The notes under the pieces were generated by a model that was given only the letters and a program-made list of their open reading frames with translations, did no database searches and had not been told where the DNA came from. Positions 1 to 42,086 of a stretch of 42,086 nucleotides of DNA are shown here, one piece after another. Each line of letters begins with the position of its first letter. Position 1 is the stretch's first letter. Origin of the DNA: Bacillus sp. AZ43 (lineage in GTDB: Bacteria; Actinomycetota; Actinomycetes; Mycobacteriales; Geodermatophilaceae); assembly GCA_004570425.1 (NCBI GenBank), contig SPQJ01000038.1:1-42086 (forward strand). Direction: 5' to 3'. The position numbers and the translations under genes were made by a program.

Positions 1-330
1 CCGCGCCCGGTGCCCGCCGACGCCCTGCTGGCCGAGCGGGCGCTGGACGGCGACCCGCTGGCCCGCGCCGCCCTGGCCGACCGGGTCGCCGGGCCCCTGC
101 ACGCGGCGGGCGGCGAGGTGCTCGAGACGGTGCGCGCGGTGCTCAGCAGCGGCGGCAACCTGGAGGCCAGCGCCCGCGCGATCTTCGTGCACCCGAACAC
201 CGTGCGGTACCGGTTGAAGCGGGCGGCGGAACTCACCGGCTTCTCGGCGACCGACCCCCGCGGGAGCTGGACGCTGCAGGTCGCCCTCGCCCTCTTCGAG
301 CTCGACCGGGAGCGCTCCCTCTGGCACTGA
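1..330 (+). CDS. fasR: PucR-type transcriptional regulator, FasR-like (C-terminal part, 5' end outside window)
   Basis: The reading frame is open from base 1, so only the last 109 residues are visible. The sequence ends in the helix-turn-helix typical of PucR/CdaR regulators (LSSGGNLEASARAIFVHPNT followed by VRYRLKR), where repeated activation of long-loop HTH proteins places the recognition helix near the C-terminus. In Streptomyces and mycobacteria a protein of this class (FasR) sits directly upstream of fabD-fabH-acpP-fabF and activates it, and the same order is seen here with 138 bases to fabD. The function is therefore inferred from both domain and context. What is missing is the N-terminal ligand-sensing region. 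Confidence in the HTH family is high; in the FasR role it is good but rests on synteny. Confidence 0.88.
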   Translation, partial: PRPVPADALLAERALDGDPLARAALADRVAGPLHAAGGEVLETVRAVLSSGGNLEASARAIFVHPNTVRYRLKRAAELTGFSATDPRGSWTLQVALALFELDRERSLWH

Positions 331-468
331 ATGGTGTGAATGCACCACCAGCGCCCGCGTGGAGGCCGCGACAGTGCGCGGTTCTTGGAGGGTTCCTACA
401 AAGATCACCGCTGTGCTTTCGTGCCGGACGCCGCCCCGCCGCCTGATGATCACTGACAGGGTGGACGC
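331..468 (+). promoter_or_regulatory. Intergenic region before fabD with a TGGTG-N6-CACCA inverted repeat
   Basis: This 138-base gap between the regulator and fabD is less GC-rich than its surroundings. An inverted repeat TGGTG/CACCA (332-347, 6-base spacer) starts just after the regulator's stop codon. It could be an operator for the FasR-like regulator or a weak terminator. A tract around 385-412 (TTCTTGGAGGGTTCC then TACAAAGAT) is AT-richer and could hold the fab promoter. No clean -35/-10 pair is visible, so this is a candidate only. Confidence 0.35.
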
Positions 469-1671
469 GTGCTGGCCGTCCTCGCCCCCGGACAGGGTGC
501 GCAGAAACCCGGAATGCTCACCGACTGGCTCGACCTCCCGGGGGCCGAGTCCTTCTTCCGCTGGGCCGGCGCGATCGCCGACGCCGACCTGCTGACCCTC
601 GGGACCGCCGGCGACGCCGAGGCGATCAAGGACACCGCGATCACCCAGCCCCTCGTGGTGGCGATGAGCCTGTTCGTCGCCCGCGAGCTGGGCGGCCTGC
701 CCGGTCCGGTCACCCACACGCCGCACGCCGGCCGCGACGTCGTCATCACCGGGCACAGCGTCGGCGAGCTCACCGCCGCGGCCCTGGCCGGTGTGCTGTC
801 GGTCGAGGCCGCGATCGCGCTCACCGCGGTCCGCGGGCGGGCCATGGCCGCCGCGTGCGCGCAGACGCCGACCGGGATGTCCGCCGTCCTCGGCGGCGAC
901 CCCGACGAGGTGCTCGCGGCGATCGCCGAGCACGGCCTCACCCCGGCCAACATGAACGGCGCCGGGCAGATCGTCGCCGCCGGGGCGCTCGACGGGCTGG
1001 CTGCCCTCAAGGCCGCTCCACCCGCCAAGGCCCGGATCATGCCGCTGTCGGTGGCCGGGGCCTTCCACACCGACTACATGGCGTCCGCGCGCGCCGAGCT
1101 CGAGGGCCTGGTCGGGGGCCTGCGCCCGGCCGAGCCGAGCCGGTTGCTGCTCTCCAACGCCGACGGGCACGCGGTGGCCACCGGCGCGGAGGCGCTCTCC
1201 CGGCTGGTCAGCCAGGTGACCAGCCCGGTCCGCTTCGACGCCTGCCTCGCCACGATGCGCGAGCTGGGCGTGACGGCGGTCATCGAGCTGCCGCCGGCCG
1301 GCGCGCTGGCGGGCCTCGCCAAGCGCGAGTGGAAGGGCGCCGGGATCGAGATCCTCGCGCTCACCGGGCCCGCGGACCTCGACCGGGCGCGCGAGCTCAT
1401 CGACGCCGAGCGCGGCCGCGCCGAGGCCGAGCACCAGCCCGACTGGCGGGTCGTCGTCTCCCCCGTCCGCGGCACGGTGAGCCCCGCCGCGGTCGAGGAG
1501 GGCACCCACCTGCCGGCCGGCACGCCGCTCGGCTGCATCCGCAGCCGCCGCGAGGAGGTCAATGTCTCCGCCGGCTACGACGGGGTACTGGCCGAGTGGC
1601 TCGTCCACGAGGGCGACCTCGTGGACGCCGGCGACCCGATCGCCCGGCTCTACCCGGAGGTGTCCCCGTGA
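469..1671 (+). CDS. fabD: Malonyl-CoA:ACP transacylase FabD with C-terminal biotinyl/lipoyl-like domain
   Basis: FabD moves malonyl groups from CoA to acyl carrier protein for type II fatty-acid synthesis in the cytoplasm. Visible motifs are the N-terminal GQGAQ (8-12), the nucleophile elbow GHSVGE (95-100, Ser97) and the catalytic His200 in GAFHTDYM. The protein is 400 residues, about 80-90 longer than usual FabD. The extra piece (about 326-397) reads as a biotinyl/lipoyl fold: a GTV turn, then VNVSAGYDGVLAEWLV, then EGDLVDAGDPIARL. At the hairpin where EAMKM is expected it has RSRREEV, with no modifiable lysine. The start is GTG at 469, placing MLAVLAPGQGAQ at the N-terminus. The stop overlaps the fabH start by four bases (GTGA), so the two genes are translationally coupled. 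Confidence 0.95.
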   Translation: MLAVLAPGQGAQKPGMLTDWLDLPGAESFFRWAGAIADADLLTLGTAGDAEAIKDTAITQPLVVAMSLFVARELGGLPGPVTHTPHAGRDVVITGHSVGELTAAALAGVLSVEAAIALTAVRGRAMAAACAQTPTGMSAVLGGDPDEVLAAIAEHGLTPANMNGAGQIVAAGALDGLAALKAAPPAKARIMPLSVAGAFHTDYMASARAELEGLVGGLRPAEPSRLLLSNADGHAVATGAEALSRLVSQVTSPVRFDACLATMRELGVTAVIELPPAGALAGLAKREWKGAGIEILALTGPADLDRARELIDAERGRAEAEHQPDWRVVVSPVRGTVSPAAVEEGTHLPAGTPLGCIRSRREEVNVSAGYDGVLAEWLVHEGDLVDAGDPIARLYPEVSP

Positions 1672-2636
1672 CTCGCATCCAGCTCCAGCAGGGCGCGCCC
1701 GGTGCGCGCATCCTCGGCCTCGGCGCCTACCGGCCGCGCCGGCGGGTCACCAACGACGAGCTCGCCCGGACGATGGACACCAACGACGAGTGGATCCAGA
1801 GCCGGGTCGGCATCGCCGAGCGGCGCTGGGCCGCCGACGACGAGACCCTCGTCGAGATGGCGGTGGCCGCCGGCGGCAAGGCGATCGCCGCGAGCGGCCT
1901 GTCGCCCGACCAGATCGACATGGTGATCGCGGCCAGCGCCAGCCTCCGGGTGCCCATCCCCGGGATCGGGCCGCAGATCGGCCACCGGCTGGGCATCAAC
2001 CGCCCGGGCGCCTTCGACCTCAACGCCGGCTGCGCCGGCTTCTGCTACTCCCTCGGCATCGCCGACGACGCGATCCGCACCGGCTCCGCGCGGAACGCGC
2101 TCGTGGTCGGCGTCGAGCGGCTGACCGACGTCACCGACCTCACCGACCGCAGCACGGCGGTGATCTTCGCCGACGGCGCGGGCGCCGCCGTCGTCGGCGC
2201 CTCCGACGAGCCGGGCATCGGCCCGGTCGCCTGGGGCAGCGACGGCGACCAGCACGCCGCGATCGCCATCCCCGAGGGCCGGCCGAGCCTGACGATGGCC
2301 GGCCAGGCGGTCTACCGCTGGGCCACGACGAAGCTCACCGAGGCGCTGCTGCAGGCGATGGAGCGCGCCGGCGTCGGCCCCGACGACATCGACGTGTTCG
2401 CCCCGCACCAGGCCAACCTTCGCATCGTCGAGTCGATGGCCAAGCGGCTGAAGCTGCCCGAGCGCACGGTGATCGCCCGCGACATCGTGCAGGCCGGCAA
2501 CACGTCGGCCGCGTCGATCCCGCTGGCCCTCACCGCGCTCATCGAGTCGGGCGAGGCGAAGTCCGGTGACCTCGCGCTCGTCCTCGGCTACGGCGCCGGG
2601 CTGACCTTCGCCGGTCAGGTCCTGCGGCTGCCGTGA
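1668..2636 (+). CDS. fabH: 3-oxoacyl-ACP synthase III (KAS III)
   Basis: FabH condenses an acyl-CoA starter with malonyl-ACP and so begins each fatty-acid chain. The Cys-His-Asn triad is complete: Cys122 in NAGCAGF, His247 in PHQAN and Asn278 in AGNTSAA. Length (322 residues) is normal for the family. The start is GTG at 1668 inside the GTGA overlap with the fabD stop; the frame is open further upstream, but the upstream translation is an Arg-rich shadow of fabD. The neighbours fabD, acpP and fabF complete the elongation module. Starter preference (branched or straight) cannot be read from the sequence by eye. Confidence 0.95.
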   Translation: MTRIQLQQGAPGARILGLGAYRPRRRVTNDELARTMDTNDEWIQSRVGIAERRWAADDETLVEMAVAAGGKAIAASGLSPDQIDMVIAASASLRVPIPGIGPQIGHRLGINRPGAFDLNAGCAGFCYSLGIADDAIRTGSARNALVVGVERLTDVTDLTDRSTAVIFADGAGAAVVGASDEPGIGPVAWGSDGDQHAAIAIPEGRPSLTMAGQAVYRWATTKLTEALLQAMERAGVGPDDIDVFAPHQANLRIVESMAKRLKLPERTVIARDIVQAGNTSAASIPLALTALIESGEAKSGDLALVLGYGAGLTFAGQVLRLP

Positions 2637-2649
2637 CACCCCACATGCC

Positions 2650-2685
2650 CCGGGACACCCGGTCCCGGACGTCGGCGGGCCCGCC
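2650..2685 (+). other. Two adjacent hairpins between fabH and acpP
   Basis: A perfect 7-bp inverted repeat (CCGGGAC, 5-base loop, GTCCCGG; 2650-2668) is followed at once by the palindrome GGCGGGCCCGCC (2674-2685). They fill most of the 79-base gap before acpP, the only sizeable gap in the fab operon. They could stabilise or process the mRNA so that ACP is made in excess, or attenuate read-through. The structure is seen; the role is inferred. Confidence 0.4.
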
Positions 2686-2715
2686 CCGCCTCATCCGAGA
2701 GAGAGGACCCATCGC

Positions 2716-2961
2716 GTGAGCAGCACCCAGGAGATCCAGTCCGGTCTGGCCGAGATCCTGGAGGAGGTCGCCGGTGTGACCCCCGCCGACGCCACCCCCG
2801 AGAAGTCCTTCACCGACGACCTCGACGTCGACTCGCTGTCGATGGTCGAGATCGCCACCGCCGTCGAGGACAAGTTCGGTGTCGCGATCCCCGACGACGA
2901 GCTCGGCAACATCAAGACCGTCGGCGACGCCATCAGCTACATCGAGAAGAACCAAGGCTGA
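2716..2961 (+). CDS. acpP: Acyl carrier protein
   Basis: This 81-residue acidic protein carries growing fatty acyl chains on a 4'-phosphopantetheine arm. The attachment site is Ser40 in the DVDSLSMVE motif. Length and charge pattern are normal for ACP. The start is GTG at 2716, preceded by a strong purine-rich ribosome-binding site (GAGAGAGAGGA) ending about 9 bases upstream. It lies between fabH and fabF with 43 bases to the fabF start, so it is part of the same operon. Confidence 0.96.
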   Translation: MSSTQEIQSGLAEILEEVAGVTPADATPEKSFTDDLDVDSLSMVEIATAVEDKFGVAIPDDELGNIKTVGDAISYIEKNQG

Positions 2962-3004
2962 CGAAGACCCCCGGCCGCCCGGCACCACTCCAGGAGGAAC
3001 CGCC

Positions 3005-4246
3005 ATGAGCACGCCCGCCACCGACGTCGTCGTCACCGGTCTCGGTGCCACCACGCCCCTGGGCGGCGACGTCGCCAGCACCTGGGACGCGCTGCTCGCC
3101 GGGCGGTCGGGGATCAGCCGCATCACCGACGACTGGGTCAAGGACTACCCGGCCCAGCTGGTGGCCCGGCTGGCCGCCGACCCGGCCGAGCAGATCGACC
3201 GCGTCCGCGCCCGCCGCCTCGACCGGAGCCAGCAGGTCGCCGTCGTCGCCGCGGAGGAGGCCTGGCGGGAGTCCGGCGCGGCCGACGCCGGGGTGGCCCC
3301 GGAGCGCATCGCCGTCGTGTTCGGCACCGGCATCGGCGGCGCGCTGACCCTCCTCGGGCAGGACGACGTCCTCGAGGAGAAGGGCCCCAAGCGGGTCTCC
3401 CCGTTCACCATCCCGATGCTCATGCCCAACGGGCCGGCCGCCGCCGTGGGCCTCGCGATCGGCGCCAAGGGCGGCGTGCACGCGCCGGTCAGCGCCTGCG
3501 CGTCGGGCGCGGAGGCCATCCGCTGGGGCTTGGACCTGCTGCGGTTCGACCGCGCGGACGTCGTCCTGGTGGGCGGCACCGAGGCCTGCGTGCACCCGCT
3601 GCCCATGGCCGGTTTCGCGGCGATGCGGGCGATGTCCACCCGCAACGACGAGCCCGAGCGCGCCTCCCGTCCGTTCGACAAGGCACGCGACGGCTTCGTG
3701 CTCGGCGAGGGCGCGGCGGCGCTCGTGCTCGAGCGGGCCGACGCTGCGAAGGCGCGCGGTGCCCGCGTGCACGCCCGGCTGGCCGGTGCCGGGGCCACCG
3801 CCGACGGCTACGACCTCGTCGCCCCGCACCCCGAGGGCGAGGGCGCCGGGCGGGCCATCAGCGCGGCGCTCCGCGACGCCGGGCTGAGCCCGTCGGACAT
3901 CGGCCACGTGAACGCGCACGCCACCTCGACGCCGGTCGGCGACACCGCCGAGGCGGCCGCCATCCGGAACTCGATCGGCGAGCACGTGCTGGTGAGCGCC
4001 ACGAAGAGCCAGACCGGCCACCTGCTCGGCGCGGCGGGCGCACTGGAGTCGGTGTTCACCATCCTCGCCCTGCGGGAGCAGGTCGTGCCCGCCACCGCCA
4101 ACCTCGACGACCCGGACGACGACGCCGCCGTCCAGGCGCTCGACATCGTGCGCCACGAGCCGCGGCGCACCACTCTCTCCGCCGCCGTGAACGACTCGTT
4201 CGGGTTCGGCGGCCACAACATCGCGCTGGTCTTCACGACAGCCTGA
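3005..4246 (+). CDS. fabF: 3-oxoacyl-ACP synthase II (KAS II)
   Basis: FabF performs the elongating condensations of type II fatty-acid synthesis. The Cys-His-His triad is intact: Cys165 in VSACASGAEAI, His305 in NAHATSTPVGD and His339 in SQTGHLLGAAG. The 413-residue length is typical. The start is ATG at 3005 with AGGAGG placed 8 bases upstream; the frame stays open further 5' but that part is the acpP shadow. It is followed by accD after 20 bases, so the operon continues. Confidence 0.96.
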   Translation: MSTPATDVVVTGLGATTPLGGDVASTWDALLAGRSGISRITDDWVKDYPAQLVARLAADPAEQIDRVRARRLDRSQQVAVVAAEEAWRESGAADAGVAPERIAVVFGTGIGGALTLLGQDDVLEEKGPKRVSPFTIPMLMPNGPAAAVGLAIGAKGGVHAPVSACASGAEAIRWGLDLLRFDRADVVLVGGTEACVHPLPMAGFAAMRAMSTRNDEPERASRPFDKARDGFVLGEGAAALVLERADAAKARGARVHARLAGAGATADGYDLVAPHPEGEGAGRAISAALRDAGLSPSDIGHVNAHATSTPVGDTAEAAAIRNSIGEHVLVSATKSQTGHLLGAAGALESVFTILALREQVVPATANLDDPDDDAAVQALDIVRHEPRRTTLSAAVNDSFGFGGHNIALVFTTA

Positions 4247-4266
4247 TCGAGGAGCCCGAGGTACCC

Positions 4267-5679
4267 GTGACGACAGTGCAGGCCGCCCCCGTCCTCCCCT
4301 CCCCCGACCCCCGCGACCCCGAGGACCGCCTCCAGCGGTTCTTCGACGACGGCTCGATGCAGCTGCTGATCTCCCGTGACACGTCCGGGGTGCTGTCCGC
4401 CCGGGGCACCGTGCAGGGCAGCCCGGCGATCGCGTTCTGCACCGACGCCACGGTCATGGGCGGCGCCATGGGCGTCGACGGCTGCCGGCACATCGTCGAC
4501 GCCATCGACACCGCCCTGCGCGAGCGCGTGCCGGCGGTCGGCATCTGGCACTCCGGCGGCGCTCGGCTGGCCGAGGGGGTCACCGCGCTGCACGCCGTGG
4601 GCGAGGTCTTCGAGGCGATGGTGCGGGCCTCGGGGCGGATCCCGCAGATCTCCGTGGTGCTCGGCCCGGCCGCCGGTGGCGCCGCGTACGGCCCCGCGCT
4701 CACCGACCTGGTGATCATGGGCCCGGCCGGCCGCGTCTTCGTCACCGGCCCCGACGTCGTCCGCTCGGTCACCGGCGAGGACGTGGACCAGGAGAAGCTG
4801 GGCGGGCCCGACACCCACGGCCGGCGCAGCGGCGTCGTCCACGTCGTCACCGACTCCGAGCCCTCGGCGCTGGAGACCGCGCGGATGGCCGTCGACCTGC
4901 TGGCCGACCAGGGCACCTTCGCGCCCGCCGAGGACGAGGAGGACGTCGACCTCAGCGCCCTGCTGCCCGAGCAGAAGCAGCGCGCCTACGACGTCAAGCC
5001 GCTGATCGCCGGCGTGCTGGACGGCCCCGGGCTCGAGCTGCACCCGCGGTTCGCGCCGAACATCGTCACGACGCTCGGCCGGCTCGCCGGGCGCACGGTC
5101 GGGGTGATCGCGAACAACCCGCTGCGGCTCGGCGGCTGCCTGGACTCCGCGTCGGCGGAGAAGGCGGCACGGTTCGTGCGGATGTGCGACGCGTTCGGCG
5201 TCCCGCTGGTCGTGCTCGTCGACGTCCCCGGCTACCTGCCCGGCGTCGGCCAGGAGTGGGACGGCGTCGTGCGCCGCGGGGCGAAGCTGCTGCACGCGTT
5301 CGCCGAGGCCGTCGTCCCCCGGGTGACCCTGGTGACCCGCAAGTCGTTCGGCGGCGCCTACATCGCGATGAACGCCCGCTCGCTCGGCGCCACCACGGTC
5401 TTCGCGTGGCCGGGCGCGGAGGTCGCCGTGATGGGGGCGAAGGCCGCCGTCGGCATCCTGCACCGCAAGAAGCTGGCCGCCGTCCCGCCGGGCGAGCGCG
5501 AGGCGCTGCACGCGCAGCTGGCCGAGGAGCACGAGCGGATCGCGGGCGGGGTGAACCGGGCGCTGCAGATCGGCGTCGTCGACGAGGTGGTCGCGCCGTC
5601 GCAGACCAAGCGCCGGCTGGTGGCCGCGCTGGCGGCCGCCCCTCCCGGGCGTGGAGCCCACGGCAACATCCCGCTCTGA
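4267..5679 (+). CDS. accD: Acyl-CoA carboxylase carboxyltransferase (beta) subunit, AccD6-like
   Basis: This subunit transfers CO2 from carboxybiotin to acetyl-CoA (and often propionyl-CoA), supplying malonyl-CoA for the upstream genes. It is a two-domain crotonase-fold carboxyltransferase of 470 residues. The N-terminal oxyanion segment is HSGGARLAEG (about 96-104) and the C-terminal one is KSFGGAYIAMNAR (about 359-371), followed by AVMGAKAAVGIL. The start is GTG at 4267 with GAGG about 7 bases upstream. No biotin-carrying alpha subunit is in view, so the partner must be encoded elsewhere. Position at the end of the fab operon matches accD6 of mycobacteria. Confidence 0.93.
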   Translation: MTTVQAAPVLPSPDPRDPEDRLQRFFDDGSMQLLISRDTSGVLSARGTVQGSPAIAFCTDATVMGGAMGVDGCRHIVDAIDTALRERVPAVGIWHSGGARLAEGVTALHAVGEVFEAMVRASGRIPQISVVLGPAAGGAAYGPALTDLVIMGPAGRVFVTGPDVVRSVTGEDVDQEKLGGPDTHGRRSGVVHVVTDSEPSALETARMAVDLLADQGTFAPAEDEEDVDLSALLPEQKQRAYDVKPLIAGVLDGPGLELHPRFAPNIVTTLGRLAGRTVGVIANNPLRLGGCLDSASAEKAARFVRMCDAFGVPLVVLVDVPGYLPGVGQEWDGVVRRGAKLLHAFAEAVVPRVTLVTRKSFGGAYIAMNARSLGATTVFAWPGAEVAVMGAKAAVGILHRKKLAAVPPGEREALHAQLAEEHERIAGGVNRALQIGVVDEVVAPSQTKRRLVAALAAAPPGRGAHGNIPL

Positions 5680-5760
5680 CGAAGGACCCCGCGCCCCCAC
5701 CGCTCGCACGCTCGCGGCGAGCCCCTGCACGGGGCCGCTCCAGCACGTCACCACGAGAAA

Positions 5761-5801
5761 GGTCGTCCGGGCGCCGCTTCCCCGACGGCGCCCGGACGAC
5801 C
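5761..5801. terminator. Bidirectional terminator between accD and the DUF3145 gene
   Basis: A perfect 16-bp inverted repeat (5761-5776 with 5786-5801) closes a 9-base loop. It lies between the ends of two convergent genes. Read on the minus strand the stem is followed by TTTCTC, giving a rho-independent signal for the DUF3145 gene; on the + strand it is followed by TGGCTCT and would act mainly as a strong hairpin. Confidence 0.8.
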
Positions 5802-5862
5802 TGGCTCTCAGGCTACGACGACTTCCCCGACCGGCACGAGGCGTCGTAGCGGTTCCGTGACC

Positions 5863-6363
5863 TCAGACCACCTGGTGCAGCCAGGTCACGGGGCTGCCGT
5901 CGCCGGCGTGCCGGTAGACCTCGAGGTCGTCGTCCCACGCGGCACCGAGGAGCTCGTCGACGCCGTGCCGGAATGCCTCGGCCGACGTGGCGGTGGCCGC
6001 GAGGTGCCGCAGCTGCTGCTCGCTGATCATGATGTCGCCGTTGGCGCTGGTGGGCGCCCGGAAGACGCCCTGACCGGGCACGTAGGACATGCGCTCGCCG
6101 TCGTTGCCGTGGCTGGCTTCCTCGGTGACCTCGAAGCGCAGCATCGGCCACGCCCGCAGGGCAGCCACCAGCCGGGCGCCGGTACCGGGCGAACCGGTCC
6201 AGGCGACCTCGGCACGGTAGGAACCGTGCGCCGCGGGCTGCTCAGCCCACGACAGGGAGACCGGCGCGCCGACGACGCGTTCCAGCGCCCACTCGACATG
6301 CTGGCAGAGCGCCTTCGGGCACGCGTGCACGAAGACGACACCCTGGGTAGACCGTCGCTGCAC
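5863..6363 (-). CDS. DUF3145 family protein
   Basis: This 166-residue protein matches the actinobacterial DUF3145 family: the early segment GVVFVHACPKALCQHVEWAL, the middle WPMLRFEVTEE and the C-terminal AWDDDLEVYRH followed by VTWLHQVV. No biochemical function is established for the family. The gene commonly lies beside the fatty-acid synthesis operon in actinobacteria, as here, which hints at a related role but does not show one. The start chosen is GTG at 6363, which has GGAGG 6 bases upstream; the longer open frame (to 6474) adds an Arg-rich stretch that looks non-coding. It converges on accD with a terminator hairpin between them. Confidence 0.88.
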   Translation of the reverse strand: MQRRSTQGVVFVHACPKALCQHVEWALERVVGAPVSLSWAEQPAAHGSYRAEVAWTGSPGTGARLVAALRAWPMLRFEVTEEASHGNDGERMSYVPGQGVFRAPTSANGDIMISEQQLRHLAATATSAEAFRHGVDELLGAAWDDDLEVYRHAGDGSPVTWLHQVV

Positions 6364-6710
6364 GGGGCACCTCCATCGACTCGATCGGTCTCGTCTTCCC
6401 CTACGGACCCATCGAATTCGGTGACGCGCTGTGTTCGGCAGTGACGGAGCAGGGCTCCCGCGAACAGTTTGCACGATGAGGTGCCCATCGCGCCAGCCCG
6501 GGTGGTGCGATTGGGGCCAATGTGACGGAAGGTCACCTCTGGTACGTCTTATCGCTGGTCAAACGCCTTTACCACGACCATCGCCGCCGCGTCCACCGGT
6601 TGTGGCGCGTTGCCCGAGGGCTCGCCACGAGCCCCCTGCGGGCGCGCGGGCGACCGCCGTGCGCGTGTGAGGTACGTCGCGGTACCGAACACGGAGAGTG
6701 ACCGGCGCGG
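6364..6710. other. Gene-free stretch with candidate operator and hairpins
   Basis: No convincing gene is visible in these 347 bases. They hold the promoter region of the DUF3145 gene (minus strand) and the 3' flank of the GGDEF gene. An inverted repeat GTGAC-GGAAG-GTCAC (6522-6536) resembles a CRP/FNR-type site but has the wrong spacing for one. A 6-bp hairpin (6618-6634, GGGCTC/GAGCCC) and a 5-bp hairpin overlapping the GGDEF stop (6700-6712) could end transcription of the GGDEF gene. Confidence 0.4.
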
Positions 6711-7844
6711 TCAGGCGAGCGAGGTGGCCCGATTGCCGCCGGCGGTCTTGGCGCGGTACATCGCGGCGTCCGCGCGGTGCATGAGGTCCTCGACGTCGTC
6801 GCCGGGCTCCACCTCCGCGACGCCGACGCTGGCGGTGACGCCGTGGGCACCGCCCACCTGGGCGACCGCGGCGCACAGGCGCTCGGCGAGCATCTCGCCG
6901 GAGAGGGTGACCGACGTGTCGGCCAGGACGGCGAACTCGTCACCGCCGAGCCGGGCGACGGTGTCGGTCTCCCGCACCGCACCGCCCAGCGCGATGCCCA
7001 CCGCCTTGAGCAGGGCGTCGCCCGCGGCGTGCCCGCCGGCGTCGTTCACCGCCTTGAAGCCGTCGAGGTCGACCAGGCACACGACCGTGTGGTGTCCCCA
7101 GGCGGCGTCGTCCACCGCGCTGGTGACCCGATCGAGGAAGGCCCGCCGGTTGGGGATGCCGGTCAGCGGATCGGTCGCGGCCAGGGTCTCCTGGGTGCGG
7201 ATCAGCAGGACCTGGCGGTCGTAGGCGGCCCAGGAGTTGGCCGAGGCCATGGCGCAGATCAGCGTGATCGAGGCCAGGATGCTCAGGAAGAACAGGCCCG
7301 AGGTGCTGACGTCGGGGAGCTCGACGAACAGCAGGTAGCCGGCCGTCATCACCGTGCCCATCGCCACGACGCCGTACGGCGAGTACGCGACGGCCATGTA
7401 GGTGAGCGTGATGAACAGCAGTCCGTCGAGGGGGCTGGCCGCGCCGCCGTCGAGGCGGGTCGCGATGATGACGACCACGGTGGTCGCGATGCTCCAGGCG
7501 TAGAACAGGCTGGGGCCGCGCGAGTCGCGCATCATCGCGTGCAGCGGCAGGAGCAGCAGGCCAGGGACGGTCAGGATGACCGCGGCCGCCAGGCCCAGGA
7601 TCACCGGGTTGTTGCGGCCGGGCGTGTCGGTGAGCAGGACGTAGCCGACAGCGGACCAGGCGGCGATCTCGGTCAGCAGCACGCCGTAGCGCACGTGGCG
7701 GACCCAGTAGGCGGCGCGCTCGTCGTCGTCGGCCAGCGACCGGTAGAGCCCGGCGCGCAGCGCGGCGGCGAGCCGGCGCAGGCGCCCCGGCCGAGGGGCG
7801 GGCGCGGCGCTGGCCCGGCGGTCCCCAGGCAGTCGGTCGGTCAC
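6711..7844 (-). CDS. Membrane-bound diguanylate cyclase (GGDEF)
   Basis: The protein makes the second messenger cyclic di-GMP from two GTP. The first 210 residues hold five or six hydrophobic segments (about 53-71, 80-103, 113-129, 142-176, 183-201), so the sensor part is in the membrane. The C-terminal domain (about 220-377) starts with ATDPLTGIPNRRAF and contains an intact GGDEF motif (300-304). The product-inhibition site RETD (291-294) lies exactly five residues upstream of GGDEF, so feedback control is likely kept. No EAL or HD-GYP domain is fused. The start is GTG at 7844; AGGAG sits unusually close (about 2-3 bases), so the exact start is uncertain. It diverges from the 7992 gene across two palindromes. 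Confidence 0.9.
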   Translation of the reverse strand: MTDRLPGDRRASAAPAPRPGRLRRLAAALRAGLYRSLADDDERAAYWVRHVRYGVLLTEIAAWSAVGYVLLTDTPGRNNPVILGLAAAVILTVPGLLLLPLHAMMRDSRGPSLFYAWSIATTVVVIIATRLDGGAASPLDGLLFITLTYMAVAYSPYGVVAMGTVMTAGYLLFVELPDVSTSGLFFLSILASITLICAMASANSWAAYDRQVLLIRTQETLAATDPLTGIPNRRAFLDRVTSAVDDAAWGHHTVVCLVDLDGFKAVNDAGGHAAGDALLKAVGIALGGAVRETDTVARLGGDEFAVLADTSVTLSGEMLAERLCAAVAQVGGAHGVTASVGVAEVEPGDDVEDLMHRADAAMYRAKTAGGNRATSLA

Positions 7845-7882
7845 GCTCCTGCGATCGACCCGGTCGGCCCTCGTCTTGACCC

Positions 7883-7908
7883 CGTCCTCACCCCCTGGGG
7901 TGAGGACG
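7883..7908. promoter_or_regulatory. 12-bp perfect palindrome in the divergent promoter region
   Basis: CGTCCTCACCCC and its reverse complement are separated by only 2 bases. The site lies 39 bases upstream of the GGDEF start and 84 bases upstream of the divergent MDMPI-like gene. With a near-zero spacer it looks more like an operator for a dimeric regulator than a terminator. The cognate regulator is unknown. Confidence 0.5.
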
Positions 7909-7918
7909 ATTGCCGAGC

Positions 7919-7940
7919 GGACGTGGCGCGTGCCACGTCC
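7919..7940. promoter_or_regulatory. Second palindrome (9-bp arms, 4-base spacer) in the same region
   Basis: GGACGTGGC and GCCACGTCC flank GCGT. The site begins ten bases after the first palindrome ends, about one helical turn, and lies closer to the 7992 gene. Its sequence differs from the first palindrome, so the two may serve different regulators or the two divergent promoters separately. Confidence 0.45.
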
Positions 7941-7991
7941 CTCTCGCGCGCCCGGATGCCTGACCAGGGCCGATGCGGGTAGGGCGCCTCC

Positions 7992-8885
7992 GTGGCACGA
8001 CACCAGGGCATGGCCGACGCCGGTCGCGAGGAGATCTCCGGCCGGGTGCTGGCCGCGTGGGACGCCTTCATCGAGCGCGCCGAGACCGTGGACATGGACC
8101 GCCCCTCGCGGCTGGCCGGCTGGCGGGCGCACGAGATCTGCGTGCACCTGGGCTGCTGGCCCGACCACACCGCCATGGCCGACCTCATCGCCTCGGCGCG
8201 AGCCGGCGGTGCCGGCACTCCCCCGGACGTCGACGCCACGAACGCGCGGGTCACCGCCGCGCACCGCGACGCGTCGCGCGAGGAGGTGCTCGACGCTCTG
8301 CGGCGCAACCGCGAGGCGACGGCGCGGTACCTGGCCGACGAGCCGGTCGAGCTCGACACGGCGCCCACGGTGTCCGTCGTGGGCAGCATCCCGCTGCTGA
8401 GCGTCGTCCTGGGCCAGGCGTACGAGCTCGCCGTCCACGGGCTGGACCTCGTGTCCTGCGGCGCCGCTCCCCCGCCCCGCGACGTCCTCCGGTCGGGCCT
8501 CGCCGCGCTCGCCGACGTGACCGGCGGGCTGGCGGCGTCCATGGGCATCGACGGCCAGGTCACCCTCGCCACCCCCGAGGGTGGCTGGACGTTCACCTCC
8601 GCCGGCGGCGGGTGGACCGTGACACCGGCCGCGCCGGGACGCATCGACGGCCCGGCGGTCGAGGCCGACGCGGGGCTGCTGCTCGAGGCGGCGTCCGGGC
8701 GGATCAACCCGGTGCCCGCCGTGGCCCGCCGGAAGCTGAAGGTGCACGACGTCGGCGGCCTGCTGCAGCTGGCGCCGATCGTCCAGGCGGTGCCGGGCAT
8801 CCCCGGTGGACCGATCCTGCAGCTGGCCGCCCGGACCGTCGGCGGCGCCGGCGGCGTCCTCGGCCGGCTGTTCCGCCGGGGTTAG
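7992..8885 (+). CDS. MDMPI/DinB-fold protein (TIGR03083-like, possible mycothiol-dependent enzyme)
   Basis: The 297-residue protein has the features of the actinobacterial maleylpyruvate-isomerase-like group: a four-helix N-terminal domain with LAGWRAHEICVHLGCW (41-56, His47/His52) and ELAVHGLDL (144-152, His148), which are candidate metal ligands. The C-terminal part (about 165-297) is a smaller alpha/beta region. Members use mycothiol as cofactor or have no known substrate, so the reaction is not assigned. The start is GTG at 7992, with an in-frame ATG at 8010 as alternative. Its stop overlaps the stop of the convergent gene by four bases. Confidence 0.75.
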   Translation: MARHQGMADAGREEISGRVLAAWDAFIERAETVDMDRPSRLAGWRAHEICVHLGCWPDHTAMADLIASARAGGAGTPPDVDATNARVTAAHRDASREEVLDALRRNREATARYLADEPVELDTAPTVSVVGSIPLLSVVLGQAYELAVHGLDLVSCGAAPPPRDVLRSGLAALADVTGGLAASMGIDGQVTLATPEGGWTFTSAGGGWTVTPAAPGRIDGPAVEADAGLLLEAASGRINPVPAVARRKLKVHDVGGLLQLAPIVQAVPGIPGGPILQLAARTVGGAGGVLGRLFRRG

Positions 8886-9538
8886 ACCGGCTCCGGACGG
8901 CGCCGTCGCCAGGCCAGGACACCGAGGCCGGCCAGAGCGAGGACGACGGCGACCGCTGGCACGACCGTGGCCTCCGTCGCCCATCCCGCGAGCACGCCGG
9001 CCGACGCACCCACACCGACCTGGACGACGGTGCTCGGGAGGAGGCCGATCGCGGTCGCCACCGCGTACGGGGCGAACCGGACGGCGGTGAGGCCGGAGCC
9101 GTAGCTCAGCACGACGAACGGGACGACGGGCATCAGCCGCCCGGCGAGCACCGCCCAGAAGCCCCGGTCGACCATGAGCCGGTCGAGCCGGTCGAGCCGT
9201 GGGCCGGCGATGCGGTCGACGGCGGGCCGGCCGAGCGCCCGGCTGAGCCCGAAGGCCGACAGGCCCCCGAGCAGCCCGCCGGCCATGGCCACGGCCAGGG
9301 CGGGCCCGAACCCGAGCACGACGCCCAGCAGGACCGACACCGCCGAGCGCGGGACCGGGGCCAGCAGCACCAAACCTACGGCGAGCACGAGCACCGCCCA
9401 GCCCGCTCCCCCGGCGTCGTCCAGCCGGGTGCGGACGGCCTCCCCGGTGGGCAGGTCGACGGCGAGGGCGACCACGCACCCGGCGAGCACGAGGACGCCC
9501 AGGACGGCGGCGCGCGCCCAGGTGCCGTCGGTCCTCAC
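8882..9538 (-). CDS. TVP38/TMEM64 family (VTT-domain) membrane protein
   Basis: This is a 218-residue integral membrane protein with hydrophobic segments at about 10-28, 47-63, 66-98, 126-146, 155-172 and 190-210. It has the VTT/DedA-like signature: GRPAVDRIAG...LDRL, then GFWAVLAGRLMPVVPFVVLSYGSGL. Relatives act in lipid scrambling or small-molecule movement; the substrate here is unknown. The start is GTG at 9538; the ATG at 9613 is rejected because it would run into the M23 peptidase gene ending at 9571. It probably follows the M23 gene in one transcript (32-base gap). Confidence 0.83.
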   Translation of the reverse strand: MRTDGTWARAAVLGVLVLAGCVVALAVDLPTGEAVRTRLDDAGGAGWAVLVLAVGLVLLAPVPRSAVSVLLGVVLGFGPALAVAMAGGLLGGLSAFGLSRALGRPAVDRIAGPRLDRLDRLMVDRGFWAVLAGRLMPVVPFVVLSYGSGLTAVRFAPYAVATAIGLLPSTVVQVGVGASAGVLAGWATEATVVPAVAVVLALAGLGVLAWRRRRPEPV

Positions 9539-9570
9539 CGGGCCATCCTCGCCCGGCCGCGCCGCCGCGG

Positions 9571-10779
9571 TCAGCAGCCCCCGCCGAGCGAGATGCCGCG
9601 GGCGCTCAGCCACGGCACCGGGTTGCCCCGGTTCGCGTAGAGCCCGCCGGTGTGCACCTCGAAGTGCAGGTGCGGGCCGGTGGACTGGCCGCGGTTGCCG
9701 ACCTCGGCGATCTGGTGGCCCGCCTGCACCACCTCACCGGCGGACACGAACATCTGGTTGACGTGGCCGTAGAGGGTGATCGACCCGTCGCCGTGCTGGA
9801 CCGCCACGGCCAGGCCGAACCCGCTCGCCGGGCCCGCCTGCAGCACGATCCCGTCGGCCGGCGTGTAGACCGGCGTGCCGATCGGCGCGGCGATGTCGAT
9901 GCCGGCGTGCAGGGTGCCCCACCGGGTGCCGTAGCAGGAGGTGACCCGGCCGGTGGTCGGGGCGACGGCGCCCCCGGCCGCGGTGATGCTGGGCCCGGCC
10001 GCCTGACGCTGGGCCGCGGCCGCCTCGGCCCCCTGCGCACCCAGCAGCCGGGTCTCCGCCTCGCGGAGCTGGGCGTCGAGTCCGGCCTTCTCGGCGGCGA
10101 CGGCCTCGACGGTGCCCTGGGCGGCGGCGAGCTGCTCGGTCACGGCGGCCTCGGCCTCCTCCGCGGCGCGGGCCAGCTGGTCGCGCTCGGCGACCGCCGT
10201 GCGGGCGGCGCGGTCGGCCCGGGCCTCCCGGACCTCCACCTTCTCCATCTCCCGGAGCACCGCGGCGCGCCGGTCGCCGAGGTGGTCGAGCGTGGCCGCC
10301 TGCTGGAGCACCTCCGTCGGGCTGTCGGCGTCGAGCAGGATCGCGACGTCGCCGAAGGTGTCGTCCCCACCCATGTAGGCCTCCCGCCCGATGGTCGAGA
10401 CGTCCTCCTCGGCGGTTGCGACGGCGGCACGAGCCTCGGCGAGCTGGTCGGCGGTGGCGTTGGCCTCCTCCTGCGCGGCGGCGAGGGCGGCCTGCGCGGA
10501 GAGGGCGGCGCCGCTGGCGGCCTCGGCCTCGATGGTGAGGCGCTGCAGCGTCTCCTCGGCCGCGGCGACCCGGGCCTGGATCTCGGCGACCTGGGCGGCG
10601 AGGGCGTCGTGGTCGGCACGGGCGTCGGAGACCCGGTCGCCCGGTGCGGCGTGGGCGGCGGGCACCCCGAGCAGCGCGACGGCGAGGGCGCCGGCGACGA
10701 CGGCGGCCCGGCGCGTGCGCTTCCGGGGACGGTGCGGGTGGGCAGGTGCGGGCTGAACGGTGTGGTGCAGGGTCGCCAA
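9571..10779 (-). CDS. Secreted M23-family peptidase with N-terminal coiled coil (peptidoglycan endopeptidase)
   Basis: An exported cell-wall hydrolase or divisome activator. With the TTG start at 10779 it has 402 residues: a basic n-region (RPRKRTRR), a hydrophobic core and AAHA cleavage site near residue 44, a long Ala/Glu/Arg-rich coiled coil (about 48-260), and a C-terminal M23 domain (about 275-395). The zinc site is complete: His291 and Asp295 (HAGID), His339 (YGHVN) and His370/His372 (GPHLHFEV). The start was chosen because TTG follows GGAG by 9 bases and sits just after the riboswitch; an earlier start would lie inside the RNA element. Coiled-coil M23 proteins of this design resemble EnvC/RipA-type factors. 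Expression is probably under c-di-AMP control. Confidence 0.9.
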   Translation of the reverse strand: MATLHHTVQPAPAHPHRPRKRTRRAAVVAGALAVALLGVPAAHAAPGDRVSDARADHDALAAQVAEIQARVAAAEETLQRLTIEAEAASGAALSAQAALAAAQEEANATADQLAEARAAVATAEEDVSTIGREAYMGGDDTFGDVAILLDADSPTEVLQQAATLDHLGDRRAAVLREMEKVEVREARADRAARTAVAERDQLARAAEEAEAAVTEQLAAAQGTVEAVAAEKAGLDAQLREAETRLLGAQGAEAAAAQRQAAGPSITAAGGAVAPTTGRVTSCYGTRWGTLHAGIDIAAPIGTPVYTPADGIVLQAGPASGFGLAVAVQHGDGSITLYGHVNQMFVSAGEVVQAGHQIAEVGNRGQSTGPHLHFEVHTGGLYANRGNPVPWLSARGISLGGGC

Positions 10780-10800
10780 AGCGACACGTCTCCTGTCTTC

Positions 10801-10945
10801 GCGGCCGCCTACCGAGTTAGCTGACGGGTTCGGGCCGGAAGCTGCCCTACCTGCCCGGCGTCCCCGTGCGCGGGCAGGACTCACCCCAGGACTGCGGTGG
10901 GTCCCCGGTCCGCCCGGCCATCGGGACGGGCGGTTCGGCGGTGTC
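10801..10945 (-). promoter_or_regulatory. c-di-AMP riboswitch (ydaO/yuaA type)
   Basis: On the minus strand, directly before the M23 peptidase, the conserved blocks of the ydaO motif occur in order: GCCGAACCG at the 5' end (10931-10939), GGGGACCCAC in the middle, CTGGGGTGAGTCC, and the 3' block CCCGAACCCGTCAGCTAAC followed by TCGGTAGGCGG. The first and last blocks can pair to close the element. In actinobacteria this riboswitch class binds cyclic di-AMP and turns off cell-wall hydrolase genes (rpf, NlpC/P60 and M23 types). The RNA ends about 20 bases before the TTG start. Boundaries are by eye. Confidence 0.92.
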
Positions 10946-11121
10946 CGTCCGGTGCCCTCTGGTTTCGAGGGTCGGATCCCGGCCGGACCTCGCACGACGG
11001 TACGGGTGCGCCAACCGATTGTCACGGCAACGTAACGAAGCGCAGGTCAGCCGCTCGCCCCCTCGCCGGCGCACCCTTCCGGCCGGTCGCGAGGCGCCGA
11101 TCTGGCAGGCTGTCCCGCGCG

Positions 11122-11195
11122 GGGGCGGTAGCTCAGCCGGTCAGAGCATGGGACTCATAATCCCTGGGTCGTGGGTTCGAGCCCCACCCGCCCCA
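11122..11195 (+). tRNA. tRNA-Met (CAT anticodon), elongator type
   Basis: A full cloverleaf can be drawn. The acceptor stem GGGGCGG (11122-11128) pairs with CCGCCCC (11188-11194). The D arm is GCTC...GAGC, the anticodon loop CTCATAA, and the T arm GTGGG-TTCGAGC-CCCAC (11171-11187). The discriminator base is A at 11195; the encoded sequence continues CC but not A, so CCA must be added. The outer pair of the anticodon stem is a U-U mismatch. The G1-C72 pair and the A before TGGGA argue for elongator rather than initiator Met; a tRNA-Ile with modified CAT cannot be fully excluded. Confidence 0.93.
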
Positions 11196-11243
11196 CCGGT
11201 CGCCGGCCTGCGGCTTCACCTGTGCGGGACGGCCGCCGCGGGC

Positions 11244-11924
11244 CTACCCCTGCCGGCGCACCATCTCGGTGATCCAGACGGGCGCGTACGGGGACGTGCA
11301 GCCCGGCGACGTCGGGTAGTCCTCCAGCACCCGCAGCCGCTCGCCGATGTCCATGGCGCGGGCACGGTGCTCGGGGTGCTCGATCCCGATGTGGGCCAGG
11401 CACTCGTTCATCGCCCACTGCAGCCGGTCCGGGGCGTCCTTCATCCGCGCCTCGACGATGTCGAGCAGGCCGGCGAGGTCGAGCCCGTCGACGTCCTTCC
11501 GCACGCGCTCGGAGGTCAGCGCCCAGCCGGCGCTCGCGACCACCGGGTCCGGATCGTCGAACCAGGCCACCCGCAGCTCTTCGGCGTGGGGGTTCTTCTT
11601 CACCACGTAGTTGACGAGCCAGTCGTGCACCTTGGGGCTGCGGGCCTCGCGCAGCATGGCGTCCAGCTCGTCGCGCCCGAACGCCTTGGGACGGCAGATC
11701 AGCAGGGCGAGCAGCCGCGCCGCGGTGTCGCCCGTCCGCCAGAGCTCCCGCGCCAGTTCCTGCTGCGTCTTCAGCCGCTTCGCGACGGCGCGCAGCTTGC
11801 CGAGGTTCACCCCGTGGTCGTCACCGTGCCGCTCGTTGACCTCGCGCATCCGCGGGTCCTCGAGCCCGGCCAGCTCGGCCATCACCTCGGCCAGGGTCGT
11901 CCCGGCCACCGTCGTGTCGGTCAT
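11244..11924 (-). CDS. DNA alkylation repair protein, AlkD-like (HEAT repeats)
   Basis: The 226-residue protein is all-helical and matches the AlkD/AlkC-type DNA glycosylase family that removes alkylated bases without base flipping. Visible are repeated helical units such as LGKLRAVAKRLKTQQELARELW, RLLALLICRPKAF and VHDWLVNYVVKKNP, plus WALTSERVRKD. Length fits the short AlkD type. The start is ATG at 11924 with GGAGA 6 bases upstream. It is a single gene that diverges from the 12133 surface-protein gene. The family call is good; the exact base substrate is not known. Confidence 0.82.
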   Translation of the reverse strand: MTDTTVAGTTLAEVMAELAGLEDPRMREVNERHGDDHGVNLGKLRAVAKRLKTQQELARELWRTGDTAARLLALLICRPKAFGRDELDAMLREARSPKVHDWLVNYVVKKNPHAEELRVAWFDDPDPVVASAGWALTSERVRKDVDGLDLAGLLDIVEARMKDAPDRLQWAMNECLAHIGIEHPEHRARAMDIGERLRVLEDYPTSPGCTSPYAPVWITEMVRRQG

Positions 11925-12132
11925 GTCGGTCTCCTGTCCGTCACGGGCACGTGCAGCCTAGGGCGAGCTCGCGACACCACCAGCCCCCTCACCTTCGGTT
12001 AGTGTGCGATCACTTTCAGCGGCGGCGTCTGAACGGCAGGCCAACTCCTCCCGCACACGCGCCGGCGGCGATGGACCAGGCGCGCCCGTCCGGGGACGCT
12101 GGGTCCGTCGTTGCACGGTCGGGGGGACACCG
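11925..12132. other. Divergent promoter region of the alkD-like and PT-repeat genes
   Basis: These 208 bases separate two divergent starts. A somewhat AT-richer patch (about 11995-12020, TTCGGTTAGTGTGCGATCAC) could carry the + strand promoter. No clear operator or hairpin is seen. Confidence 0.3.
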
Positions 12133-13155
12133 ATGGGCAAGCAGCAGAGGACCGGCGCGGGCCGCTCGATCCACGTGATCGGGACGGCCTGCGGCACGCT
12201 CACGGTTGCCGCGGTCGTGTCCGCCGTCTACCCGGCCGTCGCCTCGCTCCCCCGGGCCGACGCGCGCGCGGCCACCCCCGACGAGCGCATCTGGCCCGCC
12301 ATCGACGACACGCCCCCGACCGCCGGGCCGCTCGAGGTGCCCTCCATCGGCGTCGTCGTCGACGACTTCGACGCCCGTCTGGCCGAGCTGGACGCCGCCC
12401 GCGCCGCGGAGGACGTCCCATCCCGACCACCGCCGCCGCCGGACGAGGACGCCGGACCGGAGGAGTCGCCCGAGCCGCCGGCGGCGCCCCCGGTGGACGA
12501 GCCGATCCCGGCCGCTCCCGAGGTCGCCGGGCCGCCGTCGGTCGCCGCGGACCCGCCCCCGCCGGACACCGGCGACGAGGCGCCGCCTGAGACCACCCCC
12601 ACGGTCACGCCGTCGGCGACGCCCACGCCGACGCCCACACCGACGCCGACGCCGACGCCGACACCCACGCCTAGCCCGACCCCGACGCCTACCCCGACAC
12701 CCACGCCCACCCCGACACCCACCCCGACGCCGGAGGTCCCGGAGGACGAGGTGCTGGCCCTCGGCGAGCGCTACGAGAAGAAGGACGCGGCCGGCGACGT
12801 CGTCTTCTCCCTCACCCTCGTCGGCGTCGCCGCCGACCAGGTCTGCGCGGCCGGCGCCGTCCCGGCGGAGAACGGGCACCTGATCGGCCTGCGGGTCGAG
12901 GTCGTCGACGCCGGTGCCGACCCGCCGATCGGGGCCGCCGACTTCCGGTTCGTCGGCGCGGACGGCACCACCACCGCCGACGTCGACACGGACGCCTCGA
13001 CCGCCTGCCTGGACGACGCGGCGCGCTGGCCCGCCGGGCACCCCGGTGCCGGCGCCCCGGTCGCGGGCACGATCGTGCTCGACGTCCCGACCACCACCGG
13101 CACGATCGTCTACCGCCCCGCCGACTGGCCGGCGGCGCTGCGCTGGACCGTCTGA
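12133..13155 (+). CDS. Membrane-anchored/secreted protein with Pro-Thr repeat stalk and C-terminal beta domain
   Basis: The 340-residue protein has an N-terminal hydrophobic segment (about 14-38) ending near Ala-rich RADARAA, an acidic Pro-rich stretch (95-153), a Pro-Thr dipeptide stalk (about 154-200) and a folded C-terminal domain (207-340) with two cysteines (238 and 292). The C-terminal domain looks like the small immunoglobulin-like folds found in DUF4352/MPT63-type secreted actinobacterial proteins, but this is tentative. PT-rich stalks in actinobacteria are often mannosylated and span the cell wall. The start is ATG at 12133; upstream in-frame sequence lacks coding character. No function is claimed. 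Confidence 0.7.
   Translation: MGKQQRTGAGRSIHVIGTACGTLTVAAVVSAVYPAVASLPRADARAATPDERIWPAIDDTPPTAGPLEVPSIGVVVDDFDARLAELDAARAAEDVPSRPPPPPDEDAGPEESPEPPAAPPVDEPIPAAPEVAGPPSVAADPPPPDTGDEAPPETTPTVTPSATPTPTPTPTPTPTPTPTPSPTPTPTPTPTPTPTPTPTPEVPEDEVLALGERYEKKDAAGDVVFSLTLVGVAADQVCAAGAVPAENGHLIGLRVEVVDAGADPPIGAADFRFVGADGTTTADVDTDASTACLDDAARWPAGHPGAGAPVAGTIVLDVPTTTGTIVYRPADWPAALRWTV
12592..12732 (+). repeat. Hexanucleotide repeat tract coding for (Pro-Thr)n
   Basis: About 23 consecutive six-base units of the form CCNACN (mostly CCGACG, CCCACG, CCGACA) encode alternating Thr and Pro, with one Ser substitution. Third positions vary among units, so the tract is an old or selected repeat, not a fresh slippage product. 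Changes by whole units keep frame and would alter stalk length. Confidence 0.9.
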
Positions 13156-13178
13156 CCGTTCCAGCGGCCGGACGCGAC

Positions 13179-13212
13179 CGTGGGGGCCGGGACGCTCGTC
13201 CCGACCCCCACG
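13179..13212. terminator. Bidirectional terminator hairpin
   Basis: CGTGGGGG and CCCCCACG (8 bp), then one C-A mismatch, then CGGGACG and CGTCCCG (7 bp) around a 2-base centre form a very stable hairpin. It sits between the convergent ends of the PT-repeat gene (13155) and the metalloprotease gene (13225), where a shared terminator is expected. There is no strong T run on either side. Confidence 0.75.
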
Positions 13213-13224
13213 ACGCGTGCGGTG

Positions 13225-15342
13225 CTACTTGTTCTTCTTCACCACCGAGTAGTCGTAGGTGGCGTCGAGGACGGCGAGGTCCCCGGTCGGCAGGTTGGAC
13301 ACGGACACCACGAAGTCGCTGGCCTGGCCGTTCGCGCACTTCGTGTTCAGCGTGTACGTGCTGATCCGGTCGCCGGTGAACCGGTAGACGACGTTGCCCG
13401 CGTCATCGGTCAGCTCGCCGGCCGTGGTGCTGCCGGGCGTCAGGTCGCAGGTCGAGATGACCTGGACCGTCCAGTTGTTGTCCTGCTCGCCGGTCGTCTC
13501 GATCCACTCGTCGGAGGAGACGGCCGCCGGGGCGCCGTCCACCGTGACGTCGTCGATGAACCAGCCCGTGTCGAGGTACGCGGCGTCGGTGGAGTAGCGC
13601 CACCGGACGTCCGTGGCCCCGGCCGGGACGGTCACCTCGTACTGCACGTACTGCGGCTCGTCCTCGAAGTACACCCCACCCGAGGTGCCGGTGATCCCGT
13701 TGCCCTCGGTGTTGTTGCCGTGCGGGTTGTCGTCGGTCGACACGACGGTGTCCGTGCCGGCGAGCTCCACCGGGACGGTCACCCACACGCCACCGACCAG
13801 GGCCTCGACGAAGCCGTAGTCCCAGCCCTCCTCGATGAAGTGCCAGTTCCAGAAGGCCACGGTCTCGCCGCCGGACACCGGGGTGTCGAGGCCGAGCTCG
13901 GTGTCGGTCTGGCTGGCGTAGCCGCCCCACCAGTGCGTCTCGCCGGTGTGCGGCGCCACCTGGGCGGCGTCCTCACCGTCGAACTCCAGCGCCACCCGCG
14001 GGCCGGGGTTGCGGAACTTCTCGTAGGAGACGCCGAAGGGCAGCGCGGTGCCGTCGGGCCGGTTCTCCGCCCGGCTCCACTTGGCCTCCGGCTGCGCGCC
14101 GGCGTAGCTGCCCCGGTCGTCCCAGAACTCGTCGTTGGCGATGTCGACGGTGTAGCCGCCCGACGCCGGGCCGAGGTCGAAGTTCTCCAGGTCCCAGAGC
14201 GCCGACTCCTCGTCGTCGAGGTACATCGTCACCGCCCAGTCCTGGAACAGCTCCGCCGCCGAGCGCAGGCCCGCGCCGGTCCGGGCGTTGAACTCGTCGA
14301 TGGCGTTCTGCACGCCCTCCATGCCGTCGGCCTGCTCCGCGAAGACCAGCTTGATCAGCAGGTCGCCGGCGGCGGCGTCGTACTCCTCGTCGGGGGTCAG
14401 GCCGTCGCCGTTGCCACCCGCCTGCTCCCAGAGGTAGGCGAAGTAGCTGAAGGAGGCACCGTAGTTCTCCAGACCGCCGCCCCAGCGGGTCAGCGAGGTC
14501 TCCCGGTGGAAGACCTGCTGGTACGTGAGGTGGCTGCCGGTCATGTCGTAGCCGTTGAGGAAGGCCGCGACGTCGGCCAGCCCCTCGTCGACCCAGGACA
14601 GCTCGCCGGAGTCGGAGTAGTTCATGAGCAGGTGCTCGAGCTCGTGGGCGATGACGCCCTCGTACAGCTCGGGGCTGTCGTTCGCCGGGTCGCCGTCGCT
14701 CCACGGCGCGCTGCTGGGGTCGGCACCGACGCGGTTGGCCCAGTCGAACGAGTCGAGGACGATGACGTTCATGCCCAGGCTGTCGATGAAGTCCGGGGCG
14801 AAGTAGCCGGCGGTGTAGCTGGTCTGCGCGCAGTCGTAGTAGTTCTCGTCCTGGACGTTGTAGACGAGGGTGACCAGCGAGTCGCTGTTCTCGTCGGCGG
14901 GGTCGGCCAGCCCGATCGGCCCGAAGTGGGCCTCGTTGACGGCGACGATCTGGTCGCGCAGCTCGTCGCCGAGCAGGTCGATCTGCTCCTGGCTGACCTG
15001 GTAGTCGGCCGGGTCGTGGGTCGCGCAGGGCACGAACTCGTCATCGGGAGCATGGTCGAACGCCGGGTCCATGCTGTGGCCCTCGCCGTCCTCGTCCGTG
15101 GGCACGTAGACGTAGACCGGCGTGCCCTCGGCCGTGGTGTCGGAGTACCGCAGCTCGAAGGGCTGGTAGTAGGTGCCACCGGCGGCCGAGTCGTTGATCG
15201 GGACGACGATGCGGGTGTCCCCCGCGTCGCCCGACGCCGCCGTCTCGTCCTGGTGGTCGGCCATCGCCGGGGACGCCAGCCCGACGACGGCGAGTGCGGC
15301 CGCGGCGGACCCCGCCGTCAGCCTCCTCGTGAAGATGCGCAT
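13225..15342 (-). CDS. Secreted zinc metalloprotease (HExxH, gluzincin-like) with immune-inhibitor-A-like C-terminal region
   Basis: The 705-residue protein begins with a signal peptide (RIFTRR, hydrophobic core, cleavage near AMA-DH at 28). The zinc motif HELEH is at 233-237 and is followed by WVDEGLAD (250-257), whose Glu253 is the likely third ligand; this arrangement suits gluzincins such as the M30 group. The C-terminal half has several beta modules including a segment LDTGWFIDDVTVDG typical of the immune inhibitor A (M6) C-terminal region. The metal site and tail therefore point to a mixed family membership. It is exported, is very acidic, and has no visible inhibitor or operon partner. 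The start is ATG at 15342 with GAGAGG upstream. Confidence 0.82.
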   Translation of the reverse strand: MRIFTRRLTAGSAAAALAVVGLASPAMADHQDETAASGDAGDTRIVVPINDSAAGGTYYQPFELRYSDTTAEGTPVYVYVPTDEDGEGHSMDPAFDHAPDDEFVPCATHDPADYQVSQEQIDLLGDELRDQIVAVNEAHFGPIGLADPADENSDSLVTLVYNVQDENYYDCAQTSYTAGYFAPDFIDSLGMNVIVLDSFDWANRVGADPSSAPWSDGDPANDSPELYEGVIAHELEHLLMNYSDSGELSWVDEGLADVAAFLNGYDMTGSHLTYQQVFHRETSLTRWGGGLENYGASFSYFAYLWEQAGGNGDGLTPDEEYDAAAGDLLIKLVFAEQADGMEGVQNAIDEFNARTGAGLRSAAELFQDWAVTMYLDDEESALWDLENFDLGPASGGYTVDIANDEFWDDRGSYAGAQPEAKWSRAENRPDGTALPFGVSYEKFRNPGPRVALEFDGEDAAQVAPHTGETHWWGGYASQTDTELGLDTPVSGGETVAFWNWHFIEEGWDYGFVEALVGGVWVTVPVELAGTDTVVSTDDNPHGNNTEGNGITGTSGGVYFEDEPQYVQYEVTVPAGATDVRWRYSTDAAYLDTGWFIDDVTVDGAPAAVSSDEWIETTGEQDNNWTVQVISTCDLTPGSTTAGELTDDAGNVVYRFTGDRISTYTLNTKCANGQASDFVVSVSNLPTGDLAVLDATYDYSVVKKNK

Positions 15343-15545
15343 GTGTCTGCCTCTCGACGCCCGGTCCCCGGAAGGCCCGGACCCCCTCGTGAGATCGGCG
15401 GCGACGCCGCCCGGTCCGGCCGATCCGGACTGATGAGGAACGTAAACAAACGGCCTGACGCTTTGCAGTAGTGACTTCACCGTCCGCAACTGGTAGTGGA
15501 GCCGTCCGGCCTGCGCCGTCGGGACGGCTGCGGCAGGCTCGCCCC
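15343..15545. other. Promoter region between divergent metalloprotease and kinase genes
   Basis: About 200 bases without a gene. The stretch 15434-15490 (GTAAACAAACG...TTTGCAGTAGTGAC) is the most AT-rich part and probably holds the metalloprotease promoter on the minus strand. No hairpin or operator stands out. Confidence 0.35.
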
Positions 15546-15674
15546 ATGACCACACCCGCGTCCGGCGACCCGCAGCCCCGCGACATCGCGCTCGAGCAGG
15601 AGACGCCGGAGATGGAGGCCGACCTGGAGGCGCAGAGCGAGCCCGAGGACGGCGGGAGGACCGACGCGTCCTGA
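15546..15674 (+). CDS. Small acidic protein (42 residues) ahead of the kinase
   Basis: A short ORF starts with ATG at 15546 (MTTPASGDPQPRDIALEQE) and ends 27 bases before the kinase start. It is rich in Glu, Asp and Pro with no hydrophobic core, so it would be disordered and cytoplasmic. Position suggests co-transcription with the kinase. It matches nothing I recognise; the case for coding rests on its spacing, its acidic composition and the good codon pattern. It could still be non-coding. Confidence 0.5.
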   Translation: MTTPASGDPQPRDIALEQETPEMEADLEAQSEPEDGGRTDAS

Positions 15675-15701
15675 CCTGCGCTCCGGGGTAGGAACGGGCC
15701 C

Positions 15702-16901
15702 GTGAGCGCCGACACCGACCCCCGCATCCGGGTGGTCGCCGGCCGGTACGCGCTCGGCGGCGTCCTCGGGCGGGGTGGCATGGGCACCGTGTGGCTGGCC
15801 ACCGACCAGGTCCTCGCACGGCAGGTGGCGCTCAAGGAGCTCACCTTCTCGATCCACGTCACCGACGAGGAACGCGCCATCCTCCGCGAGCGGACCCTGC
15901 GGGAGGCCCGCGCCGCCGCCCGGCTGGACCACCCGCACGTCGCGACGGTCTACGACGTCGTCGAGGAGGGCGGCAAACCGTGGCTGGTGATGAAGCACGT
16001 CGCCGCTCCGAGCCTGCAGGAGATCCTCGAGCAGCGCGGCCCGCTCCCGCCGCCCGACGTCGCCCGGATCGGCCTGGACGTGCTCGACGCGCTGGAGGCC
16101 GCGCACGCGATCGGCATCGTGCACCGTGACGTCAAGCCGGCCAACGTGCTGGTCGACGGCGACGGCCGGGCCTGCCTCACCGACTTCGGCATCGCCACCA
16201 CGACCGGCGACTCCAGCCTGACCACCCAGGGCGCGCTGATCGGCTCGCCGTCCTACATGGCACCCGAGCGCGCCCACGGGGAGGAGCCCCGGCCGCCGGT
16301 CGACCTGTGGTCGCTGGGCGCGACCCTCTACGCCGCCCTGGAGGGGCGCCCGCCGTTCGACCGCGGCGAGGGGATGGCCACGCTCATGGCGGTCGTCGCC
16401 GAGGACCCCGCGCCGATGCCGCACGCCGGACCGCTGGAGCCGGTCCTGCGCGAGCTCCTCACCAAGGACCCGGCACGCCGGGGCACGGCCCGGAGCGTCC
16501 GGCCGCAACTGGAGGCGGTCGCCGCCGGACGGGCACAGGCGCCCTTCCGGCCACCTCCGCCGCCGGCCGCACCACGGGAGTCCCGCGCCCGCGTCCCGGG
16601 CAACTCCATGGAGCGGATCGACTCCGACGACCTGCGCAGGCTCGCCTCGGCGTCCAAGGCGCTGCTCGGCTCCGTCGCCCGGGACGCCCGGGAGGTGCTC
16701 GCCGACCGGCGTCAGCGCAAGGCCGGCGAGCGCAGGGGCACCGCCCACCCGGTGGCGGCGACCCCGCCCGCCGCTCCCCCGCGCCGGCGGCGGTTCAAGC
16801 GGCGCTGGGTGGTGGTCCCGGTCCTGACCACCGTGGTCGTGGTGCTGCTCCTCCTGGTGGGCGCGGCGGTGGCGCTGGCCGCCGTCCTCGGCTTCTTCTG
16901 A
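15702..16901 (+). CDS. Ser/Thr protein kinase (Hanks type) with C-terminal membrane anchor
   Basis: A 399-residue protein kinase related to the PknB group. Motifs in order: Gly-rich loop GRGGMGTV (23-30), ATP lysine Lys45 in VALKEL, catalytic loop HRDVKPAN (141-148), DFG (161-163), and APE-like SYMAPERA. After the kinase domain (to about 275) comes a Pro/Arg-rich linker, a basic cluster (RRRRFKRR) and one hydrophobic segment (about 369-399) that ends the protein. There is no PASTA or other outside domain, so it is anchored by its tail and probably senses signals from inside. The start is GTG at 15702. It converges on the K+ channel gene with no spacer. Confidence 0.92.
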   Translation: MSADTDPRIRVVAGRYALGGVLGRGGMGTVWLATDQVLARQVALKELTFSIHVTDEERAILRERTLREARAAARLDHPHVATVYDVVEEGGKPWLVMKHVAAPSLQEILEQRGPLPPPDVARIGLDVLDALEAAHAIGIVHRDVKPANVLVDGDGRACLTDFGIATTTGDSSLTTQGALIGSPSYMAPERAHGEEPRPPVDLWSLGATLYAALEGRPPFDRGEGMATLMAVVAEDPAPMPHAGPLEPVLRELLTKDPARRGTARSVRPQLEAVAAGRAQAPFRPPPPPAAPRESRARVPGNSMERIDSDDLRRLASASKALLGSVARDAREVLADRRQRKAGERRGTAHPVAATPPAAPPRRRRFKRRWVVVPVLTTVVVVLLLLVGAAVALAAVLGFF

Positions 16902-17933
16902 TCAGCGGGCGGCGGCGAGCCGCGCGGCGTCGATCCGCTCGCCGGCCACGTAGTAGAGCGTCGTCCCCTCGGGCACCGGGGTGTCCCAGGCCGGGCTGAC
17001 CACCAGGCCGTCGTCCGCGCGCATCGCGAGCAGGGTGGCGCCGAACGTGCGGCCGAAGAAGGTCTGGCAGTCGCCGAACGACCGGTGCGGGAAGCCCCCC
17101 GGCACGCGCATCGAGTACGTGTTGCCGTGCCCGCCACTGCTCATCAGGTCGTTGTAGACCTGCGTGATGCCCGGGTCGGTGGCCTCCTCGGTGAGCAGGA
17201 ACGGCATGTGCCACTGGACCACCTGGACGCCCGCGTTCACGTACCGCAGGTTCTCGCGGCGGCCGAGGTCGCGGACCGCGGCCACCAGGTGGACGTCGGG
17301 GTTGGCGTGGTCGACCGCCACGGCGACGGCCAGGGTCTCGTTGTCGTCCCGCCCGTCGATGACCACCGTGCGCGCCCGGTGGACGCACGCCCGGGTCATC
17401 ACGTCCTCGTGGGTCAGGTCGCCCCGGACGAAGTGGACGGCGGGGTGCTCGGGCAGCGGGTTCTCCGGGACGTCGTCCCAGGCGCACAGCGCGACCTGGA
17501 ACCGGTTCTCGGCGGTGAGCTCGGCGACGATCCGCTCGGTGCGGCCCGGCCAGTACCCGAGCAGGACGACGTGGTCGGACAGGTCCAGCGGAACCACACC
17601 TCTCAGGCGCCGGCCGCGGAGCGACTGGAGCGCCGCGGCCAGCTGGGTGAACAGGAGCGTGAGCGTCACGATGCCGCCGACGATCACGTAGGCGCCCACG
17701 ATCCGGCCGCCGGTCGATGCGGGGAAGACGTCGCCGTACCCGACGGTCGCGGACGTGACGAGGAAGTACCACCAGTAGGTGCCGGGGTCGGCGATGGCGC
17801 TGTCGGCGGGCTCGACCAGGGCCATCACCAGCCAGCTGGTGAGGAAGACGAACAGCGCGACGACCAGCGGCAGCCGCCAGCCCTTCAGGCGCAGCCGCAG
17901 CAGCCGGGACAGGCGCTGGATCAGGAACGGCAC
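16902..17933 (-). CDS. Potassium channel with RCK (TrkA-N) domain
   Basis: The 343-residue protein has a basic N-terminus, two transmembrane helices (about 21-40 and 74-103) around a pore loop with the selectivity filter TVGYGD (63-68), and a cytosolic RCK nucleotide-binding domain (about 118-230). The Rossmann turn reads GYWPGRT instead of GxGxxG, so nucleotide binding may be altered. The tail (about 240-343) resembles TrkA-C-like regions. Such channels set membrane potential and are often gated by ligand or nucleotide. The start is GTG at 17933. The stop codon is adjacent to the kinase stop, leaving no room for a terminator between them. Confidence 0.9.
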   Translation of the reverse strand: MPFLIQRLSRLLRLRLKGWRLPLVVALFVFLTSWLVMALVEPADSAIADPGTYWWYFLVTSATVGYGDVFPASTGGRIVGAYVIVGGIVTLTLLFTQLAAALQSLRGRRLRGVVPLDLSDHVVLLGYWPGRTERIVAELTAENRFQVALCAWDDVPENPLPEHPAVHFVRGDLTHEDVMTRACVHRARTVVIDGRDDNETLAVAVAVDHANPDVHLVAAVRDLGRRENLRYVNAGVQVVQWHMPFLLTEEATDPGITQVYNDLMSSGGHGNTYSMRVPGGFPHRSFGDCQTFFGRTFGATLLAMRADDGLVVSPAWDTPVPEGTTLYYVAGERIDAARLAAAR

Positions 17934-18000
17934 CGGCGCAAGCTACCGCTCCCGCCGCTCGCGCACCCGGAATGTCGGCCCCCACCTGCACAGTGGCCGC

Positions 18001-18819
18001 ATGACCAACGACGAGACACCCCTTCTGGTGCTCGGCGGCACGGGCACCGTCGGCAGCCGCGTCGCGGCTCTGCTCCGTGCGCAGGGCATCCCCACCCGCC
18101 CCGTCGGACGGCGCACCGATCCCCCGTTCGACTGGACCGATCCCGGCACCTGGGACGACGTCCTCGCCGGAGTGCAGCGCGCATACCTGCTCCTGCCCGA
18201 CGACGTCGCCCTGCCCGACGGCTTCCTGGAGCGGGCCGCCGCGGCCGGCGTGCGCCGGGTGGTCCTGCACTCCGACCGTGCCGTGGAGGTGATGGGCGTC
18301 GCCCGGCTCCAAGGGGCCGAGAGCGCGGTGCGGGCCTCCGGGCTCGAGTGGACCGTCGTCCGGCCCGACTGGTTCGCCCAGGACTTCGAGACGTTCTTCC
18401 GCGAACCCGTGGTCGCCGGCCTCCTGTGCGTCCCGGTCGGCGAGGCGAAGCAGGGCTTCGTGGACGCCGACGACATCGCCGGCGTGGCCGTCCAGGCGCT
18501 GACCACCGACGACCACCTCGGCGAGGTGCTGGAGCTGACCGGCCCGACGGCGCTGTCCTTCCGCGACGCCGTGGAGCGGATCGGCTCGGCCACGGGGCGG
18601 GCGATCCGGTTCGACGGGACACCCGACGCCTACCGCGCCCAGATGTCGGCGGCCGGGCTCCCCGACGAGGTGGTCGGCTCCCTGGTCGAGGGCTTCGCCG
18701 CCCTCGCGGCGCGTGGCGACACCACGCCCACCGGAGTCGTGGAACGCGTGCTCGGCCGGCCGGCCCGCAGCTTCGACGACTACGTGGCCGACGCCGCCGC
18801 GCGCGGGGTGTGGAGCTGA
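18001..18819 (+). CDS. NmrA-like/atypical SDR NAD(P)-binding protein
   Basis: A 272-residue Rossmann-fold protein with the dinucleotide motif GGTGTVG (12-18) near the N-terminus and no YxxxK catalytic pair. Segments such as GLEWTVVRPDWFAQDF and FVDADDIAGVAVQAL are typical of NmrA/HSCARG and quinone-oxidoreductase-like proteins that sense or use NAD(P)H. The target is unknown. The start is ATG at 18001. It is a single gene that diverges from the K+ channel across 67 bases. Confidence 0.8.
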   Translation: MTNDETPLLVLGGTGTVGSRVAALLRAQGIPTRPVGRRTDPPFDWTDPGTWDDVLAGVQRAYLLLPDDVALPDGFLERAAAAGVRRVVLHSDRAVEVMGVARLQGAESAVRASGLEWTVVRPDWFAQDFETFFREPVVAGLLCVPVGEAKQGFVDADDIAGVAVQALTTDDHLGEVLELTGPTALSFRDAVERIGSATGRAIRFDGTPDAYRAQMSAAGLPDEVVGSLVEGFAALAARGDTTPTGVVERVLGRPARSFDDYVADAAARGVWS

Positions 18820-18831
18820 CGGCCCGCCGTC

Positions 18832-19932
18832 CTAGGCGCGGCCGGCCACCACCCGTGCCGCGAGTTCGGTGAGGAGCCGCTCGGGCTCGGCCCGGCAGCG
18901 GTCCACGTCCGGTTCCACCTCGGTCAGGGCGTGCGCGCCGGCGAACCCCGCCGCCGTCAGGTCGGCAGCGGGCAGCGCCACCGTCCCGGCGAGGGCCAGG
19001 CACGGCACCCCGGCCGCCCGCGCGCGGCGGGCGACCTCGGCCGGCGCCTTGCCGCGCAGCGTCTGCGCGTCCAGCGACCCCTCGCCGGTGATCACCAGGT
19101 CGGCGTCGGCCAGGGCGCCGTCGAGGCCGATCAGCTCGCAGACCAGGGCGGCGCCGGAGGTGATCCGGGCGCCCAGCAGCAGCGCGCCGGCTGCCGTCCC
19201 GCCCGCTCCCCCGCCCCCCGGCACGTCGACGTCCACCCCGAGGTCGCGGCGGACGACGGAGGCGAAACGGGCCAGGGCGGCGTCGAGCACCGCCACGTCG
19301 TCCGGTGCCGCGCCCTTCTGGGGGCCGAAGACCTGCGCCGCCCCGGTGGGGCCGGTCAGCGGGTTGTCGACGTCGGAGGCGACCACGAGCTCCACCTCCG
19401 GCAGGCGGCGGTCGAGCCCCGCGAGGTCGACCCGGTCGAGCAGTGCCAGACCGCCTCCGCCGGGCGGGACGTCCCGCCCGGCGGCGTCGAGCAGCCGCGC
19501 CCCCAGCGCCTGCAGCATCCCGGCGCCCCCGTCGGTGGTCGCGCTGCCGCCGATGCCGAGCACGATCCGGTCCGGCGCCAGGTCCAGCGCGGCCCGCACC
19601 AGCTCCCCGACCCCGCGGGTGCCGGCGGTCGTCGGTGCGGGCGGTGCGAGGCCGAGCCCCGCCGCGGTGGCCAGCTCGACCACGACCGACCCGCCGCCGA
19701 CGGCGATCGTCGCCCTGACCGGCGTCCCGCCGGGTCCGGACACCAGGATCTCCCGCGGCCGGTAACCGGCGCGCAGCGCGGCGGCCACCGTGCCCTCCCC
19801 GCCGTCGGCGACCGGCCGCAACACCACCCCGGCGTCAGGACGCACCCGCGCGACACCGGTCCCGATCGCCGTGGCGGCACGATCGGCCGCCAGGGTGCCC
19901 TTGAACGAGTCGGGGGCGACGACGATCCGCAT
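18832..19932 (-). CDS. Glycerate 2-kinase family
   Basis: This enzyme phosphorylates D-glycerate with ATP, feeding C2/C3 acids into glycolysis. The 366-residue sequence has the family hallmarks: N-terminal VAPDSFKGTL, then RPVADGGEGT, then LGIGGSATTDGGAGML, ASDVDNPLTG, VFGPQKGA and the C-terminal GEGSLDAQTLRGKAP. Length is normal. The start is ATG at 19932; an alternative upstream ATG (MLLGMRIV) is possible. The start codon lies only 39 bases from the divergent acyl-CoA dehydrogenase, so the two promoters overlap. No glyoxylate genes are nearby, so the pathway setting is not visible. Confidence 0.9.
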   Translation of the reverse strand: MRIVVAPDSFKGTLAADRAATAIGTGVARVRPDAGVVLRPVADGGEGTVAAALRAGYRPREILVSGPGGTPVRATIAVGGGSVVVELATAAGLGLAPPAPTTAGTRGVGELVRAALDLAPDRIVLGIGGSATTDGGAGMLQALGARLLDAAGRDVPPGGGGLALLDRVDLAGLDRRLPEVELVVASDVDNPLTGPTGAAQVFGPQKGAAPDDVAVLDAALARFASVVRRDLGVDVDVPGGGGAGGTAAGALLLGARITSGAALVCELIGLDGALADADLVITGEGSLDAQTLRGKAPAEVARRARAAGVPCLALAGTVALPAADLTAAGFAGAHALTEVEPDVDRCRAEPERLLTELAARVVAGRA

Positions 19933-19971
19933 GCCGAGCAGCATGCCGCGACCGGCCGTAACGTCCCCGGC

Positions 19972-21156
19972 GTGACCGTGGCCAGCCCCGACTTCTACGC
20001 CCTCGACGAGCTCCTCGAGCCCGCCGAGATCGAGATCCGCGACCGCGTCCGCGCGTTCTGCGAACGCGAGGTGACCCCGCGGATCAACGACTACTGGGAG
20101 CGGGCGGAGTTCCCCTTCGAGCTGGTGCCGAAGCTGGCCGAGGTGGGCATCGTGGGCGGCACGATCGAGGGCTACGGCTGCCCCGGGATGAGCGCCATGT
20201 CCGCCGGGCTGGTGGCCGCGGAGCTCGCCCGCGCCGACGGCAGCATTGGGACGTTCAACGGGGTGCACTCCTTCCTCGCCATGCAGTCGATCGCGCTGCT
20301 CGGCGACGAGGAGCAGCGCGAGCGGTGGCTGCCGGCGATGGCCCGGCTGGAGACGATCGGCGCCTTCGGCCTCACCGAGCCCCGGCACGGCTCGGACGCC
20401 GTCGGCCTGGAGACCTCCGCCCGCCGCGACGGCGACGCCTACGTGCTCAACGGCCAGAAGAAGTGGATCGGCAACGGGTCGATCGCCGACCACGTGATCA
20501 TCTGGGCCCGCGGCGAGGACGGGGCGGTCGGCGGGTACGTCGTCGACAAGGGGACGCCGGGTTACGAGGCGACCGTGATGACCGGCAAGACGGCGCTGCG
20601 CGCGGTGTGGCAGGCCGAGATCACGCTGACCGACGTGCGGGTGCCGGCGGAGAACAAGCTGGCCGGCTGCCACTCCTTCACGGACGTCTCCCGGGTGCTC
20701 GACCGCACCCGCTACACGGTGGCGTGGCGGGCGCTGGGGCTGGCGACCGCCTCCTACGAGCTGGCGCTGGCCCACGCGCTGCGCCGCGAGCAGTTCGGTC
20801 AGCCGATCGCGGGCTTCCAACTGGTGCAGGACAAGCTGGCCCGCATGCTGGCCGAGATCACCTCGATGCAGCTGATGTGCTGGCGGCTGTCGAAGCTGGC
20901 CGACGCCGGACGGATGACCGCGGCGATGGCGTCGCTGGCGAAGATGAACCACGCGGCGAAGGCGCGGGCGATCGTCGCCGACGCCCGCGACATCCTCGGC
21001 GGCGACGGCATCCTCATCGACCACCACATCGCCCGCCACCACGCCGACATGGAGGCGGTGTTCACCTTCGAGGGCACCGACTCGGTACAGGCACTCATCG
21101 TCGGCAGGGACATCACCGGCCTGTCGGCGATCAGCGGGCGCAAGCCGTCCCGCTGA
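19972..21156 (+). CDS. Acyl-CoA dehydrogenase (glutaryl-CoA-dehydrogenase-like subgroup)
   Basis: An FAD enzyme that introduces an alpha-beta double bond into acyl-CoA. The 394-residue sequence shows GAFGLTEPRHGSD (131-143), GQKKWIGNG (161-169), the R-rich RYTVAWRALG region and, near the end, FTFEGTDSVQALIVGR with the catalytic Glu367. That Glu position places it in the glutaryl-CoA/ACX4-like branch. The arginine that binds the glutaryl carboxylate (in a DSGYRS-type segment) appears replaced by DGSIGT (89-94), so glutaryl-CoA is probably not the substrate. Start: GTG at 19972 or 19978; both lack a ribosome-binding site, suggesting a leaderless message. Confidence 0.88.
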   Translation: MTVASPDFYALDELLEPAEIEIRDRVRAFCEREVTPRINDYWERAEFPFELVPKLAEVGIVGGTIEGYGCPGMSAMSAGLVAAELARADGSIGTFNGVHSFLAMQSIALLGDEEQRERWLPAMARLETIGAFGLTEPRHGSDAVGLETSARRDGDAYVLNGQKKWIGNGSIADHVIIWARGEDGAVGGYVVDKGTPGYEATVMTGKTALRAVWQAEITLTDVRVPAENKLAGCHSFTDVSRVLDRTRYTVAWRALGLATASYELALAHALRREQFGQPIAGFQLVQDKLARMLAEITSMQLMCWRLSKLADAGRMTAAMASLAKMNHAAKARAIVADARDILGGDGILIDHHIARHHADMEAVFTFEGTDSVQALIVGRDITGLSAISGRKPSR

Positions 21157-21168
21157 CGCGGCGCGCGC

Positions 21169-21429
21169 TCAGCGGGCTGGAGTCAGCGGCTTGGCGGCGG
21201 CGGTGATCCGCCGGCACTCGGGGCAGGCGGTACGGCCGCTGCCGACCCGGGCCCACTTCTGCGATCCCCAGACCTGGACGATCGCGCCGCAGAGGGCCAG
21301 CTCGATCTCGCCGTCCAGCTCGGCTGCCGGGCGGTGCGCCTCGACCGCGTGCCACGGGTGACTGTGCTCGGTCGACTGCCCGTGCGACCAGCGATCCGGT
21401 CGCGCGAACCCGACGGCAAACCTGTCCAC
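21169..21429 (-). CDS. Small zinc-ribbon-like actinobacterial protein
   Basis: The 86-residue frame reads sensibly (WHAVEAHRPAAELDGEIELALCG...WARVGSGRTACPECR) while the overlapping frames do not. It has a WHxxE segment, one Cys in ALCG and a CPEC pair, consistent with a single zinc site. Small proteins with this pattern are common in actinobacteria and have no assigned role. The start is set at GTG 21429; a TTG further upstream is possible. It converges on the acyl-CoA dehydrogenase with a 12-base gap. Confidence 0.62.
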   Translation of the reverse strand: MDRFAVGFARPDRWSHGQSTEHSHPWHAVEAHRPAAELDGEIELALCGAIVQVWGSQKWARVGSGRTACPECRRITAAAKPLTPAR

Positions 21430-21564
21430 GCCTGCCCTGTGCCCCGCGTCAAGATCGCTCAACCACCAAGATCGGAAAATTCCGTCCGGAGTTGTTCTGT
21501 TCGTGTGGAGGGGGCGGGTCCCGGGCAGAACCACGCCGACGGCGTCGTCCCCGAGGAGCAGTCC

Positions 21565-22143
21565 ATGACCGAGACCCAGCGTGACGTGGTGGACCTGCTG
21601 TCCGCCGACCACCGCGAGTTCGACCGCATCTTCGCCGAGCTCGAGCAGCTGAGCGGGCGGAGCGGACCGGACGACGTCCGGCGCAAGCGGGAGCTCGTGG
21701 ACGAGGTGACGATCGGGCTCGCGAAGCACTCGGTCGCGGAGGAGACGCAGGTCTATCCGCTGGTCGAGGAGCAGCTCGACGAGGAGGAGGCGCGGCACTC
21801 CAAGGAGGAGCACGCCGAGGCCGAGGAGGTCATGAAGCGGCTCGAGCGGATGGACGCCGACGACCCGGAGTTCGACGCGGTCGTCGCGCAGCTCATCCAG
21901 GAGATCCGCCACCACGTGGAGCACGAAGAGGGCCGCATGTTCGCCGAGCTGCGGGCGCGGCTGACGCGCGAGCAGCTGGTCGAGCTGGCCGGGAAGGTCG
22001 AGACGGTCAAGAAGTACGCGCCCACCCGACCGCACCCGCTCACCCCGAACGAGGGCGTCGTCCGCACCGTCGCCGGACCGCTGGCGAGCCTGCTCGACCA
22101 CCTGCGGGACGCGGTCAGCGGCCGGGGCAGGAAGAGCGACTGA
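21565..22143 (+). CDS. Hemerythrin HHE-domain protein
   Basis: A 192-residue protein with an N-terminal helical bundle carrying the metal ligands expected of hemerythrin-like di-iron sites: LSADHREFD (His16), AKHSVAEET (His plus Glu), EEARHSKEEHAEAEE and HHVEHEEGRMF. These proteins bind O2, NO or iron, or act in stress response; which one is not clear here. The C-terminal 60 residues (Pro-rich, then a short amphipathic helix) are not part of the bundle. The start is ATG at 21565 with GAGGAG about 6 bases upstream. It stands alone. Confidence 0.9.
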   Translation: MTETQRDVVDLLSADHREFDRIFAELEQLSGRSGPDDVRRKRELVDEVTIGLAKHSVAEETQVYPLVEEQLDEEEARHSKEEHAEAEEVMKRLERMDADDPEFDAVVAQLIQEIRHHVEHEEGRMFAELRARLTREQLVELAGKVETVKKYAPTRPHPLTPNEGVVRTVAGPLASLLDHLRDAVSGRGRKSD

Positions 22144-22207
22144 CCGCCCCACCACGCGCTCGGGCGGGTTACCGTCAGGGAGCCGCCGAGCGGAGGGAAC
22201 AGGGCGC

Positions 22208-22513
22208 ATGGATCCGGTCAGCCTGCTGGTGGGTGGCGCGCTGCTCGCGGTCGGGTTCGTCGCCGGGCGGCTGGGGCGCCGCTCGACGCCCCCTCCCCCG
22301 CCCATGACCCCGCTGTGCGGGTGTGGGCACACGCTCAGCCAGCACGACCGCGAGACCGACACCTGCCACGCCGAGCTGCGCCGCGACACCTACGACAAGC
22401 GTGGCCGCTGGTCGGGCGTGACCTGGGTGCCGTGCACGTGCCGGCAGTACGTGGGACCCCGGCCCATCGACGAGGTCTTCGCGCCGCGGCTGCTGCCGCC
22501 CGCGGCGGACTGA
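22208..22513 (+). CDS. Small membrane-anchored Cys/His protein
   Basis: The 101-residue protein starts with a hydrophobic helix (about 4-22) followed by basic residues and a Pro run. The rest has CGCGHTLSQHDRETDTC and CTCRQY, six or more Cys/His residues able to bind one zinc. It is ten bases upstream of the sortase gene and likely co-transcribed. The family occurs in actinobacteria but I know no function. The basic RLGRR after the helix suggests the Cys/His part faces the cytoplasm. Confidence 0.72.
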   Translation: MDPVSLLVGGALLAVGFVAGRLGRRSTPPPPPMTPLCGCGHTLSQHDRETDTCHAELRRDTYDKRGRWSGVTWVPCTCRQYVGPRPIDEVFAPRLLPPAAD

Positions 22514-22522
22514 GCGCTCCCG

Positions 22523-23305
22523 ATGACGGCCGAGGCCACCGTGGAGCGCCGGGCGCCCGCCCCGGAGCCGCGCGACCCCGTCGGCACGTTCATGCGGGCG
22601 CTCGGCGAGCTGATGGTCACCGCCGGCGCCGTCGTCCTGCTCTTCGTCGTCTACGAGCTGTACGTGACCGACCTCCTCACCGGCCGGGCGCAGGACGAGG
22701 TCACGCAGGAACTGCGCGACGAGTGGGGCGGGCAGGCCGCGACACCGCCCGCCGAGCCGGCGGACGTGCCCGTGGGCGAGGCGTTCGCCTTCCTGCACAT
22801 CCCGCGGCTGGGCGACCAGTTCCCGCGGGCCGTCGTCCAGGGCACCGGTCAGGAGGAGCTGGCCACCGGGCCAGGCCACTACGTCGACACCGCCATGCCC
22901 GGCCAGCCGGGGAACGTCGGGATCGCCGGGCACCGGGTCGGGCGGGGCTCGCCCTTCCTCGACCTCGACGACCTGCGGCCGGGCGATCCGATCGTCATGG
23001 AGACGGCGAACGCCTGGTACGAGTACCGCGTCCTCGGCGATCCCAGCAGCGGCGACCTGTCGGTGGCGATCGACGGCGTGCCCGGGCGGCGGATCGTGGC
23101 GCCGGAGGAGATCGGCGTCATCGCGCCCGTTCCCGGCCAGCCGGGCGCCGCACCGGCGGCCTCCTACCTGACGCTCACCACCTGCCATCCCAAGTTCTCG
23201 GCGCAGGAGCGGCTGATCATCCACGCCATCCAGGTCGGCACGCCGCTGGCCCGGGCCGAGTACCCCGCCGGTCCGCCGTCACTGGCCGAGGCGGTGTCGG
23301 ACTGA
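22523..23305 (+). CDS. Class E sortase
   Basis: A membrane-anchored transpeptidase that attaches surface proteins to the cell wall. The 260-residue protein has a cytosolic N-terminus, one transmembrane helix (about 31-50) and the sortase domain. The triad is visible: His137 in GIAGHRVG, Cys221 in TLTTCHPKF and Arg230 in the RLI motif. The TLTTC and PxxxxxxR spacing fits class E, which in actinobacteria recognises LAxTG substrates. No LAxTG protein is encoded nearby, so substrates are elsewhere. The start is ATG at 22523. Confidence 0.93.
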   Translation: MTAEATVERRAPAPEPRDPVGTFMRALGELMVTAGAVVLLFVVYELYVTDLLTGRAQDEVTQELRDEWGGQAATPPAEPADVPVGEAFAFLHIPRLGDQFPRAVVQGTGQEELATGPGHYVDTAMPGQPGNVGIAGHRVGRGSPFLDLDDLRPGDPIVMETANAWYEYRVLGDPSSGDLSVAIDGVPGRRIVAPEEIGVIAPVPGQPGAAPAASYLTLTTCHPKFSAQERLIIHAIQVGTPLARAEYPAGPPSLAEAVSD

Positions 23306-23334
23306 CGGCGGCCGGAGGCGGGCATGAGCGGGCG

Positions 23335-24075
23335 ATGGCATCCCGACCCGACGCCGGCGCCGCCCGGCGCCGCGCCCTGTTCCTGGCCGCGACCGAGCCC
23401 GCCCGCGGCCTGGCCAGCGCGGGGGCATTGACCGCCGCCCTGCCGCTGCTCCGCCTGGCGCCGCGCGGGGAGCCGCACCCGGTGCTGGTGCTGCCGGGGC
23501 TGCTGGCCTCCGACGTGTCCACCCGGGTGCTGCGCACCTGGCTCGGGCGGCTGGGCTACCCGGTCGTGGGCTGGGCGTTGGGTCGCAACCGCGGCCCCAG
23601 CCAGGAGATCGAGGACGAGCTCCCACGGCTCGTGGACCGGCTCGCCGGCGAGCACGGGACGGCGGTGAGCATCGTCGGCCAGAGCCTCGGCGGCATCTTC
23701 GCGCGCCGGCTGGCGCGGAAGGCACCGCGCCAGGTGCGGCAGGTGATCTCGCTGGGATCGCCGTTCGCCGCGACGCAGCCGTGGGCGACCGGCCCCCTCC
23801 GCCCGCCCCGCGCCTCGCTCACCCGACCTCTGCCGGTGCCGAGCACGGCGGTCTACTCCCGCTGGGACGGCGTCGTCGACTGGCGGGCCTGCCGGCAGGA
23901 ACCGGGGCCCCGCAGCGAGAACGTCGCCGTCCGCAGCAGCCACCTCGGGATGGGCGTCGATCCCGCCGTGCTGTGGGTGGTCGCCGACCGGCTCGCCCAG
24001 CCGCGGCACGACTGGCGGCCGTTCCAGCGGCCCGCCCGCTTCGGGCTGGGCGCGCTGTTCCCGCCGGAGGCCTGA
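23335..24075 (+). CDS. Alpha/beta hydrolase, lipase-like
   Basis: A 246-residue protein with a hydrophobic N-terminal half, PVLVLPGLLASD (49-60, oxyanion strand), the nucleophile elbow GQSLGG (115-120, Ser117), an acid in SRWDGVVDW (Asp178 or Asp182) and His203 in SSHLGMG. This is the usual triad of lipases and esterases. It lacks a typical signal peptide. Substrate unknown. The start is ATG at 23335, 29 bases after the sortase gene, so it may be in the same transcript. Confidence 0.82.
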   Translation: MASRPDAGAARRRALFLAATEPARGLASAGALTAALPLLRLAPRGEPHPVLVLPGLLASDVSTRVLRTWLGRLGYPVVGWALGRNRGPSQEIEDELPRLVDRLAGEHGTAVSIVGQSLGGIFARRLARKAPRQVRQVISLGSPFAATQPWATGPLRPPRASLTRPLPVPSTAVYSRWDGVVDWRACRQEPGPRSENVAVRSSHLGMGVDPAVLWVVADRLAQPRHDWRPFQRPARFGLGALFPPEA

Positions 24076-24173
24076 CCGACCGGGCATGCCACGGGCCCTC
24101 GACGGCGTTCCCCGCGCCGATTCTCCTGGGCCCGCCCGTCGCGGAGGGCCGTCCTGTCCGTGCCGGGATGCGC

Positions 24174-25754
24174 TCAGGGGCGCCGGCCGGCCACCAGCAC
24201 CGCGTCGTGGACCGTGGCCACGTCGCCCTCGTGCGAGCCGGCCGGCCGCTCGACGGTGTCGGCCACCCGGACGTCCCACGCGTCGCCGTCCAGCGACTCC
24301 GCGATCTCCTCGGCGGTGAAGAACATGCCGGGCACGTTCGGCCGGTTCGCCCCGTGCTCGAGGTCGAGCGCGTGGTGGCCGGCGATCACGAGCGTCCCAC
24401 CTGGGGCGACCGCCGCGGCCGCCGCCGCGAACAGCCGCCGGCGGGGCTCCTCGGGCAGGTGGATGAACTGGGTGGAGACCAGGTCGAAAGCGCGCTGCTG
24501 CGGCGTCCACTCGGTCAGGTCGGCGTGCACCCAGGTGATCCGCCCCGCGACCTCCGGCCCGGCCTCGGCGGCGTGCGCGGCGGCCCGCTCCAGGGCGACG
24601 GTCGAGAAGTCGACGGCGGTGACGCGCCAGCCGCGGGCGGCCAGCCAGATCGCGTCGCCGCCCTCGCCGCAGCCGAGGTCGAGCGCCGTGCCGGGTGCCA
24701 GGTCGGAGGCGTGGGCGACCAGCTGCGCGTTGGGCCGGCCGCTCCACACGTGCGCGTGGGCCCGGTAGCGCTCCTCCCACCACTCCGCGTCGAAGTGCAG
24801 CGCGTCGCGGCGCTGCTGGACGGCGATCCGGGTGTCCTCGGCGTTGAGGTCGGCGTTGATCGCCGCGGCCACCTTGACCGCCGTCGCCGCGGAGCCGATC
24901 ACCTGCGCGTGCAGCTCGGTGACGTTGCCGGCGACGTGGACCCCGGGGACGGCGGTGGCGCCGGTGTTGGGCTCGGCGGCGATGTAGCTGCCGACCTCGA
25001 CGCCCATCATCTCCAGAGGAGTGGGCTCCAGGCCGAGGGCGGCGAGCAGCCCGCCGCGGGCCACCATCCGGGTGGCGACCACGAGGGCCTGCCGTGCCAC
25101 GACGGCACCGTCGGCCAGCCGGACCCCCGAGAGCTGCCCGTCGGTGGTCTCCAGGCCGGCGACCTCGCCGTCGACGACGGTGATGTCGCGGGCGGCGAGC
25201 TGCTCGGCCTCCTCCTCGGTCGGGGCCGGGCCGGTGTGCCGGAAGAGGACGACGTCGTCGCTCCACTGCCGCCACATCAGCGCCTGGTGCACGCCGAACG
25301 GGCCGCCGAGGACGCCGATCGCGCCGTCGCGCACCTCCCAGCCGTGGCAGTACGGGCAGTGCAGGACGTCGGTCCCCCACAGCTCGCGCACGCCGGCGAC
25401 CTCGGGCAGCTCGTCGACCAGGCCGGTGGCGACCAGCAGACGCCGGGCGCGGACCGCCCGCCCGTCGTCGAGGACGACGCGAAAGCCGCCGCCGTCCAGT
25501 CGTTCCACCGCGCTCACCCGGCCGTCGGTGACCTCGCCGCCGTATCGCGCCACCTCCGCGCGCCCGTCGGCCATGAGGTGCGCCGGCGGGGTGCCCTCCC
25601 GGCCCAGGGAGTTGTGCACCCCGGCGGCCGGGGCGTTGCGCTGCTCGCCGGCGTCGACCACCAGCACCCGTCGTCGCGCGCGGGACAGCGTCAGCGCACC
25701 GCTGAGCCCGGCGGCCCCACCGCCGATGACGACCACGTCGTACTTCTCGTCCAT
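24174..25754 (-). CDS. Fusion: thioredoxin-reductase-like flavoprotein plus SAM-dependent methyltransferase
   Basis: The 526-residue protein joins two complete domains. Residues 1-310 are a TrxB-like NAD(P)H/FAD oxidoreductase: FAD motif VVIGGGAAGLSGA (8-20), the redox CPYC (133-136) and GVHVAGNVTE (271-280). Residues 320-526 are a class I methyltransferase with motif I ALDLGCGEGGDA (357-368) and the acidic end of strand 2 in TAVDFS. Proteins of this two-domain design are known in actinobacteria, but the substrate is not. One idea is thiol or metalloid chemistry: a reduced centre made by the first domain is methylated by the second. The start is ATG at 25754 with a good GAGGAG. It diverges from an XRE-cupin regulator. 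Confidence 0.9.
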   Translation of the reverse strand: MDEKYDVVVIGGGAAGLSGALTLSRARRRVLVVDAGEQRNAPAAGVHNSLGREGTPPAHLMADGRAEVARYGGEVTDGRVSAVERLDGGGFRVVLDDGRAVRARRLLVATGLVDELPEVAGVRELWGTDVLHCPYCHGWEVRDGAIGVLGGPFGVHQALMWRQWSDDVVLFRHTGPAPTEEEAEQLAARDITVVDGEVAGLETTDGQLSGVRLADGAVVARQALVVATRMVARGGLLAALGLEPTPLEMMGVEVGSYIAAEPNTGATAVPGVHVAGNVTELHAQVIGSAATAVKVAAAINADLNAEDTRIAVQQRRDALHFDAEWWEERYRAHAHVWSGRPNAQLVAHASDLAPGTALDLGCGEGGDAIWLAARGWRVTAVDFSTVALERAAAHAAEAGPEVAGRITWVHADLTEWTPQQRAFDLVSTQFIHLPEEPRRRLFAAAAAAVAPGGTLVIAGHHALDLEHGANRPNVPGMFFTAEEIAESLDGDAWDVRVADTVERPAGSHEGDVATVHDAVLVAGRRP

Positions 25755-25821
25755 GTCGTCTCCTCCGTTGTCGGGAACGCGGTCGACTGTGCGCCCCACC
25801 CTGCGGTTCTGACAACTATCG

Positions 25822-25836
25822 TTGCCGGTATGGCAA
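25822..25836. promoter_or_regulatory. Inverted repeat overlapping the XRE-cupin start codon
   Basis: TTGCC-GGTAT-GGCAA spans the ATG of the regulator. A CAAC/GTTG pair lies just before it (25813-25824). The intergenic gap to the divergent fusion gene is only 75 bases, so a dimer bound here could control both promoters. This fits autoregulation by the XRE-cupin protein, but it is inferred. Confidence 0.45.
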
Positions 25837-26414
25837 ACGAGTTCGGCGATGTCCTGGCGGCCGTGGGCGCCCGGCTGCGCGACTTGCGGCAGCAGCGGGG
25901 TGCGACGCTGGCGGAGCTGTCGGCGACGACCGGGATCTCGGTGAGCACGCTGTCGCGGCTGGAGTCCGGTCAGCGGCGACCGACCCTCGAGCTGCTCCTC
26001 CCCCTGGCCCGCGCGCACCAGGTGCCGCTGGACGAGCTGGTCGACGCCCCCGAGACCGGTGATCCGCGCATCCACCCGAAGCCGTTCACCCACCACGGCA
26101 TCACCGTGGTCCCGCTGACCCGCCGCCCGGGCGGTCTGCAGGCGTTCAAGCAGATCTACCCGCCGCGCTGGCCGGGGCGGGCGCCGGAGCAGCAGTCGCA
26201 CGAGGGCTACGAGTGGCTCTACGTCCTCAACGGCGAGCTGCGCCTGCTGCTCGGCGACAACGACCTCACGCTGCGCCCCGGCGACGTCGTCGAGTTCGAC
26301 ACCCACGTGCCGCACGCCTTCGCCACCGGCGACCGGCCGGCGGAGGTGCTGTGCCTGTTCGGCCCCCAGGGCGAGCGGGTGCACGTCCGAGCCCGGCCCG
26401 CCGGCCGGGGCTGA
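25830..26414 (+). CDS. XRE-family regulator with C-terminal cupin domain
   Basis: The 194-residue protein has an N-terminal helix-turn-helix (about 10-65, with TLAELSATTGISVSTLSRLE followed by SGQRRPT) and a cupin sensor (about 105-185: HEGYEWLYVLNGELRLLLGD...LRPGDVVEFDTHVPHAF). Regulators of this layout sense small ligands in the cupin. The divergent position, 75 bases from the TrxB-methyltransferase fusion, makes that gene the most likely target. The start is ATG at 25830 without a clear ribosome-binding site, so the message may be leaderless. Confidence 0.9.
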   Translation: MANEFGDVLAAVGARLRDLRQQRGATLAELSATTGISVSTLSRLESGQRRPTLELLLPLARAHQVPLDELVDAPETGDPRIHPKPFTHHGITVVPLTRRPGGLQAFKQIYPPRWPGRAPEQQSHEGYEWLYVLNGELRLLLGDNDLTLRPGDVVEFDTHVPHAFATGDRPAEVLCLFGPQGERVHVRARPAGRG

Positions 26415-26417
26415 GGG

Positions 26418-27194
26418 CTACCGCGGCACGTCGTCCAGGATCCGGCCGCGCGCCACGAGCTCGACCACCAGCCAGACGGCGACAATCTCGGCGACCAGCA
26501 GGCCGATCAGCACCAGGAGCTGCGCGGCACCGGCCTCCAGCGGCGAACCGCCGCCCAGCAGGACGCCGACGAAGGCGCCCGGGAGGGTGACCAGGCCGAC
26601 GGTCCTGGTCTGGTCCAGCGGCGGCACCAGCGCGGTCGCCGCGGCCGGCCGGACGACCTCGAGGACGGCGTCCCGGCGGAGGAGCCCGAGGGACAGCGCG
26701 GCCTCCACCTCGCCGCGGCGGGAGTGCAGCTCGTCGCGCACCCGCTGCCCGGAGAGCGACGCGGCGCTCATCGCGCCGCCGATCAGGATGCCGGCGACGG
26801 GGATGACGGCCACCCCGCGCAGCGGGACGGCCCCGCTCGCCACGACCAGTGCGGCGACGGGGAGGGCGCCAGCGGTGACGGCCAGCGCCACGGGGAGCAG
26901 GCGCCGGCCCCGGTCGGGTGCAACGAGCCGCTTCCCGGTCGCGCGTCCGGCGGCGGTCACCGCGGCGATGGCGACCATCAGGGCGACGAAGGCGGCCGAC
27001 AGCCACAGCGAGTCGACGACCACCAGGAGGACAGCGGACACCGCGGCCAGCTGAGCGGCCGCCCGGAGGCTCGCCACGGCAACCGGCCGCTCCCGGACCA
27101 GGCCCGACCAGCGCCCGGCCAGCGCGGCGAGCACCGCCAGGACGACCAGGACGGCGGCGAGCCGCGGACCGAAGTCGACGACGGAGGCCCCCAC
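26418..27194 (-). CDS. FetB/UPF0014-family ABC-type permease
   Basis: A 258-residue membrane protein with seven or so hydrophobic segments and the family pattern: VIPVAGILIGGAMSAASLSG in the middle and QTRTVGLVTLPGAFVGVLLGG near the C-terminus. FetB works with the ATPase FetA in iron export and oxidative-stress resistance in E. coli. No ATPase gene is adjacent: upstream is a secreted lipase and downstream a convergent regulator. Either the partner is elsewhere or the protein acts alone. The start is GTG at 27194. Its end is three bases from the convergent XRE-cupin gene. Confidence 0.85.
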   Translation of the reverse strand: MGASVVDFGPRLAAVLVVLAVLAALAGRWSGLVRERPVAVASLRAAAQLAAVSAVLLVVVDSLWLSAAFVALMVAIAAVTAAGRATGKRLVAPDRGRRLLPVALAVTAGALPVAALVVASGAVPLRGVAVIPVAGILIGGAMSAASLSGQRVRDELHSRRGEVEAALSLGLLRRDAVLEVVRPAAATALVPPLDQTRTVGLVTLPGAFVGVLLGGGSPLEAGAAQLLVLIGLLVAEIVAVWLVVELVARGRILDDVPR

Positions 27195-27243
27195 GGCGGG
27201 AGATCATGCCGGTCGCCGGCTCCGGTCCGCGGCAGCGGGCCGG

Positions 27244-28113
27244 TCAGGCCAGCTTCAGCACCGCCATCGTCTGGGCGGCCATGCCGGCCTCGCCGAGCGC
27301 GTTCGGGTGGACGACGACGGGGTTGGTGGTCTGCAGCACAGGCTCGATCCAGCGGACGCCGATCTGCTGGCAGGCGTCGTGGCCCTCGGAGACCTGCGCC
27401 ATGTCCACGAACGTCACACCGGTCTCGGCGGCGGCCTTCGCGACGACCTCGTTGAGCGTCGCCTGCAGGCTGCGCAGGTAGGGGACGTCCCCCTCGGCGA
27501 TCGGCAGCTTGTCGAAGCAGCTGCCGGTCGCCGGCACGATCCACGGGTAGCCGAGGATCGCGACCTCGGCGTCCGGTGCGGCATCCCGCGTGGCCTGCAG
27601 TGCCTCCACCAGGGACGGGTAGGTGACGTTCCGGACGGTGTCCTCGAACTGGGAGCCGTACTGGTCCTTGCAGGGACTGCCCTTGCCCAGCGTGGACGCC
27701 CCTGCGGTGCCGCAGGCGATGATCGAGTTGATGAAGACGCCGCTGTCGTTGCCGCCGATGGTCATCGTGACCAGATCGGTCTCGGCCGAGAGCGCGGCGA
27801 GCTGCGGGGCGACCCCGCGGTACTGCTCGGCGAAGTAGTCACCGGTGTCCGCGCCGCCGCAGGTGACGTCGGTGAGCTGCGCTCCGATCTGGGCGGCGAT
27901 GACGTTCGGGTAGTTGCGGAGGGAGCGCAGGCACTGCACCGGCGCGGTGGGGTCGGGCGGCAGCACGCCGGACGCGGCGCTGTACGAGTCCCCCATCGCG
28001 ACGTACTGCACCGGCTCGACCGGCTTGGGCTTCTTCGGGGCGGCCTGCGCCGACGGCGTCGTGACCAGCACGCTCAGGACGGAGGCGAGGACACAAGCAG
28101 CGAGACGTCGCAC
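27244..28113 (-). CDS. Secreted SGNH/GDSL lipase or esterase
   Basis: The 289-residue protein has a signal peptide (RRLAACVLASVLSVLVTT..AQA, cleavage near 24) and the SGNH blocks: GDSYSAASG with Ser43, GGADTGDY, IGGNDSG and the C-terminal VHPNALGE with His269. Six cysteines (61, 85, 134, 148, 199, 248) would form three disulfides, as in Streptomyces secreted lipases. The likely job is hydrolysis of lipids or acyl esters outside the cell. The start is GTG at 28113 with GGGAG 5 bases upstream. Confidence 0.9.
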   Translation of the reverse strand: MRRLAACVLASVLSVLVTTPSAQAAPKKPKPVEPVQYVAMGDSYSAASGVLPPDPTAPVQCLRSLRNYPNVIAAQIGAQLTDVTCGGADTGDYFAEQYRGVAPQLAALSAETDLVTMTIGGNDSGVFINSIIACGTAGASTLGKGSPCKDQYGSQFEDTVRNVTYPSLVEALQATRDAAPDAEVAILGYPWIVPATGSCFDKLPIAEGDVPYLRSLQATLNEVVAKAAAETGVTFVDMAQVSEGHDACQQIGVRWIEPVLQTTNPVVVHPNALGEAGMAAQTMAVLKLA

Positions 28114-28191
28114 GGGATCTCCCGGTGGCCGGAGGGACTTGCCCGCTACAACGGCCGAGGACGTTCCCGGTTACGCGGGTCACAGGTAGCT

Positions 28192-28701
28192 CTACGGGCC
28201 CACACCCGCCCGGGTGGTCGCGGCCTCGTCCGAGAGAGCCAGGAGCTGGGCCGTGTGGCCCGGCAGCTCCACCTCGGCGAGGCCCACCAGGAGATCGCCC
28301 AGCGCCACCGCCTGGTCGAGGAGGACCTCCCCTCCGGAGACCAGCCGGGCGGGCACCGGTGAGTCGAGTTCGTGCGCGGTCAGCGTGGGGCGGAGGGCGC
28401 ACAGGGCCTCCCCCTGGGCGCGGATGCGATCCCGGAGACCGGCGCTGCCGCCGGCGAGGCGGACCAACCGCCCGATGGTCCAGCCATCACTGGCGATGCG
28501 GTTGTCGTAGAGGGCATGGGTCCCCGACGCCACGGCAGCGACCGTGGCCAGGGTGGTCGCGGTGACCAGGCTGACGTGGGCCAGGACCTGGTCCGCGTCC
28601 CACTCGTCGGCCGGCCTGTCACCGGTGTCGGCGGCGGCCACGGTGGCGGCCGCCTCGAGCAGATCGCGGTAGGCGGTGGCGAGCAGTTCGCTGTCCGACA
28701 T
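28192..28701 (-). CDS. MDMPI/DinB-like four-helix protein
   Basis: A 169-residue all-helical protein with the metal-site-like segment EWDADQVLAHVSL (His42) near the N-terminus, as in the MDMPI-N/DinB superfamily. It lacks the second and third histidines of the classical metal triad, so it may not bind metal. The start is ATG at 28701. It is 89 bases downstream of the DUF899 gene and may be the last gene of that transcript. No substrate is assigned. Confidence 0.65.
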   Translation of the reverse strand: MSDSELLATAYRDLLEAAATVAAADTGDRPADEWDADQVLAHVSLVTATTLATVAAVASGTHALYDNRIASDGWTIGRLVRLAGGSAGLRDRIRAQGEALCALRPTLTAHELDSPVPARLVSGGEVLLDQAVALGDLLVGLAEVELPGHTAQLLALSDEAATTRAGVGP

Positions 28702-28790
28702 GGGGTCGTCCTCCTGGAGTGTCCGTGGGCGTCGTCGCGGAGCGGGTGACCGGACGGCTGTTGGTGGTGGGGTGGCGGTCCCGGTCGTCG

Positions 28791-29648
28791 TCAGCAGCAC
28801 CCCTCCTCGCGCTGCCCCGACCCGTGCCGTCCCCCGTGGGCCAGGCGCCCGGGGCCGGTGCCGAGATCGTCGGATCGCCCCTCCGCCAGGCGGGGCCATT
28901 GCGCTATCGGGCGGCCGTCGCGGCGATACGGGTTCGCGCCCGCAACCGCCCACTCCTGTGGCCACCCGGCCGGGGAGTCCTCCCACGCCTCCCGCCGGCC
29001 GTACACGGTCAGGTCGAGCAATCCGTAGGTGTTGTCCATCGCCTCCACCCCGCGGCGCGTCGTCCAGTAGGTCTCGAACACCCGATCGCCGTCGCGCAGG
29101 TAGCAGACGAGATGCATCAAGCCGATCTGACGCCCCACGAGGAGCGCGTCGAGAGACGGCAGCGCCGAGAACCACGGGACGTCCCACCCCATGAAGTCGC
29201 GATAACGCACGCCGGCCTCGTACGGGGCCTGGCTGAAGACGGCGAACGTGACGTCCCGGGAGTGCAGCTGGGAGAGCTCCCGGACCTGACCGGTGTAGAA
29301 CGTGCAGCCCTCGCACTGGTGCGCCGCCGAGCGACCGCTGTGCCACATGAAGTAGTAGGCGATCAGCTGCTCGCGCCCGTCGAAGGCGTCGAGGAGGGTG
29401 AGCGCACCACCAGGGCCCTCCAGCAGCAGCGTCCCGTCGACCTCCACCACCGGTAACCGCCGTCGTGCCGCGGCGATCGCATCGCCTTCGCGGGTGTGCG
29501 CCTTCTCCCGAACGCGCAGCCGGTCCAGCTCGGCCTGGAAGGCGGCCCGGCCGACGACCGTGGGCCGGACAGGCGCGCTCCGGCGGGGCGCCGGCCTCGC
29601 GGCCTGGGCGCCTCCGGCGGACCCGGCACCCGCATCGTGCCGGTTCAC
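28791..29648 (-). CDS. DUF899 family (thioredoxin-like fold) protein
   Basis: The 285-residue protein has the DUF899 signs: RRRLPVVEVDG (62-72), YYFMWHSG, CEGCTFYTG with Cys112 and Cys115, and a long C-terminal half with FMGWDVPWFSA and VFETYWTTRRGVEAMDN. Family members have a thioredoxin-like fold; the reaction is not known. The CxxC pair and the final Cys-Cys suggest a redox or thiol role. The start is GTG at 29648, in a four-base overlap with the stop of the MFS gene, so the two are translated together. Confidence 0.85.
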   Translation of the reverse strand: MNRHDAGAGSAGGAQAARPAPRRSAPVRPTVVGRAAFQAELDRLRVREKAHTREGDAIAAARRRLPVVEVDGTLLLEGPGGALTLLDAFDGREQLIAYYFMWHSGRSAAHQCEGCTFYTGQVRELSQLHSRDVTFAVFSQAPYEAGVRYRDFMGWDVPWFSALPSLDALLVGRQIGLMHLVCYLRDGDRVFETYWTTRRGVEAMDNTYGLLDLTVYGRREAWEDSPAGWPQEWAVAGANPYRRDGRPIAQWPRLAEGRSDDLGTGPGRLAHGGRHGSGQREEGCC

Positions 29649-31147
29649 GACCGCTCTCCTGTCCGTCCGCGAGGTCCGGGGGCAGGGACCTCCCCGACCT
29701 CGGGCACGCGGGCGAAGCCGATGGCGGCCGTCACGACTCCGAGCAGCGCCAGGAGGCCGACCACGGTGAAGGCCACCTGGAAGCCGCGGAGCCCGGAGCC
29801 GGCGACGAGCGCGGTCGACACGGCGGCGACACCGGCCGCTCCGCCGATCTCCCGCATGGTCTCCACGAGGCCGGAGGCCAGCCCCGCATCCGACCGCGCC
29901 ACCCCGGCCAGTGCGCCGAGCTGCAGGGCCGGGCCGCAGAACCCGAAGCCGACGCCGGCGAGCAGGAAGGCGGGTAGCAGGTCTGCGGCGTAAGCCGCGT
30001 CGGCCGGGAGCCTCGCCATCCAGCATGCGCCGACCGCGACGAGCCACAGGCCGATGAGCAGCACCCTCCGCGTGCCGACCCGGGCGACCAGGCGGGCCCC
30101 GGCCACGGCGGATGCGAAGACGGTGACCGTCGTCGCGAGCCACGCTGTCCCGGCCCGGGCGGGCGAGTAGCCCAGCACCTGTTGCATCAGGAGAGATCCG
30201 ACGAAGATGAACGACAGCAGGGCGCAGAACGCCAGGAAGGCGGTGACGTTCGCCGTCACGAGCGAACGGTTCCGCACCACGACCGCCGGCACGAGCGGTC
30301 GAGCCGACCGCGCCTCGATCCGCACGAAAGCCGCCAGCAGCGCCACGGCGACGGCGAACAGCGCCACCGTCGAACCGGAGGACCAGGCGTGCGTGGCGCC
30401 GTGGTGCACCGCGTAGACGAACACCAGCAGTCCCGCGGTGACCGTGGTAGCCCCGGCGGTGTCGAGGCGCTCGAACGGGTCGCCGCTCCGGTCCGGGGTC
30501 AGGAACACCACGGCCGTCGCGATCAGCAGCACCCCGATCGGCACGTTGACGAGGAACGCCCAGCGCCAGCCGGGGCCGGAGGCCAGCAGCCCGCCGACGA
30601 CCACGCCCACGGTTCCGGCCAGCCCTCCGACGCCTCCGAACAGTCCGATGGCCCGGTCCCGCGCGGGCCCCTCGTCGAACGTGACGGCCAGCAGCGACAA
30701 GGCAGCCGGTACCACCAGCGCTGCGCCGAAGCCCTGCACGCCCCGCGCCGCGACGAGGAGACCGGCGTGCTGCGCGGCGCCGGCCACGAGGGAGGCGCCG
30801 GTGAACACGGCGAGGCCGGCCAGGAAGACGCGTCGACGTCCGACGCGGTCGGCAAGCCGTCCGCCGAGCAGGAGGAACCCGCCGAGCAGCAGGCCGTACG
30901 CGACGACCACCCACTGCACGGTGCTGTGCCCGACCCCGAGATCGCGCTGGATGGACGCCAGCGCGACGTTCACGATGGCGGTGTCGAGACCCACCATCGC
31001 CATGGCGGTGCAGGCGAGGACGAGGACGAGGCGCCCGGAGGCGGGCGCCGTCGCAGGTTGCCCGTGGGCGGTAGCGCCCCGGCGGCCCACCGCTCGGCGG
31101 AGTGCGGCTCCGTCAGGGGCGGTCGTGTCGCACGGCTGATCGCTCAT
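29645..31147 (-). CDS. MFS multidrug-type transporter, DHA2 (EmrB/QacA) family
   Basis: A 500-residue inner-membrane exporter with about 14 hydrophobic helices. Signature motifs: GLDTAIVNVAL (motif D1 in helix 1), GGRLADRVGRRR (motif A), and RGVQGFGAALVVPAAL (motif B). The family exports drugs and metabolites using the proton gradient. The first 40 residues are polar and Pro/Ala-rich. The start is ATG at 31147 with AGGAAGG upstream. Overlap with the DUF899 gene links transporter and DUF899 protein in one function, not yet known. Confidence 0.92.
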   Translation of the reverse strand: MSDQPCDTTAPDGAALRRAVGRRGATAHGQPATAPASGRLVLVLACTAMAMVGLDTAIVNVALASIQRDLGVGHSTVQWVVVAYGLLLGGFLLLGGRLADRVGRRRVFLAGLAVFTGASLVAGAAQHAGLLVAARGVQGFGAALVVPAALSLLAVTFDEGPARDRAIGLFGGVGGLAGTVGVVVGGLLASGPGWRWAFLVNVPIGVLLIATAVVFLTPDRSGDPFERLDTAGATTVTAGLLVFVYAVHHGATHAWSSGSTVALFAVAVALLAAFVRIEARSARPLVPAVVVRNRSLVTANVTAFLAFCALLSFIFVGSLLMQQVLGYSPARAGTAWLATTVTVFASAVAGARLVARVGTRRVLLIGLWLVAVGACWMARLPADAAYAADLLPAFLLAGVGFGFCGPALQLGALAGVARSDAGLASGLVETMREIGGAAGVAAVSTALVAGSGLRGFQVAFTVVGLLALLGVVTAAIGFARVPEVGEVPAPGPRGRTGERS

Positions 31148-31275
31148 GGCACCTTCCTGCCGCTCCGCTCGTCGTGATCAGGTGGTGATCGCTGCTGTTC
31201 CGGGCGCGCGGCACCGCCGCGGTGGAGCGCGTGGGCTCCGGTCGCGGTGGTGCCCGCGCCGTCGATCCGTGCCGC
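31148..31275. promoter_or_regulatory. Region between ArsR gene and MFS start, with a GATCA-N5-TGATC repeat
   Basis: The 128 bases hold an inverted repeat GATCA-GGTGG-TGATC (31176-31190), 29 bases upstream of the MFS start codon. It is placed as an operator would be. It differs from the TTGCA repeats upstream of the SRPBCC gene, so the MFS operon may have its own regulator. Confidence 0.4.
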
Positions 31276-31617
31276 TCAGGGCCGGATCGGTCGATCCGGC
31301 TCGTCCCGCTCGGCCAGTTCCTTGATGCTCCGCAGTCGCGACTCCCACGACCGGCCGATCCGATCGAGCTCGCGGGCGAGCGCGCTCAGCCGGGCGCCGA
31401 CGGCGATGTGGACGACTTCGCGTCCACGCTGCTCGGACTCCACCAGCCCGACTTCACGGAGCACCTCGAGGTGCTTGGCGATCGCCTGCCTGCTCACCGG
31501 GAACACCCGGGCCAGCGCGGAGGCGGACTGCGCACCCTCGCCGAGGCGGGCAAGGATGTCCCACCGGGTCGGATCGGCGAGCGCGGCGCACACGGTGGAC
31601 AGGTCCGATGCCCTCAT
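31276..31617 (-). CDS. ArsR-family transcriptional regulator
   Basis: The 113-residue protein is a winged helix-turn-helix: ALADPTRWDILARLGEG, SASALARVFPVSRQAIAKHL (recognition helix), EVLREVGLVESEQRGREVVH (wing). It has no metal-binding Cys motif such as CVC, so it is of the non-metal ArsR type that is often paired with SRPBCC proteins. The start is ATG at 31617 in an ATGA overlap with the upstream SRPBCC stop. The likely binding sites are the TTGCA repeats at 32124-32176. Confidence 0.88.
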   Translation of the reverse strand: MRASDLSTVCAALADPTRWDILARLGEGAQSASALARVFPVSRQAIAKHLEVLREVGLVESEQRGREVVHIAVGARLSALARELDRIGRSWESRLRSIKELAERDEPDRPIRP

Positions 31618-32099
31618 GCCCTGGCGTCTCCGCCGGCCTCGACGAACGCCTTGGCCGCCGCGAGCTCGTCCGTCCAGCCGCGCGCGTTGCCCTCCCGCTC
31701 CTTCAGCCACACGGCCGGGTCCTCCGACAGAGTGGAGAAACCGCTCTCCACGACCCGGAGCGTGACCCCGCCACCGGCGCGCTCGTCGACCCAGAACTCG
31801 ACGAGGGTGCCCTCCGACGAGTTCCGGAACGGGGTGCCGAGCCAGCGGAACGCCGCGTACCGGGGCTTGTCCAGTCGAACGGTGCGGAAGCGGAACTCAC
31901 CCAGCGTCGGATGCGCCACGACCGCGACGTCGCCCTCGTAGCGGAGATCGGGGTCGGGGTCGACCGTGCCGTCGTTGATGTACCAGCCCGGTCGGACGAC
32001 CAGGTCCCAGACACGGGCGGCCGGCGCGTCGATGTCGATCTGCCGGGCGACCCGGTCCAGGTCGTCCAGCTCCGTGGCGGTGTGCGTGGCGTCCGTCAT
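31614..32099 (-). CDS. SRPBCC (AHSA1/START-like) ligand-binding protein
   Basis: The 161-residue protein begins with RQIDIDAPAARVWDLVVRPG and ends with an amphipathic helix (WTDELAAAKAFVEAGG), the ordinary SRPBCC fold with a hydrophobic cavity. Pairs of SRPBCC and ArsR genes are common in actinobacteria, and the first may provide the ligand or process it. The start is ATG at 32099 with GGGAGG 4-5 bases upstream. First gene of the minus-strand group. Confidence 0.87.
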   Translation of the reverse strand: MTDATHTATELDDLDRVARQIDIDAPAARVWDLVVRPGWYINDGTVDPDPDLRYEGDVAVVAHPTLGEFRFRTVRLDKPRYAAFRWLGTPFRNSSEGTLVEFWVDERAGGGVTLRVVESGFSTLSEDPAVWLKEREGNARGWTDELAAAKAFVEAGGDARA

Positions 32100-32123
32100 G
32101 GGTTCCTCCCGGTCTCGTTGATC

Positions 32124-32176
32124 TGCAATACGATGGTTGCACATCGGCCTACGTCCGTGCAACTGTTCAGTTGCAC
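32124..32176 (-). promoter_or_regulatory. Promoter/operator of the SRPBCC-ArsR genes with repeated TTGCA half-sites
   Basis: Two inverted repeats are present: TGCAA-N8-TTGCA (32124-32141) and the perfect GTGCAACTG-TT-CAGTTGCAC (32157-32176). The inner half-sites also pair (GTTGCAC at 32136 with GTGCAAC at 32157). TGCAAC/GTTGCA repeats are the usual operator style of ArsR proteins of this group, so autoregulation by the ArsR gene is likely. The start codon is about 25 bases away. Confidence 0.65.
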
Positions 32177-32269
32177 TTTCCGGGGAGCGTGGCTCAGCCG
32201 AAGGGGGACGAGCCCGGTGTCGTACCGGCACGGGTGTACCGGGAGGGGGCCTCCGGCGGATACGACGAA

Positions 32270-32301
32270 GCCCCTGAGGGGCGTCTCCGCCGGTCAGGGG
32301 C
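32270..32301 (-). terminator. Terminator following the tRNA 3' fragment
   Basis: GCCCCTGA and TCAGGGGC form an 8-bp stem. On the minus strand the hairpin starts seven bases after the CCA end of the tRNA fragment and is followed by TTCGTCGT. This is where a native tRNA terminator would be. Confidence 0.65.
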
Positions 32302-32307
32302 CTGGGG

Positions 32308-32349
32308 TGGCTCCCCCGACTGGACTCGAACCAGTAACCCTGCGATTTG
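32308..32349 (-). other. 3' fragment of a tRNA gene (probable attachment site of an integrated element)
   Basis: Read on the minus strand the segment gives AATCGCAGGGTT, then a perfect T arm (ACTGG-TTCGAGT-CCAGT), then the acceptor strand CGGGGGA, discriminator G and encoded CCA. The matching 5' acceptor strand TCCCCCG and the D arm are absent upstream, where the sequence is unrelated. A tRNA beginning with U1 (Asn or Gln type) is implied. Such 3' pieces, cut at the anticodon loop, are the usual att sites left by tyrosine integrases. No integrase gene is in the window. Confidence 0.7.
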
Positions 32350-32826
32350 ATCTTGAGGCGATTGCTCGCGTTGGCACGCGTTGAACACGCAGGTCAGATA
32401 CGGTGCGGAGCGTTGGCTGCGACGGTTGCGAGCGACTGGTTGCGAGAGTATTGGGTGCCTAAAGAGTGCCTGTCACAGTGGCTCGCCGGCAGCTTCGATC
32501 ACCGGGTCCGGCGCCTCGGTGGGCCGCCGAAGATCCACTCTTCGCCACTGACTTCACCCCTTCCTCGACGGGTGTCCCACCGGGGCAGCGTGACACCCCG
32601 CGCGGCTGACATCCCGTCGTCGCGATCGAGACAGAAGCAGAGTTCCTCGTAGCCACTCCCCCACGGACCAACGAAACCCCACGACGCGACACGACTCGCC
32701 TCGACCGGAGCTTCGCTAGACATCTGATCCATCGCCGCCGGACCCGACTTTTCGGCGGGGTGTCACCAAACGGCTCCGAAAAGCGCCTTCTCCCGGTGAG
32801 AGCAACTACTCACCAGCGGAGCAGGG
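32350..32826. other. Gene-poor stretch next to the tRNA fragment
   Basis: These 477 bases have lower GC than the rest and no ORF with convincing coding character. A 9-base direct repeat GGTTGCGAG occurs at 32424-32432 and 32438-32446; short repeats near an attachment site can be integrase arm-binding sites. A 77-residue minus-strand frame at 32499-32732 exists but is not supported. Confidence 0.4.
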
Positions 32827-33216
32827 ATGTGCGGTCAGCCGAGACGACGGACGGCGGCAGCCCCTGCGCTGGCACCGTCCCACGTCTCCCCTGCTTGCTG
32901 CGGCGTGCTGCAGGACCTCGTCGACTGCTACAGCGGCGACACCCACCGTCTGCTCACCGACCTGGCCGACGTCATCGGCGCCAGCATCGCCTACGTCGAC
33001 CGGCCCACCGTCGAAGCGCACCTCGAGCGGCCCCTGTCCGACCGGGAGTGGGCCGTCACCGCCCAGCAGTTCACGGCCATGGCCTTCGACGACCACGTCG
33101 GAGACGCCGGCAGCCTGCGCACCGACTGGATCGAGGACGTCCTGGGCAGGGCCGGCGTACCCGGTCGTGGCCACACCGGTCAGCCCGTCGCCGCATCTCC
33201 ATTGGCCGGGGCATGA
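32827..33216 (+). CDS. Hypothetical protein, mobile-element type
   Basis: A 129-residue frame whose last 100 residues have coding character (VLQDLVDCYSGDTHRLLTDL, TVEAHLERPLSDREWAVTAQ). The first 26 residues (Pro/Arg/Cys-rich) look doubtful; a GTG at 32905 is an alternative start, though ATG at 32827 has GGAG 5 bases upstream. Its stop overlaps the next start (ATGA), so the two genes form a unit. I recognise no domain. The setting next to a tRNA fragment and a phage-like gene suggests cargo of an integrated element. Confidence 0.6.
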   Translation: MCGQPRRRTAAAPALAPSHVSPACCGVLQDLVDCYSGDTHRLLTDLADVIGASIAYVDRPTVEAHLERPLSDREWAVTAQQFTAMAFDDHVGDAGSLRTDWIEDVLGRAGVPGRGHTGQPVAASPLAGA

Positions 33217-34277
33217 GCGCCACCCGTACCTGCCCGGCCTGCGGCTACAGCAGCACGTACGCCAGCGACGCCCTCGCCGACCTTCACCACGCGCGCCATT
33301 CCTGTGCGAAGCACCAGCGGGCCACCGAGCGAACACGTCGCCGTGTCCAGCGCGCTCAGAGCCGGGTGAGGCGGGACTGCACCCATCCGCGTGCTCGGCA
33401 TGTGCACGGAACCCGTGCCGCCTATGTCAAGGACCGCTGCCGATGCACCGACTGCACCGCCGCCAACACCGCGTCCGGCCGTGCCGTGCACCGCGCGCAG
33501 ACCTTCGGCCGCTGGCGGCCGTTCGTGGACGCGGCCCCGGTGCGCGAGCACCTCCGCGCGCTACGGGCCGCCGGCATCGGCGTCGAGCAGATCGCCATGC
33601 TCGCCGGCCTCTCCACCAGCCACGTCCGCGAGCTGGCCAACCCCGGGCGCGACGGCAACCCAGGCATCCGGCGGGTCCGGCCCGAGACCGCCCACCAGGT
33701 CTTACGCGTTCGCGTCGACGAGGCCAATCGTGCACCGCGCAGTCACGTCGGCGCCACGGGCACTCGTCGCCGGCTGCAGGCCCTGATCGCCATCGGATGG
33801 CCCCACGACGAGCTGGCCGCCAGGCTCGGCCGAAACTCAGCTGGTCTCCGACGCAGCATGCTCAGCGACGCCGTCACCGCGCGAACCGCCCAGGACGTCA
33901 CCGCCCTCTACGAACAGCTGTGGAACCTCCGCCCACCACACTCCACCGACGACCAGCGCGCCGCCGCCGACGCCGCCCGCGCCTTCGCCGCCGAACGCGG
34001 CTGGCTGCCACCTCTGGCCTGGGACGACATCGACACCGACCCAGAGCCTCAACACCACGCTCGGCGCGTAGAGAAGGACGACGACCTCGACGAGATCGCC
34101 ATCGAGCGCGCCCTCGCTGGCGACGGCGTCCGCCTCGAGCACCTGACCCCCGCTGAGCAGGACGAAGTCGTCCGGCGCCTCACCGAACGCGGCGAGTCCA
34201 TCCGCGACATCGCCCGGCAGCTTGCCACCACCAAACGAACCATTTCCCGCCGGCGCGCATCCATCAACGCCGCGTGA
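33213..34277 (+). CDS. Zinc-motif and multi-HTH DNA-binding protein, actinophage-like
   Basis: A 354-residue protein. The N-terminus has CPACGY (7-12) with downstream HHARHSC (25-31), a likely zinc finger. Next is the motif HGTRAAYVKDRCRCTDC (65-81), a pattern often found in actinophage proteins. Three segments look like helix-turn-helix: about 110-134 (IGVEQIAMLAGLSTSHVREL), about 195-218 (WPHDELAARLGRNSAGLRRS) and the C-terminal IRDIARQLATTKRTISRRRA. It is probably a regulator or element-maintenance protein. The start is ATG at 33213 overlapping the upstream stop. Direction is opposite to the nuo genes. Confidence 0.75.
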   Translation: MSATRTCPACGYSSTYASDALADLHHARHSCAKHQRATERTRRRVQRAQSRVRRDCTHPRARHVHGTRAAYVKDRCRCTDCTAANTASGRAVHRAQTFGRWRPFVDAAPVREHLRALRAAGIGVEQIAMLAGLSTSHVRELANPGRDGNPGIRRVRPETAHQVLRVRVDEANRAPRSHVGATGTRRRLQALIAIGWPHDELAARLGRNSAGLRRSMLSDAVTARTAQDVTALYEQLWNLRPPHSTDDQRAAADAARAFAAERGWLPPLAWDDIDTDPEPQHHARRVEKDDDLDEIAIERALAGDGVRLEHLTPAEQDEVVRRLTERGESIRDIARQLATTKRTISRRRASINAA

Positions 34278-34370
34278 TCATGTGCGGCACGGCGTCGTTG
34301 AGGGGCAGCGCCGGCACGGCCGCCGCCCTGTACGGCACGCCATGAACTCCGGCGATCGGGTGGCGGACAG

Positions 34371-35840
34371 TCAGCTCGGCAGGAGGACAGCGAGCCAGAC
34401 GCCCGACCAGATGCCGAGAAGCAGGGACGCGACGGCGGCCGTATGGAGAACGACGATCGGCTCGAGCACGACACGCTGCGCCGTTCCCGCGGAGGTGCCC
34501 GGCCCCGTCCCCCGGGTAGCCGCCGTCGTGCCTTCGCTGGCGGCGACTCCCGTAGCGGCGGGAGCGATCCAGCGCAGGTAGTAGAAAAGGCTCGCTACCG
34601 TGTTGATGGCTGCTACGACCACCAACCAAGCAAGCCCGCCATCCCAGGCCGCCGCGAAGACGGCGAGCTTGCCGACGAAGACCGCCGTGGGTGGAGTGCC
34701 GACGAGGCCGAGCAGGCAGACGACGAGGCTGACGACGAGCCATCGGTGGCGTCCGACGGCGGTCGCCCAGTCGGTGATCGTCCGGGCCGCCGGGGCCGCC
34801 GCGACGGCGGCGAAGGCGCCGATGTTGGTCACCGCGTAGCCAGCCAGGTAGATCGCCAGGGCCGGAACGGCGAGATCGGTGTGGGCCGCGACGGCGACGA
34901 CCATTAACAGGTAGCCGACCTGGCTGACCGTGGAGTAGGCCAGCAGGCGGAGTACGTCGGTCTGGTTGAAGGCGGCCAGGTTGCCCAGGGTCATGCTGGC
35001 CGCGGCGATGACGCCGACCAGGAGTGGCACGTCGAGCGGGACGTCGGCGAAGGGCTCGGCGAGCAGTCGGAAGGCCGCTGCCACCGCGCCGATCTTCGGG
35101 ATCGTGGTGATGTAGGCGGCCATCGGCGGAGTGGTGCCGGCCGTGACGTCGGGAACCCAGAAGTGCACCGGGACGGCACCGGCCTTGAAGGCGACCCCGG
35201 CGAGCACGCCGAGGACGCCGACTGCAAGCAGCGCGGGTGGGGCCTGCGGCAGCAGTTCGCCCAGCTCGGGATAGCCGGTGGTGCCGGAGGCGAGCACCAG
35301 GGCGGCGACGCCGACGAGCATCAGCACGCCCACGAAGGCACCCATGAGGTAGTACTTCATCGTCGCCTCGACACCTGCGGAGTCCTTGGCGAAGCCGGCC
35401 AGCGCGTACAGCGGGACGCTGGCCAGCAGATACGCGGCGACGAGCAGCAGCAGATCACCGCTCGCGGCCAGCGCGATGCTGCCGAGCCCACCGAGCAGCA
35501 TGAGGACGTAGGCCTCGGTCTCCCGCGGGTGTCCGGCCAGCGAGGCCGACGCCAGCCAGACCAGGACAGCCACGCCCAGCGTGACCACGATGCGCACGAC
35601 GCCAGTGGTCGTGTCGACGACCCAGGTGCCCTCGAACACCCGCTCCGCAGGCTCCGGCAGCGCGACAGCTGCGGCGATCGCACTGGCCAGGCAGGCGGCG
35701 GTGACCAGGAGCCGGACCCGCCACTGCCGGTGCTGCGGGGTCCAGAGGCCCAGCAGCAGGCCGCCGACGGCGCCGAGAAGCAGGAGCAGTTCGGGAAGCA
35801 GAGCGAGCACCCGCTCGCCACCTCCGGACATGCCGGTCAC
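34371..35840 (-). CDS. nuoN: NuoN-like complex I membrane subunit (antiporter family)
   Basis: A 489-residue membrane protein with about 13-14 helices and the antiporter-family core: FKAGAVPVHFWVPDVTAGTTPPMAAYITT followed by IPKIGA (helices 7-8) and LGNLAAFNQTDVLRLLAYSTVSQVGYLL. The helix-5 glutamate, normally in an ELxSLPLY segment, is replaced: here the segment reads YLLASVPLY with Leu138. The helix-5 to helix-6 MKYYLMGA segment is kept. It would pump protons in ordinary complex I; loss of the Glu suggests an altered path. The start is GTG at 35840, overlapping the nuoM stop by four bases. Confidence 0.9.
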   Translation of the reverse strand: MTGMSGGGERVLALLPELLLLLGAVGGLLLGLWTPQHRQWRVRLLVTAACLASAIAAAVALPEPAERVFEGTWVVDTTTGVVRIVVTLGVAVLVWLASASLAGHPRETEAYVLMLLGGLGSIALAASGDLLLLVAAYLLASVPLYALAGFAKDSAGVEATMKYYLMGAFVGVLMLVGVAALVLASGTTGYPELGELLPQAPPALLAVGVLGVLAGVAFKAGAVPVHFWVPDVTAGTTPPMAAYITTIPKIGAVAAAFRLLAEPFADVPLDVPLLVGVIAAASMTLGNLAAFNQTDVLRLLAYSTVSQVGYLLMVVAVAAHTDLAVPALAIYLAGYAVTNIGAFAAVAAAPAARTITDWATAVGRHRWLVVSLVVCLLGLVGTPPTAVFVGKLAVFAAAWDGGLAWLVVVAAINTVASLFYYLRWIAPAATGVAASEGTTAATRGTGPGTSAGTAQRVVLEPIVVLHTAAVASLLLGIWSGVWLAVLLPS

Positions 35841-37435
35841 CGGCCCACCAACTCCACCACCGCCATGGCGGCCGGCTCCAGCACGTCCAGCAGGACCCGC
35901 GGAACCAACCCGAGAATCACGGCGAGTACCAGCAGCGGGACGACCGAGGCCACCTCGTGACCACGCAGGTCCTGCATCCGGGTCGCCGTCCGCGGCCGGA
36001 CGGCGGTCGCCGTCGTGCCGTCCGCACGGTCCGGATCCGGGCCCTCCGCCAGTTCGTCGGGGTCTGCGCCGGATGGGACGACGGTGTCGCCGGTGAGCAG
36101 CCGCTGCAGGGCCAGCAGGAAGAGTCCGGCGGTCACGAGGATGCCGACGACGGCGATCACCGTGGCCACCGGCGCGGCCTGCAGGGCTCCGGTGAACACC
36201 TGGAACTCGGCGATGAACCCGGAGAACCCGGGCAGCCCCAAGGAGCCGAACGCGGCGACCGCGAAGCAGGCGGCGAAGACCGGCGCCGGCCGGGCCAGTC
36301 CACCCCAGCGGTCGAAGGCGTAGGTGTGCCCGCGGGACCACAGCACGCCGCTGAGCAGGAAAAGCGCGGCGGTGAGCAGGCCGTGGCTGACCATCTGGTA
36401 CATCGCTCCGACCGTGGCCACGGTCCGCGCTCCCTCGTCAGCGGAGGCCAGGAGGCCGGCCGCGCCCAGCCCGAGGAGCACGTAGCCCATGTGGTTGACC
36501 GACGTGTAGGCGATCATCCGCTTGACGTCGGTCTGGGCGAGGGCGACGAAGGCGCCCCACAGCACGCTGATCACCCCGACGACGACGGCGACCATGGCCC
36601 ACCGCTGCCAGGCCTCGGGCAGGATCGGCATCGCGATCCGCACGAACCCGTAGGTGCCGAGCTTGAGCAGGATGCCGGCGAGGACGGCGGACCCGGCGGC
36701 GGGGGCGTCGGTGTGCGCGTCGGGCAGCCAGGTGTGGAACGGGAACAGCGGCGTCTTCACAGCCAGGCCGATACCGATCGCCAGCAGCACCAAGCCGCCG
36801 GCGACCGGGGAGTCCGCGAGCGGAGGGTTGGCTGCCAGCGCCACCATGTCGAAGGTCCGCTCCTCGCTGCCGAGGAACAGCCCGATGAAGCCCACCAGCA
36901 GCGCCAGGGACCCGATGAAGGTGTAGAGGAAGAACTTCAGCGCGCTGCGCCGGGCGTTGCCGTGTCCCCAGCCGGCGATGACGAAGTACATCCCGACGAT
37001 GGACAGGTCGAAGAAGACGAAGAACAGGATCAGGTCCAGCGAGGCGAACGTGCCCAGGCAGGCTGTCTGCAGGAAGAGGAACAGCGCCGCGTAGGTGTGC
37101 GGCCGGTCCGGCTCGCGCAGCGAGTAGATCGCGCAGGCCAGGAACAACACCCCGGTCAGTGCCAGCAGCGGCAGGGAGAGCCCGTCGACGCCGATGTGGT
37201 AGCCGGCGTCGACCGTGGGAATCCACTGCAGGTCCACCTCGTACGCCAGGCCGTCGACGACTCCCGAGGCTCCCTCCCCCGGATCGAAGCCCCACCACAT
37301 CCAGCCGATCAGCGCCAGGTCGACAGCGGCGGCGGCGATCCACAGCCCGATGGCCGTCCGGCCGCTGAGCCCGCGGGCGGCCAGCAGCACGCCGGCGGTC
37401 ACCAGCGGCAAGAAGATCACAACGGTCAGCAGCAC
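35837..37435 (-). CDS. nuoM: NuoM-like complex I membrane subunit
   Basis: A 532-residue membrane protein of the antiporter family. Conserved pieces: HIGVDGLSLPLLALT (80-94), VKTPLFPFHTWLPDAHTDAP (helices 7-8), LLKLGTYGFVRIAMPILPEA and FVALAQTDVKRMIAYTSVNHMGY. In helix 5 the acidic residue is Asp143 (FFVFFDLSIVGMYFVIAGWG) where the canonical protein has Glu in FWEMMLVPMYFLIALWG. A charged Arg/Asp-rich loop of about 40 residues near the C-terminus separates the last helices. The start is GTG at 37435 with GGAGG 10 bases upstream. There is a 79-base gap to nuoL. Confidence 0.91.
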   Translation of the reverse strand: MLLTVVIFLPLVTAGVLLAARGLSGRTAIGLWIAAAAVDLALIGWMWWGFDPGEGASGVVDGLAYEVDLQWIPTVDAGYHIGVDGLSLPLLALTGVLFLACAIYSLREPDRPHTYAALFLFLQTACLGTFASLDLILFFVFFDLSIVGMYFVIAGWGHGNARRSALKFFLYTFIGSLALLVGFIGLFLGSEERTFDMVALAANPPLADSPVAGGLVLLAIGIGLAVKTPLFPFHTWLPDAHTDAPAAGSAVLAGILLKLGTYGFVRIAMPILPEAWQRWAMVAVVVGVISVLWGAFVALAQTDVKRMIAYTSVNHMGYVLLGLGAAGLLASADEGARTVATVGAMYQMVSHGLLTAALFLLSGVLWSRGHTYAFDRWGGLARPAPVFAACFAVAAFGSLGLPGFSGFIAEFQVFTGALQAAPVATVIAVVGILVTAGLFLLALQRLLTGDTVVPSGADPDELAEGPDPDRADGTTATAVRPRTATRMQDLRGHEVASVVPLLVLAVILGLVPRVLLDVLEPAAMAVVELVGR

Positions 37436-37514
37436 GATCTCGACACCTCCTCGCTGACGCTCGTCGGCACCGAGCTCGACGACGCTGTACCCATGCGTGA
37501 CCTCACAAGTTCGG

Positions 37515-39455
37515 TCACGGGCGCACCACGAGCAGGAGGACGAGCAGGAACCCGAGACCGATGACGGCCTGGGCGTAGTACTGGTGCAGCAGCCCGGTCT
37601 GCGGGCGACGGGCCGCGCTTCCGGCGCGGCGGAACGCGGTCGCCGTCGCACGGACCGCGCCGTCCACCACTCCGACGTCGAGCCGCGCGGACCCGGCGGC
37701 AGCACGGCGGGTCGTCGAAGCGACACCCGACACCGCCCGGTCCAGGACGCCATCGTCGGCACGTGATGCCCATCCTGCGAGCCGTCGCACGCCGACAGCC
37801 ACGCCTACCACCGTCCGGTCGATCAGCTTGTCGTCCACGGTGGCCAGCGCGCGCGCCACTGCCATCGCCGGCCATGGCGAGAGCAGCCGCCCCAGCCCGG
37901 CCCACGAGGCGAGCGGACTCCGCGAGAGCTGCTCCATGACGGCAGGGCGCTCCCGAACCACGGCGACGGTCAGCCCCAGGACCACCAGCGCGAGCGCCCC
38001 GGAGAACACCAACTCCCCCACCCCCGGCGAGGGCTCACCCTCCGCGCCCAGGACCGCCTTGAGGCCCTCGGCCACAGCCGGCAGCGCAAGCACACCCAGT
38101 CCGGCGGCGAACACAGCCAGCACGCCTGCGACGACAGTCGTGAGCGCCGGGATGCGCCGGGTGCCCGGTTCCTCCTCGTCGAGAGACTCCTCCCCTGCCG
38201 GCCGGGCGAGGACGACGGCCAGGATCCGACCGGCGTAAACCGCCGAGACCGCAGCGGCGGCCAGGCCCACCACTTTCAGCGCCATTCCGTCGACCCCGGC
38301 GAGGACCTCGTCCTTGGTGGCCCACAGCGACAGCGGTGGCACGCCGGCCAGCGCGAGGGCGGCGACGGTGGCCGCTGCCCCGATGCCCGGATACCGGCGG
38401 GCGGCGCCCCGCAGGCCGGCCAGGTCCTTGGTGCCCAGCGCGGTGAGCCAAGCGCCTGCGGCGACGAAGAGCCCGGCCTTGACCGCGGCGTGCGCGACCA
38501 GCTGTGCTGTGCCGCCCGCGGTGGCGCCCACCCCGGCGGCGAGCACGACGAAGCCGATCTGCGCGGCGGTGCTGGCCGCCAGCAGCTGCTTGAGGTCGGA
38601 CTGCGCCACGGCCACGGCGCCCAGGACGAGCGCGGTCAGCACACCGGCCCATGCCGCCGCCGTCGCGGCCCAGCCGGTCGCGGCAAGCAGGGGCTGCATC
38701 CGGATCAACAGGTACCCGCCGGCGGCCACCATCGTGGCCGAGTGCAGCAGCGCGCTGACGGGGCTGGGGCCCTGCATGGCAGCCGACAACCAGGCGGAGA
38801 AGGGCAGCTGCGCGGACTTGCCGAGCGCGGCGACGAGGACCCCGGCGGCGGCGACGTCCGCCCAGCCGCCGTCCGCTGCGGACAGGTCGGCGAGGGCCAG
38901 GCTGCCGGTCGCGGCCAACGCGGCCCCCGCGGCGACGTACAGGCCGAGGTCCCCGGCCCGCGTGGTCACGAACGCCCGCGTCCCGGCGGCCAGCTTGCCC
39001 GGCTCTTCCCAGTGGTAGCCGATGAGCGCGTAGGAGGTCGCGCCCATGACCTCCCAGGCCAGGAGAAGCGTGGGCAAGGTTGCCGCGGTGACCGTCGCCA
39101 GCATGGCCGCGACGAAGAGCAGCAGATAGCCGAAGAACCGTCCGCGTGCGGCATCCGCCGGCAGATCCGCGACGGCGAAGACGGTGACCAGCAGGGCGAT
39201 CCCTGCGATCAGCAGCACCAGCACGGCGGAGAGCCCGTCGACGACCAGGCGGAGATCCCCACCCTCGACGATCCCGAGGAAGGGCACCGACAAGCGCGGT
39301 CGGCTCCCGGCCACCAGCGCTGCCAGCGCTGCGGCGGCACCGATGACGGCCACGGCCAGCGGGCCAGCGGCGCGGTCGGCCCGCCGTCCGACGGTCAACA
39401 GCCCCGCCCCGGTCAGGGCGGGGAGCAGCACCAGGGCGGCGAGGGCGACACTCAT
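37515..39455 (-). CDS. nuoL: NuoL-like complex I membrane subunit
   Basis: A 646-residue membrane protein, the largest antiporter-type subunit. Kept features are the helix-5 Glu135 in LLLAWEVMGATSYALIGYHW, TRAFVTTRAGDLGLYVAAG, GKSAQLPFSAWLSAAMQGPSPVSALLHSATM and VAVAQSDLKQLLAASTAAQIGF. The C-terminal region includes helix 15, a long lateral stretch (about 540-620) and a last helix HQYYAQAVIGLGFLLVLL. It would couple redox-driven motion to proton transfer. The start is ATG at 39455, in an ATGA overlap with the nuoK stop. Confidence 0.93.
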   Translation of the reverse strand: MSVALAALVLLPALTGAGLLTVGRRADRAAGPLAVAVIGAAAALAALVAGSRPRLSVPFLGIVEGGDLRLVVDGLSAVLVLLIAGIALLVTVFAVADLPADAARGRFFGYLLLFVAAMLATVTAATLPTLLLAWEVMGATSYALIGYHWEEPGKLAAGTRAFVTTRAGDLGLYVAAGAALAATGSLALADLSAADGGWADVAAAGVLVAALGKSAQLPFSAWLSAAMQGPSPVSALLHSATMVAAGGYLLIRMQPLLAATGWAATAAAWAGVLTALVLGAVAVAQSDLKQLLAASTAAQIGFVVLAAGVGATAGGTAQLVAHAAVKAGLFVAAGAWLTALGTKDLAGLRGAARRYPGIGAAATVAALALAGVPPLSLWATKDEVLAGVDGMALKVVGLAAAAVSAVYAGRILAVVLARPAGEESLDEEEPGTRRIPALTTVVAGVLAVFAAGLGVLALPAVAEGLKAVLGAEGEPSPGVGELVFSGALALVVLGLTVAVVRERPAVMEQLSRSPLASWAGLGRLLSPWPAMAVARALATVDDKLIDRTVVGVAVGVRRLAGWASRADDGVLDRAVSGVASTTRRAAAGSARLDVGVVDGAVRATATAFRRAGSAARRPQTGLLHQYYAQAVIGLGFLLVLLLVVRP

Positions 39456-39769
39456 CCGCGCAGGTCCGTGGCCATGTCCACCATGTCGACCTGCCGCGCC
39501 CGGTAGATGGCAACGGTGACAGCGAAACCCATGGCCATCTCCACCGCCATCACCACCAGAGCGACGACAACCAGCACCTGGGCATCGGGCAGCTCGGGGG
39601 CGAGGAAGTACCAGGCCGCTCCCCCGGCCAGCAGCACACCGTTGAGGACCAGCTCCAGGCCCATCATCACCATGACGATCGACTGCTGGGACAGCGCGCC
39701 GAACAGACCGACGGCCACCAGGGCGACGGCGATGGTCAGCACGATCTGCAGCACGAGCTCGGCGGTCAC
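39452..39769 (-). CDS. nuoK: NuoK-like complex I membrane subunit
   Basis: A 105-residue protein with three transmembrane helices. The two buried glutamates used in proton transfer are both present: Glu39 in MMGLELVLNGVLLA and Glu77 in VVMAVEMAMGF. The C-terminal tail (ARQVDMVDMATDLRG) is a few residues longer than usual. The start is GTG at 39769 within a GTGA overlap with the nuoJ stop, and the gene ends in the nuoL start; tight coupling runs along the whole operon. Confidence 0.93.
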   Translation of the reverse strand: MTAELVLQIVLTIAVALVAVGLFGALSQQSIVMVMMGLELVLNGVLLAGGAAWYFLAPELPDAQVLVVVALVVMAVEMAMGFAVTVAIYRARQVDMVDMATDLRG

Positions 39770-40347
39770 CGCGGCAACCCTCCGGGCACCGGATCGTCCG
39801 GCCGCGACGCCTTGAGGTCCGCACCGAACCGGTCGTAGCGGCCGCGGGCGGTGGCCAGGACGGTGCCGGCGAGGATCGTCGCGAACAACGAGATCCCGAT
39901 CACCAGCATGACCAGCATGTGGCTGCCCATGATCGCCTCGCCGAGCTGGCGGGTGCTGTCGGCGGGGCGGGACGGGTTCCGCGTCGGCCAGTCGATCGTC
40001 CAGATACCGACGGTGAGGACGACGAAGGTCGCGGCGCCGATCACTGCTGAGCCCTTGGCGTTGTGCACCATCGTCATCGGCATGAGCCCGGCCGGGTTCA
40101 TCATGAACATGATCATGAAGACGGCCATGACCGCCATCTCCATCGTCATCATCAGCGCCGTCACGACGGCCAGGTAGACCAGGTCCAGGGCCAGCAGCAC
40201 TCCCGCCACCGCGAGGAACGACGCGAGCAGCGCGAAAGTGGCCCGCGCCATGGAGTCGACGACGAACACGGCGATGCCCGCGGCCACCGACAGGGCGCCG
40301 AGCACGGCGACCGCCGCGATCGCCCACGCGGACAAGTCGCTCAGCAT
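39766..40347 (-). CDS. nuoJ: NuoJ-like complex I membrane subunit
   Basis: A 193-residue protein with five transmembrane helices. The helix-3 region is VYLAVVTALMMTMEMAVMAVFMIMFMMNP, unusually rich in methionine compared with the common YVGAVMVLFLFVVMML pattern; it takes the place of the pi-bulge helix used in coupling. The start is ATG at 40347, ten bases after the nuoH stop, so no nuoI gene fits between. The C-terminus is polar (RFGADLKASRPDDPVPG). Confidence 0.88.
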   Translation of the reverse strand: MLSDLSAWAIAAVAVLGALSVAAGIAVFVVDSMARATFALLASFLAVAGVLLALDLVYLAVVTALMMTMEMAVMAVFMIMFMMNPAGLMPMTMVHNAKGSAVIGAATFVVLTVGIWTIDWPTRNPSRPADSTRQLGEAIMGSHMLVMLVIGISLFATILAGTVLATARGRYDRFGADLKASRPDDPVPGGLPR

Positions 40348-40357
40348 GCCGTCCCCC

Positions 40358-41299
40358 TCATGCGTAGAACCCGTTCAGGACGAGCACGGCGACGATCAGC
40401 GCCTGGAGGAGAGTCAGCGGGACGAGGACCATCCAGCCGACCTCTACCGTGCGGTCGGGCCGCAGCACAGGCACCCGCCGTCCCGCCCAGACCAAGGTCG
40501 CGATGACCGCCAGAGTCTTGACCAGGAACCACACCGGGCCGGGCAGCCAAGGCCCGGCGTCGCCGCCCAGGAACAGCGCGGTAGCCATGGCGGCCGCAGC
40601 GCCTAGGAACACCGCCCGGCCCACATCGACGAGCAGCCGGTCCACCCCAGACAGCTCCGAGGTGACGCCCCCGGCGATGTCGGGCCCTGCGGGTGCGGCG
40701 AACGGACCCCAGAACGCGAAGGCGGCGGCGCTGGCCACGAAGACGACGAAGGCGACCGGCATCGTCACCACGAACCACAGCCCCTCCTGCGCGGTGACCA
40801 CATCGGTCGTCCGAAGGGAGCCGGCCGCCAACCCGGCCGTGATGAGCGCAAACATCAGCGGCAGCTCATAGGCCAGGCCCTGGGCGAGAAACCGGTACCC
40901 CCCGGTCAGGGCATGGACGGCGTTCGGGCCCCACCCGAGCAGCCATACCGCGGCCCAGAGCAGCGCCTCCATGGCGTTGAACCACACGAGGTCGGCGCTG
41001 GTGGACCACAACGTCCGGCCACCCACGGGCACCACCGCCAGCGAGAGCAGCGCCAGCGTCGGCACGGCGGCGCAGCCCAGCCGCCACAGCAGCCGGTCCG
41101 GCGCCAGCGTCGTCCGCCGCTGCTCTAACAGCAGACGTGCACCGTCACGAAGAGGTGCGGCGACCGTTCCCAAGGTTTCGCCGAGAACGACGGCGCGGTC
41201 AACCGCTGCCACTACGAGGCCCAGGACCAAGCCGACCGCCACGACTCCGAGAACTGCCGGTGCCAGTCCCCACGCCTCGGCCAAGGTCTGCTCAGGCAT
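40358..41299 (-). CDS. nuoH: Divergent NuoH-like complex I membrane subunit
   Basis: A 313-residue, eight-helix protein that in complex I forms the quinone chamber beside the peripheral arm. Recognisable parts are APLRDGARLLLEQ (48-60, matching QPLADGxKLLxKE), GGYRFLAQGLAYELPLMFAL (133-152) and GWMVLVPLTLLQ. Missing are the RPGPNRVGP segment and the acidic loop PFDLPEAESELVAGY: at 199-220 it reads PFAAPAGPDIAGGVTSELSG, with the run of glutamates gone. That loop is thought to feed protons to the quinone site, so a normal quinone reaction is doubtful. The start is ATG at 41299, overlapping the upstream gene by eight bases. Confidence 0.86.
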   Translation of the reverse strand: MPEQTLAEAWGLAPAVLGVVAVGLVLGLVVAAVDRAVVLGETLGTVAAPLRDGARLLLEQRRTTLAPDRLLWRLGCAAVPTLALLSLAVVPVGGRTLWSTSADLVWFNAMEALLWAAVWLLGWGPNAVHALTGGYRFLAQGLAYELPLMFALITAGLAAGSLRTTDVVTAQEGLWFVVTMPVAFVVFVASAAAFAFWGPFAAPAGPDIAGGVTSELSGVDRLLVDVGRAVFLGAAAAMATALFLGGDAGPWLPGPVWFLVKTLAVIATLVWAGRRVPVLRPDRTVEVGWMVLVPLTLLQALIVAVLVLNGFYA

Positions 41300-42086
41300 C
41301 TACGTGCTCCGATGCAGGCGCCGTCGACACGGGGCGCAGGTCGAGGCTGGCCACCATCAGCCGCGCGCTCCCGATCTCCGCGCCCTCCACCAGGGCCGCG
41401 ACGTCGGCCAGTGATGTCGCGGGCAAGCCTTCGACCGGCTGCCCCGACGCCATGTCGCACCAACGCCGGACCCGGCCCAGGACATCTCCCCCGGACCCGC
41501 GCCCCCCGATGCCGCCGGCCGTCCACGCCAAGGTCCGGGACCGGCTCACCCGCCGCGCCACGGCCTCGGCGAGCCGCTGCGCCTCCTCTCGATTGGCCCG
41601 CTCGGCCATCTCGTCCCGGGCGCGGCGCGTATCTCGGGCAGCCGTCGGCCAGCCGCTCACGTCGAGGAAGCGGGCGAGCCGGTCCAGCGCCGCCGCCTGG
41701 GGGGCGCGCTCCGGTTCTGCGGCCGGGAGGGTGTCGGCATCGAGCCAAGCCAGCTCTGCGGAGGTGAGGACGTCACCCTGCAGGTTCGCCCGCAGCACCA
41801 GACCTGTCGGCCAGCCCGGAAGCACTGGCCCGAGCGCGACCTCGAGGACGTCGAGCTCGAGGCCGTCCCGGTCCGGGCCGGTCGAGGCCATCGCCAGCCC
41901 GGCCACCTCACCACCGTGATGCATCCCGTGGTCCATGCCCTCGTGACCACTGCCGTGGTCCATGCCCTCGTGACCACTGCCGTGGTCCATGCCCTCGTGA
42001 CCACTGCCGTGGTCCATGCCCTCGTGACCACTGCCGTGGTCCATGCCCTCGTGACCACTGCCGTGGTCCATGCCCTCGTGACCACT
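41292..42086 (-). CDS. Protein with His-rich 9-residue repeats, upstream partner of nuoH (5' end outside window)
   Basis: The frame is open to the window edge, so 264 residues of the C-terminal part are visible. It starts with perfect repeats of MDHGSGHEG (five full copies and part of a sixth), then MHHGGEVAGL, then an ordered region. The segment ALGPVLPGWPTGLVLRANLQ followed by GDVLTSAELAWL recalls the start of NuoD (GPQHPSTHGVLRL...LDGE), but all catalytic NuoD residues are absent, so the comparison is weak. The middle is charged and helical (DTRRARDEMAERANREEAQR). The repeats could bind Ni, Cu or Zn. It overlaps nuoH by eight bases and must be part of this operon. No firm function. Confidence 0.75.
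   Translation of the reverse strand, partial: SGHEGMDHGSGHEGMDHGSGHEGMDHGSGHEGMDHGSGHEGMDHGSGHEGMDHGMHHGGEVAGLAMASTGPDRDGLELDVLEVALGPVLPGWPTGLVLRANLQGDVLTSAELAWLDADTLPAAEPERAPQAAALDRLARFLDVSGWPTAARDTRRARDEMAERANREEAQRLAEAVARRVSRSRTLAWTAGGIGGRGSGGDVLGRVRRWCDMASGQPVEGLPATSLADVAALVEGAEIGSARLMVASLDLRPVSTAPASEHVDA
41928..42086 (+). repeat. 27-bp perfect tandem repeat (minisatellite) encoding MDHGSGHEG
   Basis: The unit GTGGTCCATGCCCTCGTGAC plus CACTGCC (27 bases) repeats at 41928, 41955, 41982, 42009, 42036 and 42063. Five copies are complete and identical at every base; the sixth is cut by the window edge after 24 bases. Since 27 is nine codons, copy changes keep the frame. Identity of third positions points to recent expansion or gene conversion. 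Confidence 0.97.

Follow-up and report, generated by a model that had tools for sequence, protein, structure and literature searches.

A membrane arm is common to complex I, hydrogenases and Mrp, and it is an open question how protons are set in motion there by an event far away. According to the available part of a review (PMC10212512), the E-channel of complex I is composed of the subunits A, J and K and a part of H, and its gate is in helix 3 of NuoJ. In the available part of PMC7419157, MrpA E706 is the counterpart of Y59 in NuoJ, and the path by which Na+ leaves Mrp is at the same place as the E-channel.

A partial NDH-1 operon, nuoAHJKLMN, has been listed among "marine adaptation genes" (Penn and Jensen 2012, PMC3314556). 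The available parts of the papers on Kocuria flava S43 (2018, PMC6002675) and on Streptomyces SM17/SM18 (2019, PMC6676996) describe the same operon plan. The word "copper" is absent from the available part of PMC3314556, and that of PMC6002675 places copD copper genes in another region, without a tie to nuo.

The window, which is the whole stretch of 42,086 nucleotides analysed here, contains most of a module of this plan. The module is interpreted from its sequence as a redox-dead descendant of complex I which may act as a copper(I)/silver(I)-linked proton antiporter serving metal tolerance (probability of about 0.5).

Operon layout and the fused B'-D' protein

The genes nuoH', J', K', L', M' and N' lie on one strand without nuoI (Table 1), and the 10 bases between nuoH' and nuoJ' that the sequence-only reading had reported are confirmed. 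The 4-base overlaps which it saw at most junctions are found at only two of the five (J/K and K/L); with the starts used here, the spacers at H-J, L-M and M-N are 10, 79 and 5 bases. The gene upstream of nuoH', which encodes a fusion protein, overlaps it by 8 bases. Pfam and NCBIfam assign each of the six membrane subunits to its own Nuo family. NuoM' (TIGR01972) alone clears the NCBIfam cut-offs shown, and the other five of the window are below them.

Table 1. Coordinates of the module and associated features in the window
Feature	Position	Strand	Remarks
Copy of the tRNA-Asn 3' end	32306..32343	-	38 bp; putative attachment site of an island
nuoN'	34371..35831	-	TM5 Glu replaced by Leu; Lys kept at the K217, K247 and K395 columns
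nuoM'	35837..37435	-	Asp at the E144 column; other checked proton-path residues kept
nuoL'	37515..39455	-	Proton-path residues kept
nuoK'	39452..39769	-	Both membrane Glu kept (E39, E77); extra conserved Met M33, M35, M36, M74, M78
nuoJ'	39766..40347	-	17 Met in 193 residues
Loop after helix 3 of NuoJ'	40063..40083	-	M89, M91, M93, H95
Met ladder in helix 3 of NuoJ'	40099..40152	-	Residues 66-83: M66, M67, M71, M74, M78, M80, M82, M83 and E70
nuoH'	40358..41299	-	Assigned by Pfam/NCBIfam and alignment; quinone-loop acids lost (D213, E216 and E218 columns)
nuoB'-linker-D' fusion	41292..42086	-	C-terminal part only; the contig end falls within the linker repeat
27-bp tandem repeat	41926..42086	-	6.0 copies, coding (MDHGSGHEG)n; linker between B' and D'

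The upstream continuation, nuoA and the B' half of the fusion, is located at the beginning of another contig of this genome, C72. Extension upstream, one of the checks proposed by the sequence-only reading, revealed these two and no standard nuoB-G or nuoI. Because the contig ends inside the repeat, the fused protein and the copper setting were out of that reader's view. The assembly break is within the coding repeat, and the copies on the two contigs (C42 and C72) differ by one base per unit (GGC against GGG). With E. coli NuoB, CD, E, F, G and I as queries, neither the window nor the initial 19.9 kb of C72 gave a match, and NuoI, E, F and G are absent among the annotated genes of 12 plasmid stretches. 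The full gene set has the order nuoA, fused nuoB'-linker-nuoD', H, J, K, L, M and N, and related genomes contain this region unbroken. Judged from the genes, none of the seven membrane-arm subunits (A, H, J, K, L, M and N) is missing. On C72, nuoA is followed by a gene for an ArsR/SmtB-type regulator. Further on, a reading of the sequences suggests transposases, two proteins of DUF305 type, and one protein each resembling CcdA and TlpA.

Profiles and the predicted fold of relatives indicate that B' is NuoB and D' is NuoD. D' is a shortened NuoD fold, and the fusion is all that remains of the connecting module. The alignment of D' against NuoD alone with hhalign was not significant (E = 0.017 and 0.026, in two co-linear pieces); the identity of D' was settled by the fold comparison together with two Pfam hits in relatives. 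Foldseek alone returned no match at E <= 0.001, its top hits being NuoB chains at 4e-3. Pfam names two of the four plasmid fusions tested, and no Pfam hit was obtained for the Arthrobacter or M. avium plasmid fusions, nor for the fusion of the window. In the plasmid records L270, L275 and L274 the fusion is annotated in pieces or with a late start, probably due to the repeats.

The adjacent Cys pair of the N2 type was found in the first 60 residues of B' in none of 100 fusions, whose first 100 residues contain zero to four scattered Cys. Some fusions have a single Cys (L033 and L036) or, as annotated, none (L268). The quinone motif of NuoD, GPxHPxxHG, reads GPVLPxWPxG or GPFFPxxPxG in the aligned fusions, with no motif His.

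The place of NuoC between B' and D' is taken by linkers of three kinds. The first, in Actinobacteria, consists of MDHG-type repeats or acidic stretches; the (MDHGSGHEG)n linker of the window is predicted to be of a metal-binding type. The second is a short Met motif, GGxGMMGGxPYGRPMAM, seen in Halomonas, Acuticoccus and Roseivivax. The third contains heavy-metal-binding domains (CPMHP...CPKCGM) and His runs, and is seen in Sulfitobacter, Nitratireductor, Paracoccus and Rubrobacter; the PF19335 profile was applied to Sulfitobacter SK025 alone, the others of this kind being recognized by motif and record annotation. Since different metal-binding solutions occupy the same place, the variety of the linkers suggests selection for metal binding. 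There are observations against the copper reading. Five of 100 actinobacterial-type linkers have no His, including both Salinispora copies, and 16 of the 100 have at most two. The Salinispora members (L111 and L134) have no metal-type linker, yet the Met ladder described below is kept.

Quinone and proton-path residues and the methionine ladder

The alignments bear out what the sequence-only reading had said about single residues. NuoH' lacks RPGPNRVGP and PEAESEL. The acids at the D72, D213, E216, E218 and E241 columns are gone in nearly all relatives, with Arg at E241 in 111 of 111 sequences, while Glu or Asp is kept at E228. The N-terminal part of NuoH and some columns of plasmid NuoH align unstably (E36 and E157 differ between alignments), and nothing rests on them. 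NuoL' keeps Glu135; Gln occupies its H334 column in the window and in 43 of 104 sequences. Asp143 of NuoM' is in the E. coli E144 column, which is Asp in all 104 sequences. In NuoN' the Glu of the E133 column is lost in all 105 sequences and replaced by Leu in 104 and by Phe in one; the Leu of the window is residue 135 with the start used here and 138 in the earlier count. The K217 column of NuoN' is Glu in 24 of 105. Both Glu of NuoK' are retained, as had been claimed, and the E72 column is Asp in three of 111 sequences. Glutamates at shifted but equivalent positions, an objection which that reading had raised against itself, were rejected, as the alignment columns show substitutions.

On average, Met makes up 9.7% of J, 9.9% of K and 5.5% of A, compared with 2.4% of H, 1.6% of L, 2.1% of M and 1.8% of N. 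Only the small subunits of the E-channel, J, K and A, are thus enriched, and variant H, L, M and N contain less Met than those of the three canonical copies compared. The Met counts of NuoJ do not overlap between canonical (1-7 in 30 matches, the loci returned from a 60-genome sample) and variant sequences (15-21 in 111, of which 99 are distinct). Those of NuoK overlap, with 2-10 in 29 canonical matches and 8-12 in the variant (91 distinct sequences). The sets of 111 contain repeats, some genomes having entered via two collections. NuoA of L033 contains five Met, against two in the canonical copies of the window genome and one relative and one in the aligned part of E. coli NuoA.

In helix 3 of NuoJ', each Met of the ladder is Met in at least 95% of the 111 sequences, and position 70 is Glu. 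The E. coli residues at these columns are V58, Y59, I63, L66, V70, M72 and L74, with A62 at the column of the Glu. On an ideal helix, residues 67, 71, 74, 78 and 82 are within 80 degrees of one another and would form a five-Met face; residues 57-82 are predicted as helix in a low-confidence model (pLDDT 66). Ten plasmid relatives were examined, which come from Alpha- and Gammaproteobacteria, Arthrobacter, Mycobacterium and Rubrobacter, and every one has Met (or the Glu) at all of the ladder columns. The ladder is also visible in 11 further gammaproteobacterial loci, once without M80. His-rich C-terminal tails are present on NuoJ' of the Halomonas and Arthrobacter plasmids (L219 and L218).

Distribution, mobility and copper-type neighbours

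NuoH' was found in 45 of 112 genomes of the family of the window, Geodermatophilaceae (E <= 1e-70), in two clades. NuoJ' was found in 26 of 394 genomes and 17 of 138 genera of the class of the window, always at E < 1e-67, and in 18 of 369 genomes of the class of Lysobacter at E <= 1e-15, one of them borderline (9e-16). The plasmid records matching NuoJ' are 31. All eight genes are present in one order in 74 of the 80 loci kept from 434 in the genome scan, the other six being on short or cut contigs; because of this shared order the pattern is beyond chance. The order is kept across Actinobacteria, Alphaproteobacteria and Gammaproteobacteria. Decay of a duplicate was rejected as an explanation, order and ladder being conserved across phyla. 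Two copies of the module, seen as two NuoH' or NuoJ' matches, are found in G005, G013, G026, G058, G922 and G342. A third, more distant NuoH group (31-38% identity) is found in smaller, fragmented genomes of the same family (G066-G069 and G071-G074, including loci L054 and L055).

The window genome (4.06 Mb in 78 contigs) also encodes an ordinary NuoH, on contig C12, within an operon which is complete (A, B, C, D, E, F, G, H, I, J-N); this answers the earlier question of a canonical operon elsewhere in the genome. The earlier view is supported that the complex differs from an ordinary NADH:quinone oxidoreductase and is a second, specialised assembly of the ion-translocating type. Between "another electron input" and "none", left side by side by that reading, the evidence points to none. 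No NuoB-family match was found in 13 of 16 other carrier genomes, chosen to include genera expected to be without complex I.

The copy of the tRNA-Asn 3' end in the window matches the 3' end of the full tRNA-Asn gene at C72:103835-103908 over 38 bp at 97%; this tRNA gene is beside a gene for a tyrosine integrase. Should the repeat be the place where C42 and C72 join, the module would be near one end of a putative integrative island of ~114 kb. A long plus-strand ORF at 32763-34274, downstream of nuoN' and inside the putative end of the island, encodes a resolvase-type helix-turn-helix.

Copper-type genes are beside 19 of 30 Geodermatophilaceae loci and in none of 40 control regions, which were 20 kb each at chosen places in 20 of the same genomes (Fisher 8.6e-10, related loci not being independent). 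The copper-type set consists of clusters of heavy-metal P-type ATPase, DUF305, Csp/DUF326, CsoR, multicopper oxidase and DUF1541, whose representatives were identified. Csp, CsoR and CueR have copper roles. Multicopper oxidases and DUF1541 clusters were found at none of the 30 family loci, and the lack of the oxidases speaks against the copper reading. The neighbours are unevenly distributed, at 16 of 17 loci in clade 1 and only three of 13 in clade 2, and clade 2 stands against the copper reading. Outside the family, copper-type genes flank 47 of 70 loci, some on cut contigs and with no control of their own. None is in the stretch covered at the other 23, and no copper gene is in the fetched flanks of the Salinispora loci L111 and L134; both observations are also against it.

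Ten of 12 plasmid neighbourhoods, chosen from the plasmid hits, contain copper or heavy-metal genes, and two have cueR within about 1 kb of the operon. Such genes were not seen in the stretches covered of the Rhodococcus and Paracoccus plasmid loci, which is again an observation against the copper reading. In 19 of 30 family loci the module is accompanied by an ArsR-type gene, which is upstream, in divergent orientation or at a distance of some kb. The ArsR/SmtB-type regulator has an N-terminal HAHPV motif (L033, L043, the start of C72 and others), also where copper genes are absent. It is perhaps the module's own metal sensor.

Proposed function and comparison with known systems

The complex is almost certainly redox-dead, and a function tied to copper or silver is strongly indicated. 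The proposed mechanism would begin on the cytoplasmic side, where the His/Met/Asp or heavy-metal-binding linker would collect Cu(I). The ion would then cross by a thioether-lined path at the junction of H, A, J and K, at the site where Mrp moves Na+ and complex I has its E-channel, and its passage would be coupled to proton flux through L, M and N. That the E-channel has been rebuilt as a proton-driven Met ladder for Cu(I)/Ag(I), loaded by B'-D', with a transition metal as substrate, is proposed tentatively. Actual passage of Cu(I)/Ag(I) coupled to protons is inferred, at even odds. Export over import is a further step, taken from the resistance setting.

The papers on Salinispora, Kocuria and Streptomyces, in their available parts, class the operon as marine adaptation and see in it a possible pump for Na+ or H+. 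A role under salt or pH stress, either as a proton pump or as an antiporter of protons against Na+ or K+, with the copper neighbours as fellow travellers on mobile islands, would fit many marine plasmid carriers and the Salinispora copies, which have neither metal-type linker nor copper neighbours. It is unlikely: soil and other carriers share the gene order and the ladder, conserved Met is a soft-metal ligand with no obvious use for Na+ or K+, and the neighbours at 19 of 30 loci against 0 of 40 controls argue for a tie to copper. Quite unlikely as well is a metal-gated proton channel, in which metal binding by B'-D' would open proton flow under copper stress, so as to control pH or the proton-motive force, and no metal would cross the membrane. 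The position of a metal-binding linker of varying type on the pseudo-quinone module is consistent with it, and so is the accompaniment of quinone-cavity changes by the NuoJ gate in complex I, reported in the available part of PMC10212512. It leaves unexplained the five-Met face of NuoJ helix 3 and the Met enrichment in three subunits.

Uptake or delivery of Cu(I), for example for the supply of cuproenzymes rather than for resistance, has a poor chance of being correct. The sequence gives no direction, and multicopper oxidases and cupredoxins are near the module in several plasmid loci, but P-type ATPases, CsoR or CueR, and Csp, as types for efflux, sensing and storage, are among the neighbours in many cases. 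A second complex I passing electrons from Cu(I) to quinone would fit the kept folds of NuoH, NuoB and NuoD; it is highly improbable given the lack of the adjacent N2 Cys and of the quinone-motif His and the replacement of the acids of NuoH. A spare membrane arm borrowing canonical NADH and Q modules is hardly credible. The window genome does have a canonical operon, but the module brings its own B' and D', and 13 of 16 carriers have no NuoB-family match and therefore no canonical peripheral arm to borrow. Borrowing is largely refuted by this count.

A natural version of the arm without its redox part, with a dead quinone site and new ligands at the coupling site, would separate the redox step from the pump. 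It would make it possible to test directly how L, M and N are driven by the E-channel. If the copper-linked antiporter is real, it adds to bacterial metal resistance a proton-coupled copper system carried on plasmids and islands in at least two phyla. It would then also be a complex-I-family machine with a transition metal as substrate, and both the annotation "NADH-quinone oxidoreductase" and the reading as marine adaptation would be corrected.

The locus set includes Salinispora-, Kocuria- and Streptomyces-labelled loci, and the printed operon, as given in the available text of those papers, has the same nuoA, "hypothetical protein", H, J, K, L, M and N. It differs in that the hypothetical protein is not named as B'-D', the Met ladder is unmentioned and a Na+ or H+ pump is proposed. 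The operon itself is known in print. A literature search, with most subscription journals outside its scope, revealed no paper identifying the fusion, the ladder or the link between operon and copper, which are new as far as it shows.

With respiratory complex I (NDH-1, NuoA-N) the module shares the seven membrane subunits A, H, J, K, L, M and N in the same order, most proton-path Lys and Glu of L, M and K, and the NuoB and NuoD folds. It differs in having no NuoI, C, E, F or G in the operon, B and D being fused and degenerate, and in the absence of the N2 Cys pair, the quinone-motif His and the TM5 Glu of NuoN. The Met ladder in J, K and A and the copper setting are further differences.

The Mrp cation/proton antiporter, as described in the available part of the literature, is likewise redox-free, with L-, M/N-, K- and J-like subunits and a cation site at the NuoJ-like helix. 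The homology list in that part gives no NuoH counterpart, and the Mrp site holds carboxylates, whereas the module has NuoH, A, B'-D' and a Met-rich site. MrpE, F and G are not in the operon as annotated, and the matches of the J' profile at E <= 1 include NuoJ-type chains but none from Mrp. The counterpart in Mrp of the TM5 Glu is at the Na+/H+ coupling point in the available part of PMC7419157; because NuoN' has lost this Glu, the coupling cannot be copied unchanged from Mrp.

Group 4 hydrogenases, FHL and MBS have Cys ligands in the NuoD-like subunit and Fe-S in the NuoB-like subunit; the module differs from them, some fusions having zero or one Cys. The copper(I)/silver(I) exporters CusA and CopA have different folds and energy sources from the module, and their resemblance to it is one of principle, a metal path lined with Met.
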